Origin: Brachyspira pilosicoli
GTDB lineage: Bacteria > Spirochaetota > Brachyspiria > Brachyspirales > Brachyspiraceae
NCBI RefSeq assembly: GCF_008016535.1
Contig: NZ_SAXY01000064.1
Span: forward strand, 1-64,000
Length of the DNA stretch: 64,000 bases
Reading direction: 5' to 3'
Shown here in pieces: positions 1-64,000 of the stretch; within the stretch, counting starts at the first letter, position 1; each line of letters opens with the position of its first letter. Position numbers and translations under genes: made by a program. The notes beneath the pieces are model-generated. The model worked only from the letters and a program-made list of their open reading frames with translations. It did no database searches and was not told where the DNA came from.

Positions 1-127
1 AAGAACATTTTTATTTATTCATAAAAGAATGTCAGTTTCGATTTAATAATCCAAAAGTTGACAAACAATTAGAAATTATATATAATTTAGCGAAAAAGAA
101 GCTTTTTTAGTTATCTAGGACAGCCCC
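1..127 (+). mobile_element. right end of an IS1595-type insertion sequence (partial)
   Basis: The window opens inside an IS1595-family (IS1016-like) element. Bases 109-127 are an exact copy of the 19-bp terminal inverted repeat of the complete element at 8121-8857, and the bases before it encode the end of the same transposase. The element runs plus-ward, opposite to the copy at 8121, so the two copies point at each other across the operon between them. Its insertion removed the end of the neighbouring alcohol dehydrogenase gene. The adjacent bases 128-135 should be one target duplication; the other is outside the window. Confidence 0.9.
3..110 (+). CDS. IS1595-family transposase, C-terminal 35 residues (partial)
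   Basis: The reading frame open at the window edge runs to a TAG at 108-110. Its residues match the end of the transposase at 8138-8817 almost exactly, including the FIKECQFRFNNP stretch, with a few substitutions (for example KKKLF instead of KKELF). The two copies are therefore close but not identical. The DDE catalytic part lies upstream of the window, so activity cannot be judged. Confidence 0.85.
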   Translation, partial: EHFYLFIKECQFRFNNPKVDKQLEIIYNLAKKKLF

Positions 128-1145
128 AAGACTTATATAACTCTTCCAGTTTTTTTATTGTTTCAGTTATTGTCAGCTCTTCTTTTCCAACTCCATAATC
201 TACATTAAATACCCTTCTTGAAAATTGTAAAAATCTACCAATATTTTCTTTATAAACATACTTCATCCAAGCAGGAAACACTATAGACAATCCAGCACCA
301 TGAGCTATATTATATTCAGCAGACAATTCATGTTCAATACTATGACTTGCCCAATCTTCTGTTCTACCTTGGGATAGTATTCCATTGTGAGCCAATGTAC
401 CAGACCACATAGTTTCAGCACGTATATCATAATTTTCAGGATTATCAAAAGTTAATTTTCCATACTTAAGCATAGTAATAATTGCAGATTCTAAGAGTCT
501 ATCCGTTAAATCTACATTTTCTGTTTGCGAGAAGTATCTTTCAAATAAATGAGCTATTATATCAGATACTCCATTTGCTATTTGATTTTTAGGCAGAGAA
601 AAAGTATTTTCAGGATTTATAATAGAAAATTTAGGTATAATAGCCGAAGATTCTATGGATCTTTTTAACTTACTTTTTTCCTCAGTAATAACAGAATTTG
701 GAGAAGTTTCGCTTCCAGCTGCAGGTATAGTTAATACGACTCCTATTGGTAAAGCCTTTTCTATAGTTTTGTTTCCATCTAAATAATATTCCCATATATT
801 ATCATAATAGTATCCGCTAGCTATACATTTTGCTGAATCTATAACACTTCCTCCGCCAACAGCTAATACAAAATCTATATTTTCTTTTTTACATAACTCT
901 ATACCTTTTAATGCCAAAGATAATTTAGGATTAGGCTCAACACCAGGCAATTCTAAAAACTCTATGTTCTCTTTTTTTAAGCATTCTGTTACTTTATAGT
1001 AAAGACCGTTTTTCTTTATAGACCCTCCTCCATAATGCAGAAGTACTTTTTTTACAGAAAGTTTTTTACATAAAGCACCAATATTATTTTCAGTATCTTT
1101 ACCAAAATAAATATTACATGGGCTGTAATAGTTAAAATTGTTCAT
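111..1145 (-). CDS. iron-containing alcohol dehydrogenase, C-terminus truncated by IS insertion
   Basis: Fe-dependent NAD(P)H alcohol/aldehyde oxidoreductase of the butanol dehydrogenase (BdhA/YqhD) group. GGGS at about 97-100 lies in the nucleotide-binding half. Iron ligands are recognisable as D195, H199, H268 and H282 (the last two in the SHSIEH...AHGAG region). Family members are about 385-390 residues; this one is 344. Its last codons (Gly-Cys-Pro-Arg-stop) are read from the inverted repeat of the IS at 109-127, so roughly 40 native residues are missing. It is the last gene of a minus-strand operon with a class II aldolase 24 bp upstream, suggesting it reduces the aldehyde released by that aldolase (for example 2-methylthioacetaldehyde or acetaldehyde). 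Metal site intact, C-terminal helices lost: it may be inactive. Confidence 0.85.
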   Translation of the reverse strand: MNNFNYYSPCNIYFGKDTENNIGALCKKLSVKKVLLHYGGGSIKKNGLYYKVTECLKKENIEFLELPGVEPNPKLSLALKGIELCKKENIDFVLAVGGGSVIDSAKCIASGYYYDNIWEYYLDGNKTIEKALPIGVVLTIPAAGSETSPNSVITEEKSKLKRSIESSAIIPKFSIINPENTFSLPKNQIANGVSDIIAHLFERYFSQTENVDLTDRLLESAIITMLKYGKLTFDNPENYDIRAETMWSGTLAHNGILSQGRTEDWASHSIEHELSAEYNIAHGAGLSIVFPAWMKYVYKENIGRFLQFSRRVFNVDYGVGKEELTITETIKKLEELYKSWGCPR

Positions 1146-1169
1146 AGAAAACTCCGTTATTAATTTCTA

Positions 1170-1808
1170 TTACTTATTAGACCATTCAATAAGCTCATCC
1201 AAATTTTTATCTGTCAACTGACTAATATTTCCCATAATTTGAGTATTTAATGTCATTTGAGCTGCTGCTTCTAATACTTCCATTTTATCAAAAGCTGATA
1301 ATAAAGTATTTCCTACAGTAGTAATACCATGGTTTTTCATAATAACAACATTTGAAATTTTTAATCCTTCACATACAGCTTCAGATAAGCCGTCAGTTCC
1401 CATTAATATATATGGAGCATAAGCTATTTTTTTTAAAACAACAAAAGCCTCTCCAGTTAAATTAATATTTATTTTCTTATCCATAGCAGCAAAACTAGTT
1501 GCAGTAACAGGGTGGGCATGTATTATAGCTTTTATATCATCACGAGTTCTATAAGCACTTAAATGCATTCCTGTTTCTATACTAGGCTTTAAATGAGGTG
1601 TAAGATTTTCTCCGTCAATAGTCATAAGACCTATTTGTTCCGCTTTTATAAAACCTTTATCTAAACTAGATGGAGTAATAATAATATGTTTTTCATCTAA
1701 TCTAGCACTCAAATTTCCTCCTGAACAAGTAGTTAATTTTTGCTTATATAATCTTCTCATATAAAAAGCTAATTCTTCTCTTTGTTCTAAACATTCTTCA
1801 TATTTCAT
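1170..1808 (-). CDS. class II aldolase (fuculose-1-phosphate aldolase family)
   Basis: Zinc-dependent class II aldolase/adducin-family protein, 212 residues, normal for L-fuculose- or ribulose-phosphate aldolases. Visible motifs: GGNLSAR near residue 30, the acid/base glutamate in PSIETGMH, the zinc-binding HAHP motif, and a third zinc histidine in MKNHGI. Because mtnK and mtnA are in the same operon, the likely reaction is cleavage of 5-methylthioribulose-1-phosphate or 5-deoxyribulose-1-phosphate to dihydroxyacetone phosphate plus a C2 aldehyde, as in the DHAP shunt described in Rhodospirillum rubrum and E. coli. A dehydratase role (MtnB, same superfamily) is less likely because no later Mtn enzymes are present. 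The substrate is inferred; the family is clear. Confidence 0.85.
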   Translation of the reverse strand: MKYEECLEQREELAFYMRRLYKQKLTTCSGGNLSARLDEKHIIITPSSLDKGFIKAEQIGLMTIDGENLTPHLKPSIETGMHLSAYRTRDDIKAIIHAHPVTATSFAAMDKKININLTGEAFVVLKKIAYAPYILMGTDGLSEAVCEGLKISNVVIMKNHGITTVGNTLLSAFDKMEVLEAAAQMTLNTQIMGNISQLTDKNLDELIEWSNK

Positions 1809-1821
1809 AATGTAAAACTCC

Positions 1822-3348
1822 TTATAATAATTTAAATTTATTTAATATGTTTATTTTTCTTTCCCATTCTATTTTATATAAATTCCTTAGATTTTTGTAT
1901 ATCTGAAAATATTCATTATAAAATAGCGTATTCTTCTCATTCGGATATATCTCTATGGTTTCATTTTTAAAAGCATCTAATGCTTCTTTTAAAGTTGAAA
2001 ATACACCAGTAGCCATACAAGCAGATACGGCCGCTCCCTTTGCCCCTAACTCTTTTGATTTAGAAATAACTATAGGAACCCCCATACAATCAGATATAAT
2101 TTTAGCTAAAATTGTACTATTAGCACCTCCTCCCATTAAAAAAATCTTTTTAGGTATATAGCTTTGAAAACAATCTTTAATAGAGAATGCTATACCTTCG
2201 TATATAGCTTTTAATAAATCCCACCTAGTTGTATTTTCGTTTATTCCAAAAAAACTAGCCCTCGCATTAGTATCCAAAAAAGGAGTACGTTCACCAGAAT
2301 TTTTTATATACGGATGATATATTACTCCATTCGAGCCCATTGGTATATCTTTTATTTTTTCATCTATAAAATCATAGAACTCTCTTTTATTTTTCAATAT
2401 GTTTTCAACATCTGAAAATAATGTATTAGTTATCCAATCTATATTAGGAGTACCAGCCATATTTCCTACTATAGAAACATACTTTTCGCCATCTCCATAA
2501 CATAAATAAGATACAGAATCTTCTAATAAATTAAAAGAATTAGATAAAAATTCATTAACACAAGATGTACCTAAAATAGAGCAAACATCGTTTTCATATA
2601 AAGCCCCAGCTCCTATACATGATGATATAACATCTATATACCCTGCTGATACACTAATACCTTCTTTTAATCCTGTCATGTATGCTGCTTCTTTAGTTAT
2701 ACTTCCAGCAACAGAGTTAGAATTTATTAAATTAGGCATCAAACGATAATATTCAGAAATATTCAGCATATCGAATATCTCTGAAGATACTTCTTTTTTT
2801 TCTAAATCTAAAAGCGAAGTCGAAGTATCTGTTTCCTCAATAAAAAATTCTCCTGTTAATTTATACCTTATCCAATCTTTACAAAATAAAGCATACTTAG
2901 CATTATCCAGAGATTTTTTATCATTAATAGATAACCATTTTATTATGAAACTCATCGCACCTGGACATGGCAAAGAGCCAGTTATAGATTTATATTTTTT
3001 TACCTGCTCTTTTGATACATCATTAATAATCGATGATGCTCTTGCATCATTCCATAAAATAGCAGTTCTAACAGGTTTCCCTTTATAATCAACTAACCAG
3101 CAGCCTTCTCCCTGTGCAGAAAGCCCAATACCTATTATATTTTTATCCCCTATTTTTCCTATTAGATTCCTTATTACAATACATAAATTATCCCATAAAA
3201 CATTCATGTCTTGCTCATATATTCCATTGGGCAATTCTATTATTTCATTTTTTTTTCTAGATATTTCTATTTCTTTACCATCTAAAGAAAATAAAACAGC
3301 TTTTATTTCAGTTGTACCTATATCCAACCCTAATACAAAACTGTCCAT
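1822..3348 (-). CDS. FGGY-family carbohydrate kinase
   Basis: Cytoplasmic sugar kinase of 508 residues, the usual FGGY length. The N-terminal phosphate motif GLDIGTTEIKAVLF is at residues 7-20. WNDARA, near residues 99-104, is typical of the substrate lobe, and GGGANSTILAKI with a following GAKGAA near residues 407-440 forms the ATP lobe. The sequence resembles xylulose/L-xylulose (LyxK) and erythritol kinases, but the sugar cannot be read off. It lies between the aldolase (13 bp downstream) and a 2-hydroxyacid dehydrogenase (25 bp upstream) inside the mtnK-mtnA operon. A second kinase beside MtnK suggests the operon takes more than one sugar, or that this enzyme phosphorylates a ketose before aldol cleavage. 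Confidence 0.85.
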   Translation of the reverse strand: MDSFVLGLDIGTTEIKAVLFSLDGKEIEISRKKNEIIELPNGIYEQDMNVLWDNLCIVIRNLIGKIGDKNIIGIGLSAQGEGCWLVDYKGKPVRTAILWNDARASSIINDVSKEQVKKYKSITGSLPCPGAMSFIIKWLSINDKKSLDNAKYALFCKDWIRYKLTGEFFIEETDTSTSLLDLEKKEVSSEIFDMLNISEYYRLMPNLINSNSVAGSITKEAAYMTGLKEGISVSAGYIDVISSCIGAGALYENDVCSILGTSCVNEFLSNSFNLLEDSVSYLCYGDGEKYVSIVGNMAGTPNIDWITNTLFSDVENILKNKREFYDFIDEKIKDIPMGSNGVIYHPYIKNSGERTPFLDTNARASFFGINENTTRWDLLKAIYEGIAFSIKDCFQSYIPKKIFLMGGGANSTILAKIISDCMGVPIVISKSKELGAKGAAVSACMATGVFSTLKEALDAFKNETIEIYPNEKNTLFYNEYFQIYKNLRNLYKIEWERKINILNKFKLL

Positions 3349-3373
3349 GATACCTCCTTACCATACATCTATT

Positions 3374-4417
3374 TTATTTTGCTAAATAAGGAATTTCTTT
3401 CTTACATATATAAGCTTCTAAAGATTCTATAACCATTTTACTTTGATGTATAACAACATCTTTTGAAGCACCAGCTATATGAGGAGTTAATATCAATCCT
3501 TCTATATTATCTAACATAGGATCATAAGAAGATAATGGCTCGTATGGAAATACATCTAAAACAGCACATCTAATCTTTTTATTTTTTAAAGCTTCTATTA
3601 AGGCATCATTGTCAATTAATGTACTCCTAGCTGTATTAATAATAATAGAAGAATCTTTCATTAAATTAAAATGTTCTTTTTTTATTAAATACTCGTTACT
3701 AGATTTAGCATGCAAGCTTATAACATCAGATTCTTTTAATATATCTTCAAATTCCATATATGAAACATTAAATTTATGAACTATTTCTTTTGGTATATAT
3801 GGGTCATAAACACATATTTCCATACCTAATGCCATAGCCTTTTCAGCTACTTTTTGTCCAATAAATCCAAAACCTATAAGCCCTAATTTCTTACCTATTA
3901 TTTCATTACCGCTAAATTTATAATAAGGCTCATATTTCAAACTAGGATGCATCCAAGCTACATCTTTTTTATTTCTATCAACTTTATCTAATGGCAAATC
4001 TAACGTACATTCTTTATTTTTCAAAGCCAAAATAGAATCAGGTATATTTCTCATAGAAGATATAATCATAGATATTGTGTACTCAGCTACAGCATTAGCA
4101 TTTCTTCCTGGAGTATGTGTTACTATTATTGATTTATTTTTGCAATATTCAACATCAACATTTACAGGATTTCCTCTAGCACATATTATAAGCTTAGTAT
4201 TTTTTAATATATCTATAACTTTTTTGGTTACAGGAGCAGAATTTACTATTAATACTTCAAACTCTTCTTTTGAAAGTATATTTATCATATCATCTTCAGT
4301 AGGATCTGCTTCTTGTCCTATAGCTGCACCGAAATTCTTAACATTTCCTATAGATTGTAATTTATTTTTTTCGTTTTCAGTAAGAACAGCGAAATTTATT
4401 ATATTAATTTTTTCCAT
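3374..4417 (-). CDS. D-isomer-specific 2-hydroxyacid dehydrogenase
   Basis: NAD(P)-dependent D-2-hydroxyacid dehydrogenase of 347 residues, related to phosphoglycerate dehydrogenase. The Rossmann motif GFGFIG follows KKLGLI near residue 180. The catalytic arginine is in NTARSTLIDN, the glutamate in the DVFPYEP stretch, and the histidine in LTPHIAGAS, so the triad is complete. No regulatory ACT domain follows. It is co-directional with the FGGY kinase and aldolase. Its substrate is not evident; oxidation or reduction of a sugar acid or methylthio-hydroxyacid from the same pathway is a guess. An 87-bp AT-rich gap separates it from mtnA upstream. Confidence 0.85.
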   Translation of the reverse strand: MEKINIINFAVLTENEKNKLQSIGNVKNFGAAIGQEADPTEDDMINILSKEEFEVLIVNSAPVTKKVIDILKNTKLIICARGNPVNVDVEYCKNKSIIVTHTPGRNANAVAEYTISMIISSMRNIPDSILALKNKECTLDLPLDKVDRNKKDVAWMHPSLKYEPYYKFSGNEIIGKKLGLIGFGFIGQKVAEKAMALGMEICVYDPYIPKEIVHKFNVSYMEFEDILKESDVISLHAKSSNEYLIKKEHFNLMKDSSIIINTARSTLIDNDALIEALKNKKIRCAVLDVFPYEPLSSYDPMLDNIEGLILTPHIAGASKDVVIHQSKMVIESLEAYICKKEIPYLAK

Positions 4418-4504
4418 TTGTACCTATATCCTTTACAAATTGTATTTTATTAAAAAACACAAAATAAATAATTTTTATTAAAGATTTTTGCTAAAAGAAA
4501 ATAA

Positions 4505-5556
4505 TTAGTAAAAATCTTTAACCTCAGACGAAAAATATTCTTCCAAATTATACGGTGAATAAATTCCCTTATCAGTAACAATTGCACTAATCAATCTAGG
4601 AGGTGTAATATCAAAAGAAGGATATATTCCTTTTACTCCGTCTAATGTATTTTTTATTCCTCTGTAAGACAATACTAAAGAAGGATCTCTCTCTTCTATA
4701 ACAATATCTTCGCCTTTTAATTTATCTTTATCCGGTATGCCTGTTACATAATATGGAATATTAAATTTTTCAGATAAAATAGCAGCTTGAAAAGTACCTA
4801 TTTTGTTTGCTATATGACCATCTCTAGTTATAGAATCAGCAGCAGAAGTAAATATATCTACGTATCCCTTATTCATAACATAAGCAGTCATATTATCTGT
4901 TATTACAGTAACATCTATACCGCTGTCAAAAAAACATGAAGAAGTTAATCTAGCCCCCTGAAAATATGGTCTCGTTTCAAGACAATAAGCTTTAAAAGTC
5001 TTATTTACTTTTTTAGCTGTTCTGCACATCATACCAATTATAGTTTCACCAAAACATTGAGTTAATACAGAAGAATTATTTGGTATTAAACTAACTAAAT
5101 ATTTAGAAACCTCTTCCATTATAGTATAACGTCTATTTAAAGAGGCTATAGCATCTTCAAAAATAGCTTCTTTTACATCTTTACCATTTTTTAAAGCATT
5201 TTTAGCAACTTCTAAACATCTCTCTGTAATAAGTCTATATCTATTTGCTGTAGTAGGTCTAGAATTAGATATCACCTCTGAAGCTTTTGTTAAAAACTCA
5301 ATCTGTTTTTTTCACTTTCATTTTCAACTTGACTTGCTGCTAAAACCATTCCCATAGAACATGCAGTATATGGGCCAGCACTTTGAGTAACCATATCATA
5401 TATAGCTTTTGCTACTTCCTCATAGGAAAAACACTCTACAAATTTAATTTCTGTAGGATACGCTCTTCTATCTAAAATACGAACTTTTTTATCTTCATAC
5501 CAAGCTACATTTTTATATCTAAGTAAAAATGGCAAATCATAATCTTTTCTTTCCAT
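4505..5556 (-). pseudogene. mtnA: S-methyl-5-thioribose-1-phosphate isomerase, frameshifted
   Basis: Two reading frames (5290-5556 and 4505-5275) together make one MtnA/eIF2B-alpha-like isomerase converting methylthioribose-1-P to methylthioribulose-1-P. Frame 1 ends ...ESEKN then runs to a stop; frame 2 begins ...KKQIEFLTKASEVISNSRP. On the coding strand the junction is G followed by seven A and then C; eight A would give a continuous 350-residue protein of normal length. Key features are present: the active-site Cys in LTQCFGETI, RPYFQGARLT, TDNM, the Asp in SAADSI, ANKIGT and EERDPS. The family GAD motif reads AAD, so it belongs to a diverged branch that may act on deoxyribose-1-P. A single-base loss in poly-A could be true decay, slippage or a read error. 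Confidence 0.85.
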
Positions 5557-5573
5557 TTTTGATATTCTCCAAA

Positions 5574-6776
5574 TTATTCATATACAAAATTAAATATTTT
5601 TGTTAAATCTTTTCCTTCTTCTATACAATCTTTATTCTCTATCAACATAATAGCAGTCTTTATTAATGTTCTTTCCATTTTCAATTTTTTATCACTTAAT
5701 TCTACACTGGAAACTTCCATTACTTTAGAATCTCCGACTGTTCTCCTAATAATCTCAGTACCTGCATATCCAATAGAATCTGATATTATTGATTGTATAT
5801 AATATTCCTTAAAATATTTATTTTTATAAAGATCGAAAGTCACTATTTCATCATACTTTTTATTAAGTGATATTTTTACTTTATCAAAAGTATCTTCTAT
5901 AGTAGTTTTTATCCATTTTAAGAAATTAGAATTATCAGAAAAATAAGATTTATTTGCCAAAGAAAAGAATAAGTTTCCTATAACATTTCCTATATCATAG
6001 CCTATAGGTCCATAGAAAGCAAATTCAGGATCTATTACCTTTATACCTTTATGATTAATAAAAATAGACCCAGAATGCAAATCCCCATGAATTAAAGCTT
6101 GTGCATAATTCATAAATCTGTCTCTTAGCTTACAAACATCAAACTTTAATTTTTCATTTTTATATAGAAACTCTTCTACAAATTTTTCTTGTCCTTTAGA
6201 AATAATATTCCTATTTTTATAGTTATAATACGGCTCAGTTAAAACTAAATCTTCTGTAATATCACATAATTCTTTATTTATAAAAAGTTTCACATTATCT
6301 TTTTTTTCGGCCCTATCCATAACTAAATCTGTTGTAGGCAAAAGAACATTAGATAAAAACAAAGATATCTCATCAGCAAAATTATCAAAAGTCTTTTCTT
6401 CCATCAATTCTTTTCGCATATTTTTATATTCAGATATATCTTCCATAGATAAAGCATGCATTTTTTCATCATATAAAAATATCTTAGGAACATGATTAGG
6501 AGATAATGATCCTTCTATTTTTAATATTTCCGCCTCTATTTTATTTCTAAGAACATCTAATGGTCTTCCTGAAGATCTTAAAAAGTTATCTGATTGTTTT
6601 ACAACTATTGATTTATTTGTTGTTTTACTAGTAACTTTAAATACATAATTGATATTTCCATCTCCTATTTCCACAGCCTCCAAATCTTCATCTTTAGCAA
6701 AATATTTAACTACATCTTTACAGTATTCTTTCACATCTTCAGTATTCATTAAAAAATGAGAATCAAATCTTTCCAT
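5574..6776 (-). CDS. mtnK: S-methyl-5-thioribose kinase
   Basis: MTR kinase, 400 residues, usual family length, with an aminoglycoside-phosphotransferase fold. It phosphorylates 5-methylthioribose (some homologues also 5-deoxyribose) at C1. Recognisable motifs: the glycine-rich loop IGDGNINYVFKV near residues 37-48, the Lys of VVKQSDNFLRSSGRP, the catalytic HGDLHSGS loop, and the metal-binding DPEFAFYGPIGYDIG segment. It lies 17 bp upstream of mtnA and 20 bp downstream of the NhaC-type gene. No MTA nucleosidase or phosphorylase is in the window, so free MTR or deoxyribose must come from elsewhere or be imported. Confidence 0.93.
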   Translation of the reverse strand: MERFDSHFLMNTEDVKEYCKDVVKYFAKDEDLEAVEIGDGNINYVFKVTSKTTNKSIVVKQSDNFLRSSGRPLDVLRNKIEAEILKIEGSLSPNHVPKIFLYDEKMHALSMEDISEYKNMRKELMEEKTFDNFADEISLFLSNVLLPTTDLVMDRAEKKDNVKLFINKELCDITEDLVLTEPYYNYKNRNIISKGQEKFVEEFLYKNEKLKFDVCKLRDRFMNYAQALIHGDLHSGSIFINHKGIKVIDPEFAFYGPIGYDIGNVIGNLFFSLANKSYFSDNSNFLKWIKTTIEDTFDKVKISLNKKYDEIVTFDLYKNKYFKEYYIQSIISDSIGYAGTEIIRRTVGDSKVMEVSSVELSDKKLKMERTLIKTAIMLIENKDCIEEGKDLTKIFNFVYE

Positions 6777-6796
6777 TTTAGTTTACATCCTCTTTT

Positions 6797-8104
6797 TTAT
6801 TTATTTTTTTTAAAGAAATGCGGATAACCTATAATTATTTCTATAATACCAAATATTATCATAAGTATACAATACCAAACATAAGGCATAATAGAAATTG
6901 GAGATATTTTTGCTAATCCTCCAGCAACTAATAATTGTCCAGCAAATGGTGATATACCATTAAAAGCAGATGAGAATAAATCTAATATACTTGCTGTTCT
7001 TTTTCTAGATATACCAAATTTATCTGCTATATTAGCTGCAATAGGTCCTGCTGCTATTATAGAAATAGTGTTGTTAGTAGTAGATACATCTATAAGGCTA
7101 GCCAAAGCAGCTATACTTAACTCTCCTCCTTTTGAAGTTTTTGTGTTTTTAGATAAAGTATATAATAGCCAATCTATTCCACCTAAATATTTCATAAGAG
7201 CTACCAAACCACCTACAAATATAGCTATTACAGCCATATCTTCCATTCCAAGCATACCATTATGAATTATTTTGAAAGATTCTACAAAAGTGAAACTGCC
7301 ATTAAATATACCTATAAGCATAGCTACGATAACACTTATACTCATAGTAATAACAACATTGATACCAACTAAAGATAAACCTATAACAGTAATATATGGT
7401 ATTATATTAATTATAGAAAAATCACTATGGTTTCCTAAGTCTATAGCTCCAACAGGATGGAATACTAACAATATGAAGTTTACTATAATAGCAGGTAATA
7501 CCATCAATATATTCTCTTGGAATTTTGATTTCATACTTACTTCTTGTGTTCTAGTAGCTGCTATAGTTGTATCAGAAATAAAAGATAAGTTATCACCAAA
7601 CATAGCACTTCCAACAACTACTCCAGCTATCAATGGCATATTAATATCAGTTTTATTAGCTATATCTATAGCAATAGGCATCAAAGCAGATACAGTACCC
7701 ATTGAAGTTCCCATAGCAAAACTTAATATACATCCTATAATAAATAAACCAGGTAATATTAAATTAGGCGGTATAATGCTTAATCCAATATTAACAATAG
7801 ATGATACAGCACCCATTTTTGAAGCAACACCTGAAAAAGCACCTGCTAAAATAAATATCAAAACCATCAAAATTAATGTTTTTTCTCCACCGCCTTCACA
7901 ATACATATCAACTCTGGTTTCAAAATTTTTCTTTTCAGCTTTTTTATTGTTCAATAATAATGCTACACCAGAAGCTATTAGAATACCAACCATAAGTGGC
8001 ATGTTTTCAAAACTTCCAGTATATAAGCCAGAAAACATATAAATTACCAAAAATACTATTAATGGTATTAATCCCAAAAAACTTCCTTTATTTTTTTCTT
8101 CCAT
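6797..8104 (-). CDS. NhaC-family Na+/H+ antiporter-like transporter
   Basis: Integral membrane protein of 435 residues with about ten to twelve hydrophobic segments and the small-residue-rich repeats of the NhaC/ArcD-like (IT) superfamily. Motifs include GCILSFAMGTSMGTVSALMPIA near residues 124-145, SAMFGDNLSFISDTTIAATRTQ near 166-187, and DVSTTNNTISI in the C-terminal half. Members exchange Na+/H+ or organic anions such as malate/lactate. As first gene of the mtnK-mtnA operon, it may import the thiosugar or export a product (inference). The Shine-Dalgarno AAAAAAGGAG ends 6 bases before the ATG. The IS at 8121-8857 is inserted right beside it, and its 8-bp target duplication contains part of this Shine-Dalgarno. 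Native promoter sequences have been displaced. Confidence 0.85.
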   Translation of the reverse strand: MEEKNKGSFLGLIPLIVFLVIYMFSGLYTGSFENMPLMVGILIASGVALLLNNKKAEKKNFETRVDMYCEGGGEKTLILMVLIFILAGAFSGVASKMGAVSSIVNIGLSIIPPNLILPGLFIIGCILSFAMGTSMGTVSALMPIAIDIANKTDINMPLIAGVVVGSAMFGDNLSFISDTTIAATRTQEVSMKSKFQENILMVLPAIIVNFILLVFHPVGAIDLGNHSDFSIINIIPYITVIGLSLVGINVVITMSISVIVAMLIGIFNGSFTFVESFKIIHNGMLGMEDMAVIAIFVGGLVALMKYLGGIDWLLYTLSKNTKTSKGGELSIAALASLIDVSTTNNTISIIAAGPIAANIADKFGISRKRTASILDLFSSAFNGISPFAGQLLVAGGLAKISPISIMPYVWYCILMIIFGIIEIIIGYPHFFKKNK

Positions 8105-8112
8105 AGGAGTCT

Positions 8113-8120
8113 CCTTTTTT
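8113..8120. repeat. 8-bp target-site duplication of the IS1595 element (left copy)
   Basis: CCTTTTTT immediately before the inverted repeat, repeated at 8858-8865 after the other end. On the minus strand it reads AAAAAAGG, the upstream part of the Shine-Dalgarno of the NhaC-type gene, which is why the gene kept a usable ribosome site after insertion. Confidence 0.92.
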
Positions 8121-8137
8121 GGGGCTGTCCTAGATAA

Positions 8138-8817
8138 CTAAAAAAGCTCCTTTTTTGCTAAATTGTATATAATTTCCAACTGTTTGTCAACTTTTGGATT
8201 ATTAAATCTAAATTGACATTCTTTAATAAATAAGTGAAAATGTTCTTTTGGTATTCCATTAAATTTACGAAGATGTCTTTTCGCTTGATTCCAAAAATTC
8301 TCTATACCATTAATATGGTTCTTTTCTTCAGCAAACTTTTCACTATGATTAATTCTAAAGTGCTTGAATTCTGAGACATCTAAAACATCATAACTATGAT
8401 AATAATCTGAATAAACTATACTATCTGGCTGTACTTTTTGCCTAATAATAGGCATTAAAGTGCTTATTTTAGTATTATTTATTATTTTTATATATACTTT
8501 TCCGCCTCTTTTTAACAAACCAAACACTGGTATTTTATATGCAAGCTCCTCTTCCTCTTTTTCCTTTTCTTTTGCCTCCAAAATAACTTTACGAAGTACA
8601 CCCTTGCGGTGCCATCTGCTTCTATTTCTACATTAAAAACTTCTTCTTCTTTTTCTTTCTCATATTCAAATATTAATTCTCTTAATCTTAAAAAATAATA
8701 CGAAGCTGCAGTCTTATTAACCTTAACTAAAACTGAAGCTGTCCTTGCTGTAGTTCCTGCTGCAAAATGTTCTATTAATTTTAATTGTTTATCTTTACTT
8801 AATTTACTGCGTTTCAT
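8138..8817 (-). pseudogene. IS1595-family transposase disrupted by a short GC-rich insertion
   Basis: The N-terminal part (from 8817, MKRSKLSKDKQ...) and the C-terminal part (...KIPVFGLLKRGGKVYIKII to LAKKELF, stop 8138) are in different frames. Reading across with 8591-8612 removed restores the family motif EADESYFGGKRKGKRGRG and a single frame. The 22 bases at 8591-8612 are therefore an insertion between the Asp and Glu codons of the first catalytic motif. Later motifs remain: the second Asp in VYSDYYHSYDVLD and the HINGIENFWNQAKRHL block. An ISXO2-like DDE domain, no zinc ribbon; certainly inactive as it stands. Confidence 0.9.
8591..8612. repeat. 22-bp GC-rich micro-insertion inside the transposase gene
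   Basis: Removing these bases rejoins GAT-GAA-AGT-TAT-TTT (DESYF) exactly. On the minus strand the segment holds CACC-GCAAG-GGTG, able to form a small hairpin, and ends ACTTCGT. The CCGCAAGGG core followed by ...ACTTC also occurs in the GC-rich island at about 59752-59775. Placement is uncertain by one or two bases because of flanking repeats. Confidence 0.75.
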
Positions 8818-8865
8818 ACTTAAATTTTAACAAATTTAAGTTATCTAGGACAGCCCCCCTTTTTT

Positions 8866-9166
8866 TATATTCACTAACTAAGTATAGTAATAATAATTGA
8901 ATTATCAAGGAAAATTTGAGTTTTTTTAAAATTTTATTGAATATTTTTAAATAAATTTGAGTAAAATTGATAAAATTATATATTTTTGTTCAAAAATCAA
9001 TGCTTTATTACTAAACAATTAAATATTATTATATCAATAACAGTATTTTTATAATTTTTAAAAAAACAAAAATTATTCTAAATATTACAATTAGAATACT
9101 TATAATATAAAAAATATAATATTAAATTATCAAACTTCACAATATAAATGATATTTATTATAAAAA
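8866..9166. other. intergenic stretch between two IS elements, no gene seen
   Basis: About 300 bases of extremely AT-rich sequence between the IS1595 target duplication and the IS481 left end. I see no open frame with a ribosome site and no convincing RNA structure. It presumably held the original promoter region of the NhaC-mtn operon before the insertions, but no clear -35/-10 pair stands out. Confidence 0.5.
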
Positions 9167-10202
9167 TGTCATGGAGCCATAGATATTGTACTTTTACTTG
9201 CTATAATATTTTTGATTCTTTCTTTGATTGTAATATAACCTAACGAAGAAATCAATCTTTGATTGTTATAAAAATGTGTATATTCTTTTAATTTTTCTCT
9301 CAATAATTCTACAGTTATATTTTTATTTAATCGTGAATAAAATTCTCTTTCGTCTATGCCGTGTACTCTTTCTACTACACCATTGTATCTTGGTGTTGCT
9401 ATAGGAATATATCTCCTCTCTAATTTATTTTTTAAGCAGTATTCATCAAAAATATTTATTTTAGGAGTATTAATACAGCGATAAGTATATTCTATACCAT
9501 TGTCCGTTTGTATAGCCTGTATCTTAAAAGGTGAAGTTTTTAAGACATATTTTAAGAAAGATAAAGCACTAGAAGGTGTTTTATCTTCATAGATTTCTCT
9601 CCAACTATAACGAGTAGCTAAATCTACAGCAGTGAATTGATAAACTGTTTTTCTGCCTAATTTGATATATTTAGTGTCTATTTGAACTATTTTGCCCTCT
9701 TTTTGTATTTTAGAGACAAATTTTCGTTTATCATATCGCTTCTTTTTCTTTTTTGTTTTATATCTCCAAAGATTATTTCTTTTTAGTACATTCTCTATAG
9801 CTGTAACACCTATTCTAATGCCTTCACGATTTAAATATGCTTTAATATAATGCTTACCTCGATATTCTTTAGTATAGAGTTCAATAATTAAATTAATAGC
9901 TTTTTGATTATTAAAGATATTTGGAGAAGTTTTCGGTCTAGTGCTAAAATTGGCGACAGTTCCAGTGTCTTTATATTTTTTAAGCCAAGCATAAAAAGTA
10001 GATTTGGGTATTTCTTCTATCTTTAAAAATCTTTTAATATTTTTAGTTTCTAATGCTTCATCCACTATAAATAATTTAAATTCTGTGCTATAATCTTTTT
10101 TCATAGTAGCATCCTTTTTATTTGTTTTCTGTTCAAAATATTATAACAAGGATACTGCTTTTTTTATACTAAAAAATGTCCAATATCTCATACTCCTAAA
10201 CA
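9167..10202 (-). mobile_element. IS481-like insertion sequence, copy 1, with 15-bp target duplication
   Basis: The ends are imperfect inverted repeats starting TGT: left TGTCATGGAG..AGATATTGTAC, right (reverse strand) TGTTTAGGAG..AGATATTGGAC. The 15 bases TATTTATTATAAAAA occur exactly at 9152-9166 and again at 10203-10217, a perfect target-site duplication. One full-length transposase gene fills the element. TGT...ACA ends, one ORF of about 310 residues and a long duplication fit IS481 rather than IS3. It appears complete and could be mobile. Confidence 0.9.
9169..10104 (-). CDS. IS481-type transposase (DDE), copy 1
   Basis: 311-residue single-ORF transposase. An N-terminal helix-turn-helix (STEFKLFIVDEAL...KSTFYAWLKKYKDTG) is followed by a second HTH-like segment and an rve integrase core: first Asp in VQIDTKYIKLG, second Asp in IQTDNGIEY, Glu in NGVVERVHGIDEREF. 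All three catalytic acids are present and the frame is intact. The stop codon lies inside the left inverted repeat. Nearly identical to the copy at 21242-22177; differences include TRPKTSP here against TKPKTSP there. Confidence 0.93.
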   Translation of the reverse strand: MKKDYSTEFKLFIVDEALETKNIKRFLKIEEIPKSTFYAWLKKYKDTGTVANFSTRPKTSPNIFNNQKAINLIIELYTKEYRGKHYIKAYLNREGIRIGVTAIENVLKRNNLWRYKTKKKKKRYDKRKFVSKIQKEGKIVQIDTKYIKLGRKTVYQFTAVDLATRYSWREIYEDKTPSSALSFLKYVLKTSPFKIQAIQTDNGIEYTYRCINTPKINIFDEYCLKNKLERRYIPIATPRYNGVVERVHGIDEREFYSRLNKNITVELLREKLKEYTHFYNNQRLISSLGYITIKERIKNIIASKSTISMAP

Positions 10203-10370
10203 TATTTATTATAAAAACAAATTGAATTTTAAATAATTTTATATTATACTTATAATTTATATAAATATTTATTAAGCTCAACTTATATCATAAAAAATAA
10301 TATTATAAAAAAATAAATACTATTGAGCTAAAATATTTATATTAAACTTAATAAAAAAGTCATAAAAAAA

Positions 10371-11240
10371 TCAAATATAAAAGCTCTCGCAAACTAAAAA
10401 CCTATCTTTTTCACTTAAATCTTTTTTTATAAAAACATTTTTTATATTAAAATTATTACAAATATCAATTAAAGCATTGCCCTGATTGCATCCTATCTCA
10501 AAAAAGAAAGCACCATTCTCATTCAAATATTTATCTATTATATTTAAAAAACTCTTATAAAAATCAAGCCCATCATAACCGGAATATAATGCATTTTGAG
10601 GCTCAAAGTCTAAATCTTTCTGAAGCAAATCTTTATCTCTTAAAGGCACATAAGGAGCATTTGAAACAATTATGTCGAATTTTTTCTCTGGCATAAAAGT
10701 TAAAGCATCTGCATTTATTATATTGATAATCTTTTCATCGCCCAATATATTTAATGCATTTTTCTTTATAACTTTAGTAGCACCCTTACTAATTTCAATA
10801 GCCGTAATATCAATATTTTTATTCTGCTCCAAAAATAATTTTTTTAATGTTATTGCTATATTCCCGCTTCCTGAACCAACATCATATATTGAAACATTAT
10901 CTTTATCATTTGTATAATCTAATACTAAATCAATAAGCTCTTCTGTCTCTGGTCTTGGTATTAAAACATTATTATCCACATAAAAATTAAATCCATAAAA
11001 CTCTTTTTTATTTATAATATAAGGAATAGGCTCATAATTAAGACGTCTATTAATTAATTCTTCTATATTACTAGTCTCTTTTTGAGTTAATTCTTTTAAT
11101 CCATCAGATATCAATTTTATTTTATTTATATTTAAAACATACATTATAATAGTTTGTGCTTCTATATATGAAATTTTATAATCGTTATTTATTTTTTCTA
11201 AGACTTTAGCATATTTTATTAAAGCATTATTAATATTCAT
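10371..11240 (-). CDS. prmC: peptide chain release factor N5-glutamine methyltransferase
   Basis: 289-residue PrmC/HemK: methylates the GGQ glutamine of release factors RF1/RF2 using SAM. N-terminal helical domain 1-85, then RPETEELIDLVLD near 97-109, typical of PrmC, and the SAM loop VGSGSGNIAITL. The substrate-binding motif that is normally NPPY reads NAPY here (SNAPYVPLRD), a Pro-to-Ala change at a usually invariant place. A monocistronic minus-strand gene between IS481 and the divergent chemotaxis receptor; prfA is not adjacent. Confidence 0.9.
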   Translation of the reverse strand: MNINNALIKYAKVLEKINNDYKISYIEAQTIIMYVLNINKIKLISDGLKELTQKETSNIEELINRRLNYEPIPYIINKKEFYGFNFYVDNNVLIPRPETEELIDLVLDYTNDKDNVSIYDVGSGSGNIAITLKKLFLEQNKNIDITAIEISKGATKVIKKNALNILGDEKIINIINADALTFMPEKKFDIIVSNAPYVPLRDKDLLQKDLDFEPQNALYSGYDGLDFYKSFLNIIDKYLNENGAFFFEIGCNQGNALIDICNNFNIKNVFIKKDLSEKDRFLVCESFYI

Positions 11241-11577
11241 TTTGCTTGTTCACTCTATTAAAATTCATTACTAATTAAAATTATATCAAAGTTTATGCAT
11301 AGTGTCTATATTAATATAGTAATTATTATAACTGTTAGTATACAATAATTCTGTTTTAAATAAACTCAGCTAAAAATTAGTAGAATTTATAAAAAATTAT
11401 TGTATAATTTATATGTCGCTTTATTTTTTTTTGAAAAATTACTATACTATAAATAGGGATGTTTTTATAATTTTTTCTAAGCAGTGCTGATAATTAAAAT
11501 TTATAAAAAATTAATCGAAAATGTATAGTAGTAAACTTAAAAAAGTTGGAGTAATACAAATATTGAGGTTATTTTTT
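11241..11577. other. divergent intergenic region prmC / chemotaxis receptor
   Basis: About 340 AT-rich bases between two divergent genes, so both promoters should lie here. TATAAT-like boxes occur near 11402 and 11445 toward the receptor, but none has a convincing -35 at the right distance. An in-frame ATG at 11521 lacks a ribosome site and is probably not the start. No structured RNA recognised. Confidence 0.4.
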
Positions 11578-13437
11578 ATGAAAAAAATGCATAGTTTATC
11601 AGTAAAAGTACCAATTATGGTTAGTGCTATTATAGTAGTAACTGTATTGGTATTATCTATTATACTTACAATTGCAGCTTCTAGAGGCATACGAACTGCT
11701 ACTTTAAATGGTTTTCAAAGTACGGTACAAGGTTATGCATCCACAATAGAATTAGTTTTACATGAACAGCTTGTTCTTATTGAAACATATTCAAAAAGTG
11801 CCGCTTTTCAATCTTTTATCACAAATTATAATGATATAGAAGTAAAAAATAATTTAGAAAAAGTATTAAAAAATTATAATGATATTAACTATTATTCAAC
11901 AAATACAGGTATTGCCACAATTGATGGTACTATCTTAATAGATAGTTCAGACCCTAAATTAGTAGGTATTTCGCTTGCAGATATACACCCAAAACCCTAT
12001 CAAGATGTTGTAAAAAATAACTATGATTTTAAGTTTGATAATGTTATAACAAAATCATTATCTACAGGAAAGAATTCTTTAATCCTAATGGGCGGTATAA
12101 AAGATGATGTCGGCAATGTACTTGGTATATCATATATAAGTTTAGATATGGATAAAGTAAATAATTCATTTATTAAATCTTTGCATATTCAAGGAAGCGA
12201 AAGATTAACTGTAGCTAATCATGATAAAATGGTATTATTATCATCTGATGAAGAGTTTGTAGGAGCTGCTTTATCTTCTGTATATGATGTTATTAAAACA
12301 CAAGATAGCGGTATTATAGCTTCTTATAAAAGTGCTAATACAAAAACAGCAAGAACATCCGCATATAACGGCATCACAGGAGTTCCTTGGTCTGTAATAC
12401 TTGCTAAAAATGATTCTGATATATATAGTCAAATATATACTATTATTATGCAAGCTATCATTGTAGGGGTTGTATTTATAATAATAGCTTCTATTTTGGT
12501 ATTATTCTATATTAGAAGCATCACTAATCCTTTACAAAAAATTATTAAAATATCCAAAGAAATATCTAAAGGTGATTTGACAAACACAGAAAAAACAATT
12601 CATAGAAAAGATGAACTTGGAGAATTGGCAGATTCATTTGCTACAATGCGTCAGGAACTTGTGGATATCATAATAAAAGTAAGAGATTCCGTAGAAAAAA
12701 TTACAAACAGCGCACAAGAACTTTCACAGGGCAGTAATGATTTATCACATAGAACAGAATCTCAAGCAGCAAGTTTGGAAGAAACAGCAAGCTCTATGGA
12801 ACAAATGGCTTCTACTATAAAATCTTCTACAGATCAATCAGTACAAGGTAACAGAATGATGGTTGAATCTAGACAATCTATAGAAAGTGCTGGAGATATC
12901 ATACTTGAAACTACAAAAAATATAGAAGAAGTTTATGAGGCTAGTACTAAAATTAAAGATATTACAAACATTATAGAAAATATAGCATTCCAAACAAATA
13001 TACTTGCTTTGAATGCTGCAGTAGAAGCTGCTCGTGCTGGTGATCAAGGTAAAGGTTTTGCTGTTGTTGCTTCTGAAGTAAGAAACCTAGCTCAAACTAC
13101 TCAATCTTCTGTAAAAGATATTACAAACTTAGTAGATAATGCTTATGATAAAATTAATAAAGCCACTGACTCAGCGAGAACTTCTCAAGAGATATTCAAT
13201 GATCTTAGAGTAAAAATAGATGAAACTGCTAGAATAATGCAAGATATTAGTTCTACTGCTGTGGAACAGCAAACAGGCGTTGATCAGGTTAATAGGGCTG
13301 TTGCGGATATGGATAGTGTTACTCAGCAAAATGCTGCTTTGGTAGAAGAATCATATGCTGCTACTATGTCTTTATCTAATCAGGCACAAGAACTATATGA
13401 GGCTATGAAATTCTTTAAAATAGATAAAGATGAATAA
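11578..13437 (+). CDS. methyl-accepting chemotaxis protein
   Basis: Transmembrane chemoreceptor, about 619 residues from the ATG at 11578, chosen because GAGG lies 9-10 bases upstream; an earlier in-frame ATG at 11521 has no such site. Order: TM1 within the first 35 residues, a periplasmic Cache-type sensor of about 250 residues ([26 protein letters not shown]), TM2 ([20 protein letters not shown]), a HAMP linker ([20 protein letters not shown]), then a signalling domain with the hairpin tip [37 protein letters not shown]. Glutamate/glutamine-rich stretches on both sides are methylation helices. No C-terminal pentapeptide tether seen. The ligand cannot be predicted. A strong stem-loop follows at 13450-13483. 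Confidence 0.93.
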
Positions 13438-13449
13438 ATAGTACAATAT

Positions 13450-13483
13450 CAGTAATAAATGCTCCATAAAGCATTTATTACTG
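13450..13483 (+). terminator. strong stem-loop after the chemotaxis receptor gene
   Basis: AGTAATAAATGCT at 13451-13463 pairs perfectly with AGCATTTATTACT at 13470-13482 across a 6-base loop, with one more C-G pair outside. It starts 13 bases after the stop codon. No long T-run follows directly, so it is a likely but not classical terminator. Confidence 0.6.
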
Positions 13484-13522
13484 TAAAAATAAAAAATTAT
13501 TTTTAATAATATAGGTGCTTTT

Positions 13523-15199
13523 ATGGAAGTTGTTTATCTTTATGCTTTAATAATTTTAGGTGTATTATTTGCTGCATTAGTGCTTCTAAAAACATTAATA
13601 CTTAATAAAGATAAAGTAAAAAAGCCAAAAGCATTAAAAAAACGCATAGAAGAATTAAATAAAAGAATTAAAAAAAATCAATATGATTATGATGCTATAA
13701 ATCAGCTTGCAAATATAGAAGAAGAATTTGGAAGCAAAGAAAAAGCATTAAATCAATATAAAATCCTTTTAGATGAAAACTTTTTTTCAGGTAAAGAAAA
13801 ACTAGAAATATATAAAAAATTAGAAAGTATTTGCGAAGAACTAGGAGACTTGCAGCAGGCATTTAAATATACTCTAATCATCAATAAAGAAGAACCAGAA
13901 AATAAATATTATTATATAAAAATAGCACATACCCTAGTAGAAGAAGGATACTTTAAATTAGCATATGAATACTATCACAGAGCATTAGTATTAAAATCAG
14001 AATTCTCTATAGATGATTTTAAATATGCAGCATTTTCTGCGTTTCAGTTAAAAGATTATAAAAGAACTATTATCTATTTAGAAAAATTGTATAAAAAAAT
14101 GTGTAAAGATATAAGTCAATACAAAATAGATATTGCAAAGTTAATGCAGTCTTTAGTTTCAATATACATACTTTCCGATGAAATAAATATTGCTAAATAT
14201 TTTATAGAAGAAGCTTTCATATATAAAGCTATAGATAGTGATAATAGACTTTATATGAATAAGATTTATTTATTTATACTATATAAATTAGATGATAATA
14301 AAAAATTTACTGAAATTTATAATAAACTCATAGATATGTACAAAATTAATAATGATTCTATAGACCTTGCTGATTTAATATTTGATTATGGATTTTATAG
14401 TTATTTCTTAAAAGATATAGAATCTTCTATTAGATATTTTAATATAATAAAATCATTTAATATAGAATTATATAGTGTTTTCAATATAGATAATATATTA
14501 GAATATTTAAAAAATGTAGAAGTAGCTAATTCTCAATTAACAAAATTGTATGAAGAAAAAAAGATATACGATTCAAAATATAAAAATGATAATTTTGAAA
14601 ATTACATTAGAAAAGAATATATAGATAATTGGGAAAGAGTAATTAATTTATGGGAAAGTTCATTCATACATTTAGATTATATATCTAATTTAGTAGAAAT
14701 AAAGAAAGCTATGAATATAGAAGAAATATTGAAAGAGTTTAAACTATATGACTTAGCAAATTATAATATACAAAACTCTCAAAAAACTTCTATATATTCA
14801 AATAAAATTGACAAAATATTTAATTTAAGTTTTTCAGATTTTAAGAAGATTTGTAAAAATATAATATCTTCAAAACTTTCTTATACTATAGTACAGGAAT
14901 ATATAGATAGTGCTGATAAGATTAAAGGAGATGAAATAGACTATTTGGCATATAATAACAAAATGGCTAGAGCTGAACTTACTTTAATATCTTTTAGAAG
15001 ATGGAATAAAACAGATATAGGTGAATTAAGTATTAGAGATTTTTTTATGAAGGTACAAGAATCTGGAGCTAAAAATGGAATATTAATTGTGCCTGCAGAA
15101 TTAACTAGAAGTGCTAAAAGTTATGTTTCTCATAATGAAAGTATTATTGTATATTCTAAAAACCAATTTAATAATTTACTTAAAGGAGAAATATTTTAG
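13523..15199 (+). CDS. membrane-anchored TPR protein with Mrr-like C-terminal domain
   Basis: 558 residues. An N-terminal hydrophobic helix (about 5-22) is followed by a charged coiled-coil segment (28-55) and TPR-like helical repeats to about residue 330 (for example ALNQYKILLDENF, AYEYYHRALVL). The last 110 residues (FSDFKKICKNII... to NLLKGEIF) resemble the restriction-endonuclease-like Mrr fold: AELTLISFRRW occupies the place of the QxK strand, IGELSIRDFFMKV the next helix, and GAKNGILIVPAELTRSAKSY the later strand-helix. Normal catalytic Asp and Gln-x-Lys are not clear, so it may be a non-cleaving version. A decayed tandem copy follows 25 bp downstream. Function unknown. Confidence 0.7.
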   Translation: MEVVYLYALIILGVLFAALVLLKTLILNKDKVKKPKALKKRIEELNKRIKKNQYDYDAINQLANIEEEFGSKEKALNQYKILLDENFFSGKEKLEIYKKLESICEELGDLQQAFKYTLIINKEEPENKYYYIKIAHTLVEEGYFKLAYEYYHRALVLKSEFSIDDFKYAAFSAFQLKDYKRTIIYLEKLYKKMCKDISQYKIDIAKLMQSLVSIYILSDEINIAKYFIEEAFIYKAIDSDNRLYMNKIYLFILYKLDDNKKFTEIYNKLIDMYKINNDSIDLADLIFDYGFYSYFLKDIESSIRYFNIIKSFNIELYSVFNIDNILEYLKNVEVANSQLTKLYEEKKIYDSKYKNDNFENYIRKEYIDNWERVINLWESSFIHLDYISNLVEIKKAMNIEEILKEFKLYDLANYNIQNSQKTSIYSNKIDKIFNLSFSDFKKICKNIISSKLSYTIVQEYIDSADKIKGDEIDYLAYNNKMARAELTLISFRRWNKTDIGELSIRDFFMKVQESGAKNGILIVPAELTRSAKSYVSHNESIIVYSKNQFNNLLKGEIF

Positions 15200-15224
15200 T
15201 ATAATATTTCTATAGGATTTTTTT

Positions 15225-16897
15225 ATGGAAAATATTTATATATATTTTTTTATATTTTTTTTATTGATATTTATTTCAGTTGCTTTATATTTCTTTATAA
15301 CCAATAAACTATATAAAAATGATGATAAATCTATAAAAAATAATATTAGTGAATTAAATAAAAAATTAATGAATAATCCAAATGATTATAATACTATTTA
15401 TAAATTAGCATTATTAAAAGATGAGAGTGGAGATATTTTTGATGCTTTAAAAAAATATGAGTTTCTTATGTCTGTTAATTATTTTAATGATAATGAAAAA
15501 ATTAAAATATATAAGAGAATGGAAAACACATGTACTGAATTAGATTATAAAGAAGAAGCTTTTAAATATGATGTAATTATTACAAATATAGAGCCAACTA
15601 ATGTACATTATTTAGTAAAGGTAGGTTATACATTATTTAATGAAAAAAAATTATCAATTTGCATGTAATTATTTTAATAAAGCAATTATGTCTAGAAGAG
15701 AGTTCAATGTAGATGAACTTAAGGCTGCTATATATTCCTATTATAATATAAAAAATTATGAAAGAGTAATTACTTTCTTAGAAGACTTGGATAAAAGAAT
15801 AAACAAAGATTCTATTAATTTACAAAATGAATTAATATAAATTAGAAAAACTTTAATATCTATGTATTTATTTACTGATAAACTTCAATATGCTAGTGAA
15901 TATATAGAGGAAATTTTAAATAGTGCTAATAATTTAGATAAAAATCTATTAATTTATTATAATAGAATGTATTTATTTGTACTACATAAATTTGGAGATA
16001 AAAAAAGTTTAAAGATGTATATAGAAAAATAAAGCCAACATTAAAAACTGATGAATTAGAATCCATAAATGAAGAATTAATTTTTGATTTTGGATTTTAT
16101 TCTTATTTTTTAGGTTATATAGAAGACGCTATAAAATATTTTGAGATAATAAATAAATTTAGTTCTAATATATCTAAAAAATATAATTTGAATGAAGTTT
16201 TAGCGTATTTATATCAAGTATACAGAGCTAATTTGCAAGTAAATAAAGAAAATCGTAAGTTAGATAATATCTATGAGCATCAATATTATGAAGATTATGT
16301 GCAAATAGAAAATCTCAACGAATGGGAAAACACTGTAGAAATTTTGGAAAATAGCTTTACTAACTTTGAATATATAAATACTTTAATGCCAAAAAATAAT
16401 GAAAAATCAATAGATGTAGATAATATATTATTAAATTTAAAAATTATGCATAATATTAAATTTGATAATAAAACAAAAGTTTCATCTAACAACTCTAACA
16501 ATAATCTTGTAGATAAAATATATAATTTAACTTTTAATGACTTTAAAAAGCTATGTAAAAATATAGTAACCAATAAACTTTCTACACTATAGTACAAGAG
16601 TTTGTAGATAATCCTGATGATAATATAGATGAAATTGATTATTTAGCATATGATACTGAAGTTGGTAAATATAATTTAACATTTATTTCTATTAAACGAT
16701 GGCAAAACACTAATATAGGAGAACTAATATTAAGAGATTTTATTGTAAAAGTAAAAGATTCTGGTGCTAAAAGAGGGGTATTAATAGTACCTGTAGAATT
16801 GACCAAAAGTGCAAAAAGTTATGCTGTACATAGTGAAATTGTTACAATATATTCTAGAAACCAATTAAACAATTTATTAAAAGGCGAAATCTTTTAA
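15225..16897 (+). pseudogene. decayed tandem copy of the TPR/Mrr-like gene
   Basis: The same architecture as the gene at 13523-15199, with a similar start (TM helix, then KNNISELNKKL) and the same end (KSYAVHSEI...NNLLKGEIF). It is broken by an extra A in the poly-A at about 15643-15650, an in-frame TAA at 15838-15840, a missing A at about 16003-16010 and a missing T at about 16570. Correcting the three indels gives 557 residues against 558 in the neighbour, so it is a full-length paralogue that has decayed. Three of the four lesions are in or next to poly-A or T tracts, but the internal stop argues for real loss of function rather than read errors alone. Confidence 0.85.
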
Positions 16898-16917
16898 AAT
16901 AATACGCAAATAAAATA

Positions 16918-18648
16918 CTAAGCACTTATATCAATAAACTTAAATTCCTTAACATCAAATAAACCGCTAGTTGTAAGTTTAATTTCTGGTATAACAGGAA
17001 GTGCCATAAACGATAAAGTCATAAATGGGTCTATTTCTCTATTTACATTAAGTTCATCGTAGGCTAATTTATGCATAGAATATATTTTTTTTACTATATC
17101 TTTTGGAGAATCATCAGATATAATGCCTGCTATTTTTAATTGTAAAGTATCGAGAACTTTTCCATTTTTTACAACAGTTATTCCTCCAGAGCATTTTTCT
17201 ATTTCTTTTATGGCAAGTATTATATCTTCATCATTATCCCCTACTGCTATAATATTATGCGAGTCATGAGATACACTTGTAGCAATAGCACCGTTTTTTA
17301 ATTTATAATTTTCTATTAACCCTAAACCTATTTTTCCAGTAGCCTTATGCCTTTCTACAACAACCAATTTTAATATATCAACACTCTTTCTATATTTAAA
17401 ATAACCTTTCTCAAAACCTACTATTCTCACACTTTTCTCTGTAACTAAATCTTTATTAACTATCCTTATAACATTAGCCTCATCGGATTTTAATTTTATC
17501 TGTATATCTTCAACTGTAATAGGAGCAATGTTTATAGTATTAAAAACATTATCATTATAATTATCTTTTTCTACTTTAAATAAAGCATGCCCATTTTCTG
17601 CAACTAATTTACCGTCTATAAAAACTTTATTAGCCTTGAAATCTTTTAAATCATTAAATAAAACAATATCAGCCTTGTATCCTGAAGCAACTAAACCAAT
17701 ATTTTTTAGTCTGTAGCATTCAGCAGCATTAATAGTAGCCATAGCAATAGCATTAAATACATCAAGCCCATGCTCAACTGCTATTTTCAAATTATGAGAT
17801 ATATGCCCATTTTCAATAATATGATCCAAATGCTTATCATCTGTACACATTGCACATCTTCTTGCATTGCTTTGATTAACTCCTTGTAAAAGTGAAGCTA
17901 AATTCTGTGCAGCCGAACCTTGTCTTAAAAGCACATACATTCCATTAGATATTCTTGATTTCAAATCTTTTGCAGATACGCATTCATGATCAGTATAAAC
18001 TCCTGCAGTCCTATAAGCATTGAGCGTTTTTCCTCCAAGCATAACCCCATGACCGTCTATAATCTTATCAGCATTAATAGCAGCTACCAATTTTTTAAGC
18101 ACATCTTTATCAGAAGACAACACCCCCTGACAATTCATCATCTCAGCAAGCCCAAATATATCTTCATCATTTATAAACTCTTCTATTACGGAAGCATCAA
18201 GAACAGCCCCCGCATCTTCAAAACCAACAGCAGGCACGCATGAAGAAAGCATAAACTTACATTTTAATGGACTTTTTTTGGCAGACTCTATCATAAATTT
18301 AATACCTTCAATTCCGCATACATTAGCAATTTCATGAGGGTCTGTAATTATTAAAGTAGTTCCAAACGGTATAACAACTTCTGCAAAATTTGAAGGTGCA
18401 CATAAAGATGATTCTATATGAACATGCGAATCTATTAAACCACTTGTAGCATAAGAACCTTTAGCATCAATAATTTCTTTTCCATTATAAGAACCAACAC
18501 CAACAATATAATCATTAGCAATAGCTATATCTGCATCCGTAATCGTTGCTGATATAGGGTCTACTACTTTACAGTTTCTTATAACCAAATCAGCTAAAAC
18601 TTTTCCGCTTGATACTTCAATCATTTTTGATAATTTTTCTATAGTCAT
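16918..18648 (-). CDS. ade: adenine deaminase
   Basis: Adenine to hypoxanthine plus ammonia, purine salvage; 576 residues as in the AdeC family. Amidohydrolase metal motif GLIDSHVHIESS near residues 66-77, DPHEIANVCG, DGHGVML, then the C-terminal domain with SHDSHNIIAVGDND and SGGITVV. All family blocks are intact. Monocistronic minus-strand gene: 20 bp after the end of the decayed TPR gene (convergent) and about 100 bp from mrr upstream. I saw no purine riboswitch in the short upstream gap. Confidence 0.95.
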   Translation of the reverse strand: MTIEKLSKMIEVSSGKVLADLVIRNCKVVDPISATITDADIAIANDYIVGVGSYNGKEIIDAKGSYATSGLIDSHVHIESSLCAPSNFAEVVIPFGTTLIITDPHEIANVCGIEGIKFMIESAKKSPLKCKFMLSSCVPAVGFEDAGAVLDASVIEEFINDEDIFGLAEMMNCQGVLSSDKDVLKKLVAAINADKIIDGHGVMLGGKTLNAYRTAGVYTDHECVSAKDLKSRISNGMYVLLRQGSAAQNLASLLQGVNQSNARRCAMCTDDKHLDHIIENGHISHNLKIAVEHGLDVFNAIAMATINAAECYRLKNIGLVASGYKADIVLFNDLKDFKANKVFIDGKLVAENGHALFKVEKDNYNDNVFNTINIAPITVEDIQIKLKSDEANVIRIVNKDLVTEKSVRIVGFEKGYFKYRKSVDILKLVVVERHKATGKIGLGLIENYKLKNGAIATSVSHDSHNIIAVGDNDEDIILAIKEIEKCSGGITVVKNGKVLDTLQLKIAGIISDDSPKDIVKKIYSMHKLAYDELNVNREIDPFMTLSFMALPVIPEIKLTTSGLFDVKEFKFIDISA

Positions 18649-18746
18649 TAATAATTGTCCTTATAATTTAGTATATATTTTAAATATAGTAAATTATAAG
18701 TGGATTTTCAAATTTACTTGCAACAAACTAATAAATACAAAAAACA

Positions 18747-19634
18747 TTAATCATCCAAACTATAATGTTTATAAGTATTATCTACATTACATAATATTTC
18801 ATATTCTCTCATAAGTTCAGCAAGTCTTTTACCATTTATTAACGTTATATTTTTATATTCTGATTCTTTAGTAAAATCAGATGTTGTTATAAAAACACCT
18901 TTATGATAGCCCAATTTAGTTAATGAACCACTAAATGCATCTATATCTTTTGAAGCAACTTTATTATTTTCAGAAAAAAACTTACACTGAAATCCTATTC
19001 TTTCTAATCCAAATCTATCTATTGAAAAATCACCATCTATACCACCATCATTAGTTCCACCTTTCCTTTTTACATCAAAATATCCCATTTTACTAAAAAG
19101 CTCTACAGATATATTTTCTAATATATCTCCTTTATCTTTCGATGTAAATTTTTCTGTCATTTTAAACAATTTTTTTAAAATTAACTCTTCTATATATTCA
19201 TAATAATCGCTAACTTTGGAATATAAATCATTTGTTATTTCTTCAAATTCTAATGTATTTTCATCTTCAATACCTGTTTTTGCAGGAGACATAAATTCTC
19301 TAAATTGAGGGTAATTTTCTTTTAAAAATGATGTTGTAATTTCTATCTTATTTTTATATATTTTTTTACCTTCTTCACTAATTATAATATATCCTTTTTT
19401 TGGTCTATCTAATAATCCAGATTTATGTAAAAATGTAATAGTCCACCCTATATTAGAATCTAATTTATTGTTTCCTTTTGTGGTTTCTAATTTTATTTGT
19501 TCATCATTTAATTTCAACTTATCTATTACAACATTTTTTAAATTTTCATTTTTTATATATTTCTCCATTTTATTTTTTAAATAAAAGTATTCTAGTATAG
19601 GTGCATAAAATTCATTTGTACTAGGAAAATTCAT
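18747..19634 (-). CDS. Mrr-type restriction endonuclease
   Basis: 295 residues. N-terminal winged-helix region of the Mrr_N type (about 1-110: GWTITFLHKSGLLDRPKKGYIIISEEGKKI) and a C-terminal Mrr catalytic domain (about 165-285). The PD-(D/E)xK core is complete: GGTNDGGIDGDF supplies the Asp and FQCKFF the Gln-x-Lys, followed by ASKDIDAFSGSLTKLGYHKGVFITTSDFT. Such proteins cut methylated foreign DNA (type IV). No methyltransferase is nearby, consistent with an orphan methylation-dependent defence enzyme. It lies 69 bp downstream of gatB on the same strand, with a stem-loop between. Confidence 0.87.
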   Translation of the reverse strand: MNFPSTNEFYAPILEYFYLKNKMEKYIKNENLKNVVIDKLKLNDEQIKLETTKGNNKLDSNIGWTITFLHKSGLLDRPKKGYIIISEEGKKIYKNKIEITTSFLKENYPQFREFMSPAKTGIEDENTLEFEEITNDLYSKVSDYYEYIEELILKKLFKMTEKFTSKDKGDILENISVELFSKMGYFDVKRKGGTNDGGIDGDFSIDRFGLERIGFQCKFFSENNKVASKDIDAFSGSLTKLGYHKGVFITTSDFTKESEYKNITLINGKRLAELMREYEILCNVDNTYKHYSLDD

Positions 19635-19650
19635 ACAAACTCCATTATTA

Positions 19651-19680
19651 AAGCCTAACTACTATTTAATAGTTAGGCTT
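19651..19680. terminator. stem-loop between gatB and mrr
   Basis: AAGCCTAACTA pairs perfectly with TAGTTAGGCTT across an 8-base loop. On the gatB strand it is followed by TAATAATGGAG, which is not T-rich and holds the mrr ribosome site; on the plus strand ATTTTTATTT follows. It may reduce read-through from gatB to mrr or block antisense transcription. Confidence 0.55.
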
Positions 19681-19703
19681 ATTTTTATTTAATATAATTC
19701 TAA

Positions 19704-21155
19704 TTATTCGCTTAAAATTTTTCTCAAAACTTCATTAACAAGTTTAGGGTTACCCTGACCTTTAGTAGCTTTCATAGTCTGACCTACTAAAAATCCGAAT
19801 GATTTTTCTTTACCTGCTTTGAAGTCTGCTACTGATTTAGGATTTTCTTCTAAAACTTTTCTAATTATTGTTTCAAGCTCACCAGTATCGCTTACTTGTT
19901 TGATGCCTTTTTTCTCAACTATAGCAGAAGGAGCTTCACCTGTTTCGCACATATCCTCAAATATTTCTTTAGCTATCTTACCGCTTATAACATTCTCATC
20001 TATAAGTTTGAAAATTTCACCAATATGTTCTGGTTTTGGTTTGAAGTCTTTTATCGTTTGAAGCTTTTTATTTAAGTATGCATTGACTTCAACCATTATC
20101 CAGTTGCTTATTTTTTTAGGCTGTTTAGGATAAGCTTTTACTGCTGCCTCATAATAATCAGCTAAAGCAGCATCTTCTGTAAGTACAACTATATCCTGAT
20201 CTGGTAAATCATAATCTTTTTTAAGTCTTTCGCGTTTTTGCTGAGGAAGTTCTGGAAGCTCTTTTTTAGCCTCTTCAATTTCTTCATCTTTAAGAACTAA
20301 AAGAGGTATATCTGGGTCTGGGAAATATCTATAATCTGCAGCACCCTCTTTTGAACGCATTCCTTTAGTAGTATTTTCTTTAGCATCATAAAGCCTAGTT
20401 TCTTGTAAGATTTTCTCGCCATTGTTTAAAGCTTTAATTTGTCTTTTTATCTCATAATCAATAGCAAGTCTTACATTTCTAAAACTGTTCATATTTTTTA
20501 CTTCAGTTTTAGTACCAAGCTCTGTACTTCCTTTAGGACGTATAGAAACGTTAGCATCGCATCTTAAAGAACCTTCTTCCATGTTACAATCTGAAACATC
20601 AATATATTTGAAGATTTTTTTAAGCTCTGTTAAATATTGATAAGCTTCTTCACCTGTAGAAATATCAGGCTCACTTACACATTCAATCAAACAGCAGCCT
20701 GCACGGTTTAAATCTACATAGCTTAAAGGTCTTCCTGTATCATCATGCACAAGTTTACCTGCATCCTCTTCCATATGTATTCTGTTTATTCTTACACTTT
20801 TATTGTAAGAAGAACCATCTTCATTAAGCACAGTTATATCAAGATGACCTTCAGTACAGATTGGTTCGTCCATTTGAGTAATCTGATAATAAGAAGGCAA
20901 ATCTGGGTAAAAATAATGTTTTCTAGCGAATCTGCTTTTTTTTTGAATAGTGCAGTTAGTAGCAAGTCCTGCTTTGATAGTTTTATGCACCATTTCTTTA
21001 TTAACTATAGGCAAAGTACCAGGGTGAGCCTGACATCTTGGACAAGTAAGAGTGTTTGCAGGAGCACCGAAAGTGTTTGGGCATGAACAGAATGCTTTTG
21101 TTTTAGTGTTAAGCTGAACATGCACTTCTAATCCTATGACTGCTTCATATTCCAT
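19704..21155 (-). CDS. gatB: Asp-tRNA(Asn)/Glu-tRNA(Gln) amidotransferase subunit B
   Basis: 483 residues, full length. GatB binds the mischarged tRNA and phosphorylates the Asp/Glu side chain for amidation in the GatCAB complex. Visible: EAVIGLEVHVQLNTKTKAFC start, zinc-type cysteines in CSCPNTFG and CPRCQAHPG, KSRFARKHYFYPDLPSYYQITQ, DLNRAGCCLIECVSEPD, the YqeY-like tail domain and the C-terminal FLVGQTMKATKGQGNPKLVNEVL. gatA and gatC are not in this window. IS481 copy 2 starts 85 bp upstream of its start and may have displaced its promoter. Confidence 0.97.
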   Translation of the reverse strand: MEYEAVIGLEVHVQLNTKTKAFCSCPNTFGAPANTLTCPRCQAHPGTLPIVNKEMVHKTIKAGLATNCTIQKKSRFARKHYFYPDLPSYYQITQMDEPICTEGHLDITVLNEDGSSYNKSVRINRIHMEEDAGKLVHDDTGRPLSYVDLNRAGCCLIECVSEPDISTGEEAYQYLTELKKIFKYIDVSDCNMEEGSLRCDANVSIRPKGSTELGTKTEVKNMNSFRNVRLAIDYEIKRQIKALNNGEKILQETRLYDAKENTTKGMRSKEGAADYRYFPDPDIPLLVLKDEEIEEAKKELPELPQQKRERLKKDYDLPDQDIVVLTEDAALADYYEAAVKAYPKQPKKISNWIMVEVNAYLNKKLQTIKDFKPKPEHIGEIFKLIDENVISGKIAKEIFEDMCETGEAPSAIVEKKGIKQVSDTGELETIIRKVLEENPKSVADFKAGKEKSFGFLVGQTMKATKGQGNPKLVNEVLRKILSE

Positions 21156-21239
21156 ATTTATTAATCCTAATTTTAAAATTATTATGTGCTATATTTTATA
21201 TGAATTTAATTTTTTTTCAATATAGTAAAAAATTAAAAT

Positions 21240-22274
21240 TGTCATGGAGCCATAGATATTGTACTTTTACTTGCTATAATATTTTTGATTCTTTCTTTGA
21301 TTGTAATATACAATAACGAAGAAATCAATCTTTGATTGTTATGAAAATGTGTATATTCTTTTAATTTTTCTCTCAATAATTCTACTGTGATATTTTTATT
21401 TAATCGTGAATAAAACTCTCTTTCGTCTATGCCGTGTACTCTTTCTACTACGCCGTTATATCTTGGTGTTGCTACAGGAATATATCTCCTCTCTAATTTA
21501 TTTTTTAAGCAGTATTCATCAAAAATATTGATTTTAGAGGTATTGATACAGCGGTATGTATATTCTATACCATTATCGGTCTGTATAGATTGTATCTTAA
21601 AAGGTGAAGTTTTCAATACATATTTTAAGAAAGATAAAGCACTAGAAGGTGTTTTATCTTCATAGATTTCTCTCCAACTATAACGAGTAGCTAAATCTAC
21701 AGCAGTGAATTGATAAACTCTTTTTCTGCCTAATTTGATATATTTAGTGTCTATTTGAACTATTTTGCCTTCTTTTTGTATTTTAGAGACAAATTTTCGT
21801 TTATCATATCGCTTCTTTTTCTTTTTTATTTTTTTTCTCCAAAGATTATTTCTTTTTAGTACATTCTCTATAGCTGTAACACCTATCTTAATGCCTTCAC
21901 GATTTAAATATGCTTTAATATAATGCTTACCTCGATATTCTTTAGTATAGAGTTCAATAATTAAATTAATAGCTTTTTGATTATTAAAGATATTTGGAGA
22001 AGTTTTTGGCTTAGTACTAAAATTAGCGACAGTTCCAGTGTCTTTATATTTCTTAAGCCAAGTATAAAAAGTGGATTTATTTATTCTTTCCATCTTTAAA
22101 AATCTTTTAATATTTTTAGTTTTTAATGCTTTATCCACTATAAATAATTTAAATTCTGTGCTATAATCTTTTTTCATAGTAGTATACTTTATTTATTTTC
22201 TATATCAAAATATTATAACAAGGATACTGCTTTTTTTATACTAAAAAATGTCCAATATCTCACACTCCTTAACA
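21240..22274 (-). mobile_element. IS481-like insertion sequence, copy 2, no target duplication
   Basis: Same ends as the copy at 9167-10202 (TGTCATGGAG... and, reversed, TGTTAAGGAGTGTGAGATATTGG) and the same orientation. The bases flanking it on the two sides are not repeats of each other, unlike copy 1, so either the flank has been rearranged or the insertion is old. The two copies are direct repeats about 11 kb apart and could recombine. Confidence 0.88.
21242..22177 (-). CDS. IS481-type transposase (DDE), copy 2
   Basis: 311 residues, intact. Same helix-turn-helix plus rve core as copy 1, with the catalytic acids in VQIDTKYIK, IQTDNGIEY and NGVVERVHGID. Scattered substitutions against copy 1 (for example KMERINKSTFYTW for KIEEIPKSTFYAW, LLYITIKER for LGYITIKER) show the two are not a very recent duplicate. 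Confidence 0.92.
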   Translation of the reverse strand: MKKDYSTEFKLFIVDKALKTKNIKRFLKMERINKSTFYTWLKKYKDTGTVANFSTKPKTSPNIFNNQKAINLIIELYTKEYRGKHYIKAYLNREGIKIGVTAIENVLKRNNLWRKKIKKKKKRYDKRKFVSKIQKEGKIVQIDTKYIKLGRKRVYQFTAVDLATRYSWREIYEDKTPSSALSFLKYVLKTSPFKIQSIQTDNGIEYTYRCINTSKINIFDEYCLKNKLERRYIPVATPRYNGVVERVHGIDEREFYSRLNKNITVELLREKLKEYTHFHNNQRLISSLLYITIKERIKNIIASKSTISMAP

Positions 22275-22604
22275 ATTTTATTTTTATAATACATTGTATT
22301 CAATACAGAACTAGTATGAAGTGTTTAAACATATCAAAAAATATTTTTTACAAAATTTATTTCGGTGTATATTTATTTTCTAATTTATTCAATAATAATT
22401 TATTTTGTATTCTTTAGAAATAATATATATCTAAACAATTATATTTTATCAATTTTTTATTGTTCTTTTTATACTGCCACACATCAAAATATATTTTTAA
22501 AAGTTGCTATATAACTTTACAAAAAACAAGAAACTGCAAATTATAAAATAGTTATTTATGTATTAATAAAAAATTATATTTTAAATATTAAAATATTTTA
22601 TATA
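22275..22604. other. AT-rich intergenic region upstream of the Rrf2 gene
   Basis: No gene is supported in these roughly 330 bases. A perfect 10-base palindrome TGTTTAAACA lies near 22322 but has no obvious partner gene. The promoter of the Rrf2-hcp unit begins at 22605. Confidence 0.45.
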
Positions 22605-22649
22605 TTGACAAAAAATCAATTTAGTATTATAGTACCAATATACTAAATT
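22605..22649 (+). promoter_or_regulatory. promoter and inverted-repeat operator of the Rrf2-hcp unit
   Basis: -35 TTGACA at 22605-22610, 17-base spacer, -10 TATAGT at 22628-22633. A perfect 10-bp inverted repeat, AATTTAGTAT (22618-22627) and ATACTAAATT (22640-22649), brackets the -10 box. Position and symmetry fit a repressor site, most simply self-repression by the Rrf2 protein encoded just downstream; the binding protein is inferred. Confidence 0.7.
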
Positions 22650-22672
22650 AGTAATTATAATAGGGATAAAAA

Positions 22673-23122
22673 ATGATTCCAATATCAGAAGCATCAGCTA
22701 TAGCTCTTCACTCTGCAGTGTATATATCTATTAAAGAGTTGGCATCTCTTAAGGATATAGCAGAAAGATTTGATGTTTCAGCCAATCATTTATCTAAAGT
22801 TCTTCAGGCACTTGTAAAAGCTGGGTATATTAGTTCATCAAAAGGACCAGCAGGCGGATTTAAAATTGCTGATGGTAAAGAAAATACTTCTTTTTTGGAT
22901 ATATACGAAACTATAGAGGGTAAAAATTGGCAGAGAAGTTGTTTGTTTCATTCTAAATGCGGTAAATACTGTTCAAACTGCATAATGGGGGATTTAGTTA
23001 ATGATATAAACAGAAAGTTCAAAAACTATATGGAAAGCCATACAATCAAAGATCATTATTTATTAGATGATGATTTCAATATAAATAAAACAGATGATAA
23101 AAAATCAAAACAAAAAAAATAA
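22673..23122 (+). CDS. Rrf2-family transcriptional regulator (NsrR-like)
   Basis: 149-residue Rrf2 protein. N-terminal winged helix (ISEASAIALHSAVYI...VSANHLSKVLQALVKAGYISSSKGPAGGFKI), then a cysteine cluster at C90, C96, C100 and C103, suited to hold an iron-sulfur cluster that senses NO or redox state. A lysine-rich tail ends in KKSKQKK. It is followed after 12 bp by hcp and almost surely co-transcribed, the arrangement expected of a nitrosative-stress regulator and its target. The spacing of the cysteines differs slightly from classical NsrR, so the exact signal is open. Confidence 0.88.
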   Translation: MIPISEASAIALHSAVYISIKELASLKDIAERFDVSANHLSKVLQALVKAGYISSSKGPAGGFKIADGKENTSFLDIYETIEGKNWQRSCLFHSKCGKYCSNCIMGDLVNDINRKFKNYMESHTIKDHYLLDDDFNINKTDDKKSKQKK

Positions 23123-23134
23123 ATGGAGGATTAA

Positions 23135-24784
23135 ATGGACAATAAAATGTTTTGTTATCAATGTCAGGAAACAATGAATAATACAGGCTGTACTGTATCA
23201 GGTGTATGCGGTAAAAAACCAGATTTAGCATATTTAGAAGATTTACTAGTTCATGTGACTAAAGGGCTTTCTAATATAACAACTGCTATAAGAAAAGATG
23301 GAGGAAAAGTAGATAAAAAAGTTAATCATGATGTAACATTCAATTTATTTACTACTATAACAAATGCCAACTTTGATAAAGAAGTTTTTTATAAGAGAAT
23401 AGAATACACTGCAAAACTTTGTAATGAATTAGCAAATCAGGTAAAAGATAAATCACTTATACTTGAAGAATCTTTATGGACTCCTAAAAGCAAAGAGGAT
23501 ATGGACGCTAAATCAAAAAAAGTAGGCGTATTAGAAGAGAAAGACGAAGATATAAGAAGCCTTAAAGAAACTGTTATATATGGAGTTAAGGGATTAAGTG
23601 CTTATATGAGACATGCTAATATACTTGATTATGAGAATGAAGAAGTTGATGCTTTTATACAAAGAGCTTTAAATGCAACATTAAGAAATGATATAAATGC
23701 TGGTGAACTTTTAGAATTGGTACTTGAAACAGGTAAAAACGGTGTTGACGGAATGGCTCTTCTTGATAAAGCTAATACTTCTACTTATGGTAACCCAGAA
23801 ATGACAAAAGTTAATATAGGTGTGGGAAAAAATCCTGGAATATTAGTATCTGGTCATGATTTAAAAGACATAGAAATATTATTAAAACAAACAGAAGGCA
23901 CAGGAGTAGATGTATATACTCACTCTGAAATGCTTCCTGCTCACTACTACCCAGAATTAAAAAAATATAAACATTTTGTAGGCAATTACGGCGGAGCTTG
24001 GTGGGATCAAAGAAAAGATTTTGAAAGTTTTAACGGTCCTATTTTAATGACTACAAACTGTATAGTAACTCCTCTTGCAAGCTATAAAGACAGAGTATAT
24101 ACAACAGGTGCTGCAGGTTTTGAAGGTTTAAAACATATAGGAATCCATACAGGTAAAGAAAGCGATAAAGATTTTACTCCTATAATAGAGCATGCCAAAA
24201 AATGCGAAGCTCCTAAAGAAATAGAAAGCGGTTTTATAGTTGGAGGATTTGCTCATAATCAGGTATTATCACTTAAAGATAAAATTTCTGAAGCTGTAAA
24301 ATCTGGTGCTATAAAAAGATTTATTGTAATGGGCGGATGCGACGGAAGACATAAAGAGAGAGAATACTATACTGAATTCGCTCAAAAACTTCCTAAAGAC
24401 ACTGTAATATTAACTGCAGGCTGTGCTAAATACAGATACAATAAATTAGATTTAGGCGATATTAACGGTATACCTAGAGTTTTAGATGCAGGACAATGTA
24501 ATGACTCTTACTCATTAGCTGTTATTGCCTTGGGACTTAAAGATTTATTTGGTTTAGATGATATTAATGACTTGCCTATAGTTTATAATATAGCTTGGTA
24601 TGAACAGAAGGCTGTTATAGTTTTACTTTCATTATTATACTTGGGAGTAAAAAATATACATTTAGGACCAACAATTCCAGGATTCTTATCACCTAATGTA
24701 GTTAATATATTAGTTTCAAAATTTGGAATCTCTAGTATATCAAATGTTAATGATGATTTTAAAAAATTTAATCTAATGTTATAA
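23135..24784 (+). CDS. hcp: hybrid cluster protein (hydroxylamine/NO reductase)
   Basis: 549 residues. The N-terminal cysteines C7, C10, C19 and C25 (C-x2-C-x8-C-x5-C) mark a class I, [4Fe-4S]-type Hcp of anaerobes. Hybrid-cluster ligands are visible in [41 protein letters not shown] and the IAWYEQKA block. Hcp reduces NO to N2O (and hydroxylamine to ammonia in vitro) in the cytoplasm. No separate hcr reductase is adjacent. Shine-Dalgarno GGAGG precedes the start. A terminator follows at 24806. Confidence 0.96.
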
Positions 24785-24805
24785 AACTTTTAAACTAACA
24801 AATAT

Positions 24806-24830
24806 AAAGGGCTTTATTTTTAAGCCCTTT
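24806..24830 (+). terminator. terminator after hcp
   Basis: AAAGGGCTT (24806-24814) and AAGCCCTTT (24822-24830) form a perfect 9-bp stem with a 7-base loop, 22 bases after the hcp stop, followed by TTAAAATTT. Confidence 0.8.
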
Positions 24831-25093
24831 TAAAATTTAACTTATTTAAATTAGCTCTATCACAATTAATATAAAAATATAAATATTATTATATTAACTA
24901 ATATATATAAACCTAAGTAAGTTCATACGACTAAAAGTCTTAACCTTTAGGTATGCTATTGTTATGAAAAACTTATATAATTCGTATACACTTTGCAAAA
25001 AAAATGGCATTAATAAAAATTCATAGTATTATAAAACATAATTGAATTTAATATGTATTCACTTCATTTAATAATAATTTGTTGAAAATAAAA
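24831..25093. other. intergenic region between convergent hcp and yugP-type genes
   Basis: No gene found. Around 24928-24957, CATAC ... GTATG can close a stem holding the small hairpin GACT-AAA-AGTC, but the structure is short and has no promoter or terminator around it. I do not recognise an RNA family here. Confidence 0.35.
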
Positions 25094-25117
25094 GGCTAAT
25101 CATAAAAATGATTAACC
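25094..25117 (-). terminator. terminator of the zinc peptidase gene
   Basis: On the minus strand GGTTAATCAT-TTTT-ATGATTAGCC is a near-perfect hairpin followed directly by TTTTATTTT, 29 bases after the gene's stop. Confidence 0.85.
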
Positions 25118-25146
25118 TTCTTCAATAAATATCTTATTTATAATTT

Positions 25147-25845
25147 TTAATCTCTTCTTCTGTTAGCAAGCATTAAAAGTCTTAGTAAACTGAGCACTGC
25201 AGTAACAGCAGCAGCAACATAAGTTAAAGCAGCAGCATTAAGCACTTTTCTTGCCCCATAAAGCTCCTCAGAATCTAAAAATCCGCCCTTATCTAAAATC
25301 TTTATAGCCCTATTAGAAGCATCAAACTCTACAGGCAATGTTATTAAAGAAAAGAAAACAGCAAAAGCAAATAATATAATTCCTCCCATCATAAGATATT
25401 GAGAAATGCTTCCAGCCCCTCCGATAACAATACCAATAAGTACAAGCATAGGTCCAAATTGATTGCCAATAGCACATAATGGATAAAAACTATTTCTTAA
25501 AGTTAAAGGTGCATAGCTTCTATCATGTTGTATAGCATGACCTACCTCATGAGCAGCAATACCTAAAGCAGCAACATCTGTACCATTATAAACATCATTA
25601 GAAAGTCTTAAAACTTTAGCACTTGGGTCATAATGGTCTGTTAAATGTCCGTTTATTCTCTCTATTGGAATATTTAAGCCATAAGCATCTAATATATATT
25701 TTGCTGTTTGTGCTCCTGTTATTCCTCTTTTGTTCTCTACCCTACTATATTTTGAATAAGCACCATTTACTTTCATCTGTGCCCATAAACCTAATAATAT
25801 ACCAGGTATTAATATCCATATATATCCAAAATAATATTCAAACAT
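25147..25845 (-). CDS. YugP-type neutral zinc metallopeptidase
   Basis: 232-residue membrane protein of the Zn_peptidase_2 family. N-terminal TM helix (YFGYIWILIPGILLGLW), catalytic HEVGH at residues 99-103 with QHDRSYAPL following, then two or three TM helices (LVLIGIVIGGAG, ILFAFAVFFSLITLPVEFDAS, ALTYVAAAVTAVLSLLRLL). The EFDAS motif after TM3 is typical of the family. Substrate unknown; membrane protein quality control is the usual guess. Single gene with its own terminator. Confidence 0.92.
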   Translation of the reverse strand: MFEYYFGYIWILIPGILLGLWAQMKVNGAYSKYSRVENKRGITGAQTAKYILDAYGLNIPIERINGHLTDHYDPSAKVLRLSNDVYNGTDVAALGIAAHEVGHAIQHDRSYAPLTLRNSFYPLCAIGNQFGPMLVLIGIVIGGAGSISQYLMMGGIILFAFAVFFSLITLPVEFDASNRAIKILDKGGFLDSEELYGARKVLNAAALTYVAAAVTAVLSLLRLLMLANRRRD

Positions 25846-25922
25846 TATTTATCCTCCTCACATTATTATAAAATTATAGCATTAAAATATAACAACCTCA
25901 ATACCAATAAAGTAAAATATTT

Positions 25923-27767
25923 TTACTTCTTTGTAAGAGTTAATATTAAAACCTGAACAACAGACATATCAATTTCAGGAACTCTCAAAGCCTGAGCTAT
26001 ATTATACGGCTTATATTGTTTAAGTTTGTTAATAGCATCAATCTTCACACTTTTTAAAGTGGAATAATCAAAATCTTCAGGTATACGCATTTTTTCATAT
26101 TTTTCTATATCTCTTATTTCGTTTAAATACCTCGCAATATACCCTTCGTATTTTATAACAATCTCGGCATTCTCCAAAACATTTTTATTATAATCACCGT
26201 CTATTAAATGCTTAATCATATCAATACAGCATTCTGGGCGTTTAATTATAGAAGATAAACTCATAGTGCGGTACTCTTTAGCCTCTTTTATAAATCCCAA
26301 TTCTTCGGTTTCTTTTTGTGTGAGTGTGCGTTTATTTAAGTATTCCACAAGTATCTGAGTTTTTTGTTTTTTATCTCTTACTTTTTCAAGTCTCTCTTTA
26401 CTCGCAAGCCCTATATTATAAGAAAGCTCAGTTAGCCTTTCATCTGCATTATCCTGCCTTAAAAGCATTCTATGTTCCGCTTGAGAAGTAAACATTCTAT
26501 GAGGCTCTTTAGTTCCTTTTGTAGTTAAATCATCAATTAAAACTCCAATATATCCATCACTTCTTTTAAGTATAAATGGTTCTTCTTTTTTTATTTTAAG
26601 GGAAGCATTTATTCCAGCCATAATGCCCTGACAGGCTGCCTCTTCATATCCGCTTGTGCCGTTAATTTGCCCTGCCAAAAATAATCCTTCTATTTTTTTA
26701 GTCTCCAAAGTAGGCTTTAATTCTATAGGGTTCACATAATCATATTCTACTGCATAAGCTGGTTTTAATATTTTTACTTCTTCTAAGCCTTTTAATGACC
26801 TTATCATTTTTATCTGAACATCTTCAGGTAAACTTGAAGAAAATCCATTTATATAAACTTCATTTGTTCTGTAGCTTTCTCTCTCTAAATGAAGCTGATG
26901 ACGAGGTTTATCAGCAAACCTTACAACTTTATCTTCTATGCTTGGGCAGTATCTTGGTCCTATTCCTGTTATCACTCCGCTGTACATCGGAGATAAATGA
27001 ATATTGTCTTGAATTATTTTATGTATGTTTTCATCTGTGTAAGTGATATAGCAAGGCTCTTGAACTATATCAATTTTGTCGTCCAAAAAAGAAAACGGAG
27101 TTATTTCATCATCGCCTTTTTGCATTTCTAATATATCAAAGTTAATAGAATAATAATCCACTCTAGCAGGTGTTCCTGTTTTTAGTCTTCCTACTTCAAG
27201 CCCTAAGTTTCTTAAATTATCAGAAAGCCCTATTGCTGGAAGCTCGCCAATTCTTCCTGCCTGTTTTTGATACTTGCCAATATGAATAAGCCCATTTAAA
27301 AATGTACCTGTTGTAAGTATCACCGCATTACATTCATATTCTCTGCCTCTTTCTGTTTTTAGTCCTTTAACTACATTATTTTCTACTACTATTTCTGTAA
27401 CTATATCCTGATGAAGTGTGAGATTATTCTCGGCGTATAATGTTTTAGTAGCTTCTTCTTTGTATACATATTTATCTGCCTGTGCACGCGGAGCCCATAC
27501 AGCTTTACCTTTGCTTCTGTTAAGCATTCTAAACTGCATCATAGTTTTATCTATTAATATGCCCATCTCACCGCCGAGTGCATCAATCTCTTTAACAATA
27601 GCACCCTTAGCAACTCCTCCTATAGAAGGGTTACAAGACATTTGCCCTATGGTATCCAAATTAATAGATATAATTAAAGTTTTCATTCCAAGTCTTGCAG
27701 AAGAAAGTGCCGCCTCTATGCCAGCATGCCCAGCACCAACTACTATAACATCATATTTATTATTCAT
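25923..27767 (-). CDS. mnmG: tRNA uridine-5-carboxymethylaminomethyl synthesis enzyme MnmG
   Basis: 614 residues, full length. FAD protein that with MnmE modifies U34 of several tRNAs. FAD motif [19 protein letters not shown] at about 9-27, [43 protein letters not shown], and the C-terminal helical domain with [29 protein letters not shown]. All family blocks present. mnmE is not adjacent. A 449-bp repeat-bearing intergenic region lies upstream. Confidence 0.97.
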
Positions 27768-28216
27768 AATTAAGAGTTCTCTCTATCTTTTATTAATTAA
27801 TAAGAATGATATATTAAAATATAAATATTGTCTATATAGTTTATCATATATCCAAACAGCTATATTTAGAAGTTTTTTTATTCAACTTTTTCCCGCAGCA
27901 AAAAGTTGCAAAAAGTACAAATATTTAGGAATATATATTAAATATAAATTTTAGCTTAAAAATGCAGTTGTTTTTTTTATTTAATGTCTACTTACCGCAC
28001 GGAGAATTAAGCTAAAAAGGTAGAGTTATTTCTAATTCAAATTTTGTTATATCATAAATTATGTTAACCGTGCGTTGAAGAAATTTTTAATCTAATCAAT
28101 ACTTGGGCGGGCGTTAACAATTCTAATTAAATTAATAAAGAAATTAAAAATACAAATTTATAAATAGATTAATAAAGAATAAAGGGCGGGGTATGTAAAT
28201 AAATTTAAAAAAATTA
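27768..28216. other. repeat-bearing intergenic region upstream of mnmG
   Basis: This 449-base gap has no credible gene. It contains copy 1 of the intergenic hairpin element (27871-27968), then patches of unusually GC-rich sequence in AT-rich surroundings: CGCACGG near 27997 and its inverse CCGTGCG near 28067, and GGGCGGG twice (about 28105 and 28188). These look like dispersed repeat remnants. Confidence 0.6.
27871..27968. repeat. dispersed intergenic hairpin element, copy 1
   Basis: CAACTTTTT (27883-27891) and AAAAAGTTG (27900-27908) form a perfect 9-bp stem around CCCGCAGC, followed by CAAAAAGTACAA. A second conserved block, TTTTAGCTTAAAAATGCAGT, ends the unit near 27968. The same two blocks in the same order occur at 59622-59733 (copy 2, loop CCCGTAGC). 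The hairpin has no coding role that I can see. Confidence 0.8.
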
Positions 28217-28609
28217 TCATTCGTTTTTGCTTATAGCATATATATTAAAATATCTCGCTACAAAATTGTCTATAGTATTATCACTATTCAAACTAAACCT
28301 AATGTTAAAACCAATAAAATATTTGTTATTAATTAAAACTTTTCTCTCTCTTTTATAATCATCATTAGAAATATAATCATAAACAACCATATCAACTTCT
28401 ATATGAATATCAGATAAAATATAACCCTCTTCAAATATCTCAGTAGTAACAACTTCAAAATTATTATTATTATAGCTATATTCACTAACACAAGAAGAAG
28501 GATATATTTTCAAAATACTATTATCCAAATAATTTTCAACTTCCTCTTTTATTTTTTTCTCTAAGTTTTTATCGCTGTAAATCTTTTCTCTAATATAATA
28601 TTTATCCAT
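28217..28609 (-). CDS. hypothetical protein
   Basis: 130 residues, no signal peptide or TM helix. Lysine/glutamate-rich start (KEEVENYLDNSILKIYPSS) then mostly beta-type sequence (NFEVVTTEIFEEGYILSDIHIEVDMVVYDYI). I do not recognise a family. Upstream on the opposite strand a TPR gene starts 90 bp away, so the two are divergent. Supported by codon use and frame length only. Confidence 0.6.
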   Translation of the reverse strand: MDKYYIREKIYSDKNLEKKIKEEVENYLDNSILKIYPSSCVSEYSYNNNNFEVVTTEIFEEGYILSDIHIEVDMVVYDYISNDDYKRERKVLINNKYFIGFNIRFSLNSDNTIDNFVARYFNIYAISKNE

Positions 28610-28698
28610 TTTTATTATTGCTCATAATATATTTACTTCAAACATTATATACTATATAATACGAAAATCAAAAAAACTATAAGGTAAGAATAACCTTT

Positions 28699-29376
28699 AT
28701 GAATGAAAGCTTAGAAACTAAAATTAATAACACAATAGAACAATATAAAACTATTTGCAAATTAGAACCTAATAACCATAAAGTGAGAGTAGACTTTGCA
28801 ATATTCTACACACAATTGCAAAAATATAATGAAGCTATAGAAGTATTAAAAACAGCTCTTAATATAAATAATAAAGATTATACAATTTGGCGTTTGATTG
28901 GCATATCATACACAAAAATAGAAAATTTTAAAGAAGCAATTATTTACTTAACAAAAGCATATGAATTAGAAAATAATGATTATATAAGCCTAAATTATCT
29001 TGGACACTGTTATATAGAATTAAAAATGTTTAATGAAGCTATAGAGGTGTTAAACAAATCTTTTATGATAGCTCCAAGAGAATATATTAATTGGCGTTAT
29101 TTAGGAATTGCTTTATTTAATACAAATAGAATTGATGAAGCAATAGATTCTTTTAATAGAGCATTAGAGCTTAATAAATATGATGAAGATAGTTTGTATT
29201 ATCTTGGGTTATGCTATAAAGAAATAAAAGATGATAATAAGTCCATAGAAATATTTGAGAAATGCTTAGAGTATGGTGATAACAATAAAAAAATATATGC
29301 TCTTTTATATGAGTTATATAAAAAAACAGGTAATGAAAAATCAAAAAATATGCTTGAGAAAATAAATAAACTTTAA
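28699..29376 (+). CDS. tetratricopeptide repeat protein
   Basis: 225 residues made almost entirely of about six TPR units of 34 residues (VDFAIFYTQLQKYNEAIEVLKTALNINN, LGHCYIELKMFNEAIEVLNKSF, YLGLCYKEIKDDNKSIEIFEKCLE). No signal peptide, so probably a cytoplasmic adaptor; partners unknown. Its end overlaps the end of the convergent YkvA-like gene by 4 bases. Confidence 0.85.
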   Translation: MNESLETKINNTIEQYKTICKLEPNNHKVRVDFAIFYTQLQKYNEAIEVLKTALNINNKDYTIWRLIGISYTKIENFKEAIIYLTKAYELENNDYISLNYLGHCYIELKMFNEAIEVLNKSFMIAPREYINWRYLGIALFNTNRIDEAIDSFNRALELNKYDEDSLYYLGLCYKEIKDDNKSIEIFEKCLEYGDNNKKIYALLYELYKKTGNEKSKNMLEKINKL

Positions 29377-29717
29377 GGCACTTGCTTGGGATTAATCATC
29401 AAATGCCCAAATAACCCAATCATAAATATTATTCCAATGATTATAACAATATACTTTATTATTCTAATAACTCTTCTAATTCTAGGATTAAAATAAAAAA
29501 CTCCATTTTGAATACCATATAGTATAGTTACTGCTAATAAAAAACCCTCATCTAATCTGCCAGATAAAGGAAGTATATCAGAGACTATATCTAATGGAGA
29601 TGTACAATAAAATACACTAGCAACAAAAGGTATCCAAGATATAATATGATGATATTTTTCAAATATACTATCTTTTGATTTTACAGCTTCCTCATCTTTA
29701 TTAAACCAATTTAACAT
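29373..29717 (-). CDS. YkvA-family (DUF1232) small membrane protein
   Basis: 114 residues. The DUF1232 signature is visible as FYCTSPLDIVSDILPLSGRLDEGFLLAV (residues about 37-64), followed by two hydrophobic segments (the last IIKYIVIIIGIIFMIGLFGHL). The function of the family is not established. Single gene, convergent with the TPR gene. Confidence 0.8.
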   Translation of the reverse strand: MLNWFNKDEEAVKSKDSIFEKYHHIISWIPFVASVFYCTSPLDIVSDILPLSGRLDEGFLLAVTILYGIQNGVFYFNPRIRRVIRIIKYIVIIIGIIFMIGLFGHLMINPKQVP

Positions 29718-29790
29718 ATTACCCCTATAACGTACATGAAAATATTATTTCATATAGTCTAACACAATAATAAAAAATTTAAAACAAAAA

Positions 29791-29827
29791 AATGATAGTT
29801 AATAATAATAATATATTAACTATCATT
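29791..29827 (-). terminator. terminator of the DUF438/hemerythrin-type gene
   Basis: A perfect 14-bp stem (AATGATAGTTAATA with TATTAACTATCATT) followed on the minus strand by TTTTTGTTTTAAATTTTTT, 27 bases after the stop codon of the upstream gene. Confidence 0.88.
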
Positions 29828-29854
29828 ATACTATAAATGTTAAACTATGACAAT

Positions 29855-30694
29855 TTATTTAATATAGTTTTCTTTTATATTTTTTAGTTCTTCCTCAGAA
29901 AGTACAGATACAGCAAGCGGAATTAATATATTTTCTTCTTTAAAAATCATATCGTTTATATTGTTGCACAGTTTATACATCTCAGTGAAAAAACTATTAT
30001 CATCAAGATTATTGTTTTTTATATAATCCATATACTCTGTAATATCTTTATCTACTTTAGACATCACCTTTGAAGGCTCATCATTATTATGTTTCTTTAA
30101 TGCTGTAAAAATTAAAGATTCCTTTTTTGTATAATGAGTTTTTACTTTTCTATAAAGTTTTTCAAAAATATTTCTGTCTTTATTTTCTAATATATTTCTT
30201 AATAATTTCTTTATCTCTCTGTTTGTATTTTTGAAATATATCATATCATCTTCACTGTTCTCTATAGCATCTTTTAAAATTAAACTTCTATTATAAAAAT
30301 ATTCTTTAGCCTCATCAATATCCATTCCTTCTTTTATAAGTTCATGCATAGCATTATGTACTTCTACAGCGGATACTTTATTTAATTTTGTATCAAACTC
30401 TTTTTTTATACTTTCTATATTTTCATTATTATGAAGCCTCACTATTAAGTCTTTTAAAATACTGTTTCTATTAGCAATATCAAAACCATTTTCTCTAAAT
30501 TTTTCTATTAGCTTGTCTTCACTTACTTTTTTAATCTCTAATGCCTTTTTAATGCTTATTTTCCTAGCAATAGTGTTAAACATAATAGGATTTTTTATAG
30601 CCTCAAAACCTAAATCATATAATATATCTTTTATTTCGCTATGATTTTTGCATATATTATATACGCTTTCATTTATATTTATAAATTTGTTCAT
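29855..30694 (-). CDS. DUF1858-DUF438-hemerythrin-like protein
   Basis: 279 residues in three parts. A DUF1858-like helical start (VYNICKNHSEIKDILYDLGFEAIKNPIMFNTIARKISI, about 10-48); a DUF438 region (LKDLIVRLHNNENIESIKKEFDTKLNKVSAVEVHNAMHELIKEGMDIDEAKEYF, about 83-135); and a C-terminal HHE four-helix region (KTHYTKKESLIFTALKKHN ... KEENILIPLAVSVLSEEEL). Such proteins resemble RIC/ScdA di-iron proteins linked to NO and oxidative damage. Iron ligands are partly visible (H and E in HYTKKE and KEENI). It has its own promoter with a strong palindrome over the -10 box, so it is probably stress-regulated. Confidence 0.78.
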   Translation of the reverse strand: MNKFININESVYNICKNHSEIKDILYDLGFEAIKNPIMFNTIARKISIKKALEIKKVSEDKLIEKFRENGFDIANRNSILKDLIVRLHNNENIESIKKEFDTKLNKVSAVEVHNAMHELIKEGMDIDEAKEYFYNRSLILKDAIENSEDDMIYFKNTNREIKKLLRNILENKDRNIFEKLYRKVKTHYTKKESLIFTALKKHNNDEPSKVMSKVDKDITEYMDYIKNNNLDDNSFFTEMYKLCNNINDMIFKEENILIPLAVSVLSEEELKNIKENYIK

Positions 30695-30714
30695 AATAAA
30701 GACTCCTGTTATAA

Positions 30715-30753
30715 AATGTTAGACTATTCTAACATTAGAAATACAAAAGTCAA
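30715..30753 (-). promoter_or_regulatory. promoter with perfect palindromic operator over the -10 box
   Basis: On the minus strand TTGACT (30753-30748), 16-base spacer, TAGAAT (30731-30726) form a promoter for the DUF438/hemerythrin-type gene. The plus-strand sequence AATGTTAGA (30715-30723), CTAT, TCTAACATT (30728-30736) is a perfect 9-4-9 palindrome that contains the -10 box, so a bound dimer would block transcription. The regulator is unknown; the sequence differs from the Rrf2-hcp operator at 22618. Confidence 0.72.
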
Positions 30754-30775
30754 TAACTAACAATAAAAAAAATTA

Positions 30776-31297
30776 TTATATTTTTTTGTAGGAAATAATA
30801 AAATCAATATCCTCTTTGCTTAAATACTTTTTAGGCACTATTATAGCAGACATATCATCAGTATATATAAAAATACATAATTTACTCTGCTCTATTTTTT
30901 TTATATCAGATTTATGAAAATTTTTTATTCCTTTAGTTTCATTAAAAACAATCTTTTCACCATAAACAGTTAAAATTTTCTCTCCAAAAATATCATCAAG
31001 CTTTCCTGTTTTTATATAAGACAACACTTTTTTTACAATATTTTTTTGAACTCTTTTTTTATAACTAATTATCTGTAAAATAGATACTAGTGTTATTAAT
31101 AAAGCAACTATCAAAAGCATAAATAAACTACTTTTAAAATATACAAACATTCCTATTAGAACTGCTATATATAATAATATAATAATAACGATATTTTTTT
31201 TTAATGAACTTTGAAGCTCTGGATTAGTTTTCAAATAATGAAGCTGAAAATCAATAAAATCATTATGCTCTATAGTATATTTATATTCTCTTTTCAT
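30776..31297 (-). CDS. YcxB-like two-helix membrane protein
   Basis: 173 residues: a short cytoplasmic start (IEHNDFIDFQLHYLKTNP), two TM helices (about 28-75: NIVIIILLYIAVLIGMFVYF, SLFMLLIVALLITLVSILQII), then a soluble beta-rich tail (GEKILTVYGEKIVFNETKGIKNFHKSDIKKIEQ...IIVPKKYLS). This layout and the tail match the YcxB-like family of unknown role. Same strand as, and 39 bp downstream of, the rubrerythrin-VIT1 gene. Confidence 0.75.
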   Translation of the reverse strand: MKREYKYTIEHNDFIDFQLHYLKTNPELQSSLKKNIVIIILLYIAVLIGMFVYFKSSLFMLLIVALLITLVSILQIISYKKRVQKNIVKKVLSYIKTGKLDDIFGEKILTVYGEKIVFNETKGIKNFHKSDIKKIEQSKLCIFIYTDDMSAIIVPKKYLSKEDIDFIISYKKI

Positions 31298-31336
31298 TTA
31301 GAAATAATTCCTTTTCAATACAAATTTAAATATTAA

Positions 31337-32209
31337 TTAAATATCAATACCCAAAAATTGTTTTACAAGCATTCCAACAAAGAAACTTATAGCAGCAACT
31401 GTTAAGCTAACCCCCGCCATCTCAAAAAATCTCTCTCTAAAAGAAATACTCTTAGCCACAGCAATATAAAAAGTAAAACAAAATATTATAGTTATAACAA
31501 TTATGAGCATAGCAATAAGAGCATAAATTGAAACACTAAAAACTAAATAAGGCATTATTAAAAGACTAACAGTAATTAAATACATTATTCCAGTATAAGC
31601 ACAAGACTTAAAAGCATTTTTACTTCCATCAGCCTTAGCAGATAAATATTCAGAAGAAGCCATAGAAAGCGTAGCAGATATTCCTGTAATTATTCCAGAT
31701 AAAGCAACAAGTCTATTATCCTGCAAAGCAAAAGTAAGCCCCGCCAAAGTTCCGCTAATTTCAACTAAAGCATCGCTTAATCCCAAAACCATAGACCCAA
31801 CATATTTAAGCCTATCCTCATCTAAAATAGATATTAGTTTATTCTCATGTTCATACTCTTCAAAAGCAATAGTTTTAGCATCAGGCACTTCATCAGCTAT
31901 TTTAGAATATATATATTCAGCACTCTTTTCACCAGATTCCATTATCTTAATAACAAATGTATATCCAAATATAAAACTTAAAATAAAAAACTTAAAAACC
32001 TTAAACTTTTGAGGTCTTAATTTTTTATTAGTATATTTTTCTAATATTTTAGCATGAGTAAATTCTTCTCCCCCAATGTTAATAAGTATTTGTTTATCAT
32101 CTTCTTTTTTTACAAATTTAGCAAGGTTTAAATATATTGCATGTTCTGTAATCTCATTTTGCTGCAATTCCAATAAAAACTTAATTGTTTCTTTTGATAT
32201 TGGCTTCAT
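31337..32209 (-). CDS. rubrerythrin-VIT1 fusion, Fe/Mn transporter (MbfA-like)
   Basis: 290 residues. The N-terminal ferritin-like domain (about 1-130) has helix motifs LLELQQNEITEHAIYLNLAKF, IGGEEFTHAKILEKYTNKKLRP and AKTIAFEEYEHENKLISIL that carry the iron-binding Glu/His. The C-terminal VIT1/CCC1 domain (about 135-290) shows GSMVLGLSDALVEISGTLAGLTFAL, SMASSEYLSAKADGSK and further TM helices. Such fusions (MbfA in Agrobacterium and Bradyrhizobium) export iron, with peroxide sensing by the di-iron site. Here it is probably a cytoplasmic-membrane iron or manganese exporter. Confidence 0.88.
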   Translation of the reverse strand: MKPISKETIKFLLELQQNEITEHAIYLNLAKFVKKEDDKQILINIGGEEFTHAKILEKYTNKKLRPQKFKVFKFFILSFIFGYTFVIKIMESGEKSAEYIYSKIADEVPDAKTIAFEEYEHENKLISILDEDRLKYVGSMVLGLSDALVEISGTLAGLTFALQDNRLVALSGIITGISATLSMASSEYLSAKADGSKNAFKSCAYTGIMYLITVSLLIMPYLVFSVSIYALIAMLIIVITIIFCFTFYIAVAKSISFRERFFEMAGVSLTVAAISFFVGMLVKQFLGIDI

Positions 32210-32380
32210 AACATCAATCCTAAATATTAATTAGTTAAATATTACAATGAAAACTAATTAATTGCAAAAATTAATATTATTTTATGTAAAATTTAATTAT
32301 TGATATTATATTGAATATTGATATTATATTTAATACTGATATATTATTATATAATATTTTTAATGAAGGAATATAGAAAA

Positions 32381-33535
32381 ATGGATAATAAAAAACTAAA
32401 TGATATGATTATAAATATGAGAAGAGAATTACATAAAATACCAGAAGTTGGTACAGATTTGCCGCAAACAAAAAAATATGTACTTGATAAATTAAAATCA
32501 TTGGGGCTTGAGGTAAAAGAATGCTCTTTAGATTCTGGAATGGTATGTGATATAGGAAATGTTAGTAGCGGCAATATAGCTGCTATTAGGGCAGATATGG
32601 ACGCTTTACCTATAGTTGAAGAAACGGGGGTTGAATATGCTTCAAATAATGGTAATATGCATGCTTGCGGACATGATGCTCATACTGCTTGTTTATTAGG
32701 CACTGCTTATTATTTATCAGAGAATAAAGATAGATTAAAAAATGGTGCTGTAAGATTAGTTTTTCAAGCTGCTGAAGAGATAGCAAAAGGTGCTAAAAAT
32801 ATATTAAAAGATGGTTTATTAGACGGTGTTAGTGCTATAGTTGGTACTCATATTGGTACTATAGCTACAGATGTGCCTAGCGGAGAGTTTGTCCTTCAAG
32901 GAGGACCATTAATGGCATCTAATGATAAATTTGTTATTAAAGTTATAGGAAAAGGTTCTCATGGTGCTTATCCTCATTCTGGAGTAGACCCTGTATTAAC
33001 TGCTAGTCAAATAATACAAGGCATATATAATATAAAAAGCAGAGAAATAATAGCCACTGACCCTACAGTAATATCTATATGTATTGTAAACGGCGGAAGT
33101 CAATATAATATAATACCTTCAGAAGTAAACATAGAAGGTACTTTCAGAACATTTAGTGAAGAGAATAGAAAATTTATAGGAAACAGAATAAAAGAAATAT
33201 CACAGTCTATTGCTATAGCTAACAGAGCAAAAGCAGAAGTAAATATGGAATGGGGCTGCCCTCCTGTTATTAATAATGACCAAATAGCTAATGAATTATC
33301 AGAAGTATGTAAAGAATTAGGATTCAAAAAGTCAGCACCTTTTACTCCTTCTATGGGCGGAGAAGATTTTGCTGAATATCAACATAAAATGCCTGGCGTA
33401 TTTATTTTCTTCTCTACTATGACAGAAAAAAATATTCCTCATCATAATAGTAAATTCGAGATAGATGAATCAAAATTATATCAGCCTAGTATATTAATGA
33501 GCGAATGGGCAATTAAGCATTTAGGAGGTAAATAA
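32381..33535 (+). CDS. M20-family amidohydrolase (N-acyl amino acid type)
   Basis: Start at ATG 32381, preceded by AAGGA; an earlier in-frame ATG at 32318 has no ribosome site. 384 residues. Metal ligands: ADMDALPI (Asp), MHACGHDAHTACLLG (the M20D CGHDAHT motif), AAEEIAKGA (Glu pair), ...GTHIG and, at the end, SMGGEDFAEYQ...HHNSKFEID. A dimerisation insert lies between. The subfamily hydrolyses N-acyl or amide bonds (aminoacylase, hippurate hydrolase, IAA-amino acid hydrolase). The stop overlaps the start of the next gene by one base, so it forms one unit with the two membrane proteins. Confidence 0.92.
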   Translation: MDNKKLNDMIINMRRELHKIPEVGTDLPQTKKYVLDKLKSLGLEVKECSLDSGMVCDIGNVSSGNIAAIRADMDALPIVEETGVEYASNNGNMHACGHDAHTACLLGTAYYLSENKDRLKNGAVRLVFQAAEEIAKGAKNILKDGLLDGVSAIVGTHIGTIATDVPSGEFVLQGGPLMASNDKFVIKVIGKGSHGAYPHSGVDPVLTASQIIQGIYNIKSREIIATDPTVISICIVNGGSQYNIIPSEVNIEGTFRTFSEENRKFIGNRIKEISQSIAIANRAKAEVNMEWGCPPVINNDQIANELSEVCKELGFKKSAPFTPSMGGEDFAEYQHKMPGVFIFFSTMTEKNIPHHNSKFEIDESKLYQPSILMSEWAIKHLGGK

Positions 33536-34254
33536 TGAATGAAGAGATTTTGAAATTAGCCAATCAATTAATACTATGGCCATTATGTGCTGTTGTTGTT
33601 CTTATAAGTTTGATACAAGCTATATTATATACAAGACTTGCTAATAAAACTGCAAAAACTTTAGGCATTACAAGTGAGACTTGCCAAAAAGCTTTTAAAG
33701 CTGGTTTAATAACTGCAATAGGACCTGCTATATCTGGTTTTATAGTAATGGTAGGAATGATTTCTGTAATAGGAGCACCTATGAGCTGGATGAGACTTTC
33801 TATTATTGGTGCTGCTACAACAGAGATGGCTGGAGCACAATTTGGTGCTGAGGCTATGGGAGTAAAGTTTGGAGGACCTGATTATAATGAAGTTGCTTTA
33901 GTTGTATCTTGGATTACTATGGCTGCTAATGGATGCGGTTGGTTGATATCTGCATCAATTATGGGAAGTAAATTAGAGAAATTAAGAACAAAAATTTCCG
34001 GAGGTAATCAGGCTGGTTTAGCTTTGCTTTCTGCTGCTTCTATGGTTGCGGTATTTGGTAATTTGGCTTCTGGTTATTTACCTAAAATAGACACTGCTGC
34101 TTCTGTTTTGGCTGCTGCTTTAACTATGTTTATATTAGTAAAATTTGTATCAAAAACTAAGATTGGACTTAAAATTCGTGAATACAATTTGGGTATTGCA
34201 ATGCTGGTCGGTATGGCTGTGGCTTTAATTGTAAAAATATCTATTGGAGGTTAA
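33535..34254 (+). CDS. DUF5058-type membrane protein, putative transporter subunit
   Basis: 239 residues, about six TM helices, rich in Gly and Ala (AFKAGLITAIGPAISGFIVMVGMISVIGAPMSWMRL, TEMAGAQFGAEAMGVKF). Recognised as a DUF5058-like protein; no experimental function known to me. Start overlaps the amidohydrolase stop and follows AGGAGG. The next gene starts 3 bp after its stop. The tight pairing with a peptidase-like amidohydrolase suggests transport of the amide substrate or its products. Confidence 0.75.
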   Translation: MNEEILKLANQLILWPLCAVVVLISLIQAILYTRLANKTAKTLGITSETCQKAFKAGLITAIGPAISGFIVMVGMISVIGAPMSWMRLSIIGAATTEMAGAQFGAEAMGVKFGGPDYNEVALVVSWITMAANGCGWLISASIMGSKLEKLRTKISGGNQAGLALLSAASMVAVFGNLASGYLPKIDTAASVLAAALTMFILVKFVSKTKIGLKIREYNLGIAMLVGMAVALIVKISIGG

Positions 34255-34257
34255 TGT

Positions 34258-34920
34258 ATGACTGATAAAGAATTTCAAAAATTATGGAATGACCCTGTTA
34301 ATTTAATTGGAAGAGTTACATTATTATCTGCTGTTGTTGCTTCATTTTTCCCTGTTGTATATTTGATGATTAGTCATAAAATATTTCCGCCTATAGATGT
34401 TGTGATAAAAGCTTGGGTATTGGTTGCTTCTTCTTATGGCGTTATGTATGTATTAGAGCCTTTGAGCTATTATCCTGTTTTAGGTTTGGCTGGTTCTTAC
34501 ATGAACTTTCTTTCTGGAAATGGAGGTAATATGAGAGTGCCTGCTGCTGCTTGTGCATTAGATGTTACAGATACTCCAGAAGGAACTCGTAATGTAGAAA
34601 TTATTTCTTCTTTGGGAATAGCTGGTTCTATTATAACTAACCTATTCTTTGTTACATTGGCTGCTGTATTAGGAGCTACTATTCTTAATGTTGTGCCTCC
34701 TATAATCGCTGAAGCTTTTAAATCTTATGCTGTGCCTGCTATATTTGGTGCGGTATTGATGCAGTTTAGCATGAAATATCCTAAGTTATTAGTATTTGGT
34801 TTAGGAATACCTCTAGCTTGTAAATTATTAATACCTGCTATGCCTGCTTTTCTTATCACATTATCAGGTTTAGTAATTACAATTATTGCTTCAAAAATAT
34901 TATACAAAGTAAAAGCTTAA
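34258..34920 (+). CDS. membrane protein, probable partner of the DUF5058 protein
   Basis: 220 residues with about six TM segments (VTLLSAVVASFFPVVYLMI, VVIKAWVLVASSYGVMYVLEPLSYYPVLGLAG, IISSLGIAGSIITNLFFVTLAAVLGATIL, LLVFGLGIPLACKLLIPAMPAFLITLSG). The SYMNFLSGNGGNMRVPAAACAL loop may be functional. I recognise no named family. Its position directly after the DUF5058 gene indicates a two-component transporter. Terminator follows at 34938. Confidence 0.7.
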   Translation: MTDKEFQKLWNDPVNLIGRVTLLSAVVASFFPVVYLMISHKIFPPIDVVIKAWVLVASSYGVMYVLEPLSYYPVLGLAGSYMNFLSGNGGNMRVPAAACALDVTDTPEGTRNVEIISSLGIAGSIITNLFFVTLAAVLGATILNVVPPIIAEAFKSYAVPAIFGAVLMQFSMKYPKLLVFGLGIPLACKLLIPAMPAFLITLSGLVITIIASKILYKVKA

Positions 34921-34937
34921 TTATAGTTTAAAATAAA

Positions 34938-34969
34938 AAAGATGTTGGAATAAAAAATCCAGCATCTTT
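34938..34969. terminator. terminator between the DUF5058 unit and flbB
   Basis: AAAGATGTTGGA (34938-34949) pairs with TCCAGCATCTTT (34958-34969) with one G-T pair; TTTTTTATATA follows on the plus strand and AAAAAA precedes it, so it can stop transcripts from both sides. Confidence 0.85.
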
Positions 34970-34993
34970 TTTTATATATATTAATTTCTAGTT

Positions 34994-35710
34994 TTAAGCT
35001 CCCATATCCATTATACCGTCATTAAGCATTTCATTATTATCTGGAGCATATGAAGGGAAGTCATTAGGAGATGAAGGCACTGTATTATTATTAGGATTAG
35101 TGCGTGCTTCATATTTCTCTAATATTCTTGCTGCTACTGTAGGATCCATCAAACTAAGCAAATAAGAAGTAGTACTGTTTCTTCCTTCTGCTGCAGCTAT
35201 TGAATCCATCTCTACTAATACATCTATAATCAAATCATCAGAACCATTAGCTGCTAATTGATTAAGTAAGGCAACAGAGTTTTGAGGAGGCATACTATTA
35301 ATTTTATTAGCCAAATCTGTAAGTACTAATTGATACTGAGCAGATTCATCCATAGTAGCTTGATAATTAGACCAAGCATTTAATAAGTTTTGTCTGTCTT
35401 GCTCTATTAATTCAGATTGTGAATTTAATTCTATAGCTCTGCTAGCAATTAAAGCCTCTTGTGCCTGTATATCTTTTTCTCTTAAATTAAAAGACTCTCT
35501 CATTTTATTAAGGTCATCTCTAGCCAAAAGAGCCATATCTTCAACTCTGGGTTTTTGAGTAAATCTAGTTAAAAAAGAAGGTACATTAGGAGCTATTTTT
35601 GTACGCATTAAAGTATAATAATTAACAACTCCAAATATATCAAACATATAAAGTAATGCTATAAAAGCTATTAAATTAACTACAGTCAATATTGCTATTT
35701 TAAATTTCAT
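34994..35710 (-). CDS. FlbB-like periplasmic flagellar protein (MotE/MgtE-N type)
   Basis: About 238 residues from the start at 35710 (AGGTG 9 bases upstream); an ATG two codons earlier is also possible. One N-terminal TM helix (IAILTVVNLIAFIALLYMFDIFGVVNYYTLM), a long coiled coil (about 70-120: REKDIQAQEALIASRAIELNSQSELIEQDRQ), then a MgtE-N-like helical unit (LLNQLAANGSDDLIIDVLVEMDS...LMDPTVAARILEKY) and a disordered Pro/Asn tail. Layout and length match FlbB, the spirochaete collar protein at the base of periplasmic flagella, a MotE relative. No other flagellar gene is adjacent, so the call rests on architecture. Confidence 0.68.
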   Translation of the reverse strand: MKFKIAILTVVNLIAFIALLYMFDIFGVVNYYTLMRTKIAPNVPSFLTRFTQKPRVEDMALLARDDLNKMRESFNLREKDIQAQEALIASRAIELNSQSELIEQDRQNLLNAWSNYQATMDESAQYQLVLTDLANKINSMPPQNSVALLNQLAANGSDDLIIDVLVEMDSIAAAEGRNSTTSYLLSLMDPTVAARILEKYEARTNPNNNTVPSSPNDFPSYAPDNNEMLNDGIMDMGA

Positions 35711-35861
35711 AAACATTCACACCTAAATAACATAATAGTATACATAATACAGAAAAAACTATAATATGTCAACTAACTATATTATCGTAATTTATAGTTT
35801 TTTAGTTATCATATTTTTTTTACAAAAAAGAATTTTTTTTATTATATTTTTTTAATTATAT

Positions 35862-37028
35862 TCAAGTAGTTCTTTTTAAAAGAATCATACTAACATCATC
35901 TTTTAAAGGTTCTTTTGTAAAAGATTTTATCTCAGATATAATTTTTTCTTTAATATCATCAACATTGTTTTTAATATTTTTAGAAAATATTTGCTTTAAA
36001 TGTTCATCACCAAACATATTATTATTATCATCAAACACCTCATAAGCACCGTCTGTAAAAACAAATAAAACATCATTTCTATTTAATTGAATTTTCATCT
36101 CTGTATATTCGCTCTCATCAATCATTCCAATTAAAGGACCATCTATATCTACGGTACATATTTCTTCTTTGCTATTTAAATAATAAATAGGTTTAGGAGA
36201 GCCTGCAGAAGAACATAATAATTCACCTGTTTCATTATTATAAAGAGCATAAAATACACATGCAAATAGATTTTTATCAAATCCCTCTTCTATAAAAAAT
36301 TTATTAAGTTTCTCCAAAAAAACAGCAGGGGAAGTATTTTTATCGTCTATAATAGCATGCGAATCAAAAAAAGATTTTATTAAAATAGTAAGCATGCTCG
36401 CAGCAACTCCATGCCCAGAAACATCAGCAAGAAGTATGGCATAATATCCATCATTAATAAGTTTTATTCCGCTATAATCTCCAGAAACTTCATTTGGTGC
36501 ATAGTGATGTATAGATATTTCATTTTTAGGTATAGATGTATTGCCATAAGAAAGTATAGTTTTTTGCAATTTAGCAGCATATTCTATATCTCTTTTTAAT
36601 ATATCCATATACATCATATTAGACTCTATAGCTTTTTTTAGCCTAATATAAGACTTCATTTTAGAAAGAAACAAATCAGTATCAATAGACTTCTCAAAAA
36701 AACCATCAGCACCATAATCAAATGCTTTAAGAGATTCTGTTTTATTATCAGAAGCAGTTAAAAAAAGCACAGCTATATTTTTTAATAAATTATCAGATTT
36801 TATGTATCCAGCCAATCTGCAAGCTCCGGCATTAGGAAGCATATAATCAACTAATATACAATCTGGTATTTTTTCATATGTCATATTAATAGCCTCTTCA
36901 TAAGATAAAGCTATATAACATAAATAATTATTTTTTTTTAAGAATTTTTGAATAAACTTAGCATAATCAATATTAGTATCAACTATTAATACTTTTTCTG
37001 TTAAAATATTATTTCTTGTAGTAGCCAT
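35862..37028 (-). CDS. response regulator with PP2C-type (RsbU-like) phosphatase
   Basis: 388 residues. Receiver domain (about 11-130) with the phospho-acceptor D61 in CILVDYMLP; a short linker coiled coil with DIEYAAKLQKTIL; then an SpoIIE/RsbU phosphatase (about 165-388) with ADVSGHGVAASML, LCSSAGSPKPIYY, FVFTDGAYEVFDD and DDVSMILLK supplying the metal Asp residues. It probably dephosphorylates an anti-sigma-factor antagonist, or another target, on receiver phosphorylation. The start codon overlaps the rodA stop, so it belongs to the mrdA-rodA operon. The partner kinase is not present here. Confidence 0.88.
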   Translation of the reverse strand: MATTRNNILTEKVLIVDTNIDYAKFIQKFLKKNNYLCYIALSYEEAINMTYEKIPDCILVDYMLPNAGACRLAGYIKSDNLLKNIAVLFLTASDNKTESLKAFDYGADGFFEKSIDTDLFLSKMKSYIRLKKAIESNMMYMDILKRDIEYAAKLQKTILSYGNTSIPKNEISIHHYAPNEVSGDYSGIKLINDGYYAILLADVSGHGVAASMLTILIKSFFDSHAIIDDKNTSPAVFLEKLNKFFIEEGFDKNLFACVFYALYNNETGELLCSSAGSPKPIYYLNSKEEICTVDIDGPLIGMIDESEYTEMKIQLNRNDVLFVFTDGAYEVFDDNNNMFGDEHLKQIFSKNIKNNVDDIKEKIISEIKSFTKEPLKDDVSMILLKRTT

Positions 37029-38344
37029 TAATGCACATACCTTCTAGCTTCAACATTAAATATAAGCCCAATAGATATAGAAAAAGTTAAAATGGAAGAG
37101 CCCCCGCTACTTACAAAAGGCAAAGTTAAACCCGTAATAGGCATCATACCAACCACCATTCCTATATTAATAAACACATGGCATAAAAACATAGCTATTA
37201 CCCCCGATATAATCAAAGCCCCAAGCCTATCTTTAGCAAAATAAGCAACTGTAATCCCCCTCACAAATATAGTAGCATAAGCTAATACAACCAAAGCACT
37301 TCCTATAAATCCCCACTCCTCACAAATATTAGAGAAAATAAAGTCATTTACCTGCTGAGGTATAAAGTTTAATTGCGACTGACTTCCATTGAGAAAGCCC
37401 TCACCAAAAAGTCCGCCGCTTCCAACAGCAATGAGAGATTGAATAATATTGTACCCTGAACTAAGCCTAGTAAGCTCTGGATTCATAAATACTAATAATC
37501 TCTCTTTTTGATAAGTTTTTAATCCTATATCAAAAGTTAAAGCCGCACACATACTTAAAAATAAAACAAAAAATGTAAATGAAAATAATTCTACATATTT
37601 GTTATTCATATAAAAGTTTATTGTAAGAAGAAGTATTGATATAAATAAAAATCCTCCTGCAATATATCCTATATAAAGCCTTTGTGATAGGAAGTTAAAA
37701 AGAATATTATTTATATCATCCGACATTCTTTTATATTCCAAAAACATTGGTATAGATAACCCTATAACACCTATACTTAATAATGATATAATATATCTTA
37801 AAGGCACTCCTCCCACAAACAGCATAACAAATACTATAAAACAATATACCAAAACAGTACCCAAATCAGGCTGCATTAAAACTAACCCAATAGGTATAGA
37901 AATAAAAATACCCGCTATTAAAAAATATTTTTTCTGTTTTATTTTATCCCCTATTTGGTCCAAATAACCAGCCAAAAATATAATCATTACTATTTTGCCA
38001 AACTCAGAAGGCTGCATACCAAAAAGCCAGCTGCTGCTTCCGTTTATAGTAGTACCTACTCCCGGAATAAGTACAAGTATCAACACAATAAGCATTGGTA
38101 TATATAAAGACATTCTGTGTTCTGCAAGTTTAGTGTAATTGATAAACATAGTAATACACATAATAACAAGACCGACAACAGAGAAAAATATATATTTCAA
38201 AAATATCCAGCTTGTTTTACCAGAATCTGGAGAATATGTTGAAGAATATACAGCTATAGCACCTGCCGCCATAAGAAAAAGTATAGAAATAAGTATTCTC
38301 CAATCAAATACAAATAATCTTTTTAATTCTTTTTTCTCATTCAT
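37028..38344 (-). CDS. rodA: rod-shape peptidoglycan polymerase RodA (SEDS)
   Basis: 438 residues with about ten TM helices. SEDS signatures: GSSSWLFGMQPSEFGKIVMIIFLAGYLD, MQPDLGTVLVYCFIVF (containing the catalytic-type Asp), IGSGGLFGEGFLNGSQSQLNFIPQQVNDFIFSNICEEWGFIGS and LPFVSSGGSSILT. SEDS glycan polymerase working with PBP2. It overlaps mrdA upstream by 8 bases and the PP2C gene downstream by one base, all translated together. Confidence 0.93.
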   Translation of the reverse strand: MNEKKELKRLFVFDWRILISILFLMAAGAIAVYSSTYSPDSGKTSWIFLKYIFFSVVGLVIMCITMFINYTKLAEHRMSLYIPMLIVLILVLIPGVGTTINGSSSWLFGMQPSEFGKIVMIIFLAGYLDQIGDKIKQKKYFLIAGIFISIPIGLVLMQPDLGTVLVYCFIVFVMLFVGGVPLRYIISLLSIGVIGLSIPMFLEYKRMSDDINNILFNFLSQRLYIGYIAGGFLFISILLLTINFYMNNKYVELFSFTFFVLFLSMCAALTFDIGLKTYQKERLLVFMNPELTRLSSGYNIIQSLIAVGSGGLFGEGFLNGSQSQLNFIPQQVNDFIFSNICEEWGFIGSALVVLAYATIFVRGITVAYFAKDRLGALIISGVIAMFLCHVFINIGMVVGMMPITGLTLPFVSSGGSSILTFSISIGLIFNVEARRYVH

Positions 38345-40328
38345 ATTGTATTCTATTGTCCTCTTGAGTATTTATATTACTTTCATTATTATTAGCATTC
38401 TCATTATTTTCAGCATTTTCCAAAGCCTGCTGCTGTCTAGCCATTCTAATTTGTCTGTATATATTTTGCATTCTTCCATATATAGAGTTTCTAGCCTGTA
38501 TAGGGTCATCACCATCTATTATAGAGCGAAGCATAGCAGTAGCAATAGGTCCGGCAGTAGAACCACCACCACCTCCACTATTTTCAAGCATAACTGTTAC
38601 AGCAATCATATCATCTTTAGGTCTTTGATTATAAGGGCCGTAAATAGTAATCCAAGTATGGTCTTTACCTTGAGCGTTTTGTGCTGTAGAAGTTTTAGCT
38701 GCAAGTTTTATATTTGGAGACCAAGCACCGTTTCTTGCAGTACCTCCTGCTACAGCCATTCTCATACCTTCTTTTATTACTGTGAATATATCTTTACTTA
38801 TTTCTAATTTTTTCATTACAATCTTATCATTGTTGTATATTACTTCATCGGTCTGAGAGCTTCTAATCTCTTTAACAACATGAGGTCTGTACATAATTCC
38901 GTCATTTATGATAGCAGAAGTAGCCATATGAACCGCTATAGGAGTAGCAGACATATAACCCTGACCAATAGCATATTGAAGCGTATCACCGTCCCACCAA
39001 TATTCTCCAATCTTTCTTCTCTTCCATTCAGAACTAGGAACTGTACCTATTTTCTCACCAGGCAAGTCTATACCTGTAAGCTCTCCAAAACCTAATAACT
39101 CTGCATATTTCTTTATAAAGTTTGGTCCAAGCTCATAAGCCAAGTTGTAGAAATAAGTGTTGCAAGAAAATTGAATAGCCTTATACATATTAACATAGCC
39201 GTGATGACCAGTACATCTATAAAATCTGTTTTCAAGAAGCATACCGCCCGCACAGAATCTTGTAGTATAAGCTCCAATTCTTCCCTCAGCAAGAGCACCC
39301 AAAGCACTAACAAGCTTGAAAGTAGAGCCCGGAGGATATCTTCCTCTTATAGCCTTGTTCCAAAATGGATTAGCAGGGTTATTGATGAGCTCAGAATATT
39401 TCTTAGCATCTATTTTGCCTATAAAAATATTAGGGTCATACCAAGGCGAACTTACCATAGCAAGTATTTCACCAGTAGTAGGCTTCGATATTATAATAGT
39501 TCCAACCTGACCTCTAAGAAGCTCTTCTGCATCTTTTTGTATTTTAGAATCTATACTAAGTATTAATTTTTTACCCGGTATAGGCTTACCAACTGCAGGA
39601 GCAATGGTTTCTTTTACTCTGTTTCTTGAGTCAACTATCCACTGCTCATAACCGTCTATTCCTCTAAGCTCTTTATCATAATACTGCTCAACGCCTTCTT
39701 TACCAATAACGCTGTCTCTTCTATATCCCTCTATTCTTTTACTTTCAAACTCTTCCTGCGAAATATTACCTATATAACCCAATATATGCGTCATAGTCTC
39801 GCCAAGCGGATAGTTTCTTATAGATTTACTTCCATAATATACGCCCGGAAAATCCTCAGAACGTTCTGCCAAATAGCTCATCTGGGACATACTAATATTA
39901 TCAGATATCTCCACAGAATCATAACTGTTTTTAGAAACTTTAGATAAGCTTTCTTTTATAGAACCCAAATCTATATTAAATAGTTTAGAAACCCTATATA
40001 AAAGCTCCTCTCTCTCAAAATAATTCTTAGGCAAATAAACAGGTATAATATACATAGTGTAGATTTTTATGTTCTCTGCCACAATAACCCCATTTCTATC
40101 GAATATCTCTCCCCTATATGCATCTATTGGTATTATTTGCTCTTTATTATTCCTTGCCAAACTATCATAATGAGAGTTCAAAATGATTTGCAAATAGAAT
40201 AGTCTAATAATAAGCATAGCCGATATTAATACAGAAATAATTAATACTACTATTAGCTTTTTTTTATATTTAAAATCTTCACCTTCGATTTTTTTATCTT
40301 TATTTAATTCAATTTCTAAAAAAGTCAT
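38337..40328 (-). CDS. mrdA: penicillin-binding protein 2
   Basis: 663 residues, class B transpeptidase of the elongasome. N-terminal TM helix (KKLIVVLIISVLISAMLIIRLFYLQII, about 25-51), pedestal/dimerisation domain (NKEQIIPIDAYRGEIFDRNG...), transpeptidase motifs SxxK in PPGSTFKL, SxN in SCNTYF and KTG-like AKTSTAQ near the end. A low-complexity Asn/Glu tail (NAENNENANNNESN) follows residue 620. Partner of RodA, with which it overlaps. Confidence 0.94.
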   Translation of the reverse strand: MTFLEIELNKDKKIEGEDFKYKKKLIVVLIISVLISAMLIIRLFYLQIILNSHYDSLARNNKEQIIPIDAYRGEIFDRNGVIVAENIKIYTMYIIPVYLPKNYFEREELLYRVSKLFNIDLGSIKESLSKVSKNSYDSVEISDNISMSQMSYLAERSEDFPGVYYGSKSIRNYPLGETMTHILGYIGNISQEEFESKRIEGYRRDSVIGKEGVEQYYDKELRGIDGYEQWIVDSRNRVKETIAPAVGKPIPGKKLILSIDSKIQKDAEELLRGQVGTIIISKPTTGEILAMVSSPWYDPNIFIGKIDAKKYSELINNPANPFWNKAIRGRYPPGSTFKLVSALGALAEGRIGAYTTRFCAGGMLLENRFYRCTGHHGYVNMYKAIQFSCNTYFYNLAYELGPNFIKKYAELLGFGELTGIDLPGEKIGTVPSSEWKRRKIGEYWWDGDTLQYAIGQGYMSATPIAVHMATSAIINDGIMYRPHVVKEIRSSQTDEVIYNNDKIVMKKLEISKDIFTVIKEGMRMAVAGGTARNGAWSPNIKLAAKTSTAQNAQGKDHTWITIYGPYNQRPKDDMIAVTVMLENSGGGGGSTAGPIATAMLRSIIDGDDPIQARNSIYGRMQNIYRQIRMARQQQALENAENNENANNNESNINTQEDNRIQYE

Positions 40329-40413
40329 GTAAAAAAACCCTTATAAAAATTTTTTATACTATTTATAAGTAACGGTATTTATTACTTAAATTTAAGCAAA
40401 TAAAAAATTTAAA

Positions 40414-40446
40414 AGGTATATACAAAAATTATATTTGCATATACCT
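40414..40446 (-). terminator. terminator after ctpA
   Basis: AGGTATAT (40414-40421) and ATATACCT (40439-40446) pair on the minus strand with additional A-T pairs inside; TTTTAAATTTTTTATTT follows. It lies between ctpA and the mrdA operon. Confidence 0.72.
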
Positions 40447-40460
40447 AAAAATTTACTTAA

Positions 40461-41927
40461 TTATTCTTTTTCATTAGACCAATTTTCTCTTGGTTCTTCT
40501 TTATCTTGCGGAGGCTGTTTTCCTGTATTTAAATAATCAATAGCAGATTTAAGCTGCTTATCATATTTAAGATCAACTATCTCATTATAATTACCCAAAT
40601 TACGCTCATTATGTATCAATCTCTCAAGTAAATAATCACTGGCTATAATATTCTGATTTTTAAGCTCCTCTTTAAATTGAGGTAAAGCATTTTCATCAGC
40701 CTCTTCTTTTGGATATCTTTTTACATATTCTGCAATCTGTCCGCCTTTTCTAAGTTCTGTTAATGCTATTACATCTGTATTACTTAATTTAGGTTCAACA
40801 ACAACAAAATCTGGAGTTAATCCTTTACCATGAAGTCTTCTTCCATTAGGTGTGTAATAATGTGCCACTGTAAACTTAAATGCTGTATTATCTTTTACAT
40901 CTAAAGGCAACACATACTGTACACTAAACTTACCAAATGTAGTTTCACCTAATAATTTTGCTCTATTATTATCCTGTAAAGCTCCAGCTAAAATCTCTGA
41001 TGCAGAAGCACTATATTGATTAACAAGAACTATCATATCGCCATCTACCCATTGATCGCCTTTCATAGTAGCATAATAGTCCTGATTTTCATTTTTAGTT
41101 CTTCCTCTTGTATAAACTATTTTACCATCAGATAAAAACTCCTCTACAACATTAATAGCTGTATCCAATCTTCCGCCTGGGTTATTTCTCAAATCTAAAA
41201 TAAGCTTTGTCATACCTTTCTTTTTAAGATCAGCTAAAGCAGTTTCTAACTCTCTTGAAGTATCATCACCAAAATTTGTTATTCTAATATATCCTATAGT
41301 GCTGTCTTCTAACATTTTATATTTTACACTTTTTATCTCAACTATAGCCCTAGTTAAAGTATATTCTATAGGCTCAACTACACCTTGTCTTCCTATTTTT
41401 AATTTTACTTTAGTGCCGGCCTTACCGCGCATGATATTAGCTGCATTATCTACAGACATGTCTTTAGTGCTTTCGCCATTTATCTCTATAATAATATCTC
41501 CTGGCAATATTCCAGCCTTTTCACCCGGACCATCTTCTATAGGAGCTACAACCAAAAGACCTCTATCTGGCTGCTTTGATATAGATAAACCAACTCCGCC
41601 ATATTTTCCAGACATCTCTGTACTAAGTGCCTCATTTAATTTTTCATCAAGTAAGAATGTAAATGGGTCATCAGTAGCTTCAAGCATACCTTTAATAGCA
41701 CCATACATAAGTTTTTTAGTAGTAACATTATTTGTATCAACAAAGTTCTGCTGTAATGTAGCAAAAACTTTTTGGAATAATCTGCTGTAATAATAAAAAT
41801 CATTATCTGATTGTGCCATACCTTGCTGTGCTATTGCTATTGAAGGACTCTTAAAATTAAATAATGATATGGCTAGAACAAATATTAAAAGAAATATCCA
41901 TAATGCTCTCTCTTTATTTTTCATCAT
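40461..41927 (-). CDS. ctpA: C-terminal processing peptidase (S41 family)
   Basis: 488 residues. Uncleaved signal/TM (ALWIFLLIFVLAISLFNF, residues 8-25), PDZ domain (about 95-175: YGGVGLSISKQPDRGLLVVAPIEDGPGEKAGILPGDIIIEINGEST), then the S41 protease with catalytic Ser in NQYSASASEILAGALQD and Lys in GETTFGKFSVQ. The C-terminal 100 residues are charged. It cleaves exported proteins near their C-termini in the periplasm. Single gene with its own terminator. Confidence 0.95.
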   Translation of the reverse strand: MMKNKERALWIFLLIFVLAISLFNFKSPSIAIAQQGMAQSDNDFYYYSRLFQKVFATLQQNFVDTNNVTTKKLMYGAIKGMLEATDDPFTFLLDEKLNEALSTEMSGKYGGVGLSISKQPDRGLLVVAPIEDGPGEKAGILPGDIIIEINGESTKDMSVDNAANIMRGKAGTKVKLKIGRQGVVEPIEYTLTRAIVEIKSVKYKMLEDSTIGYIRITNFGDDTSRELETALADLKKKGMTKLILDLRNNPGGRLDTAINVVEEFLSDGKIVYTRGRTKNENQDYYATMKGDQWVDGDMIVLVNQYSASASEILAGALQDNNRAKLLGETTFGKFSVQYVLPLDVKDNTAFKFTVAHYYTPNGRRLHGKGLTPDFVVVEPKLSNTDVIALTELRKGGQIAEYVKRYPKEEADENALPQFKEELKNQNIIASDYLLERLIHNERNLGNYNEIVDLKYDKQLKSAIDYLNTGKQPPQDKEEPRENWSNEKE

Positions 41928-42100
41928 ATTTTGTAACCTCTATAAAATCATTTATTTCTATTTTTCTATACAATAATAATTAATATTATAACATAAATGT
42001 AAAAAAAAGAATACACATATTAATATTATTTTATATATATGTATATTTACATATATTAGCAAATAAAATTTATAATAAAAAATCCGATATACAAACCTAT

Positions 42101-43033
42101 ATGGAAAATAAAAATCGCTTTATAATTTTTTCTACAGTTATTATTGTATTAATTATAATATCATTTTCTTCTCTAATGATAACAGCAAATGATAATATTA
42201 GTAAAGATATAAACTTAAAAAAAATAAACACTAATCAAAATAATTATATAAGCAATAAAAAAGAAAATAAAAAAATAAAAATATTAATAGACCCCGGTCA
42301 TAATGCAGTTACAAAGGGTGCTATAGGTTTTTTGGGTTATGAATATTACATGACTTTAAGGCTTGCAAATCAGCTTACCGAAATACTAGATAAAGATGAT
42401 AGATTTGAATACACACTAAGCAGGACTGGTCCTTATTATGATAAACATATAAAAGAATATATAACCAATAATTATCAAAAACTATTAGGTATATATAACA
42501 CAGAATTAGAAAAAACTGAAAGAGTTGGAAATTTAACTAGATATCAAACTATGGAGCTTTATGCTATTAGACATTATGCCATAGATAATAATTTTGATGC
42601 TTTAATAAGTTTACATTTTGATTATATGCCATACGTAAAACTAAGAGAAAAAACAGAAGGTTTTCATGTTATGGTAAGCCCATACAATGGTGAGTTTCAA
42701 ACTTCTATGCAAATAGCAAATAAAATATCTGAAAGGATGCAAGAGAGTTATAAAATATCTCCTGTTATAGCGATAGACAACATACTTCCAGACAATGTAT
42801 GGAAATTTTATAATAAAGAAGATTTATTAAATAAAGGGATCACTTTAAGAGGATTAGTTTTACTAGGTGATAGCTTTGAATATGAATACAATAAACAAAC
42901 ATTCAAAAAAGATATACCTTCTGTTATGGTAGAATCTGGATTCATACATGATTGGAAACTAGGAAGCACCAAAGCATTAAGCAATATATCAGATAAAATA
43001 TACAAAGCCTTAGTAGATGTATACTGCGATTAA
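42101..43033 (+). CDS. N-acetylmuramoyl-L-alanine amidase-like exported protein
   Basis: 310 residues. TM/signal anchor (FIIFSTVIIVLIIISFSSLMIT, 7-28), Asn/Lys linker, then an Amidase_3-type fold: ILIDPGHNAVTKGA (first zinc His), LRLANQLTEIL, ALISLHFDYMPY (zinc His in LHFD), and PSVMVESGFIHDWKLG (catalytic Glu). The three zinc/catalytic elements are present but the middle is diverged, so cell-wall amidase activity is likely rather than certain. No clear Shine-Dalgarno. Convergent with the ROK gene, overlapping its end by 4 bases. Confidence 0.78.
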   Translation: MENKNRFIIFSTVIIVLIIISFSSLMITANDNISKDINLKKINTNQNNYISNKKENKKIKILIDPGHNAVTKGAIGFLGYEYYMTLRLANQLTEILDKDDRFEYTLSRTGPYYDKHIKEYITNNYQKLLGIYNTELEKTERVGNLTRYQTMELYAIRHYAIDNNFDALISLHFDYMPYVKLREKTEGFHVMVSPYNGEFQTSMQIANKISERMQESYKISPVIAIDNILPDNVWKFYNKEDLLNKGITLRGLVLLGDSFEYEYNKQTFKKDIPSVMVESGFIHDWKLGSTKALSNISDKIYKALVDVYCD

Positions 43034-43983
43034 TTCTTAAAGAACATAGCAGCACAGCCTAATACCCCCGCATCATTTCCTAAAGAAGCAGGTTTTATCT
43101 CAAGATTTTTTACCATCATTCTAAGACCATAATTATTAACACCTCTTTTAATATGCTCTATCATCATATCAAAATCTTTGCAAAGCCCGCCGCCTATAAG
43201 TACCAAATCCAAATCAAGCATATTCAAAGCCTGTGCTATAGATATACCTAAATAATAAGAACATTCTGCAATAGTTTCTTTAGCAAGAATGTCCCCCTTT
43301 TTAGCTGCATCGAATATAGCCTTAGCCTTACCCTTCTCTAATTCTTCATAAGTTAAAGTAGTAGGAACAACATTTTTATGAATCTTTTGCTTAGCCATAT
43401 TAATAAAACCAGTAGCAGAAGCATAACGCTCTATACAGCCGCTTGAACCGCAATTACATTTATCTCCATCAGGAACTACAACTACATGACCAATCTCTCC
43501 AGCACCTCCCAAAGAACCTGTAAATAATTTTCCATTAAGTACAAATCCTCCGCCTACTCCTGTACCAAGTGTAACAAACATAACGGATTTATATTCTTTA
43601 TCTTTACCGCTTCCATATTTTGCCTCACCTAATGCAGCCATACTTGCATCATTGGCAGTTTTTACAGGTAAATCAAATAAATCTCCTATATCAGAAAACT
43701 TAATACCCTTCAAACCGGGAACATTTTCTGCCCCACCCATATGAAGTGTTTCAGAGTTCATAACTCCCGGGCAATCTAAACCAATTCCTATAGCATTATA
43801 TTCTGAAGGCATATTCTCTAAAAGCTTCTTTATTATATTTGATATATTTGTTTTATGTTCTTCAGAGGTAAATTTAGCTTCTATATTAAAATTATCTTTA
43901 TATAAAATATTTCCCTCTTCATTAATGATAGCACCCTTTATAGAAGTGCCTCCTATATCTAAAGCAATAACAGCATCTTTCAT
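43030..43983 (-). CDS. ROK-family sugar kinase (glucokinase-like)
   Basis: 317 residues. ATP loop ALDIGGTSIKGAI at 7-19, sugar-binding DCPGVMN and NDASMAALGEAKYG, LGTGVGGGFVLNG with GGAGEIGHVVV (catalytic region), and the ROK zinc motif CNCGSSGCIERYAS. All marks of an active ROK glucokinase or N-acetyl-hexosamine kinase. The exact sugar is not determined, glucose most likely by family habit. Confidence 0.88.
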   Translation of the reverse strand: MKDAVIALDIGGTSIKGAIINEEGNILYKDNFNIEAKFTSEEHKTNISNIIKKLLENMPSEYNAIGIGLDCPGVMNSETLHMGGAENVPGLKGIKFSDIGDLFDLPVKTANDASMAALGEAKYGSGKDKEYKSVMFVTLGTGVGGGFVLNGKLFTGSLGGAGEIGHVVVVPDGDKCNCGSSGCIERYASATGFINMAKQKIHKNVVPTTLTYEELEKGKAKAIFDAAKKGDILAKETIAECSYYLGISIAQALNMLDLDLVLIGGGLCKDFDMMIEHIKRGVNNYGLRMMVKNLEIKPASLGNDAGVLGCAAMFFKN

Positions 43984-44136
43984 TATTTATATGCCTCCAT
44001 AATTTTATAATCTTATTTTAGTATTAAGATAAAAAATTGTCAATGATTAATAATTAATAATAATATATCTATTTCAATTTTATGAATTATCAATTATAAT
44101 AAACATAATAATAAAAAAATATTTTAAAGTGTTCTT

Positions 44137-45927
44137 ATGAAAATAAATGAATTAGTATCAATATTAGTACCTGTATATAATATAGAAAGCACTATAGAAA
44201 AAAATATAAATATATTAATAGACAAAGTTTCTCCATTTTTGATGAACTTTGAAATAATTATTTCTGATGACGGAAGCAGCGACAACTCAAAAGAAGAAAT
44301 AAAAAAAATATGCCTAAACTTTCAAAATAAAAATACAAATCTAAAAAACATAATAGGAGTTTATGCTAAAGAAAATCAAGGCAAGGGGCATGCATTAAAA
44401 AGAGCTTGCGAAGTTTCTATCGGTGAATATATAATATTTTGCGATGGGGATATGGAAATAGACCCTTCTCAATTAGAAAACTTTTTTAATATTATGCAAA
44501 AAGAAAATGCTGATGTTATTATAGGCTCTAAAAGGCATAAAGATTCTGTAGTTAATTATTCTAATATACGAAAACTTATTTCTTTTATATATTTTATGTT
44601 TGTAAAAATATTTTTTCATCTTCCAATACAAGACACTCAAACAGGATTAAAGCTTTTTAAAAGAGATGCCATAATAAATATTTTCCCTAGAATACTCGTA
44701 AAAGCATTTGCTTATGATTTGGAAGTATTAGTAGCATGCAATTCTAATAATAAAAAAATAGTTTCTGCTCCTGTAATAGTGAACCCAAATAGACATTTTG
44801 GTTTTATTAGATTTCCTATTCTTTGGAGAACGTTCATTGATACTTTGGCAATATTTTATAGACTAAACATTGTTCATTTTTATGATGATTTGTTTTCAGA
44901 ATTAAAAGAAAAACCATTAGTAAGCATTATTATACCATTAAAAAAAATTAATGATTATATAAAAGAAGAGGCAGAATATTTGCTCGAACAAATATACACA
45001 AACTTTGAAACGATAATACTTCCAGATAAATATACAAACGAAGAAATTGATATAGAACTTTTTAAAGATGAAAGAATAAAAATAGTAGAAACAGGAGAAC
45101 TTCCTCCAGCAATAAAAAGAGCTATTGGAGTAAAAAAATCTAAAGGAAGCATATTAGCATTTTTAGATGATGACACATATCCTGAAAAAGATTGGCTTCA
45201 TAATGCATTAAGGGCTATGGAGAGTAAAAAAGTTTATGCCCTTGGGGGACCTGCTATTAACACACCAAAAGATAATTTCTCAAAACAAATTAGCGGGCTT
45301 ATTTACAGTTCAACACTTATGAGCGGAAAGTATAAAGCAAGATATATACCTGATAAAGTTCAATATGTTAATGATTATCCAAGCTGCAATTTTATAATCA
45401 CAAGGGAGCTTTATGATAGAGCTGGAGGTTTTGACAGCGAGTATTGGCCTGGTGAAGATACTATTCTTTGCAATAACATCATGAAACAAAAAGAAAAAAT
45501 ATTATATACCCCAGAAGCATTAGTTTATCATCATAGAAGGGATTTATTTTTTGGACATTTCAAACAATTAAAAGGTTATGCATGGCATAGAGGGTATTTT
45601 GTAAAAAGATTCGGCGGAAACTCATTAGCTTTATCTTACTTTATACCATCAATATTTTTAATTTATACTATTTTTCTTCCAATTGCATTATATTTTAATT
45701 TGCCCCAAGTTTTAAATAATTTAATGCCTATAATTAATAAAAATATATTTCTTGCTTTACTCTTATTTCCTCATAGTTTTTATGCATTATGTTTGCTTGG
45801 AAGTTGGGCAAGTACATTGTCGTTTATAAAAGGTTTTTGCAAAGCTATAGGAATATTTTTATCGCATCTCACCTACGGACTTTTCTTTATAAAAGGTTTT
45901 GTAGAAGGTTTTATTAGTAAAAAATAA
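44137..45927 (+). CDS. double-domain family 2 glycosyltransferase, membrane protein
   Basis: 596 residues with two GT2 catalytic units. Domain A (about 5-235) resembles dolichol-phosphate mannosyltransferases: SILVPVYN, ISDDGSSDNS, FCDGDMEIDPSQ. Domain B (about 265-480): PLVSIIIPLKK, AFLDDDTYPEKDWL, GGPAINTPK, FDSEYWPGEDTILCN with the ED base. C-terminal TM helices (about 500-590). Both DxD motifs are intact, so it may add two sugars or use two donors for a surface glycolipid. Gene end overlaps the convergent chromate transporter by 14 bases. Confidence 0.85.
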   Translation: MKINELVSILVPVYNIESTIEKNINILIDKVSPFLMNFEIIISDDGSSDNSKEEIKKICLNFQNKNTNLKNIIGVYAKENQGKGHALKRACEVSIGEYIIFCDGDMEIDPSQLENFFNIMQKENADVIIGSKRHKDSVVNYSNIRKLISFIYFMFVKIFFHLPIQDTQTGLKLFKRDAIINIFPRILVKAFAYDLEVLVACNSNNKKIVSAPVIVNPNRHFGFIRFPILWRTFIDTLAIFYRLNIVHFYDDLFSELKEKPLVSIIIPLKKINDYIKEEAEYLLEQIYTNFETIILPDKYTNEEIDIELFKDERIKIVETGELPPAIKRAIGVKKSKGSILAFLDDDTYPEKDWLHNALRAMESKKVYALGGPAINTPKDNFSKQISGLIYSSTLMSGKYKARYIPDKVQYVNDYPSCNFIITRELYDRAGGFDSEYWPGEDTILCNNIMKQKEKILYTPEALVYHHRRDLFFGHFKQLKGYAWHRGYFVKRFGGNSLALSYFIPSIFLIYTIFLPIALYFNLPQVLNNLMPIINKNIFLALLLFPHSFYALCLLGSWASTLSFIKGFCKAIGIFLSHLTYGLFFIKGFVEGFISKK

Positions 45928-46507
45928 CTCCAATTACAGCTGCTATTAATATTATAGCTATAATAGGTACTTTTCTTCCTGCTACCCTTATTTTTTTCAA
46001 AAAGATAGATAAAGCAAATATAAATAAACCTATTGGACTTATATAATTAAAAATATTTTTTATAAATGCCACATTATTAAGTATAGACGAATCAGTTAAT
46101 TTTACAAAAAAAGCATCTTTACAAAAAGTAATAACAGCAGAAACTATCAAAGCAACAGCACATACCCTAAGTCCATTCATTATACTATTAAACTGCTCAT
46201 TATTTTTTAGACTATAGAAAAACTTAGATACAATCATGCATATTATAAAAGCAGGTAAAAATATCCCAAATGTAGCAACAGAAGACCCTAATACACCCGC
46301 AACTTTATAACCTACAAAAGTAGCAGCATTGATAGCTATAGGACCAGGAGTAATTTGAGATATAGCAACAAGATTAGAAAACTCGCTTGCAGTAATCCAA
46401 CCATATCCTTCTAATATTCCTAATAGCAATGCTATAATAGCATATCCTCCGCCATAAGTAAAAATTCCAAGCTTTGCAAATATATAAAATAATCTAAAAT
46501 ATATCAT
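45914..46507 (-). CDS. chromate transporter, short-chain subunit (second of pair)
   Basis: 197 residues, one CHR domain with about six TM helices. Family motifs: FAKLGIFTYGGGYAIIALL, EFSNLVAISQITPGPIAINAATFVGYKVAG. The paired gene starts 8 bp upstream. Such short homologous pairs (SCHR) function together as a heterodimer; ion selectivity is unproven here. Confidence 0.9.
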   Translation of the reverse strand: MIYFRLFYIFAKLGIFTYGGGYAIIALLLGILEGYGWITASEFSNLVAISQITPGPIAINAATFVGYKVAGVLGSSVATFGIFLPAFIICMIVSKFFYSLKNNEQFNSIMNGLRVCAVALIVSAVITFCKDAFFVKLTDSSILNNVAFIKNIFNYISPIGLFIFALSIFLKKIRVAGRKVPIIAIILIAAVIGVIFY

Positions 46508-46515
46508 ATAATAAA

Positions 46516-47106
46516 TTAATTCCTAATAAAATTTTTATTAATTAAATAATAAACCCAACCCAAAAAAGCAGAAATAAGTAAAGTATATATAACATTAAAA
46601 TTAAGAAATACTACCAAAATAAAACTTAAAATAAAAAGTATAGCCGTAAATTTATTTTTTAAAACGCTCTTTCCCATATCATAAGCAGAAAGAAGTATCA
46701 AAGCTGCTATTGCCCCTTTTATACCTAAAAAAGCCTTGTTCACATATTCAAAATTTTGTACTCTTTCAAATATAGGAGCTATTATAAGTATGATGATAAA
46801 AGAAGGCATCATCACCCCAATACCAGCCATTATCCCTCCAAAAATACCTGCTACTTTAAAACCCGTAAGAAGCGAAGCATTAACTGCAATAACTCCAGGT
46901 ATGCTCTGTGCTAATGCAAATACATCTACTATCTCATGCTCTGTTAAAAACTTTCTCTTATCAACAAACTCTTCTTGCATAAGAGGAAGCATGGCTAACC
47001 CACCGCCTATTGTAACAAGCCCTATATAAAAAAATGAAATAAACATTGTAAGAGCAGAAATCTTATTTTGTTCTTCTTTTTGTTTTTCTCTTTGTTCTTC
47101 TATCAT
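46516..47106 (-). CDS. chromate transporter, short-chain subunit (first of pair)
   Basis: 196 residues, CHR domain: FFYIGLVTIGGGLAMLPLMQEEFVDKRKFLTEHEIVDVFALAQSIPGVIAVNASLLTGFKVAG. Unlike its partner it begins with a charged segment (EEQREKQKEEQNK). Together they make the two halves of a ChrA-like transporter. Chromate, sulfate-like or other anion is possible. Confidence 0.9.
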   Translation of the reverse strand: MIEEQREKQKEEQNKISALTMFISFFYIGLVTIGGGLAMLPLMQEEFVDKRKFLTEHEIVDVFALAQSIPGVIAVNASLLTGFKVAGIFGGIMAGIGVMMPSFIIILIIAPIFERVQNFEYVNKAFLGIKGAIAALILLSAYDMGKSVLKNKFTAILFILSFILVVFLNFNVIYTLLISAFLGWVYYLINKNFIRN

Positions 47107-47237
47107 ATTTCAAGTAATTCCGTTTTTATTAAAATTTATTACAATATAAGATAATACTAGTTAAATAAATTGTCAATAATAAAATATAAAGATATTTTAT
47201 TATTAAATTTTAATTAAATAATTTTTTAAACAAAAAA

Positions 47238-47271
47238 AGATAATAGCAATCATTAAAAATTGCCATTATCT
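47238..47271 (-). terminator. terminator after the lipoprotein gene
   Basis: On the minus strand AGATAATGGCAAT pairs with ATTGCTATTATCT (one bulge/wobble position), followed by TTTTTTTG. Located 27 bases after the stop codon. Confidence 0.85.
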
Positions 47272-47297
47272 TATAAAATTATATTTTTAATTATAAA

Positions 47298-48206
47298 TTA
47301 ATACTGAACCATCTGTTCATTAACTAATCCAGCAGCAGGAACATAATCATTAACTTTTTGAGAAAAAACTAAAGTATCAGCAAATCCGCCTCTTTTAACT
47401 GATAATAATAAATCATTATATTCATTAGCAGGTCTTCCCATTTTTTTAAGTGTTAAAGCTTTATAAAAAATAGCATCATTAGCAAATCTTGTTCTAGGAT
47501 AAGAATTGATAATGTTATCAAATAATGAAACAGCATTTTGCAATTCATTAGGGTCATTAGAATAAGTTTGATATAACATACCATTCCATAATAATGATAA
47601 AGGCTTAAACTTTTCTATTTTTGTAGAAGCTGCAACCATTTTAAATGAATCATTAGCTATAGCAACATTAGATCTATCAGATTTAGATAAGAAATAATGA
47701 ACTATTCCTTTAAATTGATATAATTGACCTAAATCAACATTAGCAGGTAAATTATTAAAATCTAATCTATCTATATAATTTTTAGCTTGAGTATATTCTT
47801 TATTTGCTATCATTACTCTAATTTCTTGTATGATTAGAGGGTCAGTTTTATGTGTATCTGCCCAAGGGCTATAGAAATTATTTATAGTAGCTTTTCTTGG
47901 ACCGCTTGCAGCAAATGTATTTGCTGGAGGAGTTGTTTTTGTATATAAATTATTATTAGCTGGCGTCATAGAAGTTTGAGTATAAATATCATTAGTCATT
48001 GTTGTATCATAATATTGATTATCTGTTAATATTCCTGTATCTTCAACTGTAGTATTATCTGTTTCTAATACTACATTACTGCCTGTATTTTGATTATATT
48101 CATTTTCTATTTGACTAAGATAATCATTTTGAATATTATCATCTTTTTTATTACAAGATATTATAAAAACTAAACTTAAAACTATTACTAAAGCTTTTTT
48201 TATCAT
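47298..48206 (-). CDS. lipoprotein with TPR-like C-terminal half
   Basis: 302 residues from the ATG at 48206 (GGAG 6 bases upstream; an upstream in-frame TTG reads through that site and is less likely). Lipobox FIISC, Cys18. A Thr/Asn-rich linker (about 30-95) then helical repeats (ANKEYTQAKNYIDRLDF, YQFKGIVHYFLSKSD, LQNAVSLFDNIINSYPRTRFANDAIFYKALTLKKMGR) like BamD/YbgF-type TPRs. Sits in the outer or inner membrane, role unknown; an assembly or scaffolding protein is possible. Confidence 0.78.
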   Translation of the reverse strand: MIKKALVIVLSLVFIISCNKKDDNIQNDYLSQIENEYNQNTGSNVVLETDNTTVEDTGILTDNQYYDTTMTNDIYTQTSMTPANNNLYTKTTPPANTFAASGPRKATINNFYSPWADTHKTDPLIIQEIRVMIANKEYTQAKNYIDRLDFNNLPANVDLGQLYQFKGIVHYFLSKSDRSNVAIANDSFKMVAASTKIEKFKPLSLLWNGMLYQTYSNDPNELQNAVSLFDNIINSYPRTRFANDAIFYKALTLKKMGRPANEYNDLLLSVKRGGFADTLVFSQKVNDYVPAAGLVNEQMVQY

Positions 48207-48359
48207 TTTATGCTCCAAAAATATAATTCTGTAATATTTTCGGAAACATATATCAAAAGATTAGGATTTTTAATAACAGTTTTTTATATTTTTAAATTGC
48301 TACTTTTATAATAAGTAAATAATTTTATAATAAACAATTATTATTTATAGAAATTTTTA

Positions 48360-48387
48360 TTGACTTTGAATGAGCATATAATATAAT
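48360..48387 (+). promoter_or_regulatory. promoter of the OppA gene
   Basis: -35 TTGACT at 48360-48365, 16-base spacer, -10 TATAAT at 48382-48387, 26 bases before the start codon. Confidence 0.75.
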
Positions 48388-48413
48388 GTAAAAAATCTTT
48401 AGGAGTATAAAAA

Positions 48414-50033
48414 ATGAAAAAAATTATTTTATTTATATTTTTTATCTTTATGTACACTATATCTTGTACAAAACAAAGTTCAATTGTAAATGAAGCTATA
48501 TTTATTAATATGGGGGGAGAGCCAAAAACTATAGACCCAACATTAAACTCATTAAATGCTGCATCTTGTTATATACATCATGCTTTTGAAGGTTTAACTA
48601 AAATGGATTCTAATAACAACGTTAAGCCTGGCATGGCAGAGAAATGGGATATATCAGATGATGGACTTATATATACATTCCATTTAAGAACAAATGCTTT
48701 ATGGTCTGATGGGAAAAAACTGACTGCTAAGGATTTTGAGTATTCTTGGAAGAGAAGTGTTAATCCTAGTGTTGCTGCTGAATATGCTTATATGATGGAA
48801 ATAGTAAAAAATGCTAAAGAAATAAATGAAGGCACTATGGATTATAATGAATTAGCAGTAAAAGCTATAGATGATTACACATTTCAAGTAACATTGGTTA
48901 ATCCTTTACCATATTTTCTTGAGTTTATAGCTTCTACTGGAATATTTATGCCAATAAGAGAAGATATTATAAATACTTATGGTGATGAATGGACTCTAAA
49001 ACCAGAAACTTACATAGGAAATGGTCCTTATAGTATGACAGAAAGATTAATAGATGAAAAAATTGTATTTACTGCAAATAAAAATTATTATAACCCAAAT
49101 GAGCAAGTGGCTAAGCAAATAAATTTTGTATTGATGAGTGAGCCAAATACAGCTATGACTGGAATCAAAAATGCTTCTATACATTTTTCTGCTTTAGAAC
49201 CTCCTTCTGCTGAAATAGAATCTCTTAAAGCAAATAATTTTATAATAGAAAATAATGCTATTGGAACTTATTATATAGAATTAAATATTACAAATAATGC
49301 TTTAAAAGACAAAAGAGTAAGACAGGCTTTAGCTTTGGCAATAGACAGAAATTATTTAGTTCTAAATGTAACTAGAGGAGGTCAAACACCTGCAGGAGCA
49401 TTTGTACCGCCTACTGTTAAAGGTTCTAATTCTACATTTAGAGTTGAAAATCAAGAATATATTGATAATAAAGCTTATTTGGCTAATGTTGAAAAAGCAA
49501 AACAATTAATGGCTCAAGCGGGATATCCAAATGGAAAAGATTTTCCTGTTTTAGAATTAAAAGTGTCTCCCGGTATTTATGTATTACTTGGAGAGGCTAT
49601 ACAGCAAATGTGGAAAAATAATTTAAATATAGATATTAAATTATTACAAGAAGAGTTTCCTATTACATTACAAACTTTAATAGATAAAAATTATGAAATG
49701 GCTAGAATGGGTTGGACTGGAGATTATAATGACCCTATGACTATGCTTGAAATAATGCTTAGCTATAGTGGAGTTAATCATACAGGTTTTGCAAATGCTA
49801 ATTACGATAGTCTTATTAATAAGGCAAAAACTGCTGTTGACAATAGTGTTAGAATGAATGCTATGAAAGAAGCTGAAGCTATACTTATGGATGAAATGCC
49901 TATAATACCTCTCTATTATAGAACAGATTCATTTATGATTAACCCTATATTAAAAAATGTGGTATTAAGTCCTTTAGGAAGACATAAATTCAATTATTGC
50001 TACTTAGTAACTACTAAAGAAACAAACAAATAG
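48414..50033 (+). CDS. oppA: oligopeptide ABC transporter substrate-binding lipoprotein
   Basis: 539 residues. Lipobox TISC at Cys18. SBP_bac_5 family: EPKTIDPTLNSLNAASCYIHHAFEGL, WDISDDGLIYTFHLRTNALWSDGKKLTAKDFEYSWKR, GNGPYSM, and the ligand region GWTGDYNDPMTMLEIM. Close to OppA/MppA that bind di- to pentapeptides. No permease or ATPase gene follows, so it must use a transporter encoded elsewhere. Own promoter; Shine-Dalgarno AGGAG. Confidence 0.9.
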   Translation: MKKIILFIFFIFMYTISCTKQSSIVNEAIFINMGGEPKTIDPTLNSLNAASCYIHHAFEGLTKMDSNNNVKPGMAEKWDISDDGLIYTFHLRTNALWSDGKKLTAKDFEYSWKRSVNPSVAAEYAYMMEIVKNAKEINEGTMDYNELAVKAIDDYTFQVTLVNPLPYFLEFIASTGIFMPIREDIINTYGDEWTLKPETYIGNGPYSMTERLIDEKIVFTANKNYYNPNEQVAKQINFVLMSEPNTAMTGIKNASIHFSALEPPSAEIESLKANNFIIENNAIGTYYIELNITNNALKDKRVRQALALAIDRNYLVLNVTRGGQTPAGAFVPPTVKGSNSTFRVENQEYIDNKAYLANVEKAKQLMAQAGYPNGKDFPVLELKVSPGIYVLLGEAIQQMWKNNLNIDIKLLQEEFPITLQTLIDKNYEMARMGWTGDYNDPMTMLEIMLSYSGVNHTGFANANYDSLINKAKTAVDNSVRMNAMKEAEAILMDEMPIIPLYYRTDSFMINPILKNVVLSPLGRHKFNYCYLVTTKETNK

Positions 50034-50085
50034 AATAAAATTTATTGTTTGAAGCATATAATTAAAATTATTTATTTTATTATTA

Positions 50086-50113
50086 TTGACTTGATTAAGT
50101 ATTTTTCTATACT
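50086..50113 (+). promoter_or_regulatory. promoter of the 2-hydroxycarboxylate transporter gene
   Basis: TTGACT at 50086-50091, 16-base spacer, TATACT at 50108-50113; the chosen start is 38 bases downstream. Confidence 0.7.
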
Positions 50114-50150
50114 ATATAATTATCAATAAAAAATAATGGAGAACTGTAAT

Positions 50151-51428
50151 ATGGCAGATTTGAAAAATTACAAAATTATGGGGATAGAATGGTATTATTT
50201 CCTAATATTACTTGCTATTTATTTAATTGCAGCTTTTATGGGAAAACTTCCCAATGGTATGATAGGTGCTTTAGGCTCAATATTAGTTTTAGGTGCTTTG
50301 TTTGATGAAATAGGAAACAAAACACCGATAGTAAAAGACTTTTTAGGCGGCGGTGCTATAGTGGCTATTTTTGCCGGCGGATTTTTGGTATTTTTTAAAG
50401 CTTTGCCAGAGGCAACTTTAAAAAATATAGACACATTTATGAAAGGCGGCGGATTCTTAGATTTTTATATAGCTGCTTTAATATGCGGAAGTATCTTTGG
50501 AATGAATAGAAATTTCTTAATAAAAGCATTCTTAAAATATTTGCCTTTGATATTAGCTTCTACTTTAATGGCTTTAGTACTTGTTGCTATTGGCGGATTA
50601 ATAATGGGGTATAGTATTAAGCAGGCTGTTCTTTATATAGGTTTGCCTATAATGGGCAGCGGTACTGGTGCTGGTGCTGTGCCTTTATCTAAAATATTTG
50701 GTAATGCTTTAAATGAAGATCCTGCACAAATTATTTCTGTAATGCTTCCTGCTGTATCTTTAGGTAATGCTATTGCTATAATCTCTGCTGGTATGCTTAA
50801 TATAGTTGGAAACAAATTCCCTAGCCTTTCTGGTGCTGGAAGATTATTAGTAGGCCAAGATTTGAGTGAAATTCAAGAAAGCGGTAATGATAAAATCAGT
50901 TTAAAAAGTGTGGGAATAGGTATTGCTATATCATGTGCATTCTTTACATTTGGTTTGATATTATCTAAATTTATACCTATACACAATTATGCTTTAATGA
51001 TTATATCTGTTGCTATTATTAAAGCTTTAAACTTAATACCTGAAAAATATTCTGCTATATGCAGTGAATGGTATAAAATTGTTGCAGGAAATTTTACAGC
51101 TGCTTTACTTGTAGGAATAGGTATTGCTTATTTGGATATCAATGCTTTAATAGGTGCTTTGAGTATTAGATATATTATATTAGTAATATTAACAGTTATA
51201 GGTGCTATATTAGGTGCTGGAATAGCTGGTAAATTCTTGGGATTCTATCCTATAGAAGCTGCTATAACAGGTGGTTTATGTATGGCTAATATGGGCGGAA
51301 CTGGAGATGTTGCTGTTTTATCTGCTTGTCATAGAATGGGGTTAATGCCTTTTGCTCAAGTTTCTTCAATAATAGGCGGAGCTTTCATTATATTATTAGC
51401 TACTGCTATATTAGAATTTTTTGCTTAA
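50151..51428 (+). CDS. 2-hydroxycarboxylate transporter (CitS/MaeN family)
   Basis: 425 residues from the ATG at 50151, chosen because GGAG lies 9 bases upstream; the in-frame ATG at 50136 reads through that site. About eleven hydrophobic segments and the two signature re-entrant loops: GLPIMGSGTGAGAVPLSKIFG and ITGGLCMANMGGTGDVAVLSACHRM. Na+-symport of malate, citrate or lactate. The malic enzyme gene 48 bp downstream points to malate uptake for decarboxylation. Confidence 0.93.
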   Translation: MADLKNYKIMGIEWYYFLILLAIYLIAAFMGKLPNGMIGALGSILVLGALFDEIGNKTPIVKDFLGGGAIVAIFAGGFLVFFKALPEATLKNIDTFMKGGGFLDFYIAALICGSIFGMNRNFLIKAFLKYLPLILASTLMALVLVAIGGLIMGYSIKQAVLYIGLPIMGSGTGAGAVPLSKIFGNALNEDPAQIISVMLPAVSLGNAIAIISAGMLNIVGNKFPSLSGAGRLLVGQDLSEIQESGNDKISLKSVGIGIAISCAFFTFGLILSKFIPIHNYALMIISVAIIKALNLIPEKYSAICSEWYKIVAGNFTAALLVGIGIAYLDINALIGALSIRYIILVILTVIGAILGAGIAGKFLGFYPIEAAITGGLCMANMGGTGDVAVLSACHRMGLMPFAQVSSIIGGAFIILLATAILEFFA

Positions 51429-51476
51429 AAGGATTATAATATTTAAAAATAATTTATAATATAAGGAGATTTTAAT

Positions 51477-52763
51477 ATGACAGACGAATTAAAAATAAAA
51501 GCGTTAGAGTATCATTCAAAAGGAAGAGCTGGAAAAATAGAGGTTATAGCAACAAAGCCTTGTAAAACTGCTGATGATTTATCTTTAGCATATACTCCAG
51601 GAGTTGCTAAACCTGTACTTGAAATAGCAGATAATCCAAACGATGCATACAAATATACTTCTAAGGGAAACTTAGTAGCCGTTATTTCAAACGGAACTGC
51701 AATACTTGGTTTAGGTGATAGAGGGGCTTTAGCTTCAAAACCTGTTTATGGAAGGAAATGGTATATTATTCAAACGCTTTGCTGATATTGATGTTTTTGA
51801 TATAGAAATAAATGAAAAGAATCCTGATAAAATTATAGATATAGTGCATGCTTTAGAGCCTACTTTCGGAGGAATTAATCTTGAAGATATAAAAGCTCCT
51901 GAATGCTTTAAAATAGAAAAAACTCTAATAGAAAAATGCGATATACCAGTGTTTCATGATGACCAGCATGGTACTGCTATAATATGTTCTGCCGCTTTGA
52001 TTAATGCTTTAGAGATTTCAAATATAGACAAAAAAATGCCAAGATAGTTTTTAATGGTGCAGCTTCTGCGGGAATTTCTTGTGCTAAGATGTTTGTAGCA
52101 TTAGGAGTGCCTAAAGAAAATATAATTATGTGCGACAGTAAGGGCGTTATCACCAAAGAGAGAATAGAATCTGTTACAGAAGAGAAAAGAGAGTTTGCAA
52201 CAGATTTAAAAGTAAAAAATCTTGAAGAAGCTATGAAAGGGGCTAATGTATTTGCTGGGCTTTCTGTTGCTGATTGTGTTAGTGAGTATATGGTTAAATC
52301 TATGGCTAAAAACCCTATAATATTTGCTATGGCTAACCCTAACCCTGAGATACAATACGAAAAGGCAGTAGCTGTTAGAGATGATTTAATTATGGCTACA
52401 GGAAGAAGTGATTATCCTAATCAGATTAACAATGTATTAGGTTTCCCTTTCATATTTAGAGGTGCTTTAGATGTGAAGGCAAAGGCTATATCAGAAAAAA
52501 TGAAAATGGCTGCATCATTAGCTTTGGCGGCTCTTGCTAAAGAAAAAGTGCCTGAGGAAGTTTTTAGAGCTTATGGAAACAAGACTTTTGAGTTTGGTAA
52601 AAATTATATAGTGCCAAAACCTTTTGACCCAAGGGTTATCGAGTGGGTATCTCCTGCTGTTGCTAAGGCTGCTTGTGATGAAGGGCTTGCTAGAGAACCT
52701 ATTACTGATTTTGAAAAATATAAAGCTTCTCTAAAAGATAGAATGAAAAAATATTGGGATTAA
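51477..52763 (+). pseudogene. NAD(P)-dependent malic enzyme, frameshifted twice
   Basis: Three frames (51477-51785, 51748-52047, 52089-52763) assemble one malic enzyme: oxidative decarboxylation of malate to pyruvate. The first shift is near 51750, where an extra T turns [18 protein letters not shown] into a stop-bound frame. The second is near 52030: seven A where eight would give [20 protein letters not shown]. The two cancel, and the total of 1287 bases equals a normal 428-residue protein. Motifs otherwise intact: [51 protein letters not shown]. Either true inactivation after recent loss of selection or sequence errors. Confidence 0.87.
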
Positions 52764-52800
52764 TAAAATATATTTATTAATTTACAATAAATGCAAATAA

Positions 52801-52837
52801 AAAAGAGAATTTATTTTATTATTATAAATTCTCTTTT
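52801..52837. terminator. terminator between malic enzyme and Spy-like gene
   Basis: AAAAGAGAATTTAT (52801-52814) and ATAAATTCTCTTTT (52824-52837) form a perfect 14-bp stem with flanking A and T tracts, so it works for both convergent genes. Confidence 0.9.
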
Positions 52838-52863
52838 TTTATTTTTTCCTTATCTATTATTAA

Positions 52864-53268
52864 TTACTTACTGTCTTTTATTGCTCTATATTTTGCTAAA
52901 AACTCATTTGATACATTTTGTAATTCTTTTGCATATTCAATATTTAAGTTCATTGAATTATTAATTATCTCAGTATCTGGATTTTCTTTAAGCATTTCTA
53001 AACGCATTTTTGCTTTTTCTGAATTTATTTTTTGTTTCAATTCAGAAATCTTTGGCTGATATTCAATTTTTAATTTTGTTATTTCAGCTAATTGTTCTTT
53101 AGTGAGAGAAGCAGAATTATAAATAAAATATCCATAATTATAAACCTCTCCATCGTAATAAGAATAATTATTACCTTTGTTATAAGAAGAATAATTATTA
53201 TTACCCTTAGCAAAAGCTGATACTGATAAAATTGATACGATAAAAATAATGCTTAAAACCTGTTTCAT
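52864..53268 (-). CDS. small periplasmic Spy/CpxP-like protein
   Basis: 134 residues from the ATG at 53268 (GGAG 6 bases upstream; the frame opens four codons earlier). Signal peptide QVLSIIFIVSILSVSAFA, cleaved near residue 20. An Asn/Tyr/Gly-rich segment (NNNYSSYNKGNNYSYYDG) is followed by a helical domain with the LTxxQ-like motif SLTKEQLAEITKLKIEYQPKISELKQ. Resembles Spy/CpxP chaperone-type or metal-binding periplasmic proteins; weak similarity only. Confidence 0.68.
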   Translation of the reverse strand: MKQVLSIIFIVSILSVSAFAKGNNNYSSYNKGNNYSYYDGEVYNYGYFIYNSASLTKEQLAEITKLKIEYQPKISELKQKINSEKAKMRLEMLKENPDTEIINNSMNLNIEYAKELQNVSNEFLAKYRAIKDSK

Positions 53269-53345
53269 ATTTATCTCCATAAATATTATTAATAATATTA
53301 TTAGACGAGCTCTTAAATACTAAAGTTCCCAAAAATAAACTATTA

Positions 53346-54383
53346 TTAGGATTTTAAAAAATTCTTTATACATCTTGTCTGCTCATCATTTTTAAGCAAA
53401 AAAGCATCATGTCCATAATTTGATTTTAATTCGCAAAACTCAGTATCAATATTAAGTTCTCTATAAGCTTTTACTATATCCTCAGACTGATAACTCGGAT
53501 AAAGCCAATCTGACACAAATGATATTACAAGAACTTTATCTATAGAGTGCTTCTTTATATTTTTTATATCATTTCTCACATCAAACAAATCCATAGCCTT
53601 AGTAAGATATAAAAAACTATTAGCATCAAATCTCTCAGTAAACTTCTCCCCATTATAGTGCAAATAATTTTCCACTTCAAAAGAAGGAGTAAAATATTTT
53701 AAAGCCTTTTTTCTTCTTCTTCCAAATTTTTTTCTCATATATTCTTCGCTCATATATGTGATATGCCCAAGCATTCTCGCCAAAGCAAGCCCGTTATCTG
53801 GCGTGGATATGCCGTAATATTTTCCTCCATACCATTCTGAATCTTCTGTAATAGCCTCTCTTGCTATTTCATTAAAAGCTATTTGCATAGGTGAATGAGT
53901 CATACAGCTTGCTATAATGATTAATTTATCCATCATATTTGGGTAAGATGCACTCCACTCTAAAGCCTGCATCCCTCCCATAGAGCCGCCTACAACAGCA
54001 TAAAGCTTATCTATTTTCAAATAATCTATTAATAACTTTTGAGCCTTTACAATGTCTTTCATAGTGAAGCTTGGAAAATCTGTACCATAGCATAAATGAC
54101 TATTGGGCTTCTTTGATGAAGGACCAGTTGTTCCATAGCAGCCTCCAAGCACATTTGAACATATTACAAAATATTTATCTGTATCTATAGCTTTTCTCTT
54201 GCCCACAAAATTGCTCCACCAAGTTAAAACATCGCTGTCTCCTGTAAAAGCATGGCAAATCAATATGGCATTATTTTTTTTATCATTTAATTTACCGTTT
54301 GTAGTGTATGCTATTTTTAAATTATCTATAGCAGCAGAGTTTTCAAATTTAAAAGTTTTATTATAATCAAAATACTCTATCAT
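53346..54383 (-). CDS. metX: homoserine O-acetyltransferase
   Basis: 345 residues, alpha/beta-hydrolase of the MetX family. Nucleophile S134 in VGGSMGGMQALEW, oxyanion/N-terminal ILICHAFTGDSDV, Asp in SFVSDWLYPS and His in NYGHDAFLL. Makes O-acetylhomoserine from homoserine and acetyl-CoA for direct sulfhydrylation. It follows metY by 27 bp in the same transcript, hence under the same leader attenuator. Confidence 0.93.
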   Translation of the reverse strand: MIEYFDYNKTFKFENSAAIDNLKIAYTTNGKLNDKKNNAILICHAFTGDSDVLTWWSNFVGKRKAIDTDKYFVICSNVLGGCYGTTGPSSKKPNSHLCYGTDFPSFTMKDIVKAQKLLIDYLKIDKLYAVVGGSMGGMQALEWSASYPNMMDKLIIIASCMTHSPMQIAFNEIAREAITEDSEWYGGKYYGISTPDNGLALARMLGHITYMSEEYMRKKFGRRRKKALKYFTPSFEVENYLHYNGEKFTERFDANSFLYLTKAMDLFDVRNDIKNIKKHSIDKVLVISFVSDWLYPSYQSEDIVKAYRELNIDTEFCELKSNYGHDAFLLKNDEQTRCIKNFLKS

Positions 54384-54410
54384 ACATAACTTACCCTATT
54401 TTTTTATTTA

Positions 54411-55709
54411 TTATTTACTCGCTATAGTTAAAGCTTCATCAAGATAATATAATATATCATCTATATGCTCTATCCCTATAGAAAGCCTTATAAAGTTTTT
54501 AGTAATACCAGCATTTATTAACTCTTCCTCAGATAATTGAGAATGTGTTGTAGAAGCAGGGTGAGCTACCAAACTCTTAACATCTCCCACATTAACAAGA
54601 TGAGAAAATAGTTTTATATTGTCTATAAACTTAACAGCAGCATCATATCCGCCCTTTATGCCAAATACAACCATTCCCCCAAACTTATTATCTTTCAAAT
54701 ATTTTTTAGCTATATTATATGAAGCATCATTTTTAAGTCCCGGGTACCTCACCCACTCAACCCTATCGTCTTTCTCTAAAAACTCAGCAACCTTCATAGC
54801 ATTAAATGAATGCCTATCCATTCTCAAAGGCAAAGACTCCATTCCCTGTATAAATACCCAAGAATTATCAGGAGACAAACAAGCCCCTAAGTTTCTTAAA
54901 GGCACAGTTCTAAACCTCATAGCAAAAGCAATATCTCTTAATTCTTCAGGCAAATCATAAGCCCATTTTAAACCATGATAATTAGCATCAGGCTGAGTAA
55001 ATAATGTAAACTTATCATCTTTCCAATTAAACTTACCCGCATCTGTAACAGCCCCTCCAATACTGCTTCCATGCCCTCCTATCCATTTAGTAAGAGAGTT
55101 AATTACTATATCAGCTCCATAGTTTATTGTTTGAAGTAAATATGGAGTTGTAAAAGTACCGTCTACTATTAATGGTATATTATTATTATGTGCTATTTTT
55201 GCTACTTCTTCTATATCTGTAAAATCTAATGAAGGGTTTGATATTGTTTCTATATATATTACTTTTGTCTTTTTAGTAATTGCCTTTTCAAAGTTTTTTG
55301 GGTCTTTTGCATCAACAAAGTTTGTATTAATACCAAATTTTGGAAGTATGGCAGCAAACTGGGAATATGTGCCTCCATACAAACTAAAAGAGGACAATAT
55401 CTCATCACCAACCTCGCATATAGTAATCATTGTATTAAATATAGCACTAGTTCCAGAAGATACCGCTATAGAAGATTTTCCGTTTTCCATTGCCGTAATT
55501 CTCTTTTCTAATATATCTGCAGTAGGGTCTCCTAATCTTGTGTAAATATAGCCTAACTCTTTTAAATCAAATAAGTCAGCAGCATGTTTAGAGTTTTTGA
55601 ACATATAAGATGTTGTTTTATATATAGGTACACCTCTGCTTCCAAATACATCATTATTTTCTTGTCCTGCATGAACAGATAAAGTTTCAAATTTTAATTG
55701 TCTTGACAT
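54411..55709 (-). CDS. metY: O-acetylhomoserine sulfhydrylase
   Basis: 432 residues, PLP-dependent Cys/Met metabolism family, the length of MetY rather than the shorter CGS/CBL enzymes. Motifs: ETLSVHAGQ start, SSGTSAI, YGGTYSQF, DGTFTTPYLL, PLP lysine in INSLTKWIGGHGSSIGG, and HPASTTHSQLSEEEL. Converts O-acetylhomoserine and sulfide to homocysteine. Shine-Dalgarno TAGGAG five bases before the ATG. The 5' leader of about 200 bases carries an attenuator (55754-55875). Confidence 0.95.
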   Translation of the reverse strand: MSRQLKFETLSVHAGQENNDVFGSRGVPIYKTTSYMFKNSKHAADLFDLKELGYIYTRLGDPTADILEKRITAMENGKSSIAVSSGTSAIFNTMITICEVGDEILSSFSLYGGTYSQFAAILPKFGINTNFVDAKDPKNFEKAITKKTKVIYIETISNPSLDFTDIEEVAKIAHNNNIPLIVDGTFTTPYLLQTINYGADIVINSLTKWIGGHGSSIGGAVTDAGKFNWKDDKFTLFTQPDANYHGLKWAYDLPEELRDIAFAMRFRTVPLRNLGACLSPDNSWVFIQGMESLPLRMDRHSFNAMKVAEFLEKDDRVEWVRYPGLKNDASYNIAKKYLKDNKFGGMVVFGIKGGYDAAVKFIDNIKLFSHLVNVGDVKSLVAHPASTTHSQLSEEELINAGITKNFIRLSIGIEHIDDILYYLDEALTIASK

Positions 55710-55753
55710 ATAAACTCCTAAATATTTTTATTATATTATATTTAAAATAAAAA

Positions 55754-55838
55754 AGCCGCCAAAAAAATTTGACGGCTGTAATTACAAATTTATATTTATT
55801 ATATTATGCAGCCGTAATTGTTTTTTGCATTTGCATAA
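55754..55838 (-). promoter_or_regulatory. transcription attenuator in the metY leader (strands 1-4)
   Basis: Read on the minus strand. Strand 1 TTATGCA (55838-55832, including a Met codon of the leader ORF) can pair with TGCATAA (55810-55804). Strand 2 ACGGCTG (55815-55809) can instead pair perfectly with strand 3 CAGCCGT (55778-55772). Strand 3 also pairs with strand 4 (AGCCGTC with GGCGGCT, 55777-55771 and 55760-55754), followed by TTTTTTATTTT, a rho-independent terminator about 45 bases before metY. The three pairings are mutually exclusive in the order 1:2, 2:3, 3:4. A ribosome stalled at the Met codons would free strand 2 and allow read-through. Structures seen in sequence; mechanism inferred. 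Confidence 0.8.
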
Positions 55839-55875
55839 GACAAAGCTGATTCTTAATAATAACTGCATTATTCAT
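55804..55875 (-). CDS. 23-residue leader peptide with Cys/Met codons upstream of metY
   Basis: ATG at 55875-55873, TAA at 55806-55804. The middle reads ...Gln-Leu-Cys-Leu-Met-Gln-Met-Gln-Lys..., two Met codons within three codons and one Cys codon. The last codons overlap strand 2 of the attenuator. The purine-rich AAGGA at 55894-55890 is 14 bases before the ATG, rather far, so initiation may be weak. A sensor peptide for charged Met-tRNA (or Cys-tRNA), not a functional protein. Confidence 0.72.
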   Translation of the reverse strand: MNNAVIIKNQLCLMQMQKTITAA

Positions 55876-55917
55876 AAATATTTTACATTTCCTTAAAATT
55901 TTATATTTTAATAATAT

Positions 55918-55946
55918 ATTGTATATAAAAAACATATTATTGTCAA
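55918..55946 (-). promoter_or_regulatory. promoter of the metY-metX operon
   Basis: TTGACA (55946-55941), 17-base spacer, TACAAT (55923-55918) on the minus strand. Transcription should start near 55911, giving a 36-base lead-in to the leader peptide ATG. Confidence 0.8.
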
Positions 55947-56013
55947 TAGTAATTATTGAACTTTTAAAAAATTTATTCGTATATTTTTTAAAAGCTAAAT
56001 TATAGTATTGAAA

Positions 56014-56041
56014 TTGACATATGCTTGATATATAATATAAG
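56014..56041 (+). promoter_or_regulatory. promoter of the small ORF / CsgG-like operon
   Basis: TTGACA at 56014-56019, 16-base spacer, TATAAG at 56036-56041, 30 bases before the ATG at 56071. Divergent from the metY promoter. Confidence 0.65.
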
Positions 56042-56070
56042 TTAACAATAAAATAAAAGGTATTATAAAA

Positions 56071-56190
56071 ATGAATATTTTAAGAAAAATGATATTTATT
56101 TTTGGGTTGTTATTAGCTTTAATCTCAATAGGTACAATAACAACTTATGAAAAAAATCAAAAAGATAAAGATATAGGAAAAGATTATTAA
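56071..56190 (+). CDS. 39-residue small membrane protein
   Basis: Begins ATG AAT ATT TTA AGA AAA ATG with AAAGG 10 bases upstream. One hydrophobic helix (IFIFGLLLALISIGTIT) followed by a short charged tail (YEKNQKDKDIGKDY). The next gene starts 4 bases after its stop, so it is the first gene of this operon. No family recognised. Supported by promoter, ribosome site and tight spacing. Confidence 0.65.
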   Translation: MNILRKMIFIFGLLLALISIGTITTYEKNQKDKDIGKDY

Positions 56191-56194
56191 TTAT

Positions 56195-57334
56195 ATGCTC
56201 AAATACAAAATTATTTCACTGCTGTTTTTATTAACATTATTTAGCTCTAATTTATATAGCGTAAAACTAACTGTGCTGCCATTTCTAAGCAAAGATAAAG
56301 AATGGATAGAAAAATACATGGTTGATGATGGTATGCCTAGAGCTTTTGAAATATCTTTAAAAAATACGCATATGTTTGATGTTAGCGATTATGATTTGCT
56401 TATTTCATATTTTGAATCTTATGATAATGTTGTACCGTATAAGTCTTTGTCTACAAATCTTACTGTTGCTAGTAATTTTGTTAAAGAAACTTTTGAATCT
56501 GATTATTTAATCACTGGAGAGGTTATTGATTTTACTCTAAAACAGGGCGGAAAAGATACGGCTAATGTAGAGTTTAAAGTTAATCTTATAGATATAAATA
56601 CTTTAAAAATAGTCAAAACTTTTACAAATTCTGCTAGTTATGTACTTCCTGGAAATAGTCCTATATATAATTCTGAAGATGCTTTATTTTATGAAAGTGC
56701 ATTAGGCTGGGCTAGTATTGTGGCTTTTAATAATATAGCTAATGAAATATCAGAATTTTTAAAAACCCCACCTCTAATTGGAACTGTAACAAGAATAGAA
56801 GATAATAAAATATTTATCAATTTAGGAAAAAGAAATAATATAAAAATAGGAGATGAGTTTGGAATATATCGTGTAGAAAAATATTTGGATTTGCCTCCTA
56901 ATAATGAATATCTCATAAATAAAATAAAAGAAAGAAAGCAGAGTTCTTTAACTAATGGAGTATTAACAAATAATATAGATCCAAATAACTTTGTAGTTCA
57001 TAATAATACTAATTCATATATTACAAATAATATTCAAGAACCAATTAATGCAGATAATAAAAAAAGTAATATATCCAAACAATATAATAATAACAATATT
57101 AATAACTCATCTTCTGTTTATAAACAAACAAGAGAGAATGCTAAAGGAGATTTTTGGTATACAAGTGAAATGCTTTATATATATAGGTTTTACAAAACTA
57201 AAAAGACATTAGTAACAAAAGCAAAAGTAATAGAATTATATGATAATTATGCTATATTAGAAAATAAAAGCGATGCAAAAATTGAGCTACTTATGGAAGT
57301 AAAAATTAATGAAGAAGAGGATAAGAAGTTATGA
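56195..57334 (+). CDS. exported CsgG/FlgT-like protein
   Basis: 379 residues. Signal peptide KIISLLFLLTLFSSNLYS (cleavage near 21). N-terminal domain with LTVLPFLSKDKEWIEKYMVDDGMPRAFEISL and ASNFVKETFESDYLITGEVIDF, the CsgG/LpoB-like alpha/beta pattern. A later GTVTRIEDNKIFINLGKRNNIKIGDEFGIYRV segment matches the FlgT C-terminal type fold. An Asn-rich low-complexity stretch (about 255-315) and a final beta region follow. Role not known; outer-membrane or flagellar-associated assembly is a reasonable guess. The stop overlaps the next start (ATGA). Confidence 0.68.
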   Translation: MLKYKIISLLFLLTLFSSNLYSVKLTVLPFLSKDKEWIEKYMVDDGMPRAFEISLKNTHMFDVSDYDLLISYFESYDNVVPYKSLSTNLTVASNFVKETFESDYLITGEVIDFTLKQGGKDTANVEFKVNLIDINTLKIVKTFTNSASYVLPGNSPIYNSEDALFYESALGWASIVAFNNIANEISEFLKTPPLIGTVTRIEDNKIFINLGKRNNIKIGDEFGIYRVEKYLDLPPNNEYLINKIKERKQSSLTNGVLTNNIDPNNFVVHNNTNSYITNNIQEPINADNKKSNISKQYNNNNINNSSSVYKQTRENAKGDFWYTSEMLYIYRFYKTKKTLVTKAKVIELYDNYAILENKSDAKIELLMEVKINEEEDKKL

Positions 57335-58314
57335 TAATAAAACAGAATGTTATTTTTAATAAGACAGATAAAAAAGACTATTATATCTATATAGATAAAA
57401 AAAATAATAGGGGTATATTTACTCCATACTTTAAAGGTTCTTATAATAGTTTCTTCTATGATTTTAGCCTTGATAAATGTAGAATATTTCATAAAAACGC
57501 TAAATCATATTCTATATTAGATTTATCTTTAGACGGCAAAAAAATAATAACTATATCTGTAGATAGTGTTAATACTTCAAATAATACATTAAAGATTGTA
57601 GAAATAGGCACTAATAAAGTATTTTTAAAATTATCTGGAATGTATGTTTATGAGGCATTTTTTACTGCTAACCCAAAATTAATAATATGCAGAGCAAAAG
57701 AATTTAATAGAACTAATGTTTTTCTCTATAATATAGAAGAGAAAAAAATAGCATATACTTTAAAAGAAAATACATTTATAACCGATGGAGCTTTCGATGA
57801 AAAAAGAACAATGTTTACATATCCATCTGCTGTAAATAATAAAATATTATATCAGGTAAATTTGCTCACTTTAAATGATGGTAAAATACAATTAGAAAAT
57901 CCAAATATGAAAGTAACTAATATATATTCTATAGGCAAAGACTTTATATTAATGGAATCTAATAAATCAATAGCATTATATAGCAATAAAAAAATAGTAT
58001 GGAAAGTTGAATTAGCATCTGTATTTCATTGCGAATATGACGGAGGAATATTTTATTTAGATAAAAAAATATATTTTGACAACCCTGCTATATCAAAAGA
58101 AAATGTAGAAAATGATAAAAATCCAAAAGAAAATATGATACTTTATAGAATAGATATAGATACAGGCAATATAGAATATTTGCTTTTACCTGTAAATATA
58201 AAATATAAAAGATTTACAACTATGTTTGGCAGTAAAATTATAGATACTACTGGAAATATATTAGACATTAGAAGCGGAAAAACATTAACTTTTCCATTAA
58301 AATTATATAAATGA
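57331..58314 (+). CDS. beta-propeller-like hypothetical protein
   Basis: 327 residues, no signal peptide. Repeating beta-strand pattern (YSILDLSLDGKKIITISVDS, NTLKIVEIGTNKVFLKLSG, NVFLYNIEEKKIAYTLKENTFITDGAFDEKRTMFTYPSAV) typical of WD40/YVTN-like propellers. Starts on the last bases of the CsgG-like gene, so the two are translated together. No family recognised. Confidence 0.65.
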   Translation: MIIKQNVIFNKTDKKDYYIYIDKKNNRGIFTPYFKGSYNSFFYDFSLDKCRIFHKNAKSYSILDLSLDGKKIITISVDSVNTSNNTLKIVEIGTNKVFLKLSGMYVYEAFFTANPKLIICRAKEFNRTNVFLYNIEEKKIAYTLKENTFITDGAFDEKRTMFTYPSAVNNKILYQVNLLTLNDGKIQLENPNMKVTNIYSIGKDFILMESNKSIALYSNKKIVWKVELASVFHCEYDGGIFYLDKKIYFDNPAISKENVENDKNPKENMILYRIDIDTGNIEYLLLPVNIKYKRFTTMFGSKIIDTTGNILDIRSGKTLTFPLKLYK

Positions 58315-58394
58315 TTGCAAATATATATTTTTTATTATATTTGTAAAGTGGTTTATGATTTTTTTAAAATAATTTATTTAAGAGGAGTTTAAAA

Positions 58395-58919
58395 TTGTAT
58401 AAAATATTACTTTTAACAATATCTATTATATTTGCATCTTGTAATGAAAAAGAGGTGAAAAATATAATAGCACAAACGAATAACATTACATCAAAGAATG
58501 ATGCTGCTAATAATGAATCTAACATAAAAGTATCTACATCAAAATTAACATCAAAAGAATATGAGGTACTAGTAAATAATGGGACAGAGTTTCCTTTTAC
58601 AGGTGAGCTTTTGGATGTAAAATCTGATGGAGTGTATACTTGTAAACTATGCGGCAGCTTATTATTTAAATCTGATGCTAAATTTAATTCTGGTACAGGC
58701 TGGCCTAGCTTTGATGATGCTATAATTGAGAATATAAAATTTGTAAAAGACGGATGCAGAGTAGAAGTAACTTGTGCAAAATGCGGAGGTCATTTAGGAC
58801 ATGTGTTCTACAATGAAGGCTTTACTGATAAAGAAACTAGATATTGCATTAATTCCGTATCTTTAAATTTTATAAACAAAGTTGATTTTGATAAAACTAA
58901 TAATAGTACAAATAAATAA
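58395..58919 (+). CDS. msrB: peptide-methionine (R)-S-oxide reductase, lipoprotein form
   Basis: 174 residues. TTG start, with AGGAG 7 bases upstream. Lipobox FASC with Cys16, linker, then the MsrB domain: SKEYEVLVNNGTEFPFTGE, zinc cysteines in CKLCGS and CAKCGG, FNSGTGWPSFDDA, GHLGHVFYNEG and the catalytic Cys in TRYCINSVSLNF. An envelope enzyme that repairs R-methionine sulfoxide in exported proteins. msrA follows after 20 bp. Confidence 0.92.
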   Translation: MYKILLLTISIIFASCNEKEVKNIIAQTNNITSKNDAANNESNIKVSTSKLTSKEYEVLVNNGTEFPFTGELLDVKSDGVYTCKLCGSLLFKSDAKFNSGTGWPSFDDAIIENIKFVKDGCRVEVTCAKCGGHLGHVFYNEGFTDKETRYCINSVSLNFINKVDFDKTNNSTNK

Positions 58920-58939
58920 TAATGAGGTAAAAACTATAT

Positions 58940-59563
58940 ATGAAAAAAATTGTATTAATGACAATAATATCCATATTTTCTTTAATATCCTGTAATGAAA
59001 AATTAAATAGCGAATCTTCAAATATTAAAGAATCTTCAAGTATTAAAGAAAATAAGGAGGAGAGGAAAATGATTCCAGAAAATGTTAAATATGCCTATTT
59101 TGCTTCAGGCTGTTTTTGGGGAACTGAATATTGGTTTGAAAAGGGCAAAGGAGTATATGCTGTTGTAAGCGGATATGCAGGAGGACATAAAATAAACCCA
59201 ACATATAGAGAAGTTTGCACTGGTCTTACAGGTCATTTAGAAACAGTACAAGTTGCCTATAACCCTGATGAAACTACTTATGAAGATTTAGTTAAACTAT
59301 TCTTTGAAACTCATGACTTTACTCAAAAAAATGGTCAAGGTCCTGATATAGGCTCACAGTATTTATCAGCTATTTTTTATCAAACAGAAGAAGAAAAAGA
59401 AATAGCTCAAAAATATATAGATATGCTTAAAGAAAAACGTTATGATGTGGCAACAACTTTAAGAGAATATAAAAACTTTTATCCAGCAGAAGATTATCAT
59501 CAAGATTATTATGAGAGAAAAGGCTCTATACCTTATTGCCATTTCTATAACAAAATATTTTAA
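58940..59563 (+). CDS. msrA: peptide-methionine (S)-S-oxide reductase, lipoprotein with possible internal start
   Basis: 207 residues from 58940. Lipobox LISC, Cys18, Ser/Lys linker, then MsrA from about residue 44: GCFWGTEYWFEKGKGV with catalytic Cys58, GYAGGHKINPTYREVC, GHLETVQVAYNP, FFETHDFTQKNGQGPDIGSQYLSAIF, DYHQDYYERK. The start at 58940 has GAGG 12 bases away, while an in-frame ATG at 59069 (Met44) has a perfect AAGGAGG nearby, so a cytoplasmic form lacking the lipid anchor is likely also made. Confidence 0.9.
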   Translation: MKKIVLMTIISIFSLISCNEKLNSESSNIKESSSIKENKEERKMIPENVKYAYFASGCFWGTEYWFEKGKGVYAVVSGYAGGHKINPTYREVCTGLTGHLETVQVAYNPDETTYEDLVKLFFETHDFTQKNGQGPDIGSQYLSAIFYQTEEEKEIAQKYIDMLKEKRYDVATTLREYKNFYPAEDYHQDYYERKGSIPYCHFYNKIF

Positions 59564-59869
59564 GTTTGTTTAAAAACTGAATTTATAAATATTTATATTG
59601 TTTTAATTTTATTGTTTGTACAAGTTTTTTATTCAACTTTTTCCCGTAGCAAAAAGTTGCAAAAAGTACAAGTGTTTTTACTCTATATCTTAGAATACAT
59701 ATATAATACTTGTATTTTAACTAAAAATGCAGTCTTTTGGTTCTTTTGGTCACGCCGCAAGGGCACTTCCTTCGGTCGCAAAAAGAAGTGGAGGTGTGTA
59801 CCCTACAGGCACGCTTCGCAGGGGGCAAAGCCACCACAAATAAAAACAAATATTATTTAATAAAATAAA
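59564..59869. other. intergenic region after msrA with repeats and a GC-rich island
   Basis: Holds the hairpin element and, at about 59748-59836, roughly 90 bases far richer in G and C than the surroundings. The island includes CCGCAAGGGCAC, CACTTC...GAAGTG (stem near 59764-59790), and GCTT...AAGC at about 59814-59831. It resembles the insert at 8591. No gene with a ribosome site seen. Confidence 0.65.
59622..59733. repeat. dispersed intergenic hairpin element, copy 2
   Basis: CAACTTTTT (59634-59642) and AAAAAGTTG (59651-59659) around CCCGTAGC, then CAAAAAGTACAA, and further on TTTTAACTAAAAATGCAGTC. Both blocks match the element at 27871-27968 in order. An 82-codon frame across it is not a gene. 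Confidence 0.8.
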
Positions 59870-59900
59870 AGAGCTATTACTAATTATTAGCAATAGCTCT
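59870..59900 (-). terminator. terminator of the mgl operon
   Basis: AGAGCTATT and AATAGCTCT form a perfect 9-bp stem with further pairing inside; on the minus strand it is followed by TTTATTTTATT. It lies 15 bases beyond the small ORF stop. Confidence 0.87.
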
Positions 59901-59915
59901 ATTATTAATAAATCA

Positions 59916-60056
59916 CTAAATCAAGCCCTTGATATATCTAATCAATTCAGCAACCACAAAAATTAGAAACACAAACCCCAAAAATATCCAAGACTTAATA
60001 GTTCTTTTTCTTGTCTCTTTTTTATTAAACTCTGTTCTAAAAGGATCATTTTCCAC
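59916..60056 (-). CDS. 46-residue membrane protein at the end of the mgl operon
   Basis: GTG start at 60056, 6 bases after the mglC stop; AAAGG is 11 bases upstream. A charged start (ENDPFRTEFNKKETRKRTIKS) is followed by one TM helix (WIFLGFVFLIFVVAELI) and RYIKGLI. It ends just before the operon terminator, which supports it as a real gene. No family recognised; perhaps a small regulator of the transporter. Confidence 0.6.
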   Translation of the reverse strand: MENDPFRTEFNKKETRKRTIKSWIFLGFVFLIFVVAELIRYIKGLI

Positions 60057-60062
60057 GATTCA

Positions 60063-61085
60063 TCAAACCTTTTTCAAATATTTTTGAGTATCAACAGCAA
60101 CAGCAGCAATGATGATAGCACCTTTAATAATATATTGCATATAAGGTGAAATACCAACGAAAGTCATACCATAGTTAATAACTTGGAATATCAAAACCCC
60201 AGATACAATACCCAAAATAGAACCAATACCTCCAGAGAAAGAAACACCACCAACAACACAAGCAGCAATAGCATCAAGCTCATAACCGTTACCCAAGTTG
60301 TTTGTAGCAGAACCAACCCTAGCCACCTCTAAAGAACCAGCTATACCATATAAAGCACCAGCCATAGTATAAACTATCATAAGAGTGAGAGGTATATTTA
60401 CACCGCTTACAGCAGCAGCTTCAGGGTTGCCTCCAACAGCAAATATATTTTTACCTAGCTTAGTTTTATTCCAAATTACCCACATAATTAAAGTAATAAT
60501 CACGGCAAATATTATTAAGTATGATATTGTAAGTCCGCCTATTTTTATACCGCCCTGAGCTAAATTAGTAAATCTAGGGTCAAGTCCTCCGATAGGCTGA
60601 GCACCATAAGGAGGTCTGTCAAAATAAGTACTAGTAGTACCATAAAGTATAAGCTGCATACCCAAAGTAGCAATAAATGGAGTTACATAAAGTTTAGAAA
60701 TGATAAATCCATTTATAAAACCAAATACCATAAGTATAAGCATAACTAAAAGTATAGGTAATATAACAGGAAGCATAGGTAAATCAGGATACATTCTAGT
60801 AGGGTTAGTAGCAGATTGTAAAAGAGAAGCACTAACAACCGCAGCAAGACCAACAGCCCTGCCAGCACCAAGGTCATTACCCTGAGTTACTAATAAAGTA
60901 CCAATACCAACAGCAATAATCATACGAGTAGAAGCCTGAGCAAAAATGTTTACAAAGTTGCTAAGTCTAAAGAAAGATGGTTCTTTAATAATAATACCAA
61001 TAAGTATAACTAAAAGTGCTGCAAATATGGCATTATTCAGTATAAATTTAGAAATTTTGTTTGTAGTAGAATTTTTGTCTGACAT
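60063..61085 (-). CDS. mglC: galactose/methyl galactoside ABC transporter permease
   Basis: 340 residues, BPD_transp_2 family with about eight to ten TM helices. Motifs: GIGTLLVTQGNDLGAGRAVGLAAV, VGGNPEAAAVSGVN (EAA-like loop contacting the ATPase), GYELDAIAACVVGGVSFSGGIGSILG. Forms the membrane channel for MglA/MglB. 22 bp after mglA. Confidence 0.93.
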   Translation of the reverse strand: MSDKNSTTNKISKFILNNAIFAALLVILIGIIIKEPSFFRLSNFVNIFAQASTRMIIAVGIGTLLVTQGNDLGAGRAVGLAAVVSASLLQSATNPTRMYPDLPMLPVILPILLVMLILMVFGFINGFIISKLYVTPFIATLGMQLILYGTTSTYFDRPPYGAQPIGGLDPRFTNLAQGGIKIGGLTISYLIIFAVIITLIMWVIWNKTKLGKNIFAVGGNPEAAAVSGVNIPLTLMIVYTMAGALYGIAGSLEVARVGSATNNLGNGYELDAIAACVVGGVSFSGGIGSILGIVSGVLIFQVINYGMTFVGISPYMQYIIKGAIIIAAVAVDTQKYLKKV

Positions 61086-61107
61086 ATATTATTCCTTTAT
61101 TAATAAA

Positions 61108-62610
61108 TTATAAATATTTGGCAGATAATGCCATTATTTCTTCTTGATTAGTATTAGCCGTATCAACTATGCCCGCAACCCTTCCATTACTCATAACCAT
61201 TATCCTATCGGTTATACCAAGCAATTCAGGCATTTCAGAGCTAACCATAATAATAGTCTTACCTTCCGTAGCTAAATCTATTATAAGTTTATATATATCA
61301 TATTTCGCCCCTACATCAATACCCCTAGTAGGCTCATCAAGCATAAGAATATCGGGAGCACTCAAAAGCCATCTTCCCAATATTACCTTCTGCTGATTAC
61401 CTCCAGATAATGTTTGTATGGCTGTTTTCTCTGAAGGAGTCTTCACCTGCATACTGTCTATTACCCATATAGTATCATCTCTCATCTTTTTATTATTCAA
61501 AAATCCAAAATTACCTTTATAATTATCTATATTAGCTATTATAGAATTAAAATTAATAGAAAGCATGCCAAATATACCAGTCTGTCTTCTTTCTTCTGTT
61601 ACTAAAGCAAATCCATGTTTAATAGCTTTTCTTGTTGTGTTATTTTTAATGTCTTTATCATCTTTAATAATTCTACCGCTTGATAAAGTACGCATACCAA
61701 ATATACTTTCAAGCACTTCAGTTCTTTTTGCACCAACAAGACCTGCTATACCGAAAATTTCACCTTTTCTCACACTAAAATTAATATCAGTAAGAGAAGG
61801 CTGATAAAATGCTGTAAAATTTTGAATCTCTAAAATTCCTTCAGCAGGTTTATTAGTTTTAGGAGGGAATCTATTAGTTAAATCACGGCCTACCATCTGC
61901 TTAATAATAAGGTCAGTTGTTAATTCTTTTGAAGGAGTGTTAGAAACAAATTTACCATCACGCATTATAGTAACTTCATCAGATATCTGTAATATCTCTT
62001 CCATTTTATGAGAAATATATATCATACCCACACCGCGGCTTTGAAGTTTCCTTATTATCTTAAATAATTTAGCAACTTCTTTTTCTGTAAGCGAACTAGT
62101 AGGCTCATCTAAAACAAGTATTTTAGAGTTGTATGATACCGCCTTTGCTATTTCAACCATCTGCATTTCAGATACTGATAATGTAGATACCTTAGTTCTA
62201 GGGTCTAAAGGTATTTCTAAATCATCAAAAATAGCCTTAGTATCATCATACATTTTTTTCTCATCTACAAATCCAAATTTAGTAGGATATTTACCAAGCC
62301 AAATATTATCTTGTATATTTCTTTGCCTCACCTGATTAAGCTCTTGATGCACCATTGCTACACCATTATTTAAAGCCTGCTTTGGAGAAGTAAAATTAAC
62401 CTCATTGCCGTCCAATAATATTGTTCCTTCATCTTTATGGTAAATACCAAATAAACATTTCATAAGAGTGGATTTTCCCGCACCATTCTCTCCCATAAGG
62501 GCTACAACACTCCCCTCTCTTACAACAAGCTCAGCCTTATCTAGAGCCTGAACACCAGGGAAATATTTAGATATGCCCTTCATCTCAAGAATTACTTTTC
62601 TCTCTTCCAT
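61108..62610 (-). CDS. mglA: galactose/methyl galactoside ABC transporter ATPase
   Basis: 500 residues, two fused ABC domains as in sugar CUT2 systems. Domain 1: Walker [16 protein letters not shown], signature [14 protein letters not shown], Walker [14 protein letters not shown]. Domain 2: degenerate Walker [17 protein letters not shown], signature [15 protein letters not shown], Walker [15 protein letters not shown]. Second-site degeneration is usual for this family. Confidence 0.95.
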
Positions 62611-62668
62611 AAAAATAAAATCCTTAAAATTACACTTAAAAAAATACGATATACAAAATTAAAAAATA

Positions 62669-62698
62669 GGGGACATTATATACAATAATAATATCCCC
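62669..62698 (-). terminator. stem-loop between mglB and mglA
   Basis: On the minus strand GGGGA...TCCCC with inner ATTAT/ATAAT pairing and one mismatch, followed by TATTTTTTAATTTT. Probably a partial terminator that keeps MglB more abundant than the membrane parts, as commonly seen in binding-protein operons, and may also protect the mglB message. Confidence 0.72.
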
Positions 62699-62716
62699 AT
62701 TCATAAATAATGATTA

Positions 62717-63763
62717 TTACTTATAAGCTTCTTCAGCAATAGTAATATTATCTGCAGTTATAGGAACATAAGGAACGCGTACTGCTTTTACTTCATCTAA
62801 AGTCCAAGTAGTGCCGTCTAAAGGATCTTTACCAGCAGCAACATTCAAAGACAAATCTATAAGAGCTTGAGATTGTCCAACTGGGTCGTTAAGAACAGAA
62901 CCAAGTATTGTGCCTTTTTTGATTTCGTTTAACATATCAGGAATAGCATCTACACCTACTATAGGGATATATTTAGCTTTATCGCCTGTGTTGTAGCCTA
63001 AAGCCTGTATAGACTGTAAAGCACCTAAAGCCATAGAATCATTGTTAGAGAAAATAAACTCTATTTTATCGCCGTATTTTTGTATCCAAGCATCTACTAT
63101 ATCTTTAGCTCTAGCAGTGTCCCAGTTAGCATTTAATTCTTCTAATTTTTCTACTTTAATTCCATTATTAGTAATATACATAGTTACATGAGAAGTTCTT
63201 GCTTCAGCATCTGGGTGACCTGGTTCACCTTTAATTAATACATATTGTATAATACCATCGCCATTTTTATCTAAAGTAGGGTCTGCTTTCCAAGCATCTA
63301 CTACGATTTTTCCTTGCATATCGCCAGATTCTTCTGGTTTAGTACCTACATACCAAGTTTTGTCATAACTAGCCATAGCCTCTGCACTAGGCTGTTTATT
63401 AAAGAATACTACTGGTATGTTTTTAGCTTTAGCTTTATCTATAATAGTTTGAGCTGCTTGAGGGTCTACCAAGTTAATAGCCAAAGCATTTACATTTTTA
63501 TTAAGCATAACATCTACTTGGTCATTTTGCTGAGCTTGGTTATTTTGTGAATCGTTAATAAGAAGCTGAGCTTTACCAGATATTCTAGTTTCAATATTTC
63601 TTCTCAAAAATGACATAAAGTTATCATCATAACGATAAATTGTAACTCCAATTAGTGGACCTTCTGCAGCTGCTGCATTATCTGTAGTAGTTCCGCCGCC
63701 GCAGGATACTGTAAAAATTGTTGCTATTATAAACATAGAACTTATAATGAATATTTTTCTCAT
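62717..63763 (-). CDS. mglB: galactose/methyl galactoside-binding lipoprotein
   Basis: 348 residues. Lipobox TVSC, Cys21, Gly/Thr linker, Peripla_BP_4 fold: GVTIYRYDDNFMSFLRRNIE, LLINDSQNNQAQQNDQVDVMLNKNVNALAINLVDP, FFNKQPS, LIKGEPGHPDAEARTSHVT, NNDSMALGALQSIQALG, VGVDAIPDMLNEIKKGTILGSVLNDP. It matches galactose-type MglB, and is anchored by lipid. First gene of mglBAC; promoter at 63803-63830. Confidence 0.94.
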   Translation of the reverse strand: MRKIFIISSMFIIATIFTVSCGGGTTTDNAAAAEGPLIGVTIYRYDDNFMSFLRRNIETRISGKAQLLINDSQNNQAQQNDQVDVMLNKNVNALAINLVDPQAAQTIIDKAKAKNIPVVFFNKQPSAEAMASYDKTWYVGTKPEESGDMQGKIVVDAWKADPTLDKNGDGIIQYVLIKGEPGHPDAEARTSHVTMYITNNGIKVEKLEELNANWDTARAKDIVDAWIQKYGDKIEFIFSNNDSMALGALQSIQALGYNTGDKAKYIPIVGVDAIPDMLNEIKKGTILGSVLNDPVGQSQALIDLSLNVAAGKDPLDGTTWTLDEVKAVRVPYVPITADNITIAEEAYK

Positions 63764-63802
63764 AATAGAAAACTCCTTGATTTAATTAATATTCTAAATT
63801 TT

Positions 63803-63830
63803 AGTATATAAATTTTATTTGTTAAATCAA
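63803..63830 (-). promoter_or_regulatory. promoter of mglBAC, within a 10-bp inverted repeat
   Basis: TTGATT (63830-63825), 16-base spacer, TATACT (63808-63803). The -35 lies in the arm CTTGATTTAA (63831-63822 on the minus strand), whose exact inverse TTAAATCAAG (63785-63776) abuts the Shine-Dalgarno. The two arms may be half-sites or paired operators. Confidence 0.6.
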
Positions 63831-63993
63831 GTTTTTTATTTGATTATTAAAAGCTTAATTTAACAATAAAAAAAACTTTATAATGCAGTTTTTTAATATT
63901 TTTTATACAAAAAATAAAAAATATTATCTTTTCATATATACTATAATGAATAATAATCCGATAATATACATATAAAACATTTGGAGGTTAAAA

Positions 63994-64000
63994 ATGAATG
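63994..64000 (+). CDS. start of a following plus-strand gene (partial)
   Basis: TTGGAGGTTAAAA then ATGAATG at the window edge: a strong Shine-Dalgarno 7 bases before an ATG. The rest lies outside. Confidence 0.5.

Follow-up and report, generated by a model that had tools for sequence, protein, structure and literature searches.

The metY-metX genes of Brachyspira are best explained as being under the control of a ribosome-mediated (leader-peptide) transcription attenuator, a reading to which we assign a probability of about 85%. The region upstream of metY was studied in a window of 64,000 nucleotides of Brachyspira pilosicoli (contig NZ_SAXY01000064.1) and in related genomes. Between the promoter and metY lies an ORF with Met codons, followed by an intrinsic terminator and accompanied by a mutually exclusive antiterminator that shares strand 3 with it. 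The control codons are positioned just upstream of strand 2, and the stop codon is located in or next to this strand. These parts, their conservation and their geometry were read directly from the sequence (Table 1).

The metY leader and its surroundings

The identities of metY and metX are firm, as the NCBIfam models exceeded their cut-offs for both. The two genes are separated by 27 nt on the minus strand, and metX presumably belongs to the same operon as metY. The promoter, on the same strand, consists of a -35 element TTGACA (55946-55941) and a -10 element TACAAT (55923-55918) with a 17-nt spacer between them. A strict TTGA[CA]A-N17-TA pattern was found at the same place in 15 of the 21 other leaders and was unmatched in 6. 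The leader ORF starts with an ATG at 55875 and ends with a stop codon at 55806-55804; its Cys codon is at 55842-55840 and its Met codons are at 55836-55834 and 55830-55828. The promoter, the 23-codon ORF, its Cys, Met and Met codons and the RNA strands were all present on the minus strand where a preliminary description of this DNA had placed them. The same description saw a weak point in the distance between the Shine-Dalgarno sequence and the ATG. This holds for clade A, in which the gap is 13 nt and one leader (L002) lacks a recognisable motif, but not for most clade B leaders, where the gap is approximately 9 nt.

Table 1. Positions in the window of the metY leader elements and of the genes that they precede.
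Feature	Position	Strand	Basis or conservation
Sigma-70-type promoter TTGACA-N17-TACAAT	55918..55946	-	sequence
Leader Shine-Dalgarno AGGAA	55889..55893	-	13 nt from ATG (sequence)
Leader ORF, 23 codons, MNNAVIIKNQLCLMQMQKTITAA*	55804..55875	-	ORF present at this position in all 22 orthologous metY leaders
Conserved candidate strand 1 (protector), pairs with start of strand 2	55856..55863	-	RNAalifold, 14 sequences
Small hairpin over control codons	55826..55847	-	RNAalifold
Control codons TGT CTT ATG CAA ATG (Cys-Leu-Met-Gln-Met), proposed stall site	55828..55842	-	conserved core
Strand 2, ACGGCTG, overlaps last leader codons	55809..55815	-	its start precedes the stop codon by 9-14 nt, 22/22
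Strand 3, CAGCCGTC, common to antiterminator and terminator	55771..55778	-	AGCCGTCA invariant
Intrinsic terminator hairpin AGCCGTCAAA-loop-TTTGGCGGCT and T-run (strands 3:4)	55749..55777	-	22/22
metY, O-acetylhomoserine sulfhydrylase, regulated gene	54411..55709	-	TIGR01326 595.9 bits, cut-off 495.1
metX, homoserine O-acetyltransferase	53346..54383	-	NF001209 432.3 bits, cut-off 331

Three further features of the window may be recorded. Within the leader, an overlapping out-of-frame ORF with 7 Leu (MQLLLRISFVLCKCKKQLRLHNIININL) occurs at 55868 on the minus strand; it is probably due to chance, since clade B lacks its start ATG. Two adjacent ORFs on the plus strand (58395-59563), situated a few kb from metY-metX, resemble methionine sulfoxide reductases B and A, as judged from their translations only. 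Also by translations, a malic-enzyme-like gene on the plus strand (51477-52763) is split over three ORFs of 102, 99 and 224 aa in different frames, suggesting frameshifts or a decayed copy.

Conservation of the leader ORF and its control codons

In the window species alone the excess of Met and Cys codons is not significant (three Met and Cys codons; P = 0.31 on dinucleotide shuffles), and the case therefore rests on the comparison of genomes. The genus set comprised 26 genomes, 22 of which have an orthologous metY (at least 82% identity); the leader was found upstream of metY in every one of these 22. Across the genus the ORF measures 21-27 codons and the whole leader 118-138 nt. The leader peptides are of two types, exemplified by MNNAVIMNMLCLMQMQKIITAA for clade A and MKTIIVMNKMFCLMQMCMFNNDGCQ for clade B. 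The Cys-Leu-Met-Gln core and at least two internal Met codons were present in all 22 leader ORFs. In clade B leaders, 4-5 internal Met codons are accompanied by 1-3 Cys codons, a content that reached P values of 0.009-0.04 on shuffles in the four leaders tested; for leader L010 a binomial P of 8e-7 was obtained. Outside the metY leaders, the 15-nt core had only two matches in the genus, both apparently inside other coding regions.

Within the core the Cys and Leu codons are preserved in 22/22 leaders and vary at the third base only (TGT/TGC, CTT/CTC). Of the two core Met codons one is kept in 21 leaders and the other in all 22; ATG and CAA are disturbed by nothing but a single in-frame deletion of 6 nt. 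Insertions and deletions within or before the core are of 3 or 6 nt, i.e. whole codons. Downstream of the core the frame is shifted in three leaders (L014, L016 and L018; MQMRIFIMMAV* and similar), and in these as well the stop codon keeps its distance from the beginning of strand 2. Counted from its first base, the last control Met is situated 13-18 nt ahead of strand 2; for the second core Met the distance is 15-19 nt. In these sequences the reading frame is thus protected as far as the control codons, and beyond them the position of the stop, in line with what the attenuation model requires.

An ORF without meaning, lying between a constitutive promoter and a partial terminator, would fit the Met and Cys content of the window species. 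Conservation of the ORF, the core, the stop position and the antiterminator in 22/22 leaders makes this explanation scarcely credible, and on this comparison the leader is evidently more than a product of chance. Leaders that had lost the ORF or its Met codons and kept the terminator were looked for in the 22 genomes; the ORF and the Met core were kept. This check, which the preliminary description had named as one that could refute the attenuator, thus spoke for it.

Riboswitches are common before met genes, and the block TGYCTYATGCAAATG shows high nucleotide conservation, as would be expected if the leader contained an undescribed metabolite-binding riboswitch and the ORF were incidental. 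Changes in the conserved block, however, fall at third codon positions or come in multiples of three, the length of the leader is variable, and the position of the stop codon is kept through frame shifts. In addition, Rfam gave no match to the leader at the gathering score, and a search at E values up to 10 gave sub-threshold matches only. A riboswitch is thus very improbable.

A somewhat less remote alternative, though still improbable, is an arrest peptide, in which the nascent ...C-L-M-Q-M... chain would stall the ribosome on a metabolite (e.g. S-adenosylmethionine or Met), after which the same switch would follow. TnaC and SpeFL are arrest peptides in which a metabolite triggers such a stall. 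The core Leu and Gln are conserved as much as Cys and Met, and a hydrophobic stretch is kept in the N-terminal part of the leader peptide. On the other hand, leader L003 dropped M-Q from its core (CLMQK) and retained everything else, and Met codons recur outside the core (alignment columns 7, 11 and 19). The Leu and Gln could also be accounted for by a hairpin into which the core nucleotides fold, and a Met run is likewise seen in the unrelated leader that two Brachyspira genomes carry before a Campylobacterota-type metY. An attenuator whose leader senses Met is the likely reading. The conservation of Leu and Gln does count against it, as the sensing of starvation would need Met only. That the C-L-M-Q core acts as a nascent-chain or dual Cys/Met sensor, which would read sulfur amino acid status and not Met-tRNA alone, is a tentative idea that we consider rather unlikely.

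Alternative pairings and the position of the ribosome

Strand 4 (GGCGGCT) corresponds to 55760-55754, and the T-run reaches 55749 on the minus strand. As described earlier for the window, strands 2 and 3 pair over 7 bp without mismatch and strands 3 and 4 over 7 bp with one G-U; the latter helix extends to 10 bp via three A-U pairs. The antiterminator (2:3) and the terminator (3:4) with its T-run are both present in 22/22 orthologous metY leaders. Pairing statistics were determined on alignment A3, which contains 14 distinct leader sequences. The antiterminator core A[CT]GGCT:AGCCGT was found in 14/14 of them, and 92.9% of the antiterminator cells were paired, versus 10-62% when the partner was slid. 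From an alignment of relatives the preliminary description had hoped for conserved Met codons and for compensatory changes in the strands. The Met codons are kept, and a C-G/U-G change between the clades preserves the antiterminator pairing, but little covariation is seen, since strand 3 does not vary and so leaves no room for double-sided changes.

For strand 1 the comparison points to another candidate position. It had been proposed that TTATGCA (55838-55832) pairs with TGCATAA (55810-55804). This helix exists in the window, but it is not a conserved element: read from the upstream regions, its full 7 bp occur only in the window's species, with fewer pairs in the other clade A leaders and no counterpart in clade B. 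RNAalifold predicted the terminator together with a different 1:2 helix, in which nt 13-20 of the ORF pair with the start of strand 2 and which encloses the small hairpin over the control codons. In the 14 sequences, 96.9% of the cells of this upstream helix are paired, the figure for helix and hairpin together being 96%, and a single pair of the helix changes from A-U to G-C between the clades. This upstream strand 1 is modestly supported as a conserved candidate protector.

To model the effect of translation on the pairings, the RNA was kept unpaired over a ribosome footprint reaching from 18 nt upstream to 10 nt downstream of the first base in the A-site. When the A-site was set on the first core Met in RNA that ended just after strand 3, the predicted probability of the 2:3 pairing was 0.88-1.00 in 22/22 leaders, and with the ribosome at the stop codon it was zero in 22/22, an outcome that depends on the footprint assumed. 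The last codon that permitted 2:3 was found 0-3 codons past the final control Met; 1-4 codons beyond this Met the probability was zero (22/22). When the full-length leader was folded at equilibrium the terminator dominated (0.95-0.97) at any position of the ribosome. This implies that the switch has to work kinetically, as attenuators usually do. In the model without a ribosome, 2:3 was often high before the emergence of strand 4, indicating weak protection. As this was seen in many leaders, a default-off role of 1:2 is suggested only faintly.

From these elements we infer the following sequence of events. RNA polymerase would transcribe the leader, with a ribosome following on the ORF of 21-27 codons. 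If Met-tRNA is scarce, the ribosome would stall at the C-L-M-Q-M(-x-M) codons, leaving strand 2 free to pair with the emerging strand 3, so that the terminator would be pre-empted and the operon transcribed. With ample Met, the ribosome would run on to the stop codon, located inside strand 2 or immediately behind it, and cover this strand; strand 3 would then pair with strand 4 and transcription would end at about 55749. When the leader is not translated, the upstream strand 1 may sequester strand 2, which would also favour termination. In this way the supply of charged Met-tRNA, and possibly that of Cys-tRNA as well, would govern the expression of metY-metX.

Other modes of control and known leader-peptide systems

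SAM (S-box) riboswitches and Met T-boxes likewise control met genes by transcription termination. Covariance models for the SAM riboswitch (RF00162) and the T-box (RF00230) found nothing in the 26 genomes of the genus, whereas control genomes gave matches. A scan for similar leaders around metQ and hisG in the genus, in which the window's own metY leader appears only at a loose threshold, yielded nothing convincing. Inspection by eye of the region upstream of metY in 15 other spirochaete genomes revealed no Met-rich ORF with a terminator. As far as the searched literature shows, which took in few subscription papers and in which no spirochaete leader-peptide attenuator was found, the metY-metX leader would be the first to be described in a spirochaete; the preliminary description stands on this point. 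If the interpretation is correct, it would provide a conserved and testable answer to how methionine synthesis is controlled in a genus in which neither SAM riboswitches nor T-boxes are detectable.

Two of the genus genomes (G017 and G019) have no close metY. In G001 and G003 (the latter with a contig that matches the Brachyspira catarrhinii record L039) metY is only 44-45% identical to the other metY of the genus, and the MetY protein of G001 is 71-81% identical to that of Helicobacter and Campylobacter. These Campylobacterota-type genes (loci L023 in G001, L024 and L039 in G003) have a leader ORF of their own approximately 100-250 nt upstream, which ends in SMMMRVVAR* or SMMMRVCAR*, carries a GCGCG hairpin at its end and is unrelated to the main leader. 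Leaders of a similar build (e.g. SMMYMHTLVCK*) occur at the Campylobacter metY loci L047 and L050. The sequences suggest that in G001 and G003 metY may have been transferred together with a leader.

With the trp, his and leu attenuators of proteobacteria the Brachyspira leader shares control codons, a mutually exclusive antiterminator and terminator, and a stop codon placed such that the ribosome covers strand 2. It differs in that Met (perhaps also Cys) replaces Trp, His or Leu and in that strand 1 is weaker and placed differently. The novelty earlier attached to a methionine version of the trp/his logic was overstated, as a 20-aa MetL leader with three Met preceding metBA (cj1727c-1726c) was proposed for C. 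jejuni in 2013, with stalling and antitermination (PMC3847290), and its translation start was detected in 2025 by Ribo-seq methods (PMC11955535). Both systems have a short ORF with Met codons, a short terminated RNA, a methionine biosynthesis operon and the same proposed logic, but they belong to different phyla. In Streptomyces lividans a metL leader before metN was reported, which also places a Met-containing leader peptide ahead of a methionine gene; unlike in Brachyspira, this is a transport gene, the start is leaderless and no typical intrinsic terminator was reported (PMC8079986). The Campylobacter leaders compared (L046, L047, L050 and L085), several of which have a hairpin at the end of the ORF, show no sequence resemblance to the Brachyspira leader, whose origin consequently looks independent. 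Considered alongside MetL of C. jejuni and the unrelated leader that precedes the Campylobacterota-type metY in two Brachyspira genomes, this suggests that attenuators with Met codons evolved repeatedly ahead of the same metY/metX genes.
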